Part shown: positions 1-54,022 of the stretch, one piece after another
Numbering within the stretch: the stretch's first letter is position 1
Layout of the letters: each line of letters starts with the position of its first letter
Source: Halonotius pteroides
GTDB lineage: Archaea > Halobacteriota > Halobacteria > Halobacteriales > Haloferacaceae
Direction: 5' to 3'
DNA: 54,022 nucleotides
Assembly: GCF_003605635.1 (NCBI RefSeq)
Contig: NZ_QMDW01000016.1
Span: 1 to 54,022 of the forward strand
Program-made: the position numbers and the translations under genes
The notes under the pieces: model-generated
Told to the model about the DNA's origin: nothing
Seen by the model: only the letters and a program-made list of their open reading frames with translations
Databases searched by the model: none

Positions 1-121
1 CCGTCACTCACGCCACTACTTGCGGGTTCTATTGTAAAGTCAGTCGCCTCCATTTCAAACGTGACTGGGTTTTGTTTGGTTGCACCGTCCTCAGGTGACG
101 CAAACGAGACTGATCCAGTAG
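1..121. repeat. Copy 1 of a 357-bp-period internal direct duplication
   Basis: Positions 1-121 match 358-478 with three mismatches (69/426, 72/429 and 75/432), an in-frame offset of 119 codons inside the secreted DUF4399-like gene. All three changes are silent at the protein level. The match probably continues left of the window. Confidence 0.93.
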
Positions 122-629
122 ATGGGGTGTAGTTCACAGAGGGTTCAGCGGTTACACTCACAGTGTCAGTGAGATCATACGCTTTGTGACTGGCATCACC
201 AGCTTGTAGACGAACAGTGTGTTCACCGGGATCAAGATCTAATTCGGCTGTCGTCTGCCCACCGCCATAGTGGTAGTATCCGTTTTCTTCGTTATTTGGA
301 ATTACTTCTCCGGGTGATAGCGGTCTTTGATTTACGAGAATGTGAAAGTGCCCTGCTCCGTCACTCACGCCACTACTTGCGGGTTCTATTGTAAAGTCAG
401 TCGCCTCCATTTCAAACGTGACTGGATTCTGCTTGGTTGCACCGTCCTCAGGTGACGCAAACGAGACTGATCCAGTAGGTGAGGCGTAGTCAGGATCATT
501 ATCATCATAATTTGCCGTCACAGATGACGAGCCCACCACAGCAGTGACACCCACACCAGCGGTCAATTTTAGTAGATTTCTGCGTAGTGCAGTCGGTTGT
601 GTATCGTTCTCTGCGTCCGAACCATCCAT
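1..629 (-). CDS. Tat-type secreted protein with tandem DUF4399-like domains (partial)
   Basis: The gene starts at 629 and runs off the left edge without a stop, giving 209 visible codons. Residues 15-35 read LRRNLLKLTAGVGVTAVVGSS, a twin-arginine-type signal, so the folded protein is probably exported. The mature part has a unit beginning TGSVSFASPEDGATKQNPV, followed by an HFHILVN motif and a stretch rich in Gly and Tyr; this resembles DUF4399, a small beta-rich extracytoplasmic domain of unknown role. A second unit begins in the same way near the window edge. A TATA-like element (ttaca, about 26 nt upstream near 655) suits a leaderless mRNA. Base composition is clearly more AT-rich than in the neighbouring core genes, suggesting accessory DNA. 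The family assignment rests on motif memory and is tentative. Confidence 0.7.
   Translation of the reverse strand, partial: MDGSDAENDTQPTALRRNLLKLTAGVGVTAVVGSSSVTANYDDNDPDYASPTGSVSFASPEDGATKQNPVTFEMEATDFTIEPASSGVSDGAGHFHILVNQRPLSPGEVIPNNEENGYYHYGGGQTTAELDLDPGEHTVRLQAGDASHKAYDLTDTVSVTAEPSVNYTPSTGSVSFASPEDGATKQNPVTFEMEATDFTIEPASSGVSD
358..478. repeat. Copy 2 of the internal direct duplication
   Basis: Second copy of the 121-bp match, lying in the first domain unit of the partial secreted protein. Similarity falls off after 478, where the two units diverge. Confidence 0.93.
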
Positions 630-1094
630 ACAGTGATTACGGTTTCATTGGTGTAAATGTTATGCCGAGATATCCGTTGTTAGAGAGCCTGAAACCCATA
701 TTTCAAACAAACAATCTATTGAAATAATATATCCGAATAATATTATTGATTATAATGGATTGTCACTGTCTAGTTCAGGTATTATCGTTCAGTGATGTAC
801 TGTAACCTGCGCTGTGGACTGTATCAAAAGGTCGTCTATAGCCTGACTCGAACCTGACCGGTATAACACAGCAAATTGAATCGCTCAAATAGACAGTGCC
901 CCATGAGTTAGCATCACTATCATTCTGACAGTACTGGTTGAGAGAGTTAGGTGCTGCACAGATCCTCTGTATGCAGCACCCCGATCGTGTCAGTTCATGC
1001 GGATTTCAACAGAGACTGCGTTTCTTTCGCCCACGTTATCGCGGCCGACTCACTGATCGATGACGCTTTTCCACCCGGCGACCCACATATCGGT
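630..1094. other. AT-rich intergenic region, divergent promoters
   Basis: No convincing gene. It separates the divergent DUF4399-like and aminopeptidase genes. The left end has the TATA-like element of the secreted protein near 655. A T-rich stretch near 1066-1070 lies at the right distance for leaderless transcription of the aminopeptidase gene. The open frame running upstream of 1095 (from 951) lacks family similarity and is treated as non-coding. Confidence 0.6.
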
Positions 1095-2186
1095 ATGGAT
1101 CCACGCATCCGCGAGCACGCCGCCACCATTGTCGACCACGCGGTCGACCTGGAAGCCGGCGACCGCGTCGTCATCCAACTCCCACCCGAGGCCGAGGATC
1201 TCGCCGTCGCCCTCTACGAGCAGTGTGGCGACATCGGCGCGATTCCCGTCTGGCTCACCCACTCCGATCGCGCCTCCCGGGCGTACCTCCGGGCGGCCGG
1301 CGAGGAGTACGAAACCCCCGACCACCAACTCGCCTTCTACGAGGAAACGGACGCCTTCATCATCGCCCGCGGCGGCGCGAACGTCACCGAGACCAGCGAC
1401 GTGCCGCCCGCAAACAACGCGGCGTTCAAACGCGCCTACCAACCCGTCCAGGAGGAACGGCTCTCGAAACGCTGGTGTCTCACCCAGTACCCGACCAGCG
1501 GTCACGCCCAACTCGCCGGGATGAGCACCGAGGCCTACCAGGACTTCGTCTGGGACGCCGTGGGGCTCGACTGGGACGCCCAACGCGAGTTTCAGGCGGG
1601 GATGGCCGACCGGCTTGAAGATGCCACCGAGGTTCGCATTATCGCCGGCGACGAGACCGACCTCACGCTCTCGGTTGCGGGCAACCACGCGCTCAACGAT
1701 TACGGCGAGAAGAACCTCCCCGGCGGCGAGGTCTTTACCGCCCCAGTCGTCGACAGCGTTGACGGCGAGGTTCACTTTGATATGCCGCTCTACCGCCAAG
1801 GTCGGGAAATCCGCGACGTGCGACTCACCTTCGAGAACGACGAGGTCGTCGCCCACAGCGCGGGCCGCAATAAGGAACTGCTGACCGAGATCCTCGAAAC
1901 CGACGACGGTGCGAACCGACTCGGCGAACTCGGGATCGGGATGAACCGCGCGATTGATCAGTTCACCTACAACATGCTGTTCGACGAGAAGATGGGCGAG
2001 ACGGTGCATCTCGCGGTTGGGGCGGCCTATCCCGAAACCGTCGGCGATGACAACGCTGTCAACGAATCAGCCGAACACGTCGACATGATCGTCGATATGA
2101 GCGAGGATGCCCGACTCGAATTTGACGGCGAGGTCGTCCAGCGAAACGGGACGTTCGTCTTTGAGGACGGCTTTGACGCCGCCTGA
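1095..2186 (+). CDS. M29-family aminopeptidase (AmpS/AmpT type)
   Basis: This 363-residue metallo-aminopeptidase is predicted to remove N-terminal residues from peptides in the cytoplasm, completing peptide turnover. The start at 1095 (MDPRIREHAATIVDHAV) matches the usual N-terminus of the family, whose members are about 360-410 residues long. Candidate metal ligands follow the family order: Glu in the GGEVFTAPV segment, a Glu in the GELGIGMN segment, then His (ETVHLAVG), Tyr (AAYPETV) and a His-x-Asp pair (EHVDMIVD). A 48-codon upstream extension in the same frame lies in AT-rich DNA and looks non-coding. The gene stands alone, with a convergent neighbour downstream. Confidence 0.9.
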   Translation: MDPRIREHAATIVDHAVDLEAGDRVVIQLPPEAEDLAVALYEQCGDIGAIPVWLTHSDRASRAYLRAAGEEYETPDHQLAFYEETDAFIIARGGANVTETSDVPPANNAAFKRAYQPVQEERLSKRWCLTQYPTSGHAQLAGMSTEAYQDFVWDAVGLDWDAQREFQAGMADRLEDATEVRIIAGDETDLTLSVAGNHALNDYGEKNLPGGEVFTAPVVDSVDGEVHFDMPLYRQGREIRDVRLTFENDEVVAHSAGRNKELLTEILETDDGANRLGELGIGMNRAIDQFTYNMLFDEKMGETVHLAVGAAYPETVGDDNAVNESAEHVDMIVDMSEDARLEFDGEVVQRNGTFVFEDGFDAA

Positions 2187-2258
2187 GCCGGTGGTGTCGA
2201 CGGCGAATCTTCGCCGATACACACTCGGAGTGTCTGTCGAGAGATGCTCCAACGAACG

Positions 2259-3521
2259 CTACACAACGCTATCGGCATCCTGCGGGGTGAGCTCCACGAA
2301 CGCCGCGGAGTCATCCTCCGAAAGGATCGTGAGCGTAAACGTCCCTCGCGGCGTCAGCGTCCACACATGGCCGTCGTCGGCTGTTGAGCCAACGGAGACA
2401 CTCTCTTGGCCGTTCTGTCCGATCGACACATCAGCGTCGACCGGTTGACCGGTATCGACATCAACAACACGCACATCGAGCGGCCCGCCGACGTAGGCGC
2501 GGTCGACGGTCACTGCTAATCCGTCCTGTCGTTTCGTTGTTCGCGTCACGGGAACGACCTCATCCAGCGCGATCTGTTGGTGTTCGACGAAGCGCTTCTC
2601 GGTTGTGCCGTCGATAAACGTCTGCAACGAGCCCTCGTCGATCTCGATCGACACCAGCGACAGCGAGCCCGGGCCACCGATACTCCAGGTGCCGCCGCTG
2701 CGTCGCTCCCAGAACCACGGATACTGTGTAGTGACGATATCCTCCGCGGTTGCGGCGGTGATCTGCCCACCGGTCGCACGGTTGTCGAACCGGTACGCCT
2801 CCCGAATGTAACTGCCGTCGTTAATCGCTGTGAGGGCAAGATTGCCATCGCCGACCTGTATCGACACCCGTCCAGCCGGTCGATCGCCGCTGAACACGGT
2901 GGCGGCGTAGGCCCGCACCGGGCCATCGAGCAGCCGAAGCTCGTAATCGACTGTGGTCAGCCGATCCGATAGCTCCCGCCGTCTGTCATTATCGCTGCTG
3001 GCTTCGATCTGGGCATCGATCACATCGAGACGGTCGCGCAGTCGGTCAGCCGTCTGGCCGATCAACACCAACTCTTCGAGAAACGCCGTCGGCTCGCGGT
3101 CGCCGGCTGCGAAGGCGTCGATTGCGTCAGCCTCCCGTTGGCGGAGCTGGTCGGCGGTCGCCGCGATCGCATCAACGCTGGCAGCGAGGCTATCGTTGGC
3201 ACCCGCGTCAGCCGATACATTTTGTTCGATGGCGGCGGTGGCGAGTGTATCGGTCGCGGCCGCACTCTCGAAGCCGGCGGCCGGGCCGATATCAACGTGG
3301 TGTCGCCGCAGGCTGCTCCGACTGATCGCCCCTGCTCGCAGCGGTAACACGTTTCGTGGGGTCACATTCGCTGTCTCGGTTGTGCGGTCGCCGCCAGCCG
3401 TGGCCTGCAGCGGTGCTGATATTTGTGCGGCGGTGGTGTCGCTCCCGGCCGGGGGTATCGCGCCGGCACCGACCGTCGCTGTGACCAACAGCGCGGCGAG
3501 GAACAGCGGGAGGGCTCTCAT
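2259..3521 (-). CDS. Secreted haloarchaeal protein, DUF7096/DUF7094-like
   Basis: This 420-residue protein begins with a Sec-type signal (MRALPLFLAALLVTATVGAGA). Residues about 95-200 are Ala/Asp/Arg-rich and look alpha-helical or coiled-coil (DQLRQREADAIDAF, then TADRLRDRLDVIDAQIEA). The rest is beta-rich with many Thr, Gly and Asp residues and ends without a second membrane segment, so it is likely released or held at the cell surface. I recognise the overall form as a haloarchaea-specific family of unknown function, probably DUF7096 plus DUF7094, by pattern only. It is transcribed divergently from the membrane wHTH gene at 3643, with 121 bp between the starts and a palindrome in that gap. 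Co-regulation by the wHTH partner is an inference. Confidence 0.8.
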   Translation of the reverse strand: MRALPLFLAALLVTATVGAGAIPPAGSDTTAAQISAPLQATAGGDRTTETANVTPRNVLPLRAGAISRSSLRRHHVDIGPAAGFESAAATDTLATAAIEQNVSADAGANDSLAASVDAIAATADQLRQREADAIDAFAAGDREPTAFLEELVLIGQTADRLRDRLDVIDAQIEASSDNDRRRELSDRLTTVDYELRLLDGPVRAYAATVFSGDRPAGRVSIQVGDGNLALTAINDGSYIREAYRFDNRATGGQITAATAEDIVTTQYPWFWERRSGGTWSIGGPGSLSLVSIEIDEGSLQTFIDGTTEKRFVEHQQIALDEVVPVTRTTKRQDGLAVTVDRAYVGGPLDVRVVDVDTGQPVDADVSIGQNGQESVSVGSTADDGHVWTLTPRGTFTLTILSEDDSAAFVELTPQDADSVV

Positions 3522-3584
3522 TCATCGGCACTCTCTGGCGGATCGACAAAAATCCATCTACAGGCGACGAGGGATGGTGGACTC

Positions 3585-3607
3585 CTGTCACACAGCCGGT
3601 GTGATAG
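3585..3607. promoter_or_regulatory. Palindrome in the divergent promoter region, candidate operator
   Basis: The sequence ctgtcacac-agccg-gtgtgatag has 9-nt arms matching at 8 of 9 positions, with a perfect 6-bp core (tcacac/gtgtga) and a 5-nt spacer. It lies between the divergent starts at 3521 and 3643, 36 nt before the latter. That is a plausible site for a dimeric winged-helix regulator, possibly the product of the gene at 3643. Confidence 0.5.
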
Positions 3608-3642
3608 AAAGCGTTTTCCGCGACGACTGTGAGGCTCCGGTA

Positions 3643-4842
3643 ATGCGGTTTGTAGCCCTCGGGGTGATCTTCCTCGTGTGCCTCGCTTCTGCCCCTCCAG
3701 CCGCCGCGGCCGCTGTTCCAAGCGACACCGCCGCGGCCACGTCGGTCGATACGATGGCCGCCAGCACCGCGGTTTCGCCGGTCGCCCAGACGACCGCTCC
3801 GGATGGCGCGCTTGCCGCCGATACGGTTGCTGAGCCAACGACAACCTTCGAACTCGCTCTCCAGCCCGACCGGAGTGCCGACTGGACGGTGACGGTCACC
3901 TACGATCTCCGCACCGACGACCAGCAGGCAGCCTTTGCTGACCTCGCGGCGGCCTACCGAGATGGGGAGGCCGATTTTGGCCCAAGCGCCTCGCTGTATG
4001 CGAATCTTGCCGCCCGCGCCAGCGAGACCACTGACCGAGAGATGACCATCGAGAATCCGACCTACAGCGCGGTTCGACGCGGGACGACCGGCCGGCTTGA
4101 GCTGTCGTTTACATGGACGAACTTCCTTGCCGACGCGGGTGAGGAACGACTCGTCTTCAACGACGCGCTGTCGACGCCCGACGGCACGTGGCTCTCGACA
4201 CTCGGCGAAAATCAGGTACTCCGGATCACCACGCCCCGCGGCTACGCGATCACGAGCGCAAACGTTCCCTTCGCCGACAACACCGTCGAGATCGAAGGGC
4301 CACGGAGCTTCAACTCTGATGATCATATCCGCATCAGCTTTGAGGAGTCCGTGCTCGGGGCGGGCTCACTGCGGTTTGTTGGCATCGCCGTGATCATCGC
4401 CGCGATGCTTATTTCGCTTGCCGTCCTGTTGCGCCGCAACGATCGTATCGCCGTTCGCGACCGCGTTCTTCCGGGTGGTGGCGACGATCCTGACTCAACC
4501 GCGGCTGCGACGGCCGAGGAGCCGGCTGCGGCCGATCCGCCGGAAGAGGATCTTTCGCTGTTAGCCGATGATGAACGGGTCGAGCGCCTGCTTGAGCGCA
4601 ACGGCGGGCGGATGCGACAGGCCGCGATCGTCGATGAAACCGACTGGTCGGACGCAAAGGTTTCACAGCTGCTGTCGTCGATGGCTGATGCGGATCGGAT
4701 CTCGAAGCTCCGGATCGGCCGGGAGAATCTGATCACGCTGCCCGGTGTCGACGCAACCGGTGGTGATAATCCGACCGGGACTGAGAATGCTGCTGCCGAC
4801 GATCCATCGACAGATGCAGGCCCCGACGCCCCACCGCGTTGA
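3643..4842 (+). CDS. Membrane-anchored winged-helix regulator (DUF7345/DUF7343-like)
   Basis: This 399-residue protein starts at 3643 with a signal peptide (MRFVALGVIFLVCLASA). Residues about 65-240 form an extracytoplasmic beta-rich domain. One membrane span at 244-264 (FVGIAVIIAAMLISLAVLL) is followed by a basic RRNDR stop-transfer sequence, an acidic linker, and a winged-helix domain at about 304-368 (ERLLERNGGRMRQAAIVDET, DAKVSQLLSSM, a basic wing near RISKLRIGRE). The layout suits a one-component sensor that detects an outside signal and binds DNA inside. The in-frame sequence upstream of 3643 is the antisense of the neighbouring gene. The partner secreted protein is divergent, and a palindrome lies between the two genes. 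Confidence 0.85.
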   Translation: MRFVALGVIFLVCLASAPPAAAAAVPSDTAAATSVDTMAASTAVSPVAQTTAPDGALAADTVAEPTTTFELALQPDRSADWTVTVTYDLRTDDQQAAFADLAAAYRDGEADFGPSASLYANLAARASETTDREMTIENPTYSAVRRGTTGRLELSFTWTNFLADAGEERLVFNDALSTPDGTWLSTLGENQVLRITTPRGYAITSANVPFADNTVEIEGPRSFNSDDHIRISFEESVLGAGSLRFVGIAVIIAAMLISLAVLLRRNDRIAVRDRVLPGGGDDPDSTAAATAEEPAAADPPEEDLSLLADDERVERLLERNGGRMRQAAIVDETDWSDAKVSQLLSSMADADRISKLRIGRENLITLPGVDATGGDNPTGTENAAADDPSTDAGPDAPPR

Positions 4843-4938
4843 TACCGTTACTCGGTTCCATCGGGCCGTCACCCGCGGCATCGGCGGGGTGGTTCGCGGT
4901 TTCGTCACCTACTTTGCTGACGCTCGCAAACCAGGCGT

Positions 4939-5781
4939 ATGGAGTATTTGGAGCGTCGGGTAGGGCTGGTCAACGACCGGCTTGAGGCGGCCATCGAGGC
5001 CGCTGATCCCGACGCCTTAGGCGACCACCTCGGGCATGTCGTTCTCGCTGGCGGCAAGCGAGTACGGCCGGCGGTGACGGTGCTCTCGTGTGAGGCTGTC
5101 GGTGGCGACCGCGAGCAGGCGGTCGATTTTGCGGCCGGCATCGAACTCGTCCACAACGCCTCCTTGGTCATCGACGACATCATCGACCGCTCGGATACCC
5201 GTCGGGGAACGCCGAGTGCATGGGCCGAATACGGCTACGGCCCGGCGATTATCGCCAGCGACGGCCTCCTTGGGGAAGCCTTCGCGCTGTTTGCCGACAA
5301 CGGCCACGCCATGGAGATTGTCGCCGATGCGATGGTTGAACTCGGAGAGGGCGAAGGGACAGAACTCGCCGCGAAGCCGACAACCGAGACCGAATATATG
5401 ACCTTGGCCCGGCGGAAAACGGGCGCGCTGTTTCGGGCCTCGGCGGAACTCGGGGCGGTCGCCGGCGAAGCCGACGCGGAGACGGTCGACGCCTTCGGCG
5501 AGTACGCCGAGCGGGTCGGCGTCGCCTTCCAGATCCGAGACGACGTGTTGGATGCGACCGCAAGCACCGCCGATCTCGGCAAGCCTGCGGGCCAAGACGA
5601 AACGATGGATCGGCCCTCACTGATCCAGATCACCGATCTCACACCCGAGGAGGCCGACCAGCGCGCCCGCAAACAGTCAGATCTCGCCTTGGAGGCCCTT
5701 GGCGGGGTCGACCTCCCGGAGACCGACGCTGTGGCGTATCTCCGTGATCTCGCGGAGTTCGTTGTCGTCCGCGAGCGATAG
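4939..5781 (+). CDS. idsA: Polyprenyl (geranylgeranyl-type) diphosphate synthase
   Basis: This 280-residue trans-prenyltransferase condenses isopentenyl diphosphate with allylic diphosphates to make isoprenoid chains for archaeal lipids or quinones. Visible motifs are GGKRVRP, the first Asp-rich motif DDIID in the segment LVIDDIIDRSDTRRG, and the second Asp-rich motif DDVLD in FQIRDDVLD, which bind Mg2+ and diphosphate. The residue five before the first Asp-rich motif is Ala. Archaeal geranylgeranyl synthases often have an aromatic residue there, and a small residue is usual in longer-chain enzymes, so a product longer than C20 is possible. A T-rich element near 4909-4916 is suitably placed for a leaderless start at 4939. 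The chain length remains an inference. Confidence 0.92.
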   Translation: MEYLERRVGLVNDRLEAAIEAADPDALGDHLGHVVLAGGKRVRPAVTVLSCEAVGGDREQAVDFAAGIELVHNASLVIDDIIDRSDTRRGTPSAWAEYGYGPAIIASDGLLGEAFALFADNGHAMEIVADAMVELGEGEGTELAAKPTTETEYMTLARRKTGALFRASAELGAVAGEADAETVDAFGEYAERVGVAFQIRDDVLDATASTADLGKPAGQDETMDRPSLIQITDLTPEEADQRARKQSDLALEALGGVDLPETDAVAYLRDLAEFVVVRER

Positions 5782-5837
5782 CCTACCAACCCACGAATGG
5801 AAACGCTCTTTTGAGTATCGCCCGCAGTGTGTGACAT

Positions 5838-7151
5838 ATGAGCAACGGCGATGACGATCCGACCGACGCCGACGAGGTCGACGCCGAGGGTTCGGCCGAC
5901 GCTGACGCCGGTGAGTTGGCCACAACCGAGGATCCTGATGAGCGCTGTGAGGCCGCTGCTGAGGCATTGGAGGCCGCAGCAACGGAGGCTGCCCTCGACG
6001 ATGTGGAAGCGACGCTCGACGCTATCGAGGCTGACCTCCCACCGGTGCCGGAGGCCGATGAAGACGACGAAGACGGCCCCGACGATCCTCACGAGGAGGC
6101 TCGCTCCCGGCTTGCTGACCTCCGCGACGATCTTGCGGCGGCACGTGGCCCCTACGCTGCGGATGTAACCGGTGCGATCGAGTCGGCGACAGCCGCGATC
6201 GACGACGGCGACTGGACTGAACAAGGAGCGGGTGACGTTGCCGACGCCGTCGGGTCGTTCGTCGACGCCGTCGCCGAGCAGGTCGACACCGACGCGGAGC
6301 CGCCGACGACGGTTGAGGAAGCGACCACGGTACTTGACGAGGTCGCGGCAGCAGTCGAGACGGCCGGCCTCGATCCAGATGTTGACGACGAAACGATCGC
6401 CGCGCTGGTCGACGTAACCGACACCCTCGACAACGATATTGAGGCTGCCCAAGAGTGGGCTGACCTCTCGGTGCGGGAGACACTCCAAGCCGAGGGGTAC
6501 TACGATGTCCTCGGCCACACGAAGGATTTCCCCATGGAGTGGGCTGCTCTCAAAGAGCATGAAAAACGCGGCAACACTGCCATGATCCTTAGTGCCCTCG
6601 AGAAGTTAGATTCGGAGTTCATGGAGGAACACTGTCTCGACGCCCTCGAACGAATGGGTCCGGTCGCGGCGACCGACGAGGCCATCGAGACGATGCTCGC
6701 CCGCGCCGAAAAGCGTGACAAACCCGCGGTTCGGATTCTCGGGAAGATGGGTGCGACCGAGGCCGTCGAGACGCTGATTGAGTACGTCGATGCCGACAGC
6801 GACGCACCGCTGCAGAAGGTTACCTTCCGCGCGCTCGGTGAGATCGGCGACGACCGCGCCGTCCAGCCGCTGGCCGACAAACTGCTGATGGACAACGATA
6901 TCGTCCGGCCGCAGGCCGCCCGCGCGCTCGGCCTTATCGGCGACACCCGCGCGATCAAACCGTTGTCTGAGACCCTGAAGGCCGACGACGACGCCACTGT
7001 CCGGGCTCAAGCCGCCTGGGCGCTCCGGCAGATCGGCACCAAACGCTCCCTTGAGGCCGTGGTTGATCACGGCAGCGACGAGACGTTTGTTGTGCAGACC
7101 GAACTCGATAAGGCACGTGAAGAACTCGACGCCGCGGTGCCAAACGCCTGA
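5838..7151 (+). CDS. HEAT-repeat protein with acidic N-terminal region
   Basis: This 437-residue cytoplasmic protein has two parts. Residues 1-210 are extremely acidic and Ala-rich, with helical, coiled-coil-like segments. Residues about 215-430 carry five to six HEAT or PBS-lyase-type repeats, seen as recurrent patterns such as VRILGKMGATEAVETLIEYV, FRALGEIGDDRAVQPLADKL, ARALGLIGDTRAIKPLSETL and AWALRQIGTKRSLEAVVDHG. Such repeats build a curved scaffold for protein-protein contacts. No catalytic motif is visible, so it is likely an adaptor. It follows idsA by 56 nt but has its own T-rich promoter-like element (near 5805-5815). No specific function can be given. Confidence 0.88.
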   Translation: MSNGDDDPTDADEVDAEGSADADAGELATTEDPDERCEAAAEALEAAATEAALDDVEATLDAIEADLPPVPEADEDDEDGPDDPHEEARSRLADLRDDLAAARGPYAADVTGAIESATAAIDDGDWTEQGAGDVADAVGSFVDAVAEQVDTDAEPPTTVEEATTVLDEVAAAVETAGLDPDVDDETIAALVDVTDTLDNDIEAAQEWADLSVRETLQAEGYYDVLGHTKDFPMEWAALKEHEKRGNTAMILSALEKLDSEFMEEHCLDALERMGPVAATDEAIETMLARAEKRDKPAVRILGKMGATEAVETLIEYVDADSDAPLQKVTFRALGEIGDDRAVQPLADKLLMDNDIVRPQAARALGLIGDTRAIKPLSETLKADDDATVRAQAAWALRQIGTKRSLEAVVDHGSDETFVVQTELDKAREELDAAVPNA

Positions 7152-7393
7152 CCTGTGTTGGCATACTCACCGTAGAAGACCTTGAGATTCTCCGCGTCGT
7201 AGAAATACGTCATTTTTATTCCGAATATTTTGCTCACTGCACAGCCGGGACAGGCTGGGCCAGCAAACAATCGTCCCGTTCTGACGGGATCACTACAGGC
7301 AATCACTCCGCAGTTATGCCAGTCCCCACAGGGCTCGTCGGCACCTGCTGTTTCACCGCGGACACGTCGATGAAAGGCATCTTCGCTCGTCAC
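7067..7393 (-). CDS. Doubtful cysteine-rich small protein or gene remnant
   Basis: An open frame of 108 codons from 7393 overlaps the 3' end of the HEAT-repeat gene by 28 codons. The non-overlapping part has five Cys residues arranged as CGDWHNC, then IAC, then CPGC, plus a FYDAENLKVFYGEY segment, so it could be a zinc-ribbon-like protein. The overlap into a well-supported gene on the other strand suggests a lost native 3' end. I recognise no family, and this may be a decayed fragment. Confidence 0.22.
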   Translation of the reverse strand: MTSEDAFHRRVRGETAGADEPCGDWHNCGVIACSDPVRTGRLFAGPACPGCAVSKIFGIKMTYFYDAENLKVFYGEYANTGQAFGTAASSSSRALSSSVCTTNVSSLP

Positions 7394-7632
7394 TCGTGAC
7401 GGTGTCCTTGATTAGCACGTCGCAGCCCGCATCAGCATGGCGGTCGGGTTGGCGGGAAGCTGTCACTTTCGACTATTAATTTCGACGTAAGGCGAGGGGG
7501 TGCATTTAGATTCTAGTTGAAGTCCCTCTTTCAGCAGGGGGCGTAGGCAACCCCCTAAAACGCCGATTTTAAGCAGCTTAGCATGTCCAAAGCCGGGGTT
7601 AGTTGCAATACAGAACTGCCTAACTACTAGAT
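7394..7632. other. Gene-free stretch with G/C-run hairpins, possible transposon scar
   Basis: No gene is supported. TTGAAGTCCC at 7517-7526 is followed by a G run at 7537-7541 and a C run at 7551-7555, so alternative short hairpins can form. The TTGAAG-C run-G run arrangement reminds me of the right ends of haloarchaeal IS200/IS605-type elements, but there is no transposase and this is only a resemblance. Confidence 0.3.
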
Positions 7633-7706
7633 GGGCCCTATCGGATTTGAACCAATGACCACCGAGTTATGAGCTCGGCGCTCTTACCAGACTAAGCTAA
7701 GGGCCC
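7633..7706 (-). tRNA. tRNA-Met (anticodon CAU)
   Basis: A 74-nt cloverleaf reads from 7706 down to 7633. The 7-bp acceptor stem is GGGCCCT/AGGGCCC, the anticodon stem CCGAG/CTCGG holds loop CTCATAA (anticodon CAT), and the T-arm is ATTGG-TTCAAAT-CCGAT. The acceptor starts with G-C, unlike a typical archaeal initiator, so elongator Met or the CAU-reading tRNA-Ile are the options; elongator Met is favoured. CCA is not encoded. Confidence 0.92.
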
Positions 7707-7827
7707 TACCCGAGTGATACCGACTGCCCCCATATGAGAGTGTCGAGTTTCCGAACACAAGCGGCGATGCTTGAACTCGCTGTGAGAGTGGAGCATCGAC
7801 GCCTCTCGCGTCATTGTTCGAGAAAAC

Positions 7828-7849
7828 ACGCCGTCGCCAGGGCTCGAAC
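7828..7849 (-). repeat. Duplicated 3' end of tRNA-Asn (possible att scar)
   Basis: The 22-bp segment is identical to 7978-7999, the 3' part of the tRNA-Asn gene (acceptor 3' strand and start of the T-arm) plus 2 bp. The flanking gaaaac is also shared, apart from a 1-nt indel. A partial tRNA 3' end 150 bp from the intact gene is the usual trace of site-specific integration and later loss of an element. Confidence 0.75.
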
Positions 7850-7941
7850 TCACCGAGACGGTCACCCTCGCTTCGCTCGCGTGCTGCGACTTGTCTGCAC
7901 GAGCCCTTTCTGAGCGACCACACCCACGACAGTTGCTACTC

Positions 7942-7954
7942 GGAGCCAGGCTCC
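7942..7954. other. Small hairpin between the tRNA-Asn end and its duplicate
   Basis: GGAGCC-a-GGCTCC is a 6-bp palindrome, with outer cgaca/tgtcg arms that can add a second stem. It lies downstream of tRNA-Asn on the minus strand and might be a processing or termination structure; no function is shown. Confidence 0.35.
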
Positions 7955-7979
7955 TCGTGAGTTGTCGCAGGAAAACGAC

Positions 7980-8051
7980 GCCGTCGCCAGGGCTCGAACC
8001 TGGGACCACCTCGTTAACAGCGAGGTGCTCTACCATCTGAGCTACGACGGC
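7980..8051 (-). tRNA. tRNA-Asn (anticodon GUU)
   Basis: A 72-nt cloverleaf reads from 8051 to 7980. The acceptor stem is GCCGTCG/CGACGGC, D-arm GCTC-AGATGGTA-GAGC, anticodon stem CCTCG/CGAGG with loop CTGTTAA (GTT), and T-arm CCAGG-TTCGAGC-CCTGG. No intron or encoded CCA. The 3' end is duplicated downstream at 7828-7849. The divergent neighbour at 8151 encodes the CCA-adding enzyme. Confidence 0.96.
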
Positions 8052-8150
8052 CCGACGCGTCACAGGGTAGTCGGATCGTTTTAATATGGCTTTCGTTTTT
8101 CCCCCGACGGAAGCGACATCCTTTCGACGGCCGGTACTGAAATAACGCGT

Positions 8151-9506
8151 ATGCCGAGCCTTGAGAGCGTCCTCGATACCGTCGCCGACCGCGTCACCCC
8201 CGAACGCGACGAACGAGAGCGGCTGGCCGACGCGGCAGCGACGCTGACCGACCGCGCCGAGGCCGCCCTCGTCGACCGCGACATCGACGGCGACGTGCTT
8301 CAGGTCGGTTCGACGGCTCGCGGTACCTGGCTCGCTGGCGACCGCGATATCGACCTGTTCGTTCGGTTTCCGACCGACTACGACCGCGCCGAGTTAGAAC
8401 GCCTCGGGCTCGCCATCGGCCACGAGGTGCTCCCTGATGGCCACGAGGAGTACGCCGAACACCCTTACGTGACCGGCGAATTCGAGGGTTTTGCGGTTGA
8501 CCTCGTTCCGTGTTATGCCGTTGACAGCGCGACGGCGATCCGTTCGGCGGTCGACCGCACCCCGTTTCATACTCGGTATATCGACACCCACATTGACGAC
8601 ACTCTTGCCCGCGATGTTCGCCTCTGCAAACGCTTTCTCAAAGGGATCGGTGCCTACGGCAGCGACCTCCGCACCGAGGGCTTTTCGGGCTATCTAGCCG
8701 AACTCCTCGTTCTCGAATACGACGGTGTTGACGCCCTACTTCGGGCGGCCGCCGACTGGCAGCCACCGCTCACGCTCGATCCTAAGGCGCACGGCACCGA
8801 ATCCTTCGACGACCCGCTCACCGTTATCGATCCAACCGATCCCGAGCGCAACGTCGCGGCCGTGCTCTCGGCGACGAATCTCGCTCGGCTCCAGCATTAT
8901 GCCCGCGACTTGCTTGCCGACCCTCGCGACGCAATATTCACCCCTTCAGAACTATCGCCGCTTGACCGCGAGAGCGTCCGGACGCATCTCGCCGACCGCG
9001 AGACGACAGCCGCCGCCATTGTCTTCGAAACACCGGCTATCGTCGAGGATCAACTGTATCCACAACTCCGCAAGTCACTGGCTGGGATCGTTGATGGCCT
9101 CGAACGCCACGACTTCGGTGTCGTTCGATCGACAGCCATCGCCGATGCTGATCGGAGCGTCCTGCTTGCCGAACTCGCGGACACGACGCGACCGGCGATC
9201 GAACGCCACGAGGGACCGCCGGTAGCTGTCCGCGATCACGCTGTGGGCTTTTTTGAGAGCTATGTCGACGACGACACGGTGTACGGCCCGTTTCTCGACG
9301 GCGATCGATACGTGGTCGAACGCCCACGCGCGGTGACTGACGCCCGCACATACCTCGACAGCGACGCCATTTTTGAGGTTGCCCTCGGCGCACAGATCGA
9401 GACGGCACTTGCTGACGGCTACGAACTCCTGTGGGATGAGGCGGTGGCGACGCTGGCCGACGAGTTCGGCACCGAGCTGGCGGCATACTTTGAGCCAACG
9501 CCCTAG
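8151..9506 (+). CDS. cca: CCA tRNA nucleotidyltransferase (archaeal class I)
   Basis: This 451-residue enzyme adds or repairs the 3'-terminal CCA of tRNAs using CTP and ATP. It is needed here because the nearby tRNA genes do not encode CCA. The nucleotidyltransferase signature GSTARGTWLAGDRDIDLFV starts at residue 53, with metal-binding Asp66 and Asp68, and the third acidic residue is probably Asp117 (AVDLVPCY). The central segment RLCKRFLKGIGAYGSDLRTE is typical of archaeal CCA enzymes, followed by the tail domain. Length fits the archaeal family (about 440-460). The gene is divergent from tRNA-Asn, 99 bp away. Confidence 0.97.
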   Translation: MPSLESVLDTVADRVTPERDERERLADAAATLTDRAEAALVDRDIDGDVLQVGSTARGTWLAGDRDIDLFVRFPTDYDRAELERLGLAIGHEVLPDGHEEYAEHPYVTGEFEGFAVDLVPCYAVDSATAIRSAVDRTPFHTRYIDTHIDDTLARDVRLCKRFLKGIGAYGSDLRTEGFSGYLAELLVLEYDGVDALLRAAADWQPPLTLDPKAHGTESFDDPLTVIDPTDPERNVAAVLSATNLARLQHYARDLLADPRDAIFTPSELSPLDRESVRTHLADRETTAAAIVFETPAIVEDQLYPQLRKSLAGIVDGLERHDFGVVRSTAIADADRSVLLAELADTTRPAIERHEGPPVAVRDHAVGFFESYVDDDTVYGPFLDGDRYVVERPRAVTDARTYLDSDAIFEVALGAQIETALADGYELLWDEAVATLADEFGTELAAYFEPTP

Positions 9507-9546
9507 CAACGACAGCTAACGACGCGAATATCGCTCGATGGCAACG

Positions 9547-10554
9547 CTACTCGATGTCGAGCCGTCGGCGAATGTCGTCGGTGATCTCGACGGTCGATGT
9601 CTCCGGGTCGTCCTCGCAGGTGATCGGCTCCCGGCCGTCGAAGGTTTCGTGTACCATCCCAACCCCCTCTGAGAGCGTATCCAACCCGTAGCCACCCTCT
9701 AAGACGAAGGCGAGGGCGGCGTCGTTGGCGTCGGCGATCGACCGCAGCCGATCGGTCAACAGCGCGTACCCCTCGGTCGACACACGGTGGCGGGAGATCG
9801 GATCATGTTCGTGGGCGTCAAACCCAGCGCTCACGATGACGAGATCCGGATCGAAGTCGGCGAGTGCGGGGGCAAGTGCCTCATCGACGACGTGGAGGAA
9901 ATCGGCATCGCCAGCCCCTGCCGGAAGCGGCGCGTTCAGGGTTGCCCGTTCGCCGTCGCCGGTGCCAGTTTCGTCAACATTGCCGGAGCCCGGATAGATC
10001 CCTTCCTCGTGAATTGAGCCATAGAACACGTCCTCGCGGTCATAGAAGATATCCTGTGTCCCGTTGCCGTGGTGGACATCCCAATCGAAGATCGCAACCC
10101 GATCAACCTCGCCCTCATCGAGCAGCGTCTGGGCGGCGACGGCGGCGTTGTTGACAAAACAGAACCCCATTGCCTTGTGGCTGACCGCGTGATGGCCTGG
10201 CGGTCGCCCGAGCGAAAACGGGGTCTGGCGGCCGTCAGCCCCATCAAGGGCCTGCCGGGCGGCCCACAACGCGAGGCCAGCGCTTTTGCGAGCGGCATCC
10301 CAGGTGCCCTCGGAGGCGACGGTGTCGCGATCCCAACTGCCGCCGTCGTTCTCACAGAATCGCTTGAGCTCGTTGAGGTAGGTGCCGCGGTGGACAGCTT
10401 GTATCTGCTCGCGGGTTGCTGCTGGGCCATCTTGGTAGTCGACGTGATGTTTGTGCTGGAGCGCTCGCTGGATCGCCCGCAGTCGATCAGCCGTCTCGGG
10501 GTGTCGTTCGCCGGTATCGTGTTCCAGACACACGTCGCTGTAGCCGAACTGCAT
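9547..10554 (-). CDS. hdaI: Histone deacetylase / acetylpolyamine amidohydrolase family protein
   Basis: This 335-residue zinc hydrolase removes acetyl groups from acyl-lysine or acylpolyamine-type substrates. The catalytic machinery is complete: the His pair in RPPGHHA (residues 117-123), zinc ligands Asp159 and His161 in DWDVHHGNGT, zinc ligand Asp246 in SAGFDAHEHDP, and the Tyr of EGGY at 286-289. Its start codon overlaps the stop of the upstream histone gene (TAATG), so translation is probably coupled. That places a deacetylase directly in a chromatin operon, although archaeal histones lack the long acetylated tails of eukaryotes, and the real substrate could be another protein or a polyamine. 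I use the name known for Haloferax homologues; substrate specificity is unproven. Confidence 0.93.
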   Translation of the reverse strand: MQFGYSDVCLEHDTGERHPETADRLRAIQRALQHKHHVDYQDGPAATREQIQAVHRGTYLNELKRFCENDGGSWDRDTVASEGTWDAARKSAGLALWAARQALDGADGRQTPFSLGRPPGHHAVSHKAMGFCFVNNAAVAAQTLLDEGEVDRVAIFDWDVHHGNGTQDIFYDREDVFYGSIHEEGIYPGSGNVDETGTGDGERATLNAPLPAGAGDADFLHVVDEALAPALADFDPDLVIVSAGFDAHEHDPISRHRVSTEGYALLTDRLRSIADANDAALAFVLEGGYGLDTLSEGVGMVHETFDGREPITCEDDPETSTVEITDDIRRRLDIE

Positions 10555-10985
10555 TATTCGAAGAGCGAAAAGTAGGTCTCGATGTCATCGGCCTGTACGG
10601 TGCGTCGGTCGGCGTGGTGGGCGAGGGTGACGGCGGCGGCGGCGACGTTGTCGGCGTAATCCTCGAGAATATCCGCCAGAGCGATCCGGGCGTCCATCGA
10701 CACCCGGTAGCTGTCGTCGATCTCCAGTCTGGCGATCCGATCGACGGGGGCGATCGGGAGCTCAAGGCTCTCACGACCGACGACCGTTTCCACGCCGAAG
10801 TCGGTCGCCATCAGCGTTTTCCGGCCGTCGGCGGTTGCCGTCTCGGCGGCTCCCACCGCCAGCGTTGCCCCGTGGCGTTGCACGCGGCTGGCCAACGCCT
10901 CGGCGGCGTCGGCACTCACCCGGAGTGAGCCAGTGTTGCGCCGAATAATCGCATCAACCGGGGCGAACGGCAACTCGACACTCAT
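10554..10985 (-). CDS. hstA: Archaeal histone, fused two-fold doublet
   Basis: This 143-residue protein has two histone folds in one chain, as in other haloarchaeal histones. Fold 1 spans about residues 1-70 (ELPFAPVDAIIRRNTGSLRV, then ADAAEALASRVQRH and an ATDFGVE end). Fold 2 spans about 77-143 (ELPIAPVDRIARL, DARIALADILEDYADNV, QADDIETYF). It should bind and wrap DNA or act as a transcription-level regulator, the role proposed in halophiles. Start 10985 is chosen because the folds begin there and a TATA-like element (attata read on the minus strand, around 11009-11014) lies about 26 nt upstream. The stop codon shares a base with the deacetylase start. Confidence 0.96.
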   Translation of the reverse strand: MSVELPFAPVDAIIRRNTGSLRVSADAAEALASRVQRHGATLAVGAAETATADGRKTLMATDFGVETVVGRESLELPIAPVDRIARLEIDDSYRVSMDARIALADILEDYADNVAAAAVTLAHHADRRTVQADDIETYFSLFE

Positions 10986-11099
10986 ACCCACATACCCGGT
11001 TGTGGATCGTATAATGCTTTCCGTTGTCCTCGTTGCCATCAGCGACCGTTCACACCACTGACAGACGATGGCCGGCGAACGGCACCGCAACAACACGGC

Positions 11100-12623
11100 T
11101 CAGAGCACGTCGTCGGCGTCGATCGTCCCGTCGGTTTCGGTGCCGCGGACGGTCACCTCCTCGCCGAGTCGGAGCTCGGCGTCGGCCTCGATCTGTCGGG
11201 TCTCGGTGCCGTTGTCGAGGATGATCGGACTGCCGGCTTGGACGACGGTGCCGGTGAACTCGACGGTTTCGCTGACCTGCGTGGCCGCCGCGGCCCCGCC
11301 GGCCTCGCTGCCGGTCGTCACATCGGTTCCTGCTGTCGCCGCCGCGGCCTCAGCGGTCGCATCCTCGGCAGCCGCTGCGTCCTCGCTCGCCTCGTCGCTG
11401 TCGGCATCCTCGAACGCTGACATCCCTGTTTCCGCACCTGCGTTCGATTCGGCATCTGAGCCTGTTGTCTCGGTCGTGTCGCCGGCGTCAGTCTCGCCGT
11501 CGAGAACGGTCACGGTCGACTGCCAGCCGGCGGAGGCTTCGAGGTCGTCCTGCCACCCTTCTTGGATCTCTGCGTCGGTTACGAGCACGCGGTCGGCCAA
11601 CTCGATGTCCGTGTCGGCCTCTTCGCCCCACAGCGCGACCCGCATGTCGTCGGTCTCATCGCGGAGACGGATGTTACGAACCTGTCCCTCCGAGCCATCG
11701 TCGCGGTCGAAGGTGCGCTTCGAATCGGTCTCGATGACGCCGCCGGCGATGTCGACCGTCTGACCGATCTCAACGCTCTCGATGTCAGTCGTCTCAGGAA
11801 CGTATTCGATCTCCTCATCGATCGTCTCAACCGCGCCGCGGGAGCCGACATGGAGCTCGAGGCTGCCGTCCCGCTCCTTGACATAGCCGTCGACGATCTC
11901 GACGGATTGGCCGTCGGTGAACTCCGAGACGAGGGGTGCCTGCTCGTCCCACAGTGTCACGCGAACCCGGCCTGTGGGGTCACCAACCGACAGATTCGAG
12001 ACCTGTCCCTCGGAGCCGTCGTCGCGGTCGAAGGTGCGAACCGTGCCAACATCGAGAATGTTTCCTTTGAGGGTGACATCCGACAGCCCCATCGAGAGAT
12101 CCTCGACGCGATACAGCTCTTGGGTCTCCACATCGAGTTCGGCGTCCTCGTCGGGTTCAGCTTTGTTGACGCTGACCTCAACGCCGTTGTACCCCTCTTT
12201 CGGCCGGCCGGCGATCCGCAACACGTCGCCGGCCTCGATCTCGCCGTGTGTGTCAGCCTCTGGATCGCCAACTGCCGAAACCGCCAGCTTGTCCCACATC
12301 GAGATCCGGATCCGGCCTGTTTCGTCGGCGACTTCGAGGTTGACAACGCGGCCATCCTCGGCGTCTTCCTCGTCACGTTCGAACGTTCGGAGATCGCCGA
12401 TCGAGACGACCTTGCCGAGGAATTTCACCTCGTCCATGCCGGGTTCGATATCGGCGATGCCGTTGACCTCCTCGTCTTTCAGCTCGTGGGCGATCAGTTT
12501 CGCGGCTGTCTCCTCGTCGGCCAACCCACCCATCTGTTCGACCTTGTCCTCGACGGCTTCCCGGAACTCCTCAAGCGACACGTCGGTGTCGAGGGCCTCG
12601 TATTCGTCCGCTATGACACCCAT
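11100..12623 (-). CDS. rpa2: Single-stranded DNA-binding protein, multi-OB-fold RPA
   Basis: This 507-residue RPA-family protein protects single-stranded DNA in replication and repair. After a helical N-terminus (DVSLEEFREAVEDKVEQMGG) there are three related OB folds at about 68-160, 180-275 and 285-370. Each has a version of the phrase TFDRDDGSEGQVxNL...GRIRIxxWD (first copy: TFERDEEDAEDGRVVNL). A long acidic Ala/Glu linker follows and a smaller OB-like C-terminus (VEFTGTVVQAGSPIILDNG). No zinc finger was seen. Start 12623 opens MGVIADEYEALD; the 45-codon upstream extension is Pro/Arg-rich and unlike the family. It is followed after 114 bp by the histone gene in the same direction. The name follows the Haloferax counterpart that I believe has this position. 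Confidence 0.9.
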   Translation of the reverse strand: MGVIADEYEALDTDVSLEEFREAVEDKVEQMGGLADEETAAKLIAHELKDEEVNGIADIEPGMDEVKFLGKVVSIGDLRTFERDEEDAEDGRVVNLEVADETGRIRISMWDKLAVSAVGDPEADTHGEIEAGDVLRIAGRPKEGYNGVEVSVNKAEPDEDAELDVETQELYRVEDLSMGLSDVTLKGNILDVGTVRTFDRDDGSEGQVSNLSVGDPTGRVRVTLWDEQAPLVSEFTDGQSVEIVDGYVKERDGSLELHVGSRGAVETIDEEIEYVPETTDIESVEIGQTVDIAGGVIETDSKRTFDRDDGSEGQVRNIRLRDETDDMRVALWGEEADTDIELADRVLVTDAEIQEGWQDDLEASAGWQSTVTVLDGETDAGDTTETTGSDAESNAGAETGMSAFEDADSDEASEDAAAAEDATAEAAAATAGTDVTTGSEAGGAAAATQVSETVEFTGTVVQAGSPIILDNGTETRQIEADAELRLGEEVTVRGTETDGTIDADDVL

Positions 12624-12827
12624 AGGTATACACAGTGGCAGGGGTAGTTCCCGGTTAAGCGTTGTCCTTGGCTCGGTTCGTGGGCGGCCGACGGTGACCT
12701 CGATCGGCCGCTCGTCGTCGTGTTTTGGGCGCGCATGGCGAGGGTGTGTCGGGATCAAATAAAAACCTCAGGTGGGTGGCCGCCGTACCGTAACCGTCTT
12801 AAGTAAACCATGGGTATGAATAGATGA

Positions 12828-12900
12828 GTCCTGATAGGGTAGTGGACTATCCTCTTGGCTTGCGGAGCCAGGGACCGGAGTTCAAATCTCCGTCAGGACG
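12828..12900 (+). tRNA. tRNA-Arg (anticodon GCG)
   Basis: A 73-nt cloverleaf with acceptor GTCCTGA/TCAGGAC, T-arm CGGAG-TTCAAAT-CTCCG and anticodon stem TTGGC/GCCAG (one T-G pair) around loop TTGCGGA, giving anticodon GCG. The discriminator base is G. A cttaag element near 12798-12803 is at promoter distance. The 3' end is duplicated 96 bp downstream. Confidence 0.93.
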
Positions 12901-13263
12901 TTCACTCTTTGTTGCTTCGCTTCGCTCAGCAACGGCATCGTTCACGCCCTGACGTGCCCTGCGCTCGTGTCACTCGCGCAGGACTCCGTCAGGACGTTTT
13001 CGCTGACACAACATCATTATCAGCCGATGTACTTGTACCGTTTTGAACCCAGCACAGCAACTATTGACACTGATTAGTTGCCGTACAAGGTGCACAGCGC
13101 GTATTTTGCATCTAACCTGCACGTAATGCCGGGTGGTAAGCCGTACAAAACTCCAAGGCAGATCAGTTGAGTTGAGCATACGGATGCACTCGATTGTCAA
13201 AGAACCGTCATACCCATAGACAAAAGATTTAGTTACTATACATTTATATAAGTTGGTTGTAGA
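12901..13263. other. AT-richer intergenic islet segment after tRNA-Arg
   Basis: No convincing gene. It has a stem-loop at 12911-12933 (gttgct/agcaac), the duplicated tRNA-Arg end at 12984-12998, a short direct repeat (gccgtacaa near 13081 and 13140), and TATA-like elements (actata near 13235-13240 and tttatata near 13243-13250) serving the SDR gene. Composition is clearly lower in GC than the flanking RPA and MinD genes. Confidence 0.55.
12984..12998 (+). repeat. Duplicated tRNA-Arg 3' end (possible att scar)
   Basis: The 15-bp ctccgtcaggacgtt repeats the last T-arm and acceptor bases of tRNA-Arg with 2 bp beyond it (12888-12902), 96 bp downstream in the same orientation. Together with the AT-rich DNA that follows, it suggests integration at the tRNA-Arg 3' end. 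Confidence 0.65.
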
Positions 13264-13995
13264 ATGAGCGTGCTCATTACAGGCGCGAGCCGGGGAATCG
13301 GACGATCAATCGCACTGAACCTTGCAGATGACCACGATATCGCAGTAAACTATCGAAACTCATCGGATGCTGCTAACGAGGTAGTCAACGTTATTCAAAA
13401 AGATGGTGGCAACGCGATAGCCGTGCAAGGTGATGTCCGTGACCCGGAGGATGTCGATTCGATGATTACTGAGATCATCGACGAGTTCGGTGAGCTTGAT
13501 GCGGTTGTCAACAACGCGGGTATTGTTGAGCCAGATCTCACAACTGAGATTAACGATGACCAGTGGAATCGGGTACTTGATACGAATCTCACGGGAGCAT
13601 TCTACGTAACACGGGCAGCCATTCCATATCTTGAACCGGACGGTGATGTAATATTCATCTCCAGCATTGGGGGAACTGGCGGAACGGTTGACGCTAGCTA
13701 TGCAGCGAGCAAGGCGGGTCTTCACGGGTTGACTCGCTCGCTGGCACGAGAGTACGGTGACAGCGGGCTTCAGGTCAACGCTATTGCTCCTGGCCCTGCC
13801 GAGACAGATATGAACAGCACCATCGTTGGGTACTTAGAGTCGATCGACTTCCGGGGTCACGAGAACATCGATACACATCTTCCCGAGTATGCCTGCCAAC
13901 CCGAAGACGTTGCTCATACTGTTACATATGTATTAGAAAACAACTACATCCAAGGCGAAATCATCAACGTCAATGGAGGTATGCAGTTCCAGTAA
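13264..13995 (+). CDS. Short-chain dehydrogenase/reductase, FabG-like
   Basis: This 243-residue classical SDR is an NAD(P)H-dependent oxidoreductase. The nucleotide-binding motif TGASRGIG starts at residue 6, NNAG is the structural motif, and the catalytic Ser-Tyr-Lys set lies in FISSIGG...ASYAASKAGLHG. The C-terminus (IQGEIINVNGG) is typical of 3-oxoacyl-ACP-reductase-like SDRs. Substrate cannot be read from sequence. Codon use is distinctly AT-richer than in its neighbours (many ATA, AAT and TAT codons). It stands alone behind a tRNA gene with a duplicated end, so acquisition by horizontal transfer is likely. TATA elements upstream fit a leaderless start. Confidence 0.93.
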   Translation: MSVLITGASRGIGRSIALNLADDHDIAVNYRNSSDAANEVVNVIQKDGGNAIAVQGDVRDPEDVDSMITEIIDEFGELDAVVNNAGIVEPDLTTEINDDQWNRVLDTNLTGAFYVTRAAIPYLEPDGDVIFISSIGGTGGTVDASYAASKAGLHGLTRSLAREYGDSGLQVNAIAPGPAETDMNSTIVGYLESIDFRGHENIDTHLPEYACQPEDVAHTVTYVLENNYIQGEIINVNGGMQFQ

Positions 13996-14169
13996 CGATA
14001 TAGGGTGCGATATGACCACTGGATCGACGCTATCTATCCTGCACAGGTTAATCTCTCAACTCCGATAGACGCCTTCTGATTTACCACCCCTCAGTGCGAC
14101 CCTCACCCGCCATTTCGACCACCGAACGGTTCGAGTGGTCTCTCTGTCGTGCCACACCGAGGGACATCT

Positions 14170-14176
14170 TTTATAT
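14170..14176 (+). promoter_or_regulatory. TATA box of the MinD-like gene
   Basis: tttatat centred at 14173 is 27 nt before the ATG at 14200, the spacing expected if transcription starts at the start codon (leaderless mRNA). There is no Shine-Dalgarno-like sequence before the ATG. Confidence 0.65.
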
Positions 14177-14199
14177 CCACGTCGTAGTACACGCTTAGT

Positions 14200-15780
14200 A
14201 TGGCACGGGTCTTCGCGGTCGCCAGCGCGAAAGGGGGCGTTGGCAAGACGACGACAACGGCAAATCTTGGAGTGATCCTCGCCGAGACCGGAGCTGATGT
14301 TGTGGTGATCGACAGCGACATCGGCATGGCAAATCTCGGGGCGGCCCTCGGGATCGAGTCACCACCGACAACGCTCCATGATGTGCTTAATGGCACCGCC
14401 AAGGCCTCTGAAGCGACCTACGAAGGCCCTGGTGGCGTCTACGTTGTCCCCGGCGATACCGCTCTCTCTTCGTACGCCTCGGCCGACCCTGAAAAGCTCC
14501 CCTCGGTGCTCCGCACCCATTCACAGGCCGACTACGTTCTGCTCGATGTCGGTGCGGGCGTCAGCCACGAGACGAGCCTCCCGCTGTCGCTCGCTGACGA
14601 CGTCCTGCTGGTGTCGACGCCCGAGCGCGACGCGCTCCGCGACACTGAAAAGACCCGCCAACTCACCGAACAGCTCGGCGGCACCGTCGCCGGCGCGGTC
14701 GTCACCCGCACCGACGCGTCGACGCCGGTCTCGGAGCTGGCGACCGGTACCCTCGCGGCGACGGTGCTGGCATCGATCCCGGAAGACGAGGCCGTCCGCG
14801 ATTCCCTGGCGGTCGGCGAACCGTTGTCGACGTACGCTCCCAACAGCCCCGCGGCGGCCGCCTACCGCGAACTGGTCGCCGAACTCACCGATATCGACCC
14901 CGAGGCCCCGCCCGACTCCGAATCCGCGGCGACAGCTCCCGATTCGACACCGGACGCCGAACCGACTGACACCGACCCAGCACCAGCCACCGACACATCG
15001 ACGGCCACAACCGCTGCTGTCGACGCAGAACCGGCTGCGTCAACAGCCGATCAAACCGACACCGACGCCGACAGCGACGAGATGCCCGAGGCCGAATCGA
15101 AGTGGGCGGAAGCGGCCACCGGCACCGGGATCGATGTCGACGAGCAGTTGGCCGACGAGGCGGCAGCTATGTCGGACGCCGCCGAGCCGCCGACAGCCAC
15201 AGAAGCCGCCGACAGCCCCGAGACTGACCAGCCATCGGTTGACGCGGCTGACACGGATGACGATAGTGATGATACAGAGTCGGCAGCGGCTGACGCTGCT
15301 GTCGACGATGGACTGACGCCGGAGCCGACAACTGAGACGATCACCGAGACCGCGACCGATACATCTTCGCCTATCGCTGACGTGGCTGAGGGGATCACAC
15401 CCGATCCCTCAGCCGACGATACCGACTTAGCTGACACCGAGTCGACGCCTGACCCCGAGGCGGCCAACGACGCCGACCCAGCCGAGGAGGCCATCCCGTT
15501 CCACGACACGGACACCGGCGACGATGCCGCTGCCAACGACACGACAGCCGAGTCAGACGCCCCCAAGCCGCCGACTACACCATCCGATGAGCCGGCTGTC
15601 GATGCGTCGAATGAGCCCGCGGCCGAGGAACCGCTCATCCCTGACGCCGAAGGCGAATCGTCGTCGACCACCGACGAGCCCTCGGCGATGACGACCGAGC
15701 TCGGCGCTGCTACCGATGAAAGATCGGATGACGATGACGATGACGACAAGGGCTTCTTCAGGCGGCTGTTTTTCGGCTAG
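14200..15780 (+). CDS. minD4: MinD/ParA-family ATPase with long acidic tail, MinD4-like
   Basis: This 526-residue protein starts with a deviant Walker A box KGGVGKTT at 11-18, the Asp of the A' motif at 38 (VIDSDIGMANLG), and a Walker B-like LLDVGAG around Asp116, so residues 1-230 are a MinD/ParA ATPase. Residues about 235-510 are an unusually long, very acidic, Thr/Ala/Pro-rich tail that should be disordered. The last ten residues, KGFFRRLFFG, are amphipathic and look like a MinD membrane-targeting sequence. In Haloferax volcanii, MinD4 has a comparable extended tail and positions motility and chemosensory machinery at the poles. I infer orthology from architecture only. It may be co-expressed with the tiny membrane gene 39 bp downstream. 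Confidence 0.85.
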   Translation: MARVFAVASAKGGVGKTTTTANLGVILAETGADVVVIDSDIGMANLGAALGIESPPTTLHDVLNGTAKASEATYEGPGGVYVVPGDTALSSYASADPEKLPSVLRTHSQADYVLLDVGAGVSHETSLPLSLADDVLLVSTPERDALRDTEKTRQLTEQLGGTVAGAVVTRTDASTPVSELATGTLAATVLASIPEDEAVRDSLAVGEPLSTYAPNSPAAAAYRELVAELTDIDPEAPPDSESAATAPDSTPDAEPTDTDPAPATDTSTATTAAVDAEPAASTADQTDTDADSDEMPEAESKWAEAATGTGIDVDEQLADEAAAMSDAAEPPTATEAADSPETDQPSVDAADTDDDSDDTESAAADAAVDDGLTPEPTTETITETATDTSSPIADVAEGITPDPSADDTDLADTESTPDPEAANDADPAEEAIPFHDTDTGDDAAANDTTAESDAPKPPTTPSDEPAVDASNEPAAEEPLIPDAEGESSSTTDEPSAMTTELGAATDERSDDDDDDDKGFFRRLFFG

Positions 15781-15819
15781 AGCGATACGTTCTTACTCAC
15801 GGCGTTGCCAAGCCGGCGT

Positions 15820-15948
15820 ATGACAGACACCGATGGGAGTGTTCCGCTGTGGTGGATCGTGTTCTTCCTCGTATTGGCGCTTGGCGGTGCCATCGGCGCG
15901 ATCAACTTTGTCGGCGGGAGCATCTTTTTTCTGCTGCCGGTCGCGTAG
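15820..15948 (+). CDS. 42-residue single-span membrane peptide
   Basis: A short gene reads MTDTDGSVPLWWIVFFLVLA... and ends ...SIFFLLPVA. It has an acidic N-terminus followed by one or two hydrophobic segments broken by GGAIGAINFVGG. It begins 39 bp after the MinD-like stop, with a possible ttctta promoter element about 27 nt before its ATG, and its stop codon abuts the last base of convergent argS. Third-position G/C bias and the absence of charged residues in the core support coding. No family is recognised. A small membrane partner of the MinD-like protein is conceivable but unproven. Confidence 0.6.
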   Translation: MTDTDGSVPLWWIVFFLVLALGGAIGAINFVGGSIFFLLPVA

Positions 15949-17706
15949 CTACATCGAGTCTGGAGCCTCGACACCGAGAACGGCCAACGCGTTGGCGACA
16001 GCATGTTGTGCGGCGGCGACAAGCGCGAGCCGCGAGCGACGGGTCGTTGCCGTGTCGGCTGACAACACCGGACACGACCGATAGAAGGCGTTGAACGCGT
16101 CGGCAACCTCGCGGGTGTAAGTCGCCACGCGGTGGGGTTTGCACTCGTCGGCCGCGTCCTCGATGACCGCCGGAAACCGGGCGATCGCATCGATCAACGC
16201 GGCTTCCTCCGGGGTCGACAACGCCGCGATGTCGATGTCCTCGACGGTTGGTTCGCTGTTGGCTTCGTCGAGAATGCCACAACAGCGGGCGTGGACGTAC
16301 TGGACGTAAGGGGCCGACTGGGCCTCAAAATCGAGTGCCTCATTCCATTTGAACGTGATCCCCTTTGTCGGCTGTTTCGAGACGATATCGTAGCGTACTG
16401 CGCCGATCCCGACCTGGTGGGCGATGCGTTCGATATCCTCGTTGTCGAGGTCGTCGTCGCGGATGCGGTCGCCGAGGCGGTCTTCGACCTCTTCGCGGGC
16501 GCGGTCGATCGCCTCATCCAGCAGATCATCGAGCATGACACCGGTGCCACGGCGGGTACTCATCTTTCCCTCCGGGAGATTGACGTACGAATAGATCACG
16601 TCGTCGAGTCGGTCTGGATCGTTGCCGAGGATATCCAGCGTCGCCTGCAGCTGGCTGGCCTGCAGCTTGTGATCCTCACCGAGAACGGTCACCGCCCGAT
16701 CGAAGTTGTCGAACTTCCACTCGTGGTGAGCGAGGTCGCGGGTCGTATAGAGGCTTGTCTCGTCGGAGCGGCGGAAAACGAGGTTTTTGTCGATGCCATA
16801 GCCGTCCAGTTCGAGCTGCCAGGCTTCCTCGTCGTAGACAGCGTGCTCGCTGCTCTTGAGCCGGGCGGCGACATCGTCGGTCGAGCCATCTCGCATGAAC
16901 CGTGTTTCCTTGACGAACTCATCGAACTCGGCGGGCAGGCGGGCAAGACAGTCTTTCATGCCACCGAGGACGGTGTCGACAACCTCGCCAACACGCTCGT
17001 AGGTGGCCTCGTCGCCGGCTTCCAGTCCCTGCATAATCGCGGCGATCTCATCCTCGGCGGCCTCGGCTGTCGCCTCATCGGCGTCCTCGAGGAACGAGTT
17101 TCCTTTGCGGTAGTATCGTACCAGATCATACTCCGCGCGATCGCGAGCGGGCTCGCTGTCGAGATTGCTCTCGTCGAACGTCTCGTAGGCCCAGGTGAAG
17201 ACGGCCATCTGCCGGCCGGCATCGTTGACGTAGTAGTGGCGTTCCACATCGTAGCCCGCCATCTCCAGCGTGTTGGCGACAGCGTCACCGAGGATCGGGT
17301 TGCGGGCGCGGCCGACGTGTACCGGGCCGGTCGGGTTCGCGCTCGTGTGTTCGACGACAACCGATTCGTCCCGTTCTGGGAGGTGGCCGTAGTCGTCGGC
17401 GTTGGCGGCTTCGATCGTTTCCTGTCGGTATCGGTCGGTCGTCTGAAAGTTGATGTACGGCCCTTTGGTCGTCACCGCACCGATGTAGTCGTAGCCGGCC
17501 GAGTCGATCGCGGCGGCCAGTTCGGCGGCAGCCTGCGGCGGTGCGGGCTCCAACTCGCCGGCCAGTCGGAAGGCGACACTTGAGGCCAGCGTCGCGTCAA
17601 GCTCTTCGGGTGGCTCCTCGATCCCGAGGTCGCCGGTCGGCAGGTCAAGCGACTCTAGGCCCGCCGTCAGGGCGTCGGCGACCTCCGTACGAAAGGCTCT
17701 GAACAT
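15949..17706 (-). CDS. argS: Arginyl-tRNA synthetase
   Basis: This 585-residue class I synthetase charges tRNA-Arg; a tRNA-Arg gene lies about 3 kb away. Residues 1-100 form the N-terminal tRNA-recognition domain. The HIGH-type motif is HVGR in [15 protein letters not shown], the KMSKS-type loop is KMSTRRG, and the C-terminal DALR anticodon-binding domain is at about 470-585, ending [13 protein letters not shown]. Length and order match archaeal ArgRS. It is convergent with the MinD cluster, with no gap to the small membrane gene, and its 5' side faces the riboflavin operon. Confidence 0.97.
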
Positions 17707-17888
17707 GCCGTCGGGTTTCCGGTCGGTGCTAAAGGGCCTTCCGAACCGACACCCGTGATCCGAGGGGTCTTCAACGCGGGCATGCTACAGTATTCTACCG
17801 ACAGGGACTTCGACGAACAATCTATAACGGTTTTGAGATGCATTCCATTTGCGATATGTTTATCACTCTCGGTCACCTTCCTCTAGCC

Positions 17889-18599
17889 ATGTCAGAATCG
17901 GCAGCGGGCAGCCTCACCCACGACGAACTGCTCGCGTTGAAGCATGTCGCTCTTGACGGTGGCCTCACGGGCACGGTGACCGTCTCCTGTAGCGGCCTCG
18001 GCGACCGGCTCGATGCCTCGACACAGACTGCCTCGCGTCGCCTGCAGGGGCTTGAAGCGGGTGGTTATCTGGATCGCGAGCGGGTTGCTGACGGCCAACT
18101 CGTCTCTGTCACCGACGACGGCGAGCAGGCGCTCCGCTCGGAGTACGCTGACTACCGCCAACTGTTCGAGTCGCCGACGGAGTTGACGCTGACCGGCACC
18201 GTAACAACGGGCATGGGCGAGGGCAAACACTACATCTCGCTGCCGGGGTACGAACGCCAGTTCGAATCACAACTCGGCTACACACCGTTTCCGGGCACGC
18301 TCAATCTTGAGCTTGATACTGCCAGTATTCACGCCCGGGCCGACCTCCCGGGACAGGCGTCGGTGCCGATTGATAGCTGGGAGGATGACGACCGCACCTA
18401 CGGCGCGGCGACCTGCTATCCGGCAACGGTCGAACGCGACGGCCGGGCGTTTGAGCCCGCCCACATTATCGTCCCCGACCGCACCCACCACGACGAGGAA
18501 AACCTCGAACTGATCGCGCCCATCAAGCTCAGAGACGAACTCGATCTCGATGACGGCGAGATGTTAGCTATCCACGTTGCGGAGGCAGAGCTCGAATGA
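17889..18599 (+). CDS. rbkR: CTP-dependent riboflavin kinase with N-terminal winged helix (RbkR type)
   Basis: This 236-residue bifunctional protein has a MarR-like winged-helix domain at about 1-90 (HDELLALKHVALDGG, SCSGLGDRL, ASRRLQGLEAGGYLDRERV). The archaeal CTP-dependent riboflavin kinase domain at about 100-236 has LTGTVTTGMGEGKHYISLPGY, GYTPFPGTLNLEL and ELIAPIKLRDELDLDDG. It phosphorylates riboflavin to FMN, and the fused HTH domain is known in archaea as RbkR, a regulator of riboflavin genes. Start 17889 opens MSESAAGSLTHDELL and has a gtttatc element near 17857-17863, suiting a leaderless mRNA. It overlaps ribB by 4 bp (ATGA), so the two are co-translated. Confidence 0.94.
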   Translation: MSESAAGSLTHDELLALKHVALDGGLTGTVTVSCSGLGDRLDASTQTASRRLQGLEAGGYLDRERVADGQLVSVTDDGEQALRSEYADYRQLFESPTELTLTGTVTTGMGEGKHYISLPGYERQFESQLGYTPFPGTLNLELDTASIHARADLPGQASVPIDSWEDDDRTYGAATCYPATVERDGRAFEPAHIIVPDRTHHDEENLELIAPIKLRDELDLDDGEMLAIHVAEAELE

Positions 18600-19327
18600 G
18601 CCCACCAACCACTGACGCCAACAGCGACGCTGCCGGCATTGACGCCGACAGCTCTCAACCAATAGAAAACGGTGACAGCGACGCAGTCGACGCCGCGATC
18701 GACGCCTTCCGTGCGGGCCAGCCGGTGTTGATCCACGATTTCGCCGATCGTGAGGGCGAAACCGATATCGTCTATCCGGCAACCGGAGTCGACCCCGCCG
18801 CGATACGACGCCTCCGCAACGACGCCGGTGGGCTCATCTGCGTCGCTCTCGGCGACAGCGTTGCCGAGCGGTTCGACCTCCCTTTCCTCCAAGACGCGCT
18901 CGGGCATCCAGCGACGGAGAATCATACGCTTAGCTACGACGAGCGGTCGTCGTTTTCGATCACGGTCAACCACCGCACAACAGAGACGGGAATCACCGAC
19001 CGCGACCGGGCGACAACGATCAATGAACTTGGGGCGGCTGCGGCAACCGCCGACTACGACGGCGAGACCTTTGGGATCGAGTTCCGCAGCCCCGGCCACG
19101 TTCACCTGCTGCGGGCGGCACCAGCTCTCCTGGCTGATCGGGCCGGCCACACCGAGTTAGGGATCGCCCTCGCCGAGGCAGCCGACCAGCCGCCGGCAGC
19201 CGTTGTCTGTGAGATGCTCGACGACGACACCGGCACCGCGTTGTCGCCGACCGATGCGGCCGGCTATGCGGCGCGCAACGATCTGGTCTACGTTGAGGGA
19301 TCGGCCCTACTCGACCGACTTGGATAG
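18596..19327 (+). CDS. ribB: 3,4-dihydroxy-2-butanone 4-phosphate synthase
   Basis: This 243-residue enzyme converts ribulose 5-phosphate into formate and the four-carbon unit of riboflavin. Family motifs are DFADREGETDIVYPA (acidic substrate/Mg site), SFSITVNHRTTETGITDRDR, FRSPGHVHLL and GHTELGIALAEAA. The N-terminal 25 residues are a dispensable acidic extension. No GTP cyclohydrolase II domain is attached, as expected in archaea. Its ATG overlaps the kinase/regulator stop codon, giving a two-gene riboflavin-to-FMN operon, probably under control of the upstream protein. Confidence 0.95.
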   Translation: MSPPTTDANSDAAGIDADSSQPIENGDSDAVDAAIDAFRAGQPVLIHDFADREGETDIVYPATGVDPAAIRRLRNDAGGLICVALGDSVAERFDLPFLQDALGHPATENHTLSYDERSSFSITVNHRTTETGITDRDRATTINELGAAAATADYDGETFGIEFRSPGHVHLLRAAPALLADRAGHTELGIALAEAADQPPAAVVCEMLDDDTGTALSPTDAAGYAARNDLVYVEGSALLDRLG

Positions 19328-19417
19328 CCACCGACCGCCCGCGCTGCGGCGAGACCAGCTGGTTTGATCGGTGGTTGCAAACTGTTAAGAATCGGTAGCC
19401 GAAGGTTGAGAGTAGCA

Positions 19418-20362
19418 ATGGCATCCTTCGACGAGATGCGTGAGGCGGGCGATATCGAGACGATCTGGCAGAACGGCGAGTTCGTCGACTGGGACGACGC
19501 GACGATCCACGTCCTTACCCATGGACTCCACTACGGCACGGGGATCTTCGAAGGGGCCCGCGCCTACGATACCGACAACGGAACAGCCATCTTCCGGTGG
19601 GAGGAACATCTTGATCGGTTCTTCGCCTCGGGGGATCCCTACGAGCTGGAAATCCCCTACGACCGCGAGGAGCTCACCGAAGCAACCCTCGAACTCCTCC
19701 GCCGGCAGGATCACGACAGCGCGTACATCCGCCCGATCGCTTACTTCGGCTACGGCAGCCTCGGGATCAGCCCCGACGACTGCCCGACTGATGTCGCGGT
19801 CGCCACCTGGCCGTGGGGGGCGTATCTCGGCGAAGAAGCCCTCGAACACGGTATCGAGGTCATGGTCTCCTCGTGGCGGAAACACGCCTCCAGTCAGATC
19901 CCGACGAACGCCAAGACGACCGGGCTCTATGTCAACAGCCTACTGGCCGGCGAGGAGGCCCGCCGCAACGGCTATCAGGAAGCGATTGTCCTCAACAAGG
20001 AGGGCCAGGTCGCCGAAGGCCCCGGCGAGAACCTCTTTGTCGTTCGTGACGGCGAGCTCTACACGCCCGGGCTCTCACAGAGCATCCTTGACGGCATCAC
20101 CCGTGATACGGTGATCACGCTGGCCCGGGAGCTCGGCTACACCGTCCACGATCAAGCGACGATCAGCCGCGGCGAGCTCAACACGGCCGACGAGCTCTTT
20201 TTTACCGGCTCGGCCGCGGAGGTCACCCCGATCCGCAAGGTCGACAACGTCGAGATCGGTGATGGCGACCGCGGCCCCGTCACCGAGGAGATCCAGTCAG
20301 CGTTCTTTGATCTCGTCGAACGGAAAACTGACGCCCACGACGACTGGTTCACATATCTCTGA
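19418..20362 (+). CDS. ilvE: Branched-chain amino acid aminotransferase
   Basis: This 314-residue fold-type IV PLP enzyme performs the last step of valine, leucine and isoleucine synthesis (or the first of breakdown). The PLP lysine is Lys166 in IPTNAKTTGLYVN. The characteristic GPGENLFVV (PLP-interacting Glu near 204) and the N-terminal HGLHYGTGIFEG are present. Start 19418 (MASFDEMREAGDIETIW) is typical and has ctgttaag about 30 nt upstream. The preceding in-frame codons are Arg/Leu-rich and non-conserved. It is a single gene convergent with katG. Confidence 0.96.
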   Translation: MASFDEMREAGDIETIWQNGEFVDWDDATIHVLTHGLHYGTGIFEGARAYDTDNGTAIFRWEEHLDRFFASGDPYELEIPYDREELTEATLELLRRQDHDSAYIRPIAYFGYGSLGISPDDCPTDVAVATWPWGAYLGEEALEHGIEVMVSSWRKHASSQIPTNAKTTGLYVNSLLAGEEARRNGYQEAIVLNKEGQVAEGPGENLFVVRDGELYTPGLSQSILDGITRDTVITLARELGYTVHDQATISRGELNTADELFFTGSAAEVTPIRKVDNVEIGDGDRGPVTEEIQSAFFDLVERKTDAHDDWFTYL

Positions 20363-20584
20363 GTGTTCGACTCCCGGAAGCCAGAAATTGACACTGTCGG
20401 CATCTGCTCGCTGTCGATCCTCATTTCGATACAACCTGTTGTATAGCGCAGCAAACTACTATCTTTAGACTCCTAATCGAGCGTGTCGTCCACGATAGAA
20501 TGAATACGTTTTAGCTGAATCACACTGTTCGCAAAAATCTAGCAGTTGAAAAACGAGTTGGGAAGTCTACGGAATGTCCGGTGG

Positions 20585-23489
<2,905 letters not shown>

Positions 23490-24173
23490 TTACTTCACTT
23501 CAGTATCTGTCGTCGCCCCATCGCCAGCCGTGTCGGTCGTAACTGTCGTTGCGCTCGTTCGTGCGGGATTTTCTTCCTCAACGGGGATCTGGTGGGCCGA
23601 CTCGGCAAAGCCCGCGCTCAACACCCGCGTCAGGGCTTCCTCGACCTTCTCGTTGGTCTCCTCGATACGATCTGCCTCGACCTCGATGACGTATCCTGTG
23701 GTAATGTTTGGTGCGGTCGGGAGAAACAGCACGACCCGGCCGTCCTGTGTCTTTTTGCCGGTCTTGAACGCGGTCATCCGAACCCCGGGCCAGGTTTCAA
23801 GCCGGACGGGCTCTTGGAGGTCGTCGGTGCCGGAGAGTGCGGTTTCGACGGCGAGTTTCGTTGCGTTGTAGACGACCCGGAGCCCCGGCATGCGGTTGAT
23901 CGCTCCATCCAACGCCGACTCGAAGAGCCGGCCGGCGGTCGTCCGCATCAGATAGCCCACCGCGAGGATCAATGTGATAATGAGAACGAGGGCAACGATG
24001 ATCCGGGCCAACGGGACGAGGCTCTCAGGGACACCGAGGCCGATAAAATCGAGGCTGCTGATCAGCGGGAGGGCAATGACTCGCTCGTAAAGATAGTTGA
24101 GCACAAACAGGAGAATGCCCAGCGGTAACAGCACCACCAGCCCGCTGGCGATATCACGCTTCCACGAGGACAT
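23490..24173 (-). CDS. DUF502 family membrane protein
   Basis: This 227-residue integral membrane protein has two hydrophobic spans at about 11-33 (GLVVLLPLGILLFVLNYLY) and 54-77 (LARIIVALVLIITLILAVGY). A cytoplasmic-type domain follows with the DUF502 signature region (NRMPGLRVVYNATKLAVETA, RMTAFKTGKK, VVLFLPTAPNITTGYVIEVE). The C-terminal 30 residues are a polar Thr-rich tail. DUF502 proteins are widespread; function is not established, with membrane-trafficking or stress roles suggested in plants. It is divergent from the CDP-archaeol synthase gene, 94 bp away. Confidence 0.92.
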   Translation of the reverse strand: MSSWKRDIASGLVVLLPLGILLFVLNYLYERVIALPLISSLDFIGLGVPESLVPLARIIVALVLIITLILAVGYLMRTTAGRLFESALDGAINRMPGLRVVYNATKLAVETALSGTDDLQEPVRLETWPGVRMTAFKTGKKTQDGRVVLFLPTAPNITTGYVIEVEADRIEETNEKVEEALTRVLSAGFAESAHQIPVEEENPARTSATTVTTDTAGDGATTDTEVK

Positions 24174-24267
24174 GTCCTATGGTTGGAGTGTGGACGCTTA
24201 GGTCATGTGGATCGCCCCCTGTCGGCGAACCAGTGTTCCTTTATTCCCGCCGCCGCCTCCCTCGGAT

Positions 24268-24810
24268 ATGGTAGTCGGGCTCGTTGTGACAGCGTTTTGG
24301 GCGATGCTGCCGGCCTACGTGCCGAACAATGCGGCGGTACTCGCTGGCGGTGGCCGCCCGATCGATGGTGGTCGCATGTGGGGTGATCGGCGACTGCTTG
24401 GCGACGGTAAGACGTGGCGCGGCACTGCTGTCGGCACGCTTGTCGGGATCACCCTCGCCGCCGGGCTCAACGTCGCTGCCGCGCCGTTGGGCTCCGCCAT
24501 CGGACTCTCGCTGCCAACGTTTCCGCCGGCGGGGGCGCTTGGCCTTGCAGCCGGTGCGATGGCCGGTGATATCGCCGCCTCCTTTCTCAAACGCCGGAGC
24601 GGCCGTGCCCGTGGGGCGGCGTTTCCCGGCGTTGATCAGCTTGATTTTGTGGTGGGTGCCCTTCTTTCTGCCTTCGTTTTCGCGCCCGGGTGGGCACAGG
24701 CGACGTTCACGCTCGGCGTCCTCGTGGTCATCGTCGTCGTGACCCCGGTGTTACACGTCGGCACCAATATCGTCGCCTACCTCATCGGAGCGAAAAACGA
24801 GCCCTGGTAG
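24268..24810 (+). CDS. carS: CDP-archaeol synthase
   Basis: This 180-residue membrane enzyme transfers CTP onto 2,3-bis-geranylgeranylglycerol phosphate to give CDP-archaeol, the activated precursor of all archaeal polar lipids. Diagnostic motifs are RLLGDGKTWRG, GDIAASFLKRRSGR and GVDQLDFVVGA, between about five hydrophobic spans. Length is as expected (170-180). Start 24268 (MVVGLVVTAFWAMLPAYVPN) replaces a longer frame whose N-terminus is Pro-rich and atypical. The archaetidylserine decarboxylase gene about 0.6 kb away acts in the same pathway. Confidence 0.95.
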   Translation: MVVGLVVTAFWAMLPAYVPNNAAVLAGGGRPIDGGRMWGDRRLLGDGKTWRGTAVGTLVGITLAAGLNVAAAPLGSAIGLSLPTFPPAGALGLAAGAMAGDIAASFLKRRSGRARGAAFPGVDQLDFVVGALLSAFVFAPGWAQATFTLGVLVVIVVVTPVLHVGTNIVAYLIGAKNEPW

Positions 24811-24818
24811 TCGCCCTG

Positions 24819-25337
24819 CTACCGCGTAAACTGTACACCTGAATCAGTGATCGACTGTCGGAGAAAGCGATGGTCGATGAGCCGATCTATCGCACCGGCT
24901 TTGGTTCGTATTTCAAGCTGCTTGAACTCATACTCTCGCTGGATCGATCTGCCGAACCGGCAGGCGTGTCGGTGCTCCTGCAGTGAGCAGAACATGAACT
25001 CGTCGGTCACCGGAGCGACAGTCCAGGCCCGCTGCAACTGACTGTACGACACCCGAAGGCGTTTGAACTGGTCGTTCCACAGAAGGCCGCCGACGCTGTG
25101 GTCGGTTTCCCAGACCAACGCACATGGGTAGCGGCTTGTCGATAGCTGCTTGCGAACGGCGCGTTCGGCCAGCCGCCGATTTTCGTAGGTTGACAACGCT
25201 TTGGGGTCGGCCGCATCGTCGCTGACAAACTCCCGGACGACGCTCTCTCGCCCGTCGGCAACGATCTCGATCGGTGGTTTGCTAGGTGGCACGCTGACCG
25301 CGCCGATCGCTCCGGTGCCCAGTATCGCGTCGTCCAC
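24819..25337 (-). CDS. Haloarchaeal hypothetical protein
   Basis: This 172-residue protein of mixed alpha/beta composition starts with GTG at 25337. It has no signal peptide, membrane span or recognised catalytic motif. Features are a charged helix (YENRRLAERAVRKQL), a central WETDHSVGGLLWNDQFKRLRV segment with many aromatic residues, and Cys residues at FMFCSLQEHRHACRFG that could bind metal or be fortuitous. The C-terminus (IDRLIDHRFLRQS) is helical. It is convergent with carS (8 bp apart) and may share a promoter region with no neighbour. Function unknown. Confidence 0.65.
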   Translation of the reverse strand: MDDAILGTGAIGAVSVPPSKPPIEIVADGRESVVREFVSDDAADPKALSTYENRRLAERAVRKQLSTSRYPCALVWETDHSVGGLLWNDQFKRLRVSYSQLQRAWTVAPVTDEFMFCSLQEHRHACRFGRSIQREYEFKQLEIRTKAGAIDRLIDHRFLRQSITDSGVQFTR

Positions 25338-25419
25338 GGCTTAGGGTTCGTTACCCAGCCACGGTATAAAATTCCGTCCCAGCCCATCGATACTACCGGT
25401 TGTCACCGGCTCTGGCTGT

Positions 25420-26049
25420 TCAGTGCGTCGATGCCGACGGCTCAGTCGCAACCAGGCGCGTTTCACCGGCGGTGACCGTCTCGTCGACGGCGACACGGAC
25501 ATCGTCACGGTCGTATCGCGGCGGCAACACCACGTCAGCCCGACTCCCAAAGGAGACATGGCCGATTCGTTGGCCACGAACAAGATCGTCGCCGGCCTCG
25601 ACGTAGGGGTGAATCCGGCGGGCGAACCAGCCGGCGATCAGCGCGATCTGGTAGTCGCCGCAGTCGACGACGACACGCTCGTTGCGATCGGACTCCTTCG
25701 AAAACGCCGGCTTGTACGCGCCGGGGCGATGCTCGACCGATTCCACCGTACCGGCGACCGGCGCGCGGTTCACGTGGACATCGGTGACGTTCATGAAGAT
25801 CCCAACGCGAACCCGGTCACCCTCCTCGCGCAGCACCGACACCCGGCCGTCGGCGGGGGCGACGATCCCCGATTCCGGCGGGTTCCGACCGGGATCGCGG
25901 TGGAACCACAGGACTGCGACGCCGAGCGCAAGGGCGACGGCCACCCCCGGTGGGAAGACAACGACGGCGACGACAGCAGCGACAAAACAGGCCGCGGCGT
26001 ATCGCCACGCGCCGGATGCGACGGCGATGGTGGGGAGCATCGGAAGCAT
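25420..26049 (-). CDS. asd: Archaetidylserine decarboxylase proenzyme (PSD family)
   Basis: This 209-residue pyruvoyl enzyme converts archaetidylserine to archaetidylethanolamine in the membrane. Two N-terminal hydrophobic spans (about 8-48) precede the catalytic part, with WFHRDPGRNPP, GIVAPADGRVSVLREEG, MNVTDVHVNRAPVAGTV and the self-cleavage site FGSR at about 167-170. Cleavage between Gly168 and Ser169 would create the pyruvoyl group. The short form resembles PSD-A-type enzymes. Its start lies 2 bp after the RFC small-subunit stop, so the two genes are probably one transcript. The lipid pathway partner carS is nearby. Confidence 0.93.
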   Translation of the reverse strand: MLPMLPTIAVASGAWRYAAACFVAAVVAVVVFPPGVAVALALGVAVLWFHRDPGRNPPESGIVAPADGRVSVLREEGDRVRVGIFMNVTDVHVNRAPVAGTVESVEHRPGAYKPAFSKESDRNERVVVDCGDYQIALIAGWFARRIHPYVEAGDDLVRGQRIGHVSFGSRADVVLPPRYDRDDVRVAVDETVTAGETRLVATEPSASTH

Positions 26050-26051
26050 GG

Positions 26052-27083
26052 TTAGGCCATCGCCCGAAGCTCAGTTCGGCCATCCGCCCATGCAGTCAGG
26101 AGATGCATGAGATGGAGCTTGTCGCCGAGGCCCTCGCTCAGTTCGTGGTCGGCCGCGCCGGCGAGCTTGTGGAGGCGGGCGATCTCGTCGCTGTCGAGGG
26201 CCGACTGTGAGCGGGCGACCCGCAGCAACTCTGTCAGGAGCGTCTTGCCGTCGTAGCCGCCATCCGACAGCAGGTCATCCAGCGTCCCGCGGGCATCGCT
26301 GAACTCGCCGGCTCGGGCGGCGGTCAGGGCGGCGGCGATCGCCTCGTCGTCGCCGATGTCGCCCAGCGTCTCGTAGGCGGTTTGCATCGTGAGTTCACCC
26401 TCCTGTTCGACGGTCGTCTGGGCGGTCAGAATCGCTTCCCGGAGGTCGCCGTCGGCCGCGCTGGCGACGAATTCGAGCCCGTCGGTGTCGTACGCGATGT
26501 CCTCGGCGTCACAGATGGCTTCAAGCCGAGCGATGGTCTCGTCGGTCGTCGGCGTTCGCATCGGCACCGGAAAACACCGCGAGTGGATCGGGGCGATCAG
26601 CGTTGTCGGCTGGCGGGTCGTGAACACAAACTGCGTCGTCCGGTGGTGTTGTTCCATCACCCGACGGAGAGCCTGTTGGAAATCCTCCCGGATCGCCTCG
26701 GCGTTGTCCAACAGGATCGTTTTGAACTCACCGGAGACAGGGGCATGGCTCGCCGACTCGGTGAGCACGTGGTTGATCATATCGGCTTTGCCCATCCGGC
26801 TCTTGCCGGCGAGAAACCCCTCGAATCGGGGATCGTTTGTGATCTCCTTTTTGCTGCGACCGAAGAAGTCGGCGACGTTGAGCTCGATCAGATCCGCATC
26901 GGGATCCTCGTGGACTGCTCGGGCCACCGCGCGGGCGGCGGCGGTTTTGCCGACGCCCGGCGGCCCCTGTAGCAGGAGATTCATCGGTTCACCGACGGTT
27001 CGTTGGAGTCGATCGCGCACCTCCGGCTGTGGGAGGTCAGCAAGCTCGGGGGCGTAGGTGTCGATCCACAGCGGTGCGTCCAT
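26052..27083 (-). CDS. rfcC: Replication factor C small subunit, second type
   Basis: This 343-residue clamp-loader AAA+ subunit helps load PCNA on DNA. The start at 27083 opens MDAPLWIDTYAPELADLPQP. Walker A is GPPGVGKT (40-47). Walker B reads LLDNAEA (around 124-130), where most RFC small subunits have DEAD. The SRC arginine-finger motif is present at 168-170 (IHSRC), and the collar domain follows. The altered Walker B and divergence suggest it is the accessory second small subunit known in haloarchaea, with reduced ATPase activity likely. The downstream asd gene starts 2 bp after its stop. Confidence 0.9.
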   Translation of the reverse strand: MDAPLWIDTYAPELADLPQPEVRDRLQRTVGEPMNLLLQGPPGVGKTAAARAVARAVHEDPDADLIELNVADFFGRSKKEITNDPRFEGFLAGKSRMGKADMINHVLTESASHAPVSGEFKTILLDNAEAIREDFQQALRRVMEQHHRTTQFVFTTRQPTTLIAPIHSRCFPVPMRTPTTDETIARLEAICDAEDIAYDTDGLEFVASAADGDLREAILTAQTTVEQEGELTMQTAYETLGDIGDDEAIAAALTAARAGEFSDARGTLDDLLSDGGYDGKTLLTELLRVARSQSALDSDEIARLHKLAGAADHELSEGLGDKLHLMHLLTAWADGRTELRAMA

Positions 27084-27209
27084 TGGCGACGCTGGGGGCC
27101 GGTGGCGTAAGAATCGGTCGATCCCGCGCTTGCTCACGGTACTCTCGCCGCGAGCCCGTCGGGCTGTCGTTCCGAAGGGGGTTTATCGCTCGGTGGTTGA
27201 GCCCCGCCC

Positions 27210-28151
27210 ATGTCGTTACGCGTGACGTTTCTCGGAACCAGTGGGGCCGTGCCGACGACCCAACGAGCCCCCAGTGCGATCATGGTCAACCGCGAGGGCG
27301 ACCGCCTGCTGTTCGACTGTGGGGAGGGCACCCAGCGACAGATGATGCGCCACGGCACCGGTTTTAGGGTCTCAGACATCTTTGTCACGCATCTTCACGG
27401 CGATCACGTGCTTGGCATCCCTGGCCTCGTCCAGAGTTGGGATTTCAACGATCGTACCGACCCGTTGACCATCCACTGCCCGCGTGGTACATACAGCGAT
27501 ATCGACGACTTACTCGGGGTCTGTGGCCACTCGCCGTCCTTTCGGATCGATATCGACGAGCTCGCCGCCGGCGATATCGCTCACGAAACCGACGAGTATG
27601 TGGTTCGGGCCGTCGAGACCGACCACCGCGTCACCTCGGTCGGCTACGCGCTCATCGAGGACGACCGCCCGGGTCGCTTCGACCGCCAGAAAGCCGAAAA
27701 CGAGTTGGGCATCCCACCAGGGCCGAAATACGGCAAGCTTCACAACGGCAAGTCGGTCGAACTTGATGACGGCCAGGTGATCGAACCCGACGATGTCGTC
27801 GGCGATTCACGGCCTGGTCGTCGGGTTGTCTACACCGGCGACACCCGCCCGACGGCGGCCGTCGAGTCGATCGCCGCCGACGCGGATCTCCTGATACACG
27901 ATGCCACCTTTGCTGACGACCACGCTGCCCGCGCCCGCGAGACCAAACACGCGACCGGCCGAGAGGCCGGCGAACTCGCCGCGGCGGCCGGCGTCAAACG
28001 GCTTGCGCTGACACATATCTCCTCACGATACGGGGCTGATCCGTCGCCGATCAAAGCCGGTGCTGTCGACGCTGCCGACGCCGAGGTGTTTATCGCCAGC
28101 GACGGCCAGGAGGTTGCGGTACCGTACCCCGATGACGAGTCGGCACTGTAG
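27210..28151 (+). CDS. rnz: Ribonuclease Z
   Basis: This 313-residue beta-lactamase-fold endonuclease cleaves tRNA precursors after the discriminator base, so that CCA can be added; cca is in this window. Metal motif HLHGDH is at 61-66. Further ligands are His in AVETDHRVTSVGY, Asp in VVYTGDTRPT, and His of LALTHISSRY. The PGPKYGKLHNG segment and ETKHATGREAGELA helix are typical of archaeal RNase Z. The N-terminus MSLRVTFLGTSGAVPT confirms the start. It is divergent from the RFC gene. Confidence 0.96.
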   Translation: MSLRVTFLGTSGAVPTTQRAPSAIMVNREGDRLLFDCGEGTQRQMMRHGTGFRVSDIFVTHLHGDHVLGIPGLVQSWDFNDRTDPLTIHCPRGTYSDIDDLLGVCGHSPSFRIDIDELAAGDIAHETDEYVVRAVETDHRVTSVGYALIEDDRPGRFDRQKAENELGIPPGPKYGKLHNGKSVELDDGQVIEPDDVVGDSRPGRRVVYTGDTRPTAAVESIAADADLLIHDATFADDHAARARETKHATGREAGELAAAAGVKRLALTHISSRYGADPSPIKAGAVDAADAEVFIASDGQEVAVPYPDDESAL

Positions 28152-28241
28152 TAACCGTCCTGGCTGGACGCTGCCCATGAGGCTTGTTCTCACAGGAGCC
28201 CTCCTAGCAGCGGTTTTGTCGGTCGCTGTCAACGCTCAGGC

Positions 28242-28646
28242 ATGGGCAGCAACCCAGCGGTCAGTCTGGTTTTGATCTCTGATGACGCCTCGTACCGCGA
28301 GGCCGTGGCCGATGCCGTCGATCGCTGTCCGGATCTTACTCTGACAGCGACGGTAGTGCCGGACGACAGCCAGCCGGCGCATATCGCGGCGCCCGCTGAC
28401 TGCGTACTCATCGACGCCGGCACCGGTAGCCTCTCATTGGCTGATTTTCGGGCAGCCCTCCGTGCCCACCACCCCTCACTGGCTGTCATCGTCGCCGCAG
28501 TCGAGTCGACAACACTGCCACCGTCGCTGTCGATCCATGCGCGTGTCGCCAAAGCCGACCCGGAGATCCTCCCCGAACTCACCCGCGTTGTCACCACAGC
28601 CACCCGCCGACAGATGTCGCCGTCGGTGTCGGCCAACAAACGGTAA
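28242..28646 (+). CDS. Orphan receiver-like (CheY-fold) protein
   Basis: This 134-residue protein looks like a stand-alone, degenerate response-regulator receiver domain. LVLISDDASYREAVADAVD supplies the usual acidic pair after strand 1, CVLIDAGTGSLS an Asp at the phospho-acceptor position after strand 3, and ARVAKADPEILPELTRVV a Lys at the end of strand 5. There is no output domain and no histidine kinase nearby. The last part overlaps in position with an upstream extension of the DUF460 frame, but the real DUF460 start is at 28708, 61 bp after this stop. The receiver assignment rests on pattern only. Confidence 0.6.
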   Translation: MGSNPAVSLVLISDDASYREAVADAVDRCPDLTLTATVVPDDSQPAHIAAPADCVLIDAGTGSLSLADFRAALRAHHPSLAVIVAAVESTTLPPSLSIHARVAKADPEILPELTRVVTTATRRQMSPSVSANKR

Positions 28647-28677
28647 TCTTGCCGGCAATGGCCCACTCGGCGTGGCC

Positions 28678-28684
28678 TATTTAT
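28678..28684 (+). promoter_or_regulatory. TATA box deciding the GTG start of the DUF460 gene
   Basis: tatttat centred at 28681 lies 27 nt before GTG at 28708. It argues for a leaderless mRNA starting at that GTG, and against the much longer upstream frame, whose first 80 codons are Arg/Ser/Pro-rich shadow sequence. Confidence 0.65.
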
Positions 28685-28707
28685 CGGTTGATGCCCTATC
28701 GCTGTCT

Positions 28708-30684
28708 GTGACTGTCCGGACAAACGCCATCGACGCACCGGTGTTCGGCGTCGATATCCAAAGCGGCGATATCCGGGGCGACGCGCCAGCGTACGCGTTA
28801 GTCGTCCTCAGTGACGGCGAAATCGAGCGCGATGTCGTTTCCTTCCGGAAGCTCTGCCGACTCATCGACGACGAGAACCCGGCACTCGTCGCGACCGACA
28901 ACGCCTACGAACTCGCCGCCGACAAAAACGAACTCGTTGGCTTTCTGCGGTCGTTGCCATCGGCGACGAAACTCGTCCAGGTGACCGGCGACGAACGCCC
29001 TGAACCGCTCTCACGGGTGGCGTCCCGTCACGGCGTTCCCTACGAGAAAAAACCGATGGCCGAAGCCGAGGCCGCTGCGCGGCTGGCGACCGCCAACGTC
29101 GGCTGTGAGGTCTCGGCGTTCACCGATACAACGACGGTCAAGGTTGCCCGCGGCCGCTCAACCGGCGGTGGCGGCGGCTGGAGCCAGGATCGATTTACAC
29201 GGCGGATCCACGGCAACGTCAAGAAGGTCGCCCGCGAGGTCGAATCAAAACTCGATGGTGCGAATCTCGACTACGAACAGGACGTAACTGAAAAATACGG
29301 CGGCTACTCGAACGCCATCTTCACCGTTGAGGCGACGCCGGACGAACTGCCCGTTTCGACCCACCGCGCCGGCGATACCCGTATCGAGATCGAACGCGAG
29401 CAGCGCGATGGGATCAGCTACGAGCCGCTCGTGAAACGACGCGACCGCGTCATCGTCGGCATCGATCCCGGCACGACGACCGCCGCCGCCGTTGTCTCGC
29501 TGGATGGCCGCGTGTTGGCGCGGTTTTCCAGCCGAACGGCCGACACCGCTGCAGTGACCGAATGGCTGATCGAGCAGGGCCGGCCGTTGATCGTTGCTGC
29601 CGACGTGACACCGATCCCCCAGACCGTCGAGGAGTTCCGCCGGAGCTTCGAGGCGACCGCGTGGACGCCCGAGAGCGATCTACCGGTCGACGAGAAGCTT
29701 CACCGCACCCGCGACCACGAGTACGACAACGATCACGAACGCGACGCGATGGCGGCCGCGCTGTACGCCTACGATGACCGCGAGGATCAGTTCGACCGCA
29801 TCAGCGACAAGACGCCGCCGCAGTTCGACCGCGAGGAGGTCATCGCCCACGTCGTCGCCAACGAATCCTCCGTTGAGGCCGCGCTGGCAGAACTCTCAGA
29901 CGAGGATGACGGCGACGATGAGGAATCAACCCACGAACCGCGGGAACTCACAACCGAAGAGCAGCGCATCAAGGATCTCGAAGCGCAGGTCGACCGGCTG
30001 CAGTCTCACACCGAGGATCTACAGGCCGAACTAGCTGATCGGGAGGACACAATCGAAACATACGAAGAGGAGCTCTCGGAGGCCAAACGCGAGGAACGCC
30101 GGGAGGCCCGCGAGCGGCGCGCAGTTTCTCGGCTCAAGCGTGAAACCGATCGGCTGGAGCGCGAACGCGACGAGGCTCAGGAGCGGGCCGATGAGCTTGA
30201 AGCCAAACTTGATCGGCTCAAGGAACTCTGGAAGCTCGATCACTCTGATGCCGCCGTCACCGGCGACCGGAACCTCGTCTCGGTGAAGATCGTCGAGCAG
30301 TTTACCAACCGCGCCCTCGACGACGCCGAGGATGAGGTTGGACTCACGCGCGGCGATATCATCTACTTCCGCGATGCCTCGGGGGCCGGCCGGAGCACGG
30401 CCGAGCGCGTCGCCGAGATCGATCCACGGGTCGTCATCCGCGGCGGCGGGTTGTCGGATGCGGCCGACGACGTGTTGTTCGAGGCCGGCATCCCTGTCGG
30501 CTCCGCCGGGGACGTGTCGATTCAGGAGATCGATGAACTCGCTGTCGTTGACGACAGCGAGATCGAGGCCGTCATCGACGACTGGGAGGAGCGTGCCGAA
30601 ACGCGTGAACGCGAACAGAAAGCCAGCATGGTCGACGAACTCATCAGCGAGCACCGGGCGGATACAAAAAGCGGCGGCACATAA
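28708..30684 (+). CDS. DUF460 protein with RNase H-like motifs and coiled coil
   Basis: This 658-residue archaeal protein starts with GTG at 28708. Residues about 10-135 look like one RNase H-like fold (FGVDIQSG with Asp16, LVATDNAYEL with Asp64). A Gly-rich linker (about 152-157) and a basic helical segment follow. Residues about 245-355 look like a second, RuvC-like fold with all expected acids: Asp253 in VGIDPGTTTAAAVVSL, Asp299 in IVAADVTPIP, and Asp346 in HERDAMAAALYAY. Residues about 415-510 are a long charged coiled coil, and the C-terminus (520-620) has a compact domain ending near EIDELAVVDD. DUF460 proteins are conserved in archaea without a settled role. A nuclease acting on structured nucleic acid is an inference from the motifs. 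Confidence 0.88.
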   Translation: MTVRTNAIDAPVFGVDIQSGDIRGDAPAYALVVLSDGEIERDVVSFRKLCRLIDDENPALVATDNAYELAADKNELVGFLRSLPSATKLVQVTGDERPEPLSRVASRHGVPYEKKPMAEAEAAARLATANVGCEVSAFTDTTTVKVARGRSTGGGGGWSQDRFTRRIHGNVKKVAREVESKLDGANLDYEQDVTEKYGGYSNAIFTVEATPDELPVSTHRAGDTRIEIEREQRDGISYEPLVKRRDRVIVGIDPGTTTAAAVVSLDGRVLARFSSRTADTAAVTEWLIEQGRPLIVAADVTPIPQTVEEFRRSFEATAWTPESDLPVDEKLHRTRDHEYDNDHERDAMAAALYAYDDREDQFDRISDKTPPQFDREEVIAHVVANESSVEAALAELSDEDDGDDEESTHEPRELTTEEQRIKDLEAQVDRLQSHTEDLQAELADREDTIETYEEELSEAKREERREARERRAVSRLKRETDRLERERDEAQERADELEAKLDRLKELWKLDHSDAAVTGDRNLVSVKIVEQFTNRALDDAEDEVGLTRGDIIYFRDASGAGRSTAERVAEIDPRVVIRGGGLSDAADDVLFEAGIPVGSAGDVSIQEIDELAVVDDSEIEAVIDDWEERAETREREQKASMVDELISEHRADTKSGGT

Positions 30685-30744
30685 CTCGGCCAGCTTCCGG
30701 CCGTATTCAGAAGTCATTTTACACCGCTGACCCGACAGGCGTAC

Positions 30745-31731
30745 ATGGACGCCTACGAGCTGATCACCCGGAACGCCGCCGAGGTGGTCACCGAGGAGGA
30801 ACTAGCGGAGTTGGCCGACGACCCCGACGGCAAGCACGCGTATGTCGGCTACGAACCCTCCGGCGTTCTCCACATCGGCCACATGTTGACGGCGACAAAG
30901 CTGATCGACCTCCAGAAGGCTGGTTTCGATGTGACCGTCCTCTTGGCCGATGTGCATGCCTATCTTAACGACAAGGGTACGTTCGCCGAAATCCGGGAGA
31001 CGGCCGACCGCATGCAAGAGCAGTTTATCGCCTACGGGCTCGACGAATCCCAAACCGAGTTTGTCCTCGGCTCAACGTTTCAACTCGATGAGGCGTACAC
31101 GCTGGATCTCCACGCCGCTGAGCTCGAAACGACGCTCTCCCGTGCCACACGCGCGATGGCCGAGATCGCCCGCGGCGACCACGCGAAGGTCTCCCAGATG
31201 GTTTATCCGCTTATGCAGGCACTCGATATCGAATACCTCGACGTTGATCTCGCGGTCGGCGGCCTCGACCAGCGAAAGGTTCACATGCTGGCTCGGGAGA
31301 CGCTGCCGGAACTCGAATACGACGTGCGGCCCGCCCTACACACGCCGATTATCGCCGACCTCGACAGCGGCGTCGGCAAGATGGCCTCCAGTTCCGGCGT
31401 GACGATCTCGATGGAAGACAGCGAGAACGACATCGAGGCAAAGATCAACGACGCCTACTGCCCGCCGACGGCCGATCCTGATCCCGATGGCGATGGCAAC
31501 GAGCGGGAGAATCCGGTGCTCCAGCTGTTTCGCTACCACGTTTTCCCGCGGGTCGAGACGGTCGTTGTCGAACGGCCCGAGGAGTACGGCGGCGAGCTTG
31601 AGTACGACGACTACGAGACGCTGGAAGCCGATCTCGAAGCCGGTGAGCTTCACCCGATGGACGCGAAATCCGCGCTGGCCGCGGAACTCAACGCGCTGAT
31701 CGAACCCGGCCGCCAGCAACTGAACGCCTAA
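30745..31731 (+). CDS. tyrS: Tyrosyl-tRNA synthetase
   Basis: This 328-residue class I synthetase charges tRNA-Tyr. The ATP motif HIGH appears as SGVLHIGHMLTA, the KMSKS-type loop as KMASSSGVTIS, and the tyrosine pocket segment HAYVGYEPSG is archaeal/eukaryotic in form. The compact length without an S4 domain is normal for archaeal TyrRS. A ttttaca element near 30717-30723 matches leaderless initiation at 30745. It follows the DUF460 gene by 60 bp in the same direction but probably has its own promoter. Confidence 0.97.
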   Translation: MDAYELITRNAAEVVTEEELAELADDPDGKHAYVGYEPSGVLHIGHMLTATKLIDLQKAGFDVTVLLADVHAYLNDKGTFAEIRETADRMQEQFIAYGLDESQTEFVLGSTFQLDEAYTLDLHAAELETTLSRATRAMAEIARGDHAKVSQMVYPLMQALDIEYLDVDLAVGGLDQRKVHMLARETLPELEYDVRPALHTPIIADLDSGVGKMASSSGVTISMEDSENDIEAKINDAYCPPTADPDPDGDGNERENPVLQLFRYHVFPRVETVVVERPEEYGGELEYDDYETLEADLEAGELHPMDAKSALAAELNALIEPGRQQLNA

Positions 31732-31789
31732 CGGTCACAGCTGTCGATCGGCCGATCTTTTTTATCCGATACCGCGACCACGCCCTTTG

Positions 31790-32896
31790 ATGGATACTTC
31801 CGCCAGCCGCGGGCAGTCCCTGCAGATCGGTGCGATCCTGCTGTTCGGCTTCCTCGTGATCGCGCTGACGACCGCCCAAGCACAGTTCGTTCCGGCGGAT
31901 ATCAGCCGCGCTGAACTCGATCACAGCCAGCGAGTGGCCGATCAGCTGGTTGGGCTTGAGACGGCAGTTTTCGAGACTAGCGTGACCGGCCGCCCACAGC
32001 CGACGACGCTCGATCTCGGCGCAGAGTACGACGACCGCCTGCTGTTCGTCTATCCCCCACCCAAAGCTGGCACGCTTCGAACGACTGAGCCGGCGACGCT
32101 CCACATCGACAACGCCGAAGCCGTCGACGACGACGAAGCGTTTGCGAACTACTGGAACGGGACGACACACAGCTACATGACACGGGCGATCACCTACGAG
32201 CCCGCGTATCGGAAACTCGACGAGACGCCAAACTACCGCATCGAACACGGCGTACTCGCGGCCCAGCACGACTCGGACAGTCGAATCAAGATGGCCGACA
32301 ACCGCCAGCCGGTCGTCGACGACACCGATCTCTCAATCCTCGTTGTCGACGGCGAGTTGGCGGTGGCCGGCACCGGCACCGAGTCTGTCGTTCCCGAGCG
32401 CGTCACCGAATCGACGACAGTAGAGATTGAGGACAGCGGCGATCCGATCCGGATGCGGCTACCGACCCAATTGTCGGCTGAGACGTGGCGCGAAACGATT
32501 CTCGACGGGCAGTCGACTGTCGATTCTGTCGCCGTCGCTGGCGACGTTGTCACTATCACGCTCGATAGCTCCGAAACCTACGAGCTGACGATCAATAAGA
32601 TCGGTATCGGAACAAACACCACCGACCCGTCGTCGGCCTATCTCCGAAATGACACCGCCGACGATGGGGGGCCGTTCCCAGTCGACGTGCGGGATCAGTA
32701 CAACGACCGTGTTGACGACCCGACAACGGTCTGGGTCTACAACGACAGCGATTACGACAGCCCGGAGACATCGTTTAGGGTTCCGGATGGTTCTGATCCA
32801 ACGACAGCCGGTACTCTGTGTTACACACTAACACAAGATGTGGTCGATGACGACGCTCCAGAGACCGTCGAATCGGCCGCTGGCGGGTGTGTGTAG
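31790..32896 (+). CDS. Membrane-anchored surface protein with pilin-like N-terminus
   Basis: This 368-residue haloarchaeal protein starts at 31790, with ttttttat about 27 nt upstream. SRGQSLQIGAILLFGFLVIA near residues 6-25 is a short polar head followed directly by a hydrophobic segment, as in archaeal pilin-like and cell-surface proteins with DUF72xx N-termini. The rest is an extracytoplasmic, Asp/Thr-rich, beta-type region with several Asn-x-Thr/Ser sequons (YWNGTT, NTTDPS, RNDTAD, YNDSDY). It ends with two Cys residues (GTLCYTL and GGCV) that could form a disulphide. No pilin-assembly genes are adjacent. Function unknown; a filament subunit is one possibility. Confidence 0.72.
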   Translation: MDTSASRGQSLQIGAILLFGFLVIALTTAQAQFVPADISRAELDHSQRVADQLVGLETAVFETSVTGRPQPTTLDLGAEYDDRLLFVYPPPKAGTLRTTEPATLHIDNAEAVDDDEAFANYWNGTTHSYMTRAITYEPAYRKLDETPNYRIEHGVLAAQHDSDSRIKMADNRQPVVDDTDLSILVVDGELAVAGTGTESVVPERVTESTTVEIEDSGDPIRMRLPTQLSAETWRETILDGQSTVDSVAVAGDVVTITLDSSETYELTINKIGIGTNTTDPSSAYLRNDTADDGGPFPVDVRDQYNDRVDDPTTVWVYNDSDYDSPETSFRVPDGSDPTTAGTLCYTLTQDVVDDDAPETVESAAGGCV

Positions 32897-32959
32897 CCCC
32901 CTCTCGTTGCTCGCCCGCAACCCCACGATTTTTACACACGTGATTCCCAACGCTCGGAT

Positions 32960-33244
32960 ATGAGCGACAACAAGGGGCGACGTGACCTCCGCATGCCCGA
33001 CGACGGGGAGGTTTTCGCCGAGGTAACCGACATGCTCGGTGCCAATCGCGTGACCGTTCGCTGTGCCGACGGTGTCGAGCGTACGGCCCGCATCCCGGGG
33101 CGGATGCAGAAACGCGTCTGGATCCGCGAAGACGACCTCGTCATCGTCGATCCGTGGGACTGGCAAGACGAGAAGGCCGACATCGTCCACCGCTACGAGC
33201 AAAGCGAAGCCGACCAGCTTCGTAACGACGGTCACATTCAGTAA
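32960..33244 (+). CDS. eif1A: Translation initiation factor aIF1A
   Basis: This 94-residue OB-fold factor binds the A site of the small ribosomal subunit during initiation. The sequence [20 protein letters not shown], followed by [32 protein letters not shown] and [18 protein letters not shown], is diagnostic. A tttttaca element about 27 nt upstream indicates a leaderless mRNA. It heads a short cluster with RIO1 kinase and a KH protein, an arrangement common in archaea and tied to ribosome biogenesis. Confidence 0.97.
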
Positions 33245-33294
33245 CGGTGGCCGACCGGCGATGCTTTTCCCGCTGCCGCGTGTAACCATCGGCA

Positions 33295-34158
33295 ATGACC
33301 GACGAGTACGGACTGCTCGATACCGACCCCGAGGCCGCGATCGGCGACGAGTGGGAGGAGATCGACGTTACCGACACCGAGGCCGACCGGATCGCCCGCG
33401 AGCGCGACCGGAAGTTCGAGGAGTTTGAGGCACAGATCAAAGACGCCGAGCAGTTCAAAGTCGAGCAGTCGGTGTTCGACGATGCGACCTTCGGCGCGTT
33501 GTACAAACTTGTCGCTGACGACCACATCGAGGCCTTCGGCGGGCCGATCTCGACCGGCAAAGAGGCTAATGTGTATGAGGCTCTCGGTGCCGACAACACC
33601 GAAGTCGCCGTGAAGATCTTTCGGATCAACGCCTCGCCGTTTCAGCAGATGCGGACGTATCTGGAGGGCGACCCACGGTTTGAGGGGCTTGGCTCCGATA
33701 AGAAAGCGGTCGTCCTCGCGTGGGTGCGCAAGGAGTTTGCGAATCTCCAACGAGCCCGAGAAGCCGGCGTTCGCGTCCCCGCTCCGATCGCTGTTGAGCG
33801 CAACGTCCTTGTGATGGAGCTCGTCGGCCTCGTTGAGGATCGCGCCCGTCGGCTTGCCGAGGTCACCGTTGAAAACCCCGAAACAGCCTATGAGGTTGTC
33901 CGCGAATACATGCGCCGGCTCCACACAGCAGGGCTGATCCACGGCGACCTTTCGGAGTACAACATGATCATTCACGACGGCGAGCTCGTGATTATCGACC
34001 TCGGGCAGGCCGTCACCATCCATCATCCAAACGCCGGCGATCTGCTCCGCCGAGATTGTGAGAACGTCGCCGCCTTCTTCAGCCGGCAGGGGGTAGACAC
34101 CTCCGGCAACGACCTCTTTGCGTATATCGCCGGCGACGACGACCGAGTCCGGTGGTGA
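33295..34158 (+). CDS. rio1: RIO1-family serine protein kinase
   Basis: This 287-residue atypical protein kinase matures the small ribosomal subunit. The nucleotide-binding loop is STGKEANVYEAL (86-97), the ATP-anchoring Lys is Lys107 (AVKIF), the catalytic loop is HGDLSEYN (216-223) with Asp218 and Asn223, and the metal-binding Asp235 lies in IIDLGQAV. The RIO-specific N-terminal helices and hinge (VMELVG) are present. It sits 50 bp after aIF1A and 65 bp before the KH gene, each with a promoter-like T-rich element, so the three are likely co-regulated. Confidence 0.97.
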   Translation: MTDEYGLLDTDPEAAIGDEWEEIDVTDTEADRIARERDRKFEEFEAQIKDAEQFKVEQSVFDDATFGALYKLVADDHIEAFGGPISTGKEANVYEALGADNTEVAVKIFRINASPFQQMRTYLEGDPRFEGLGSDKKAVVLAWVRKEFANLQRAREAGVRVPAPIAVERNVLVMELVGLVEDRARRLAEVTVENPETAYEVVREYMRRLHTAGLIHGDLSEYNMIIHDGELVIIDLGQAVTIHHPNAGDLLRRDCENVAAFFSRQGVDTSGNDLFAYIAGDDDRVRW

Positions 34159-34223
34159 AAGCCGACTATGGCCTCGCGTGGGCCGAGGAACACGCTTAAA
34201 CAGATCCGCAGGGTATCAACCGT

Positions 34224-34757
34224 ATGCAACACGTCACAGTCCCGCAGGATCGGATCGGCGTCCTCATCGGTGAGGGTGGCGAGACGATGCGGGAGATCGA
34301 ATCTCGGGCGGAGGTGCGGCTGGATATCGACTCCGAGTCCGGTTCTGTCGCCATCGAGTCGGTTGGCGATCCCGTGAGCGCGCTTGTCGCTCCGGATATC
34401 GTCAAGGCGATCGGCCGAGGCTTCAAACCCGAAACCGCGTTGTCGCTGCTGGATGGCGATCTGCGACGCTTCGAGCTGATCGACCTCTCCGAGCAGACCC
34501 GCAACGACAACGATCTTCGCCGCCAGAAAGGCCGCATTATCGGCGAGGATGGCCGTACGCGAGAGCTCATGGAAGAGCTATCGGGTGCCGATGTCGTCAT
34601 CTACGGCTCGACGGTCGGGGTTATCGGTGAATCTGAGGAGGTTGAGGCGGTTCGACGGGCGGTTGGGATGATTCTCGATGGCTCACCCCACGGTACGGTC
34701 TACTCGTTCCTTGAGGAGAAACACCGCGAGTTGACCCGCGGCCCGGATCTCGCCTGA
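34224..34757 (+). CDS. Dim2/Pno1-like KH-domain RNA-binding protein
   Basis: This 177-residue protein has two KH domains. The first has the GxxG loop GEGG in IGVLIGEGGETMREIE (about 11-26), the second GEDG in GRIIGEDGRTRELMEEL near 105-120. Archaeal homologues of eukaryotic Dim2/Pno1 act with RIO kinases in 3'-end maturation of small-subunit rRNA, so the gene order aIF1A, RIO1, KH supports that role. A gcttaaac element near 34193-34200 is about 27 nt before the ATG. In many archaea topoisomerase VI genes follow; here a convergent AAA ATPase gene follows instead. Confidence 0.93.
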   Translation: MQHVTVPQDRIGVLIGEGGETMREIESRAEVRLDIDSESGSVAIESVGDPVSALVAPDIVKAIGRGFKPETALSLLDGDLRRFELIDLSEQTRNDNDLRRQKGRIIGEDGRTRELMEELSGADVVIYGSTVGVIGESEEVEAVRRAVGMILDGSPHGTVYSFLEEKHRELTRGPDLA

Positions 34758-34766
34758 CCGGCGGCG

Positions 34767-37292
34767 TTAGGTCGATCCCTCTTCGTTTGTGTTGTCGCTG
34801 TCGCGGTCGGCTTTCTGCTCGGTGTCCCTCTCAGCGTCGACAGCAGCCGGTGTCTCTGCGTCCGCAGTCGAATCCTCGCGGCCCTCGTCAGCGTCGACCG
34901 TGCGTCCGCCGCTTTCGACACCCGAATCCGGTGGAACCACCGCATCAGCGGTGTCGGCCTTGTGTGTCTCAGCAGGCCCTTCGGCGGTTGCGTCGTCAGC
35001 GACCGCAGTGTCGTCTATATCGTCACCAGCCGCGCTGTCAGTCGCTTCGGTGGCGTTGTCGGCTGTGGCCTCGGTGTCGGCCTCGGTCACAGCGGTCGCG
35101 TCGTCGTCACGAGCAGGCCAGTCGATCGTTCGATCCTCGTCGCTGATCTCGTTGAGGGCGGCTTCAAACCCCGGACGTGTGAGTCGCATCTCCGCGACGA
35201 CCGCCGGTCGCCCCTCATTGCGGGCATGGACATGGGCCCGCACGGCCTCGGTCGCTGCGGTTCGACAGAGGGCCGCCAACTCCGCGCCGACGAAGCCCTC
35301 GGTCGCCGCTGCCAACGCCTCAAGGTCGACATCGCCGGCGACCGGCCGGTCGCGGGTGTGGATCGCCAGAATCTCGCGTCTGGCTGCTTCGTCGGGTTCC
35401 CCAACCGGGATCTGCGCTTCGATTCGGCCAGCCCGGGTGAGGGCGTTGTCGAGAAGCTCCGGTCGGTTTGTCGCGGCGATCACGACCACCTCTTCGAGTG
35501 CTTCCAGCCCATCGAGTTCGGTCAGCAGTTGACTGACGACGCGCTCGCTGACCTGGGAGCCGCCCCCGCTGCCGCGCTGGGCGGCGATGGCGTCGATCTC
35601 ATCGAAGAAGACGACCGCTGGGGCGTTCTCCCGTGCCTTCGCAAAGATCTCTCGAACGCCCTTTTCAGACTCGCCAACATACTTATCGAACAGTTCCGGC
35701 CCTTTCACCGAGATGAAGTTTGAGTCGGCCTCGTTGGCAACGGCCTTCGCCAGCAGTGTCTTGCCGGTGCCGGGTGGCCCATGGAGGAGAATGCCGCTCG
35801 GCGACTGGAGGTCAACCTGTCGGTAGGCCTCGGGATAGGCGAGTGGCCACTGGATCGCTTCCTGGAGTCTGGTTTTTGTCTCGGTAAGGCCGCCGACATC
35901 GTCCCAGGTCACAGCCGGGGCCTCAACGAAGACTTCTCTGAGCGCGCTGGGTTCGACATCCCTGAGCGCCTGCCGGAAATCCCCCGCGGTCACGGCCAGC
36001 TGTTCGAGCGTCTCGGCGTCGATCGTCGCCGCATCAAGATCGAGCGTTGGCCGCACACGGCGGAGGGCGTTCATCCCGGCTTCCCGCACCACGCTTTCGA
36101 GATCCGCGCCGACGAAGCCATGGGTGTTGCTCGCGTAGGCGTCGAGATCGATATCGTCGGCAAGCGGCATCTCGCGGGTGTGAATCCGGAGGATCTCTCC
36201 ACGCCCGTTGGCATCCGGCGCGCCGACCTCGATCTCACGGTCGAAGCGGCCGCCGCGCCGGAGGGCGGGGTCGACGGCGTCGATGCGGTTTGTGGTGCCG
36301 ATGACGGTGATCTGGCCGTGCTCGCCCAGCCCGTCCATCAGCGAGAGAAGTTGGGCGACCACGCGGTGTTCGACGCTGCCCTCGGTGTCGCCACGTTTCG
36401 GCGCGATTGAGTCGATCTCGTCGATGAAGACGATCGCGGATCCCTCGCTTTCGGCGGTCTCGAAGACCTCCCGGAGCCGCTCTTCGCTTTCGCCGTAGTA
36501 TTTGGACATGATTTCCGGCCCCGAGATGGTCTGGAAATCCGCCTCGATCTCGTTGGCGACGGCCTTCGCGATGAGAGTCTTGCCGGTGCCGGGTGGGCCA
36601 TGCAGCAAGACGCCCTGTGGCGGCTCGATCCCAAGGGCCTGAAACAGCTCAGGGTGGCGCATCGGCAACTCGATCATCTCCCGTACCGCATCGAGTTCGG
36701 CGTCGAGGCCGCCGACATCCTCGTAGGTGATCCCCGGCGGGTCGGCGTCGGCTGGCTCCGTTTCCTCGTCGTCGCGGTCGGTTGGCTCTTCGACGATATC
36801 AATCGTCGTTGAGTCGGTGACGACGATGGTACCGCCGGGGTCGCTGCCGACGATCTTCACCGGGATGCGGCGGTTCGAACTTCCGTTCAGCGAGCGAAAG
36901 CCCATGGTCACCGACACCGTTTTGCCGGGGCTGACCGCGCGGTTGGCGAGCTTATCGTGAATGTAGGCGGCGATATCGCCCTGGATTCGCAATCCTTCGG
37001 GGATGACGACCGCCAGTCGGGCGGCTGGTTCGACATCCGCCGAGGAGACCTCGACGAGTTGGTCGATGCGGGTGCCGAGGGTCTTCCGGGTTTGGCCGTC
37101 GATGCCGATGATCCCGCGTTGTCGATCCCGGTTTTGGCTGAGTCGTGCCCGGAGGACGGCTGTCTGATTCCCGTGGCTGATTGTGACAAAATCGCCGTTG
37201 GTGACCCCGAGTGTCGCCATCGACTCGCGGTCGATCGTTGCGATCCCGTTGCCCGGAGTCTCCCTATCGAGTGGTTTGACGCGTAGTTTCAT
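34767..37292 (-). CDS. Cdc48/VCP-like AAA ATPase with acidic C-terminal tail
   Basis: This 841-residue double-ring AAA protein unfolds or remodels substrate proteins. Residues 1-165 are the Cdc48 N-domain ([37 protein letters not shown]). D1 has Walker A GPPGTGKT (232-239) and [12 protein letters not shown]2 has Walker A at about 505-512 and [15 protein letters not shown]. The last 105 or so residues are a very acidic Ala/Thr/Asp tail ending ENTNEEGST by reading frame, with no C-terminal HbYX proteasome-docking motif. Start 37292 is set by the N-domain. It lies divergent from the thermosome gene, so two protein-quality machines share one control region. Confidence 0.93.
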
Positions 37293-37350
37293 CGGTTGGA
37301 ACCGCCATCCTGTCGCGCTCGTCCAGACGCGACACGACGGCCACGTGTAT

Positions 37351-37416
37351 AGGTGTCCTACGCCCACCTGCGTCAAATAGGTGGGTGCTTGCTACACCAT
37401 CTGTACTCTGCAGGTG
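37351..37416. promoter_or_regulatory. Phased AGGTG/CACCT half-sites between the Cdc48 and thermosome genes
   Basis: AGGTG at 37351, CACCT at 37365 and AGGTG at 37379 alternate in orientation at an exact 14-nt step, and CAGGTG recurs at 37411. CCCACCT/AGGTGGG (37363-37369 and 37379-37385) makes a perfect 7-bp inverted repeat with a 9-nt loop. They lie 60-120 bp upstream of the Cdc48-like start. A multimeric regulator site is a reasonable reading. Confidence 0.5.
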
Positions 37417-37470
37417 CCATCACTCGCCTCCGCCATCACCGACCGGCGTGAGCCGTGGTCGCTCGTTGCA

Positions 37471-37480
37471 GTATATAAAC
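37471..37480 (+). promoter_or_regulatory. Distal TATA box (gtatataaac) upstream of the thermosome gene
   Basis: A strong tatata core (37472-37477) lies about 27 nt before an ATG at 37503 that opens an 11-codon micro-frame (MLEFVRQRAAQ) stopping at 37538. It may be a second thermosome promoter or drive a small leader transcript. Its near-symmetry also allows minus-strand use. Confidence 0.4.
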
Positions 37481-37545
37481 CACCTGATTGGTAGTAACTC
37501 ACATGCTTGAATTTGTCAGACAGCGCGCCGCTCAGTGACCCTATA

Positions 37546-37560
37546 CGAAGGGTTTATATA
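37546..37560 (+). promoter_or_regulatory. Heat-shock-type core promoter of the thermosome gene
   Basis: CGAA (37546-37549) directly precedes ggg and tttatata (37553-37560). Haloarchaeal heat-shock core promoters have been described with a CGAA element in the BRE region upstream of a TTTATA box, including those of cct genes. The spacing gives a very short leader carrying a Shine-Dalgarno site. Confidence 0.7.
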
Positions 37561-37576
37561 GAATCACAAACAATCC

Positions 37577-37581
37577 GGAGG
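37577..37581 (+). promoter_or_regulatory. Shine-Dalgarno site deciding the thermosome start
   Basis: GGAGG at 37577-37581 (within GGAGGTGA) leaves 5 nt to the ATG at 37587. The GTG at 37581 overlaps the site itself and is therefore rejected as the start. A strong ribosome-binding site is unusual in this mostly leaderless window. Confidence 0.8.
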
Positions 37582-37586
37582 TGACT

Positions 37587-39284
37587 ATGTCTCAACAACA
37601 GCGGATGGGTAACCAGCCGATGATCGTCCTCTCGGAGGACAGCCAGCGCACCTCCGGGAAAGACGCCCAGTCGATGAACATCACCGCCGGCAAGGCGGTC
37701 GCCGAGTCCGTACGCACCACACTCGGACCGAAGGGCATGGACAAGATGCTCGTCGACTCCGGCGGCTCGGTCGTCGTCACCAACGACGGCGTTACCATCC
37801 TCAAAGAGATGGATATCGACCACCCCGCCGCGAACATGATCGTCGAGGTCAGCGAGACCCAGGAGAACGAGGTTGGCGACGGCACCACCTCTGCCGTTGT
37901 CGTTGCGGGTGAACTCCTCGATCAGGCCGAAGAGCTGATCGATTCCGAGATCCACGCGACGACCATCGCACAGGGGTACCGAGAGGCCGCCGAGAAGGCC
38001 AAGGATATCCTCGAAAGCGAGGCGATCGAAGTCTCCGCGGACGACCGCGACACCCTCGTCGAGATCGCTACCACGGCGATGACCGGCAAGGGCGCGGAAG
38101 GCGCGAAAGATCACCTCGCCGAACTCGTCGTTGACGCCGTGCTGGCTGTCGAAGACGACGAAGGGATCGACCTCGACAACGTTGACGTCGAGACCGTCGT
38201 CGGCGGCTCCATCGATGAGTCCGAACTCGTCGAGGGCGTCATCGTCGACAAGGAGCGCGTCGACGAGAACATGCCGTACTTCGCCGAGGACGCCTCGATT
38301 GCGCTGTTCGACGGTGCCTTCGAGGTCAAAGAGACCGAGATCGACGCCGAGGTCAACGTTACCGACCCCTCCCAGCTGCAGGAGTTCCTCGACCAAGAAG
38401 AGGAACAGCTCAAGGAGATGGTCGACCAACTCGCAGACGCCGGTGTCGACGTGGTCTTTGTCGGTGACGGCATCGACGACATGGCCCAACACTACCTCGC
38501 CCAAGAGGGTATCATTGCCGCCCGCCGCGCAAAGGACTCCGACCTCAAGGCACTCGCTCGCGCAACCGGCGGCCGCGTCGTCTCCAACCTCGACGATCTG
38601 ACTGAGGACGACCTCGGTGTCGCCGGCAGCGTCGCCCAGAAGGATATCGGTGGCGACGAGCGGCTCTTCGTCGAGGATGTCGAGGACGCCAAAAGCGTCA
38701 CGCTCGTCGTTCGTGGCAGCACCGACCACGTCGTCGACGAGGTCGAACGCGCGATCGAGGACTCCCTCGGTGTCGTTCGCGCCACGCTCGAAGACGGCAA
38801 GGTGCTCCCCGGTGGCGGCGCGCCCGAAACCGAACTCGCACTCCAGCTTCGTGACTTCGCCGACTCCGTCGGGGGCCGCGAACAGCTGGCTGTTGAGGCC
38901 TTCGCCGACGCACTCGAAGTCATCCCCCGGACGCTCGCCGAGAACGCCGGGCTGGACTCGATTGATTCCCTCGTCTCGCTGCGATCCCAACACGACGGCG
39001 GCGACTTCACCGCCGGGCTGGACGCCTACTCGGGCAACGTGATCGACATGGAAAACGAGGGCGTCGTCGAGCCGCTTCGCGTCAAAACGCAGGCGATCGA
39101 ATCCGCAACCGAAGCCGCTGTGATGATCCTCCGCATCGACGATGTCATCGCCGCAGGCGACCTCGCTGGTGGCCAGGTTGGCGACGACGACGATGACGGC
39201 GGCCCACCGGCCGGCGGCCCAGGCGGTATGGGCGGCGGCATGGGTGGCATGGGCGGTATGGGTGGCATGGGCGGCGCGATGTAA
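37587..39284 (+). CDS. thsA: Thermosome subunit (group II chaperonin)
   Basis: This 565-residue ATP-dependent chaperonin subunit folds proteins in a double-ring complex. Hallmarks are [25 protein letters not shown], the ATP motif [11 protein letters not shown], and in the C-terminal equatorial half [15 protein letters not shown] and [20 protein letters not shown]. The C-terminus is a long Gly-Met repeat tail (GGMGG repeated), as in other haloarchaeal subunits. ATG 37587 is supported by the Shine-Dalgarno spacing. A CGAA-TTTATATA heat-shock-type promoter lies just upstream. Confidence 0.98.
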
Positions 39285-39547
39285 GTTCGGCCACAGTCCG
39301 CTTACTCATCCACGCCGACCTAACCGCTGTACCGGCTTCGAATCGACTGCGTTGCGACCGCGGCCATTCCCGTTTTTATTTGCGGCGCTTACCAACGATA
39401 GCAACTAGTCCACTCTCGATTCTGTTAGGCTGTGATATGCAAGTGGGTTGGTGTGTTCCACAACAGAGTGGCAACGAGTGTAGCACACAGGAAAGGCTGA
39501 AAAGAAAGTACATTTTACATGTGCATACAATTGAGAGGCAGTAAACA
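39285..39547. other. Intergenic region after the thermosome gene
   Basis: No gene is supported. GC content drops after about 39375. A cattttacat element near 39509 could be the promoter of the small gene at 39548. The minus-strand frame 39376-39579 has no recognisable features. Confidence 0.45.
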
Positions 39548-39727
39548 GTGAATCTAAAAGATATTGGAGGCTCGATCATCTATGCAGTTCTCACAGTCAT
39601 GGCTCTCTCTGTGGTGTTTCCTCTTGCAGCTCCCGGCCCGTTTTCACACGTTCTCAACACACTACAGGAGGTCGATGATTTTGTGATTGGCTCGCTTGTG
39701 ATTGGTGGTTTTTCAGTCGGATATTAG
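39548..39727 (+). CDS. 59-residue hydrophobic membrane peptide
   Basis: A GTG-start frame reads (M)NLKDIGGSIIYAVLTVMAL and ends IGGFSVGY. A first hydrophobic segment at about 9-29 and a second at about 46-57 are joined by a polar linker with QEVDD. It has a T-rich promoter-like element about 40 nt upstream and a weak purine run (gagagg) before the start. It lies in AT-rich accessory DNA with no close partner. No family is recognised, and its status as a real gene is uncertain. Confidence 0.4.
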   Translation: MNLKDIGGSIIYAVLTVMALSVVFPLAAPGPFSHVLNTLQEVDDFVIGSLVIGGFSVGY

Positions 39728-39883
39728 ATAATAAAACGATTAGGTGGTTGGTAATGGATAACTCCGCACATTCTATAGCATAATTGGAAAAATCCTTAGA
39801 GCAAATGTCGACAAAATGGATTGAATGTGACTACCCTCTGATCGCGTCCGAGCGTTTATGAATTGAGACGCACAACTCAACGT

Positions 39884-40189
39884 ATGGTCGCAATCGTCAC
39901 GGATTCCGATATTCGGTCAGGTGATCCGTGCATTGAGGGAACCCGAATCTCGGTTCTCGACATCAAACGTCGGGTGATCGATGGCAATGAGGATCCCTTT
40001 GCGGTCGCCGCCGAGTACGATCTCGACGGTGCGGCGGTGTTCGACGCGCTCGCGTACTACTACGATAGCGCCGACGAGATGCGCGAACTGGAGGCCGACG
40101 CTGCGGAGCGACGGCAGGAAATCAAACAGGAATCAGCACGGCTTCGGGAGCAACTCGACGGCCCTGACGCCGCCGAATCAGAACCCTAA
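39884..40189 (+). CDS. DUF433 antitoxin-like protein
   Basis: This 101-residue protein opens MVAIVTDSDIRSGDPCIEGTR, the DUF433 signature (GxPxIxGTRI), followed by an HTH-like region (ISVLDIKRRVIDGNEDPFAV) and a charged C-terminal helix. DUF433 proteins commonly act as antitoxins paired with PIN-like DUF5615 proteins. A tttatg element near 39855 is 27 nt before ATG 39884, so the mRNA is probably leaderless. The partner gene starts 11 bp after the stop, giving one transcript. The toxin-antitoxin reading follows from the family pairing, not from proof here. Confidence 0.88.
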   Translation: MVAIVTDSDIRSGDPCIEGTRISVLDIKRRVIDGNEDPFAVAAEYDLDGAAVFDALAYYYDSADEMRELEADAAERRQEIKQESARLREQLDGPDAAESEP

Positions 40190-40200
40190 GGTAATTTTCA

Positions 40201-40527
40201 ATGCGGTTGCTCGCCGATGTCCATGTGAAGACGGCGTACATCAACGCACTCCGGAGCGAAGGCCACACTGTTGAGCGCGTCGTTGATATTGATACGCTCG
40301 GCCCAACGGCGACTGATTCCGAGATACGATCCTACGCACAGGCGGAAGGGGCTGTCATCCTGACGAACGACGCGAAGGATTTTGCGGCATTCGACGATCA
40401 CGAAGGAGTCATCATTGTCCCACAGACCGAGGTAACTGCTGGCGCGGTCGCAGGGGCTATCAACCGTATCGAGCGCGTCGTGAGCGACCCCTCAAGTCTC
40501 GTGTTGCACGCGACGAATTGGCTGTAA
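40201..40527 (+). CDS. DUF5615 PIN-like toxin-like protein
   Basis: This 108-residue protein has the DUF5615/Mut7-C-like PIN features: an N-terminal MRLLADVHVKTAYINALRSEGH with the first Asp, DSEIRSYAQAEG in the middle, VILTNDAKDFAAF with the second Asp pair, and a C-terminal helix. These acids would bind metal for RNA cleavage. As the second gene of the DUF433 pair it is the probable toxin. The target RNA is unknown. The pair lies between the thermosome and ileS genes, with AT-rich DNA on its left side. Confidence 0.87.
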   Translation: MRLLADVHVKTAYINALRSEGHTVERVVDIDTLGPTATDSEIRSYAQAEGAVILTNDAKDFAAFDDHEGVIIVPQTEVTAGAVAGAINRIERVVSDPSSLVLHATNWL

Positions 40528-40581
40528 CCCTCTCGCCCTCGGATCACCGTTTTGATATACGCCGACCCACTCCCTTTCATT

Positions 40582-43500
40582 ATGGACGACGTTAGCGACC
40601 AGTATTCGCCCGCCGACGTGGAGGCGGCCATCGACGACTACTGGGACGACCACGACGCCTACGAGGCGACCAAGGCAGCCCACGCCGACGATCCGACCTT
40701 CTTCTTCGTCGATGGTCCGCCCTATACCTCCGGGCAGATGCACCTCGGCACCGCCTGGAACAAGACGCTCAAAGACGCCGTGATCCGCCAGAAACGGATG
40801 ACCGGCCACCAGGTCACCGACCGGCCGGGCTATGATATGCACGGCCTCCCAATCGAGGTCAAAGTCGAGGAGGAACTCGGCTTCGAGAGCAAACAGGACA
40901 TCGAAGAGTACGGCATGGAGGCGTTCATCGAGGAGTGCAAGCAGTTCGCCGAGACCAACCGCGAGGCGATGGACGAGGATTTTCAATCTATTGGCGCGTG
41001 GTTCGACTGGGACAATCCCTACAAGACCATCTCGCCGGAGTACATGGAAGCCGCGTGGTACGGCTTCAAACAGGTCGCCGACCGTGGTCTCGTCGAGCAG
41101 GGCAAACGCTCGATCTCCCAATGCCCGCGGTGTGAGACCGGGATCGCCAACAACGAAGTCGAGTACGATCAGGTCGAAGACCCCTCAATCTACGTCAAAT
41201 TCCCACTCAGCGACCGTGAGGGGAGTCTCGTCATCTGGACGACGACGCCGTGGACGATCCCCGCAAACACCTTCGTCGGCGTCGGCGAGAAGCTGACCTA
41301 CCAGAAGGTTCGTGCGACCACGGGCAACGATGAGGACGTGCTCTACATCGCCGCCGAGTGTGTCGACGATGTCCTCGGGAAGGGCCGCTACGACGACTAC
41401 GAGATCGAAGCCGAACTCGACGGCGCCGACCTCGTCGGCTGGGCGTACGATCACCCGCTGGCTGAGGAAGTTCCCGACTATCCAACTTTCGAGGGCGCGG
41501 GCGAGGTCTACACAGCTGACTTCGTCGAGGCCGACCGCACCGGGCTCGTCCACTCCGCGCCCGGCCACGGTGAGGAGGACTTCCACCGCGGCCAGGAACT
41601 CGGCCTCGATATCTTCTGCCCCGTCGCCGGCGACGGCACCTACACCGACGCCGGCGGCAAATACGCTGGTCAGTTCGTCCGCGACGCCAACGACGAGATC
41701 ACCGCTGATCTCGACGCTAACGGCGCGCTGCTGGCCGAGGAAACATACGAACACTCCTACGGCCACTGCTGGCGCTGTGACACGGATATCATCCAACTCG
41801 CCACCGACCAGTGGTTCATCTCGATCACCGATATCAAGAACGAACTGCTGGACAACATCACCGAGGCCGAGTGGCACCCCCAATGGGCCCGCGACAACCG
41901 GTTCCGGGACTTCATCGAGGATGCGCCCGACTGGAACGTCTCCCGACAACGATACTGGGGGATTCCGATTCCGATCTGGGTTCCGGAAGACGCAGCCAGC
42001 GACGGCGGCGATGGCGACGCTACCCTCGACGAGGAGATGATCGTCATCGGGACGCGCGAGGAACTCGCCGAACGCGCCGATGGGGAGATCGACCCCGACG
42101 AGATCGACCTCCATCGCCCAACCGTCGACGACATCACGATTACCGAGGACGGCACAACATACCGCCGCATCGAGGATGTCTTCGACGTGTGGCTGGACTC
42201 CTCGGTGGCGACGTGGGGCACACTGGGCTATCCAACCGAGACCGACGACTTCGATGAGTTGTGGCCCGCCGACCTCATTATCGAGGCCCACGACCAGACC
42301 CGCGGCTGGTTCTGGTCGCAACTCGGGATGGGGACGACCGCCTTTGGCGAGAGCCCGTACAAAGAAGTGCTGATGCACGGCTTCGCCAACGACAAACACG
42401 GCCGCAAGATGTCGAAGTCGGTCGGCAACATCGTTACACCGGAGGAGGCTATCGACCGGGCCGGCCGCGACCCGCTGCGCGCATACCTCCTGAGCCACGA
42501 CCAGCAGGGTGTTGACCTCTCCTTCGACTGGGACGGCCTCGGCAGCATGGTCGGCACGCTCAACATCTGCTGGAACGTCTTCCGCTTCCCGCTCACGTAC
42601 ATGGATCTCGACGGCTATGATCCGGCTGAGCCCGACCTCAGCGAGGGCGAGCTAACCACGGTCGACGAGTGGGTGCTTTCACGGCTGCAATCCGTCATCG
42701 AGGAATCCAGCGAGGCGTGGGCCGATTACCGCATCGACGACGCGCTCAACACCGTACTGGAGTTCATCACCGAGGATGTCTCGCGGTTCTACATCAAGGC
42801 GACCCGCGAGCGAATGTGGGAAGAGGGTGATTCGCCCACAAAACTCGGCGCGTACGCGACCCTCGCCACTATCACCAACGCGGTCATTCGCCTACTCGCG
42901 CCGGTCACGCCGTACATGGCCGAGGAGATGTACCAAACCATCGACGGCAGCGCGACGACCGTCCACGCACTCGATTGGCCTGCGGTCGACGCAGACCGCC
43001 GCGACGCCGAGCTTGAAGCCGACATGGCCGTCCTCCGTGACGTGGAGGAAGCCGCCGCCAACGCCCGCCAACGTGGCGGTCGGAAGCTCCGGTGGCCCGT
43101 CTCGCGGGTTGTCGTCGAGACCGACGACGAGGATGTCGCTGGCGCGGTCGAGAACCTCGCCGATCTGCTTGGCGAACGCATCAACACCCGTGATATCGAG
43201 GTCGTCGACGAATTCGACGAACTCATCGCGTACGCCGACCCACAGATGGGGGAGATCGGCCCTGCCTTTGGCGGCGACGCCCAAGACGTGATGAATGCCG
43301 TCGAGGGTGCGACACGCGAGGAGGTCGAATCCGGTATCGAACTCAACGGCGAGGCTGTCGAGCTTGAGGATGAAATGATCGAGTACCGCAAGGAACCGCC
43401 GGAAGGCGTCACCGGCACCGAGTTCGAGGGCGGCACGGTCTACGTCGATACGACGCTGACCGACGAGCTCGAAGCCGAGGGGTACGCCCGCGACGTGATC

Positions 43501-43749
43501 CGCCGGATTCAGGAGATGCGCAAGGAACTCGATCTCGATGTCGAAAGCGAAATCAGCGTCGGCCTCGCCGCCGCCGACGACCGCGTTGCCGGCTTCGTCG
43601 ACGACCACAGCGATCTTATCAGCGAGGAAGTCCGCGCCGCCGAACTCACTGACACGCCGAGCGATGAGGCTGACCGCCTGGAAACGTGGGAGATCGAGAA
43701 CACTGAGGTTGAAATCGGCGTCTCGGTTGTCGCAGAACAGACAGCCTAA
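40582..43749 (+). CDS. ileS: Isoleucyl-tRNA synthetase
   Basis: This 1055-residue class I synthetase charges tRNA-Ile and hydrolyses mischarged valine. HIGH appears as MHLGTAWNK after PPYTSG. The CP1 editing domain includes VIWTTTPWTIPANTF and GLVHSAPGHGEEDF. RWFWSQLGMG-like GWFWSQL precedes KMSKSVGNIV, and a C-terminal anticodon-binding domain and junction region follow. A zinc-type CPRCETG pair is present in the insert. The start at 40582 (MDDVSDQYSPADVEA) has ttttgata about 27 nt upstream; ten further upstream codons are not needed. It follows the toxin-antitoxin-like pair. Confidence 0.98.
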   Translation: MDDVSDQYSPADVEAAIDDYWDDHDAYEATKAAHADDPTFFFVDGPPYTSGQMHLGTAWNKTLKDAVIRQKRMTGHQVTDRPGYDMHGLPIEVKVEEELGFESKQDIEEYGMEAFIEECKQFAETNREAMDEDFQSIGAWFDWDNPYKTISPEYMEAAWYGFKQVADRGLVEQGKRSISQCPRCETGIANNEVEYDQVEDPSIYVKFPLSDREGSLVIWTTTPWTIPANTFVGVGEKLTYQKVRATTGNDEDVLYIAAECVDDVLGKGRYDDYEIEAELDGADLVGWAYDHPLAEEVPDYPTFEGAGEVYTADFVEADRTGLVHSAPGHGEEDFHRGQELGLDIFCPVAGDGTYTDAGGKYAGQFVRDANDEITADLDANGALLAEETYEHSYGHCWRCDTDIIQLATDQWFISITDIKNELLDNITEAEWHPQWARDNRFRDFIEDAPDWNVSRQRYWGIPIPIWVPEDAASDGGDGDATLDEEMIVIGTREELAERADGEIDPDEIDLHRPTVDDITITEDGTTYRRIEDVFDVWLDSSVATWGTLGYPTETDDFDELWPADLIIEAHDQTRGWFWSQLGMGTTAFGESPYKEVLMHGFANDKHGRKMSKSVGNIVTPEEAIDRAGRDPLRAYLLSHDQQGVDLSFDWDGLGSMVGTLNICWNVFRFPLTYMDLDGYDPAEPDLSEGELTTVDEWVLSRLQSVIEESSEAWADYRIDDALNTVLEFITEDVSRFYIKATRERMWEEGDSPTKLGAYATLATITNAVIRLLAPVTPYMAEEMYQTIDGSATTVHALDWPAVDADRRDAELEADMAVLRDVEEAAANARQRGGRKLRWPVSRVVVETDDEDVAGAVENLADLLGERINTRDIEVVDEFDELIAYADPQMGEIGPAFGGDAQDVMNAVEGATREEVESGIELNGEAVELEDEMIEYRKEPPEGVTGTEFEGGTVYVDTTLTDELEAEGYARDVIRRIQEMRKELDLDVESEISVGLAAADDRVAGFVDDHSDLISEEVRAAELTDTPSDEADRLETWEIENTEVEIGVSVVAEQTA

Positions 43750-43766
43750 CTCTCGGGGACGCTCGA

Positions 43767-44420
43767 CTACTGCTCCGCACAGAGGTCGACGAAGTTCCGG
43801 AGGATCTGCAGGCCGGTCTCGCCGCTTTTCTCGGGGTGGAACTGCGTGCCGAAGATCGTGCCGTCCTCGTTGGCGATCACCGAGGGGAAATCGACGCCGT
43901 AGTCCGTGCTGGCGACGATCGCGTTGTCGTCGTCGGGGGCGGCGTGGTAGGAGTGGACGAAGTAGGCGTATTGGCCATCAATCCCCTCGACCAATGGGTG
44001 TTTGCGTTGCACATCGAGTTCGTTCCAGCCCATATGCGGGACTTTCTTGTCGACATCGAACCGGACGTTGGTGCCGGGGATGAAGTTCAGCCCCTCAACC
44101 TCGCCCTCACCGGCGTGCTCTGCTTCTTCGCTGGAGCCCAGCAGCATCTGCATCCCGAGACAGATGCCAAAGATCGGTTGCCCACGGTCGGCCGCCTCGG
44201 CAAGGGCGTCCCGGTAGGGGCCGGCGTTGTCCATCCCCTCGCGGAACGCGCCGACGCCCGGAAGAACGATCCCATCGGCGTCGGCGAAGCTTGCGGGGTC
44301 GTCAGTGATCGTTACGCCCGCGTTTGCACGTTCGAGCCCGCGGGTGACACTCCGGAGGTTGCCAAGCCCGTAGTCGACGACGACGACCTCGGCGGCTGTC
44401 GTCTGTGGTGTTGCGTTCAT
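43767..44420 (-). CDS. hisH: Imidazole glycerol phosphate synthase, glutaminase subunit
   Basis: This 217-residue class I glutamine amidotransferase releases ammonia for HisF in histidine synthesis. The nucleophile Cys is in GICLGMQML, the catalytic His-Glu pair in FGTQFHPEKSG, and the oxyanion/GATase start VVVVDYGLGNLRSVTRGL. PGVGAFREGMDN and AYFVHSYHA are further family marks. The partner hisF is not in the window. It is convergent with ileS and separated from the lrp gene by 108 bp. Confidence 0.96.
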   Translation of the reverse strand: MNATPQTTAAEVVVVDYGLGNLRSVTRGLERANAGVTITDDPASFADADGIVLPGVGAFREGMDNAGPYRDALAEAADRGQPIFGICLGMQMLLGSSEEAEHAGEGEVEGLNFIPGTNVRFDVDKKVPHMGWNELDVQRKHPLVEGIDGQYAYFVHSYHAAPDDDNAIVASTDYGVDFPSVIANEDGTIFGTQFHPEKSGETGLQILRNFVDLCAEQ

Positions 44421-44528
44421 ACCGCCTCTCTGTGGGCGACGGGCAAGTCCCTTTCCGTTGGCTCAATTGTTCAGCGCGACGCTGTCACTTGGTGGGTTTG
44501 TGATCGCAGACAATAGCTACGTACGTCG

Positions 44529-44990
44529 TTACTCCTCGTCGACGTCGAGTTCGAACTGTTCGTCTTCGCAGGCCGCATTGAGCACGACACTCGTGTTTGA
44601 TTCCCGGATGTCCACATCGGTCAGCAGCTCCTTGATCTGATCGTTCATCCCGTCGGTGTCCCCGAACTTGCCGACAGCGACGATATCGTAGTCGCCGGTG
44701 ACCTCATAGACGCTGACCATCTGGTTTTGTTGTCGTAGGCGCTCGGCGACCGTCTGCAGCGCGCTGCCCTCGACTTTGAGGTTGATGATGGCGGTCACGT
44801 CGTAGCCAAGGGTGTCGTAGTCGACGATCGGCGTATAGCCGTTGACAACCCCCTCGGCTTCCAGATCGCGGAGGTGATTTGAGACGGTCGTCACCGAGAC
44901 ATCAAGCTGCTCGCCAAGACTGCGTAGACTTGCTCGACCGTTGCCAAGTAATGCATTGATCAACTTCGCATCCAAGTTTTCGTACGTCAT
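44529..44990 (-). CDS. lrp: Lrp/AsnC family transcriptional regulator
   Basis: This 153-residue regulator has an N-terminal HTH ([20 protein letters not shown] then [19 protein letters not shown]) and a C-terminal RAM ligand-binding domain ([28 protein letters not shown]). Haloarchaeal Lrp proteins encoded beside glnA take part in control of nitrogen metabolism. It is divergent from glnA with 125 bp between starts, and its own TATA (attataaa on the minus strand near 45020) makes autoregulation plausible. The ligand, probably an amino acid such as glutamine, is inferred. Confidence 0.94.
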
Positions 44991-45115
44991 ACAACCTACC
45001 GACGGACTGAGGGGTTTATAATTTTACGAATATCCACTTTCTGAGTTTGAGCGGTGTAATTGCCATAAGCGGTAAGACCTTTATACTGGCACCAAATGGT
45101 CTACTCGTCCGGAAT
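44991..45115. promoter_or_regulatory. Divergent lrp/glnA promoter region
   Basis: Two TATA-like elements face outward: tttataattt near 45014-45023 (for lrp, minus strand) and ctttata near 45079-45085 (for glnA). The phrase agcggt(gt)aa occurs twice in direct orientation near 45051 and 45068, between the two boxes, and is a candidate regulator site. The region between starts is AT-rich and short. Confidence 0.6.
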
Positions 45116-46483
45116 ATGACTGAAACGAACGTTGCCACAGACGGTGGACTGACCGAGAAAGAACAAGACGTTATTGATGAGATTGCTGATGAAGGAATCG
45201 ATTTCCTTCGGCTCCAGTTTACTGATATCCTTGGCACGGTGAAAAATGTGTCAGTGCCGGCCGACCAAGCCGAGAAAGCCTTCACTGAGGGCATCTACTT
45301 TGATGGCTCCTCGATCAACGGCTTTGTGCGGATTCAGGAGTCCGACATGCGGCTCAAACCCGACCCTGACACGTTCGCCATCCTCCCATGGCGCAACGAC
45401 GAGGAAAGCGGTGCCGCCCGACTCATCTGTGATGTGATCAACACCTCAACCGGCGAACCGTTTGAGGGCGACCCACGCTATGTGCTCCAGGAGGCTATCG
45501 ACAAAGCCGAGGAACACGGCTTCGATGTCAACATGGCCCCCGAACCGGAGTTCTTCCTGTTTAAGACCGACGAGGACGGCTATGCGACCACGGAGTTCGC
45601 CGATCACGGCGGCTACTTCGATCTCGCGCCGAAGGATCTCCAAAGCGATGTCCGTCGTGAGATCATCTTCACGCTCGAAGAGATGGGCTTCGAGATCGAA
45701 GCCAGCCACCACGAGGTCGCTCAGGGCCAGTATGAGATCAACTTCGAGTACGACGACGCGCTGACCACCGCCGACAACGTTGCCACCTTCCGCTTTGTCG
45801 TTCGGGCGGTTGCCGCCCAACACGACCTCCACGCGACGTTCATGCCGAAACCGGTGCCGAAGATCAACGGCTCGGGCATGCACACCCACATGTCGCTGTT
45901 CAAGGACGGCGAAAACGCTTTCCACGGCGAGGGTGACTTCGATCTCAGCGAGACCGCCCTGTCCTTCCTCGGCGGGATTCTCGACCACGCCCCGGCGATC
46001 ACCGCCGTCACCAACCCGACGGTGAACTCCTACAAACGCCTCGTCCCTGGCTACGAGGCCCCGGTCTACGTTGCGTGGTCGGATCGCAACCGCTCGGCGC
46101 TCATCCGGAAGCCGGCGGCCCGCGAGCCGGTCGCAACCCGCATCGAGGCACGCTTCCCCGATCCGTCCTGTAACCCGTATCTCGGCTTCGCGTCGCTGCT
46201 CAACGCCGGGATCGACGGCATCGAGCGCGACATCGACGCGCCGGATCCGATCCGCGAGAACATCTACGAGTTCGACGAGGAGAAGATCGAGGAGTATGGC
46301 ATCGAAACGCTGCCGAAAAACCTCGGCGACGCCGTTGAGGCACTTGAAGACGACGAGGTCATTCTTGGTGGACTCGGCGATCACGTTGCCGAGAAGTTCG
46401 TCGAAGCGAAAAACGAGGAGTTCACCGACTACCTCGTCAGCGTCTCCGAGTGGGAGATCGACCGCTACCTCGAGAAGTTCTAA
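45116..46483 (+). CDS. glnA: Glutamine synthetase (GSI-alpha type)
   Basis: This 455-residue enzyme makes glutamine from glutamate, ammonia and ATP. Marks are [12 protein letters not shown]-like [41 protein letters not shown] and [10 protein letters not shown]. The adenylylation Tyr region of GSI-beta enzymes is replaced by [12 protein letters not shown], so it is a GSI-alpha enzyme not controlled by adenylylation. The start is ATG 45116 ([17 protein letters not shown]); the 23 codons upstream contain the promoter. It is divergent from lrp. Confidence 0.97.
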
Positions 46484-46496
46484 GCGGCCACACCCG

Positions 46497-47390
46497 TCAC
46501 GTTCTTTTTTGCGCCCACGACTCGACCATCGGCAGTCCCAGAATAATCGTCACACCGACCGCGCTGGCGACGGCCGCACCGAACAACCCAAACAACCCCT
46601 CGTAGGCTCCGATCCACAGCCCGCCGGCAACACCGAGGCCACCAGTCACAATCGGCACCGAGACCGCCGGTGCCGAGATCAGTCGTTCGCCATACTGGTG
46701 CCACACGCCGCCACCGCCGACTGCGGTGCCGACGCCGATCATCCCATGTCGCAGTTCCTCGGCGTGGCCGCCCTGCCAGGCAACCACGACGCCGACAACG
46801 GCGGCGACACCGGCCAGCAGGAAGCCACGGTCGACTCGCCAGCGATCACCATCACGGACAACCCACAGCCCCCCGGCGACCAGTCCCGCACCGAGGGCCA
46901 TCCCGGCAAGCACGTCTCGGGGGTAATGCACCCCCAAGACGAGCCGTGAGAGGCTGATCAGGCCGATCGCCCCGCCAGCAACAAGATGCCGCCATCGCCG
47001 ACGCCCAACAGTCAGCAACAGCCCGAGACTGCCGTAGACCGCGGTTGCACCGGTGGCGTGGCCGCTCGGAAAACTAAAGCCACCGGAGTCGAGTTCGCCG
47101 GCGACAAAGCCGGCAAGCGTTCCCGGAAGACCGGCGGGATCGATCGGCATCGCTGTGGGCCGCGGGATCGCGGTGTAGCTTTTCGCCGCGAGGACGACCG
47201 CCAAGGCGAGTGTGGCGATGGCGATCCCTGTGGCTGCGGCCGGCCGGGTGGTCTCGTCACTCCGTGGGCCGATCCAGTAGCCCAGCGCGAGGCCAACAAC
47301 GAGAAACCACGCATCGCCAAACAGTGTCACAAACGCGAAGGTAGTTACGACAAGTTCGGCTGGTGTCAACAGTAGCGTGGCTGTCAGCAT
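46497..47390 (-). CDS. PAP2-family membrane phosphatase
   Basis: This 297-residue polytopic membrane protein has a complete PAP2 phosphatase signature: KSYTAIPRP (KxxxxxxRP), SFPSGHATGA and SRLVLGVHYPRDVLAG (SRxxxxxHxxxD). The active site faces outside the membrane. Such enzymes dephosphorylate lipid or polyprenyl phosphates. Membrane segments before and after the core number about eight, and the C-terminal 100 residues add further spans beyond the minimal family length. It is convergent with glnA, so not linked to it by operon. The substrate is unknown. Confidence 0.92.
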   Translation of the reverse strand: MLTATLLLTPAELVVTTFAFVTLFGDAWFLVVGLALGYWIGPRSDETTRPAAATGIAIATLALAVVLAAKSYTAIPRPTAMPIDPAGLPGTLAGFVAGELDSGGFSFPSGHATGATAVYGSLGLLLTVGRRRWRHLVAGGAIGLISLSRLVLGVHYPRDVLAGMALGAGLVAGGLWVVRDGDRWRVDRGFLLAGVAAVVGVVVAWQGGHAEELRHGMIGVGTAVGGGGVWHQYGERLISAPAVSVPIVTGGLGVAGGLWIGAYEGLFGLFGAAVASAVGVTIILGLPMVESWAQKRT

Positions 47391-47501
47391 TTCCTAACAT
47401 TGTGTTTTACACACACCGGATAGTGGTTATCGAAGTTCTTCTCTACTGATCAACTCATCTACTATACACCCAGCGTACGCTTGATCGAACCGCTCAGTCA
47501 G

Positions 47502-49088
47502 TTAGGTAAAATCGCCGAGTGACGATTGGCCAGCCTGCTCCGGTGCGGTGTCAGTCAACTCCCCGATCGCAACATCGGCTGTTGGCTGCGTTGTACCCCC
47601 ACGTTGAGAGAGCGACGCACGGCGATTTACCTCGGGGTGTTGCAGTGCTTCTGTGGCCGCCGCTTGAACGGCCTCGAACTTCTCGATGATCGCCGCTCTG
47701 GCCGCTTCGTACTCAACGATCGGGTATGGATACGTCTCGCCGATCCGCACACCAACCTCATCCTGTACATGGAGCGGTGTTTTTTCGGGTTGATCTAGGT
47801 ACTCGACCGGCAGTGCTTCGAGTTCTGGCACCCATTTTTTGATGAACTCGCCGTCGGGGTCGTTGTCACGAACCTGTTTTCGGGGATTGTATATCCGCAG
47901 CATGTTGGTGCCGTCAACGCCGGCCTGGAGTTGAAACTGGGTGTAATTAATCGCGGGATCCGCATCGAGCAGATGGTAATAAAAGAAGTCCGCGCCGATC
48001 TTCCAGGGTTGTTGGAGCAGATCACACAGGAAGGAGGCACACATCGCTCGCATCCGAAAGTTGAGCCACCCGGTCTGACGGAGACACCGCATCGATGCAT
48101 CAACCATCGGATACCCTGTCATCCCTGTTTTCCAAGCCTCAACACGGTCTGGATCATGTGTCTCCCGATGGAAGTCCGCTAAGACGGGGTTTACCGCCTG
48201 CTCCATCCAGCCTGCCCAATCGGCGAGCTTTTGATTGTAGTGGCGATTCCAGTAGAGCCGCGATGTGAACATCTCGGTGGCCTGTGCGCTTCCGGGTGCG
48301 TTGTCGACAGCCTGGTAGACCTGCCGCACCGAGAGACAGCCAAACCGCAGATACGGCGAGAGTTGACTGGTTCCAGTGCGTGCATCGGTCGGTGCTGAGA
48401 TGTTCCCTGGATACTCCGAGAGGCTACCAGTAAAGTCGTTCAACACCTGAACTGCGTGTTCGGTTCCGCCGATCCGAGAGATCTGCTTGTCGGGTGAGAT
48501 ATCGTAGTAGTCTTCGACCCACGCCGGATCGATACCGGTGTCGACATGCTGAATCGGTGTCGCCTCGCCGTCGGCCTCGTGGATCGACGCGGTGAGATAC
48601 GACTCAACATGGTCGCTCCAGCCGTCTCGTGTGTCGGGGACATCACGTCGAAGCCCGTCGGCATCGACGAAGGTGATATCACACGCCTCGGCGACAGCGT
48701 TGTCTCGGCGGAGGCCGTATCTTCCGGTTGGGTCTGCGGTTGTGACGATCTGGGCCACGTGTGCATCGAGTTTGTCGAGTAGTTCCACCGGCTCGCCATG
48801 CAGCATGGTGAGTCCACCGCCAAGCGATTCGTACTGGCCGGCCAGATCAGCAAGCGATTCCAGCATGAACTGAATCCGGGCGTCACAGGCCAACCCATCC
48901 GCGCCGTAGAACGCCGGATCAACGATAAAAATCGGGAGTATCGCCGCATACCGCCCGGTCGCATACTCGATCGCCGGGTGGTCGTCTGTGCGCAAGTTGC
49001 GGCAGTGCCAGACCAAACAGACATCATCGACACCATCCACCTGTTGTGACACCGCCGCAATCTGTTCGTCGATGGATGGGTTGTTCAC
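47502..49088 (-). CDS. Cryptochrome/photolyase family protein, divergent
   Basis: This 528-residue flavoprotein has a photolyase alpha/beta N-domain (LVWHCRNLRTDDHPAIEYA) and a FAD-binding C-domain (SRLYWNRHYNQKL, GMTGYPMVDASMRCLRQTG, KKWVPELEALP). It probably repairs UV lesions or senses blue light. The family-typical GWMHNRxRM is replaced by GWLNFRMRAM, and the NxGxWQW active-site stretch by NYTQFQLQAGVDGTN, so it is not a standard class I CPD photolyase. Translation starts with GTG 49088, with ttatta on the minus strand about 25 nt upstream. The C-terminal 60 residues form a Thr/Gln-rich tail ending SSLGDFT. Confidence 0.88.
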   Translation of the reverse strand: MNNPSIDEQIAAVSQQVDGVDDVCLVWHCRNLRTDDHPAIEYATGRYAAILPIFIVDPAFYGADGLACDARIQFMLESLADLAGQYESLGGGLTMLHGEPVELLDKLDAHVAQIVTTADPTGRYGLRRDNAVAEACDITFVDADGLRRDVPDTRDGWSDHVESYLTASIHEADGEATPIQHVDTGIDPAWVEDYYDISPDKQISRIGGTEHAVQVLNDFTGSLSEYPGNISAPTDARTGTSQLSPYLRFGCLSVRQVYQAVDNAPGSAQATEMFTSRLYWNRHYNQKLADWAGWMEQAVNPVLADFHRETHDPDRVEAWKTGMTGYPMVDASMRCLRQTGWLNFRMRAMCASFLCDLLQQPWKIGADFFYYHLLDADPAINYTQFQLQAGVDGTNMLRIYNPRKQVRDNDPDGEFIKKWVPELEALPVEYLDQPEKTPLHVQDEVGVRIGETYPYPIVEYEAARAAIIEKFEAVQAAATEALQHPEVNRRASLSQRGGTTQPTADVAIGELTDTAPEQAGQSSLGDFT

Positions 49089-49254
49089 ACAGATTGGTTG
49101 GTCGTCGGTCGTAATAAGCCGCGTGCCAGGCCTCTCTTAACAGATGCGCCTAAACGCTGATACCGGTCTGACATGGTGTTCTCAGCAGGAGACGCCCGCT
49201 GAACTGGTGGTCAGCCGCCAACGGTATTAGGGTCGAACAGTATCCTCCTGCGTT

Positions 49255-50631
49255 TCAGTGGTTGATCAGCTCGTTTACTGACATTTCTATTTCATCTACC
49301 TGGTTCACTTGATGGTTTGCGATCTCGGTCAACTCAGCGATCTGTGACTCAAGATCATCGAGTTTGTTCACCGCATCCTCGACCGTGGCGGCGATCTCCT
49401 CGGAGCTAGCTGCTTGGTCATCCGTTGCGCGAGCAACCTCATTTGTCCCGGTTGCGGTCTCAGTAACTGCGTCTCTGATCTGGTGTAACGCTTCAACTGT
49501 CTCCTCAACCGCGTCGATAGCCACTGACAGCTCTTCGGTTGTTTGGTCGAGTTCTGTCGCCGTTCGCTGGGTCACCGTGACGATCTGTTCGATGCGGGTT
49601 TCGATCTCGTTTGCTTGCTGCTGGGACTCTTCTGCCAGCGCCTTCACCTCATCGGCGACGACCGCAAACCCTTCGCCGGCTTCACCCGCCCGGGCGGCTT
49701 CAATCGAAGCGTTGAGCGCGAGAATGTTCGTCTGATCAGCGATATCATTGATGACATCGATAATCTCGCTCATCTCGTCGGCCTGGGTGGTCAGGTCATC
49801 GATCGTGTCGCTAACATCATCGGCAGCCTGCTTGACATCTGTCATCCGCTCAATGGCTGCATCGGCGGTCTCCTCGCCGTCGTCGGTACGTGACTGTGCA
49901 CGCTCTGCGGCCTGACTAACCTGGTCTGCGGTTGAGGCCAACTCCTCAATCGTCGCCGACTGATCACTAATCTCGGCTGCAACCTGATCCATTCGGGTTG
50001 TTTGCTCGGTCGCAAACGTTTCTACGCTATCACTGACCGAAACGATATCCTCTGTCGACTCCGATAGCTCCTCTAACCGCTGACAAACGGATCCATTGAC
50101 CTCTGCTTGGAGCGTCTCAAGCTCTCGTTTTCGCTGGATATGCTCGGACACATCAGGGGTTACCTCAAACGCGCCGACAACGCTTTCCTCAGGGCCACGC
50201 AGCGGAACCCCGTACACCTGAAAGACAGCGTCGGTTGTTGGCACTTCCCGGATGTCATCTTCCTCGATCGGCTCTCCTTTTCTGGCAACCGCCTCAGCCA
50301 GCGTCTCATCCTTGTTTTCGGTTCCGATAACATCATATGCGTTTTCTCCAATCACTTCGGCAGCACTGACGTTCAAATGAGCCTCGATCTCGGCATTCCA
50401 ATGCGTGAGCGTGCCGTCATTGGTTGTCGCAAAAACGCCTTCTGGGAACTCATCAACTAACTGATTAAACATCGACTTCCAGAAATCGCGTTCGTGCCGA
50501 AGTGTTTCGTTTTCGCCGGCGTCAGCAATATTGAGATCTGTTGTGTTGCGATAGGACTCCCAAAGCTTGCCGGCACCGTTATCGGACTGTTTCGATGTGC
50601 GAGTATCCTCAGTTGAAGATTCGAGGCTCAT
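49255..50631 (-). CDS. Soluble methyl-accepting chemotaxis transducer with PAS domain
   Basis: This 458-residue transducer has no membrane span, so it signals from the cytoplasm. A PAS-like sensor domain lies at about 60-170 ([53 protein letters not shown]). It is followed by the long helical signalling domain with the conserved hairpin tip ([20 protein letters not shown], then [18 protein letters not shown]). The start at 50631 ([14 protein letters not shown]) is preferred over 50655. There are no che genes beside it. The ligand is unknown; PAS domains often bind small molecules, haem or flavin. Confidence 0.93.
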
Positions 50632-50803
50632 AGCTGCGAGTACATTTCTAAACAAATAAATGCAAAGATAATGTGGTTATAAAATCAAAAATTCTAACTA
50701 ATATCCGGAACAGACGTGTCGGTATTCATTTTATAGTCGTTTACTATTAATCACTCACCGTTCAACATCGTCTCAATTCCTTGCTGCTCAACTCGACGAA
50801 GAG

Positions 50804-51733
50804 TCAGCGTTGGAGTCGGGCTACGGTCTCGTCCGCCTGCTCGCTCAGCTCAACTAACCCATCGTCAGCAAGGTCGGCGACCAGCCCCTTTAGCCACTCA
50901 CGACCGGTGTCACCACCGTAATCGACGCGGATCCGCGGGCCCAGTTTTGACAGTGGTAGTTCGTCGTACTCACCAAGTGTCTTGATTACCCGTCCACGGA
51001 ACTGCCGTCGACTCCCCTCAAAACTCGGCTGGGTTGGCACATCTGGGGCGGTAAAATCACCTGTCTCGTAAGCCTGACACCACTCCCGCCACGGACAGCC
51101 CATCTCATCACACCGCGGTGTCTTCTCGCAGGCAACCCCACCGAGCTCCATGATCGCATTGTTCCAGACCCGTGATTCGCCTGCCGGCATGAGCTCGTCG
51201 GCGACACCTTCGAACGCGGCGTCGTCGTCAGGCACATCGAATGCGCGATACAACACGCGTTTGACATTGGTGTCGACGACGGCGTTGCCAGCGTTAAACG
51301 CGAAGGAGGCGACGGCATTGGCGGTATACGGGCCGACACCCATCAACTCTTGAAGCTCACTGGGGGTCTCCGGAAACTCCCCGTCGTATTCGGTGATGAT
51401 CTGGGTCGCCGCCTCATGGAGGTATTTTGCGCGGTTGTTGTAGCCGAGGCTGTGGCTGCTCCAAAACGAAACTACCTCGCCCCGCGGCGTGTCGGCCAAC
51501 GCTTCCACGGTCGGCCATCGATCGAGAAAGTCCGCCCACGCTGAAACCACGCGATCCAACTGTGTCTGTTGGCTCATGATCTCCGAGACAAGAATACCAT
51601 AGGGATTGTCGGTTTTCCGCCATGGATACTCCCGGTGATCGGCCGCATACCACTCGATCAACGCCGACTGGACGGCAGCGAGGGTGTCTTCGCTCGGAAG
51701 CAACGCGGTCGCGTTGTCGTTGGCCTCGCTCAT
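50804..51733 (-). CDS. mutY: A/G-specific adenine glycosylase (MutY family)
   Basis: This 309-residue helix-hairpin-helix base-excision glycosylase removes A mispaired with 8-oxoG. YPWRKTDNPYGILVSEIMSQQTQ supplies the catalytic Glu, and LMGVGPYTANAVASFAFN the hairpin, with catalytic Asp in AVVDTNVKRVL. Four Cys residues for an iron-sulphur cluster occur as C-x5-C-x4-C-x5-C, while the textbook spacing is C-x6-C-x2-C-x5-C. The C-terminal NUDIX-like 8-oxoG domain of bacterial MutY is absent; instead there is a winged-helix-like region (SRRQFRGRVIKTLGEYDEL). Start 51733 is clear. Confidence 0.93.
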   Translation of the reverse strand: MSEANDNATALLPSEDTLAAVQSALIEWYAADHREYPWRKTDNPYGILVSEIMSQQTQLDRVVSAWADFLDRWPTVEALADTPRGEVVSFWSSHSLGYNNRAKYLHEAATQIITEYDGEFPETPSELQELMGVGPYTANAVASFAFNAGNAVVDTNVKRVLYRAFDVPDDDAAFEGVADELMPAGESRVWNNAIMELGGVACEKTPRCDEMGCPWREWCQAYETGDFTAPDVPTQPSFEGSRRQFRGRVIKTLGEYDELPLSKLGPRIRVDYGGDTGREWLKGLVADLADDGLVELSEQADETVARLQR

Positions 51734-51934
51734 TGGCGACGCTCAGTGGTCGGTAGGCTTAGGGATACTGTTCTCGGTGTGAATCAACGCGTAGCTGTGG
51801 TTCACTACCGAAATTATAATGAGGAAGGGGGTTGTACATCATAACTGCAGTGCTACCACCATGGCAGTGGGGTAGCGGGGTTCTAGGGGGGTCAATGTCG
51901 CCTTCTCTTTATCTGACGACACCAGTACGTTGCC

Positions 51935-51950
51935 GATGAGAGTATAAATA
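51935..51950 (+). promoter_or_regulatory. TATA promoter copy A (gatgagag-tataaata)
   Basis: tataaata at 51943-51950 is preceded by gatgag with a 2-nt insert. The same phrase recurs at 52159-52173. If used, plus-strand transcription would start near 51975 and run into the hairpins. Confidence 0.45.
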
Positions 51951-52080
51951 TTCATCGCGGACAGAATCAATTCTAATAATTCAGTTGAACTACGATACCG
52001 CACTCGACTCTCGTCGCGCCTCGATAAACCGGATTCTCCCGTGTGGTGTGTTTAGTTCAGATCGCAGAAATCGAAAGACG

Positions 52081-52099
52081 GGAAGTCGGGGGAACTTCC
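52081..52099. ncRNA. Short hairpin, first of two
   Basis: GGAAGT (52081-52086) pairs with ACTTCC (52094-52099) around a G-rich loop of seven. With the next hairpin it suggests a folded RNA, or palindromic protein sites. Confidence 0.35.
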
Positions 52100-52114
52100 A
52101 CACCTGTTCGGGGG

Positions 52115-52144
52115 GTAGTCGCCTTGAGTAACTCAAGGGACTAC
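52115..52144. ncRNA. Long near-perfect hairpin, possible structured RNA
   Basis: GTAGTC (52115-52120), a single bulged g, CCTTGAG (52122-52128), loop taa, CTCAAGG (52132-52138) and GACTAC (52139-52144) form a 13-bp stem with one bulge. No protein gene overlaps. It could belong to an RNA, a terminator (no T run directly after) or a mobile-element end. Confidence 0.5.
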
Positions 52145-52158
52145 GTGATTGTGGGTGA

Positions 52159-52173
52159 GATGAGTATAAATAT
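52159..52173 (+). promoter_or_regulatory. TATA promoter copy B (gatgag-tataaatat)
   Basis: Second copy of the promoter-like phrase, directly after the long hairpin. The symmetric core also reads as tttata on the minus strand, so it could drive an RNA through the hairpins toward 51990. Confidence 0.45.
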
Positions 52174-52368
52174 CTCTCGCTCAATTTTTCATAACTGATA
52201 TTGGGCTACCGTTTACCGGTGGTGATGTCTGTTTGTCAGAGACCGCACTGTGGGTGTGTCGCCCCCGACCGACGCGATGTGGCTGCTGTGGCTGGTAGCT
52301 CACATAGCCTGTCGTTTCGGCGGTTGTGTGCCGGTATGCTTTTTTCGTCGCCTGCCGGCCATGGTGAT

Positions 52369-53610
52369 ATGTCCCTCCGCTCTGTTGTCCGTGACCGCCC
52401 GCTGTGGCTGCTCGCTGGGGTCGTTCTTCTGGGAGCAGTCAGCTACATCCTCAGCTCGTTTATCGGCCTTGTCGTTGTCGGACTGTTCGTTTACTACGCC
52501 GCCCGCCCGGTGTACCGCCGGCTGGTCGATCGGATCAACCATCCGACCGTTGCCGCCGGCCTCTCGATTATCGCCCTCGTGTTGCCGGCGTTTCTGCTGG
52601 TCGGCTACGCGTTGCTCATTGTTTCCCGTGAACTCCGGCGGCTGACGAATATTCCGGCGTTTGGCCCCCAACAGCTCGGAGTTGCTCCCGGCACCTACAG
52701 CCGGCTGACCGACCCCTCATTTCTGCTGTCGCCGGACGGCCGCGAGCTGATTACCGGCGAGCTTTCCGGATCGATTCTCCAATCGGTGGTTTCGATTGCC
52801 CAGACGGCGACAACGCTCGGCATTGTGACAATCAATCTGCTTGCTGTCGTCGTCTTCGCCTTCTATCTCCTCCGCGACGATGACCGCCTTGCCGGGTGGA
52901 TTCACGCCAACTTCGACACCCGAGAGACGGTGTTTGAGGAGTTCTTGCAGGCCGTTGACCGCGATCTGAGCAGCATCTTCTTCGGCAACATCCTCAACGC
53001 GATCATCACCGGCACCATCGCGGTCATCGCCTTCTCGGTGCTGAATGTTTTTGCACCGACGGGCGCGGCCATTCCGGCAGCCGCCCTCGTCGGTTCGCTT
53101 GCGGGCGCCGCAAGTCTGATCCCGATTGTCGGCATGAAGATCATCTACGTCCCGGTCGGGCTCTACATGGCTGCCCGTGGGGTGGTGACCACCGGCGGCG
53201 AGACGCTGTGGTTTGTGGTGCTCTTTGCGGTTGTCTCGGTCATCGTCGTCGACTCGATCCCGGATTTTCTTCTCCGACCATACGTTTCCGGCAAGAACAT
53301 CCACATCGGTTCGCTCATGCTCGCCTACATTCTTGGGCCGCTGTTTTTTGGCTGGTACGGGCTGTTTTTGATGCCGGCCTTACTGGTTGTGGTCGTCCAG
53401 TTTGCCGTTGTCGTTGTCCCCTCGCTCAATATTGGCTCGTCGTCGACCCTCGACAGCCAGCCGCCGCTCCAGCGGTTCGCTGCGCCGGGCGCTACCGAGC
53501 CGGACGCGGAGCCGGCTGCGACGAGCCCTACACCCGATGCTGGCGACGGGTCGACAGACTCCGATGAATCCACAACCGGCTCAGAATCGACCGCTGACGA
53601 CAACCGGTGA
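52369..53610 (+). CDS. AI-2E family transporter (UPF0118 permease)
   Basis: This 413-residue membrane protein has about eight spans, including paired hydrophobic stretches near residues 13-45 and 60-85 and a dense membrane block from about 150 to 350, with the family's LSSIFFGNILNAIITGTIAVIAF, LVGSLAGAASLIPIVG and FLLRPYVSGKNIHI. The acidic Ser/Thr-rich last 50 residues are cytoplasmic and disordered. Members include the AI-2 exporter TqsA and Na+/H+ antiporters, so the substrate cannot be told. Start 52369 (MSLRSVVRDRPLWLL) has a T-rich element about 27 nt upstream; the long upstream frame has no family similarity. Confidence 0.93.
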   Translation: MSLRSVVRDRPLWLLAGVVLLGAVSYILSSFIGLVVVGLFVYYAARPVYRRLVDRINHPTVAAGLSIIALVLPAFLLVGYALLIVSRELRRLTNIPAFGPQQLGVAPGTYSRLTDPSFLLSPDGRELITGELSGSILQSVVSIAQTATTLGIVTINLLAVVVFAFYLLRDDDRLAGWIHANFDTRETVFEEFLQAVDRDLSSIFFGNILNAIITGTIAVIAFSVLNVFAPTGAAIPAAALVGSLAGAASLIPIVGMKIIYVPVGLYMAARGVVTTGGETLWFVVLFAVVSVIVVDSIPDFLLRPYVSGKNIHIGSLMLAYILGPLFFGWYGLFLMPALLVVVVQFAVVVVPSLNIGSSSTLDSQPPLQRFAAPGATEPDAEPAATSPTPDAGDGSTDSDESTTGSESTADDNR

Positions 53611-53661
53611 GCGGCCGGGGCCGGGCGCAAGCGGGCTGCTGTCCTCAGCTGATCGGACGCG

Positions 53662-53934
53662 TTAGTCGATGTACTGCGCTTCCCACTCGGAGCGGGCGTC
53701 GATCTCGCGGCTGCCGCGGCGGGTAAGCGTATAGAAGTTTGTTCGTCGGTCGCGTTGGCCCTTCTCGACGAGTCCCTTGTCGACGAGGGTATCGAGGTTC
53801 GGGTAGAGCCGGCCGTGATGGATCTCCTTTTCATAGTACGATTCAAGCTCGTCTTTGATCGCCAGCCCGTGTGGCTCATCGAGGCCGGCGATCACGTACA
53901 GCAGATCACGCTGAAAGCCTGTGAGGTCATACAT
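53662..53934 (-). CDS. PadR-family transcriptional regulator
   Basis: This 90-residue winged-helix protein begins MYDLTGFQRDLLYVIAGLDE and continues GLAIKDELESYYEKEIHHGR, LYPNLDTLVDKGLVEKGQRD and NFYTLTRRGSREI, a complete minimal PadR fold of the type common in haloarchaea. It should bind DNA as a dimer; the ligand is unknown. The gene is convergent with the AI-2E permease 51 bp away. Upstream, agaataac on the minus strand near 53955 may be its promoter. The target is not evident. Confidence 0.92.
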   Translation of the reverse strand: MYDLTGFQRDLLYVIAGLDEPHGLAIKDELESYYEKEIHHGRLYPNLDTLVDKGLVEKGQRDRRTNFYTLTRRGSREIDARSEWEAQYID

Positions 53935-54022
53935 TGTAATGTTCGTTTGATTGTTATTCTTTTGTTTACGCTCTTGGGTAGAGGATTGTTGGTCAGCTCT
54001 CAGCAGTAGCTGGAAGTCACAG

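Follow-up and report, generated by a model that had tools for sequence, protein, structure and literature searches.

The closest described system is the hstA (HVO_0520)-hdaI (HVO_0522) gene pair of Haloferax volcanii. A 2010 review (PMC2946573), citing Altman-Price and Mevarech 2009, reports that the histone and hdaI genes of this species overlap and are cotranscribed, and that the histone may be a substrate of the enzyme. According to the same review hdaI is essential, a deletion being unobtainable, whereas hstA is readily deleted (PMC10128011). Haloarchaeal histones are scarce and bind less than 1% of the genome (PMC10128011, PMC7613761), and their abundance is as low as that of ordinary transcription factors (PMC7613761).

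Here, we explored the corresponding genes in a stretch of 54,022 nucleotides from Halonotius pteroides (contig NZ_QMDW01000016.1), which is called the window below, and in related genomes.

The Locus in the Window

The features of the locus are as follows.

8151-9506, plus strand: CCA tRNA nucleotidyltransferase gene (cca), TIGR03671 above cutoff, convergent and downstream
9547-10554, minus strand: class II zinc-dependent deacetylase gene (hdaI orthologue), 335 aa, PF00850 with E 1e-87
10552-10556, minus strand: TAATG junction, TAA at 10556-10554 and ATG at 10554-10552, base 10554 common to both
10554-10985, minus strand: acidic histone doublet gene (hstA/hpyA orthologue), 143 aa, PF00808 in two stretches, NF043032
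11010-11025, minus strand: BRE + TATA promoter-like element AACGGAAAGCATTATA, recognized from sequence, with TATA at −29 to −25 from the histone ATG
11100-12623, minus strand: RPA gene, NF005551 equivalog, 734 bits against a cutoff of 575

The minus-strand order is thus RPA, histone doublet and deacetylase, followed by the convergent cca on the plus strand, which is outside the histone-deacetylase unit and yet is a marker of old synteny. The initial annotation had stated that the histone stop and the deacetylase start share one base, and that RPA lies 114 bp upstream in the same direction. The coordinates bear out both statements: the shared base is exactly 10554, and 114 bp separate the end of RPA at 11100 from the histone ATG at 10985. 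The histone gene is the sole one above the family cut-off in the Halonotius genome (3.0 Mb), and the deacetylase is the sole PF00850 protein found there. It is 96% identical to its counterpart in Halonotius aquaticus.

The surroundings also contain tRNA-Met and tRNA-Asn genes upstream of cca and an oppositely oriented tRNA-Arg gene upstream of RPA (window 7632-7706, 7979-8051 and 12828-12900). A MinD-like ATPase is encoded at 14200-15780; the MinD model spans its residues 3-237, and its acidic, low-complexity C-terminal tail has about 290 residues.

Conservation of the Gene Order and the Junction

Loss of the gene order was looked for among relatives. We found the histone gene directly upstream and on the same strand in 80/80 of the best deacetylase relatives from named haloarchaeal genomes. 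The junction spacing was between −4 and +4 nt in 77 of the 79 measured loci (−4 nt, 9 loci; −1 nt, 18; 0 nt, 29; +1 nt, 8; +2 nt, 7; +3 nt, 3; +4 nt, 3; +137 nt, 1; in-frame fusion, 1). The initial annotation had proposed a survey of whether the TAATG coupling is conserved among haloarchaea. The close spacing is, but the exact TAATG varies: it is one common form (18/79), and the commonest junction has a spacing of 0 nt. The closeness of the two genes is the conserved feature, and the arrangement exceeds chance.

We also estimated how widely the pair occurs. A histone match and a deacetylase match were both present in all 292 genomes spread over the class. The coupled deacetylase appears to be present in about 287 of these 292, as judged by match scores among the matches listed, with adjacency checked in part. 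The best deacetylase match was weak in seven genomes. Two of them (G249 and G162) were rejected as losses, since one reflects a contig break and the other an insertion inside a gene that is otherwise coupled; the other five are true absences (G001, G007, G021, G218 and G286), with a different PF00850 protein (about 40% identical) elsewhere in the genome. In G007, RPA, histone and cca are kept and the deacetylase alone is missing between them. The histone can thus occur without its usual partner, as it does in these five genomes, and the pairing is not an obligatory one.

In one of the five, G218 (family f5/f11; L088, 1088-1938), the histone gene overlaps an upstream ORF, UspA-like by eye, by 4 nt, and the sequence upstream of the histone in G021 and G286 (L091 and L092; families f5/f11) resembles that in G218. 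In families f5/f11, from which the coupled deacetylase is absent, the coupling partner of the histone seems to have been swapped. In a metagenome-assembled genome (L051, 3626-5020), histone and deacetylase lie in one open frame, and the histone part has a frame change and has lost the end of its second fold. This may be an indel, a misassembly or a real fusion, and we did not rely on it as a natural fusion protein in view of the frame change and the truncated fold 2 in such an assembly.

The Promoter of the Pair

A conserved block precedes the histone ATG at −40 to −25; in the window it is the element at 11025-11010. A BRE/TATA pattern was found at −45 to −20 in 66 of 80 loci, in 0/80 for each of six other upstream intervals scanned, and before the deacetylase in 0/79; because the pattern was defined after the alignment was seen and the loci are related, these counts show conservation and carry no probability. 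A similar but degenerate version is seen in most of the remaining 14 loci. The position of the TATA element is the one expected in haloarchaea and implies a leaderless transcript. The distance between RPA and the histone gene, unlike that between histone and deacetylase, varies widely (39-812 nt, median 118).

Nearer to the start codon, bases −13 and −7 to −1 are strongly conserved, with C at −13 and TGTGGGT or TGTGTGT at −7 to −1 (window 10986-10998; L006-L085), and an in-frame GTG at −6 is frequent. These bases could be an initiator, an alternative start or an operator.

The Deacetylase

The deacetylase matches PF00850 with 294.5 bits against a curated cutoff of 27.9. The initial annotation had called its zinc site complete, and this is correct: the zinc ligands D159, H161 and D246, the dyad H121/H122 and the catalytic Y289 are all present, and they are invariant in 81 homologues. 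Its best PDB relatives are HDAC6 and bacterial class II deacylases of the HDAH type. It shares with these the PF00850 fold, all catalytic residues and a nonpolar gatekeeper, and differs from them in having a single domain. The gatekeeper, I253 in the window, is Ile in 81/81, and F, L or I in the relatives compared in a small tree. We take this position to be Glu in the polyamine deacetylase HDAC10 and nonpolar in lysine deacetylases of the HDAC6 type. With Ile there, an HDAC10-like polyamine deacetylase is disfavoured, and the most likely activity, as suggested by these residues, is that of a protein lysine deacylase.

Probable Translational Coupling of the Two Genes

Experiments on other gene pairs of Hfx. 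volcanii show that translation of overlapping genes proceeds by termination-reinitiation. Coupling was strict in the short-overlap pairs that were tested, pairs of this type are enriched for partners in complexes, and coupling is nearly gone at a spacing of about 20 nt (PMC6728339, PMC10666635). A pair with −1 nt is among those coupled experimentally (PMC10666635). For a pair coupled in this way we expected an overlap or a distance between roughly −8 and +10 nt; the −1 nt of the window and the −4 to +4 nt of 77/79 loci lie within this range. A Shine-Dalgarno-like 4-mer before the deacetylase ATG was absent in 77 of 79 loci and present in two, so reinitiation independent of such a motif would be needed; the role of the Shine-Dalgarno sequence in reinitiation is reported to be variable. 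The hstA deletion of Hfx. volcanii is viable and is complemented by hstA alone. Thus, either enough HdaI can be made without translation of the histone, or the deletion placed hdaI at a new spacing.

The initial annotation held that the two proteins are made from one message in linked amounts, and described the deacetylase as fused to the histone by translation. The single message agrees with the cotranscription reported for Hfx. volcanii (PMC2946573), and the overlap makes translational coupling expected. The two proteins are predicted to be coupled, but they are not fused.

The explanation that we consider the more probable, with moderate confidence, is that the pair is transcribed as a bicistronic unit from a promoter of its own, with a class II lysine deacylase of broad substrate range made by termination-reinitiation and coupling serving mainly for co-expression. 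The promoter before the histone gene would give a bicistronic hstA-hdaI message. Ribosomes that finish the histone would, judging by the junction in the window, most likely restart at the overlapping deacetylase ATG. The resulting enzyme, a putative zinc lysine deacylase similar to HDAC6 and HDAH, would most likely have several substrates among the proteins of the cell. The histone may be one of its substrates, in which case K56 would be the only possible lysine in Halonotius. The main effect of the coupling would then be to keep two low-abundance proteins co-expressed.

Age of the Neighbourhood

The arrangement might also be inherited synteny without a functional link, in which an old block of histone, deacetylase and cca was compacted and the overlap is simply the commonest spacing of co-directed genes. 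We searched 61 non-haloarchaeal genomes of the phylum and found a single-fold histone gene and a PF00850 gene in the same orientation, separated by 0.8-4.5 kb, in eight of them, from four families. Among the seven of the eight regions that were fetched, the loci whose genes were checked have cca nearby, in convergent orientation to the deacetylase. The cca gene has kept its place though it has no obvious link to chromatin. In prokaryotes, −4 and −1 nt far outnumber all other spacings (PMC10666635). This older block may have been compacted into the order now seen in haloarchaea. However, the deacetylase spacing was held at −4 to +4 nt while the RPA gap drifted over 39-812 nt, and the promoter shared by the pair is dedicated and conserved. 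Moreover, a small tree did not group the coupled haloarchaeal deacetylases with those of the older block, so that replacement or independent arrival is possible and direct descent is unproven; with a tree that was indecisive and not supportive, we dropped the idea that the coupled enzyme comes from the older block. On balance we give inherited synteny a minor but real chance, and still prefer the co-expressed unit.

In the four deep families (L103-L109) the genes that lie between histone, deacetylase and cca differ: L104 has ThiI, assigned by Pfam, and others, such as NAPRT-like and thiazole-synthase-like genes, were identified by eye.

The Histone and Its Single Lysine

The histone has two PF00808 folds, one in each half of a single ORF. 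Its composition (D+E 24; K+R 14, of which K 1) is acidic and shifted from Lys to Arg. With two folds and this acidic composition, it is an acidic archaeal histone doublet (cluster 3 of PMC13260811). Its only lysine, K56, belongs to an R-K-T loop in fold 1; the corresponding loop in fold 2 reads R-R-T. Lysine occupies this position in 79/79 coupled histones, the sole lysine column that is invariant among them, and in 41 of the 79 it is the only lysine.

This raises the question of whether the pair is a dedicated switch, in which HdaI deacylates K56 and thereby alters dimer stability or DNA binding, and the coupling fixes the ratio of enzyme to substrate. Such a one-site mark, a reversible acylation in loop 2 of fold 1 erased by the deacetylase of the same message, would tune a histone that is scarce and regulator-like. 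The coupling is near-universal, and the residue equivalent to K56 in fold 2 is always Arg, which looks like selection for lysine in fold 1 because Arg is evidently tolerated in the fold. In our alignment to HMfA and HMfB, K56 corresponds to HMfB K53, which makes an inter-monomer salt bridge (PMC8775648).

However, the histones of the five genomes that lack the coupled deacetylase have K56 as well (5/5), although these genomes retain another PF00850 protein, and R-K-T is a general motif of archaeal histones (HMfA, HPhA). Structure alone would explain the conservation. Therefore, the invariance of K56 is no evidence of acetylation, and we rejected it as proof. If hstA is dispensable and hdaI is essential, as the cited reports state for Hfx. 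volcanii, then the essential substrate of HdaI is probably not the histone. We found no acetylated haloarchaeal histone in the literature searched, and the main text of the Hfx. volcanii acetylome paper (PMC10294847) names neither HstA nor HdaI. For these reasons we consider the dedicated switch unlikely, and the reversible mark at K56 equally doubtful.

The initial annotation had started from the view that archaeal histones usually lack regulatory acetylation, and had seen in the locus a pointer to reversible acylation of chromatin. The premise is dated, since acetylation of HTkB K35 has been reported in Thermococcus (PMC8775648), though the position corresponds to His38 in the window histone (alignment by eye). 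The pointer is not supported: the window histone has a single lysine, haloarchaeal histones are scarce and bind less than 1% of the genome, and the histone gene can be deleted while hdaI is reported as essential. A role in chromatin acetylation is possible, but we consider it more probable that the deacetylase acts more widely. If the histone were the substrate, this would be a minimal histone-acetylation system with one histone, one candidate lysine and one eraser made together with it. A fifteen-year-old suggestion thus becomes a sharp test at K56, and the invariance of the lysine, the strongest-looking clue, is insufficient support alone.

The initial annotation had also drawn RPA towards the pair, and a single operon in which RPA is the substrate is very improbable: RPA was matched before the histone gene in 78/79 measured loci, in the same strand and order where the upstream flank is present, and the RPA protein encoded in the window contains 11 lysines, but the histone gene has its own BRE/TATA element (66/80), the gap varies, and acetylation of RPA was not found in the literature searched. 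Given this promoter and the drifting gap, the link to RPA is one of neighbourhood only, and we rejected its membership of the unit as unproven. RPA is superfluous for explaining the expression of the pair, and read-through from it is possible.

Comparison with Known Systems

The Alba-Sir2-Pat system of Sulfolobus likewise joins an archaeal chromatin protein with a deacetylase. It differs in that Alba is an unrelated DNA-binding protein and Sir2 an NAD-dependent sirtuin, not a zinc deacetylase; moreover, the substrate relation is shown for Alba and is only a candidate one for the histone. HpyA of Halobacterium salinarum is likewise the sole acidic histone doublet of its genome, low in abundance and regulator-like (PMC10128011, PMC7613761); the text of the paper that was searched does not mention coupling to a deacetylase.

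The hstA-hdaI pair of Hfx. volcanii agrees with the window in gene order, overlap, histone doublet and HdaI-type deacetylase. The genes are orthologues and nothing of substance differs, with cotranscription and essentiality reported for Hfx. volcanii. The gene pair is real, conserved and already described in that species. Relative to the literature searched, what appears to be new is the conserved promoter of the pair, the spacing held across the lineage, the argument from the single lysine together with its control genomes, and the older cluster.
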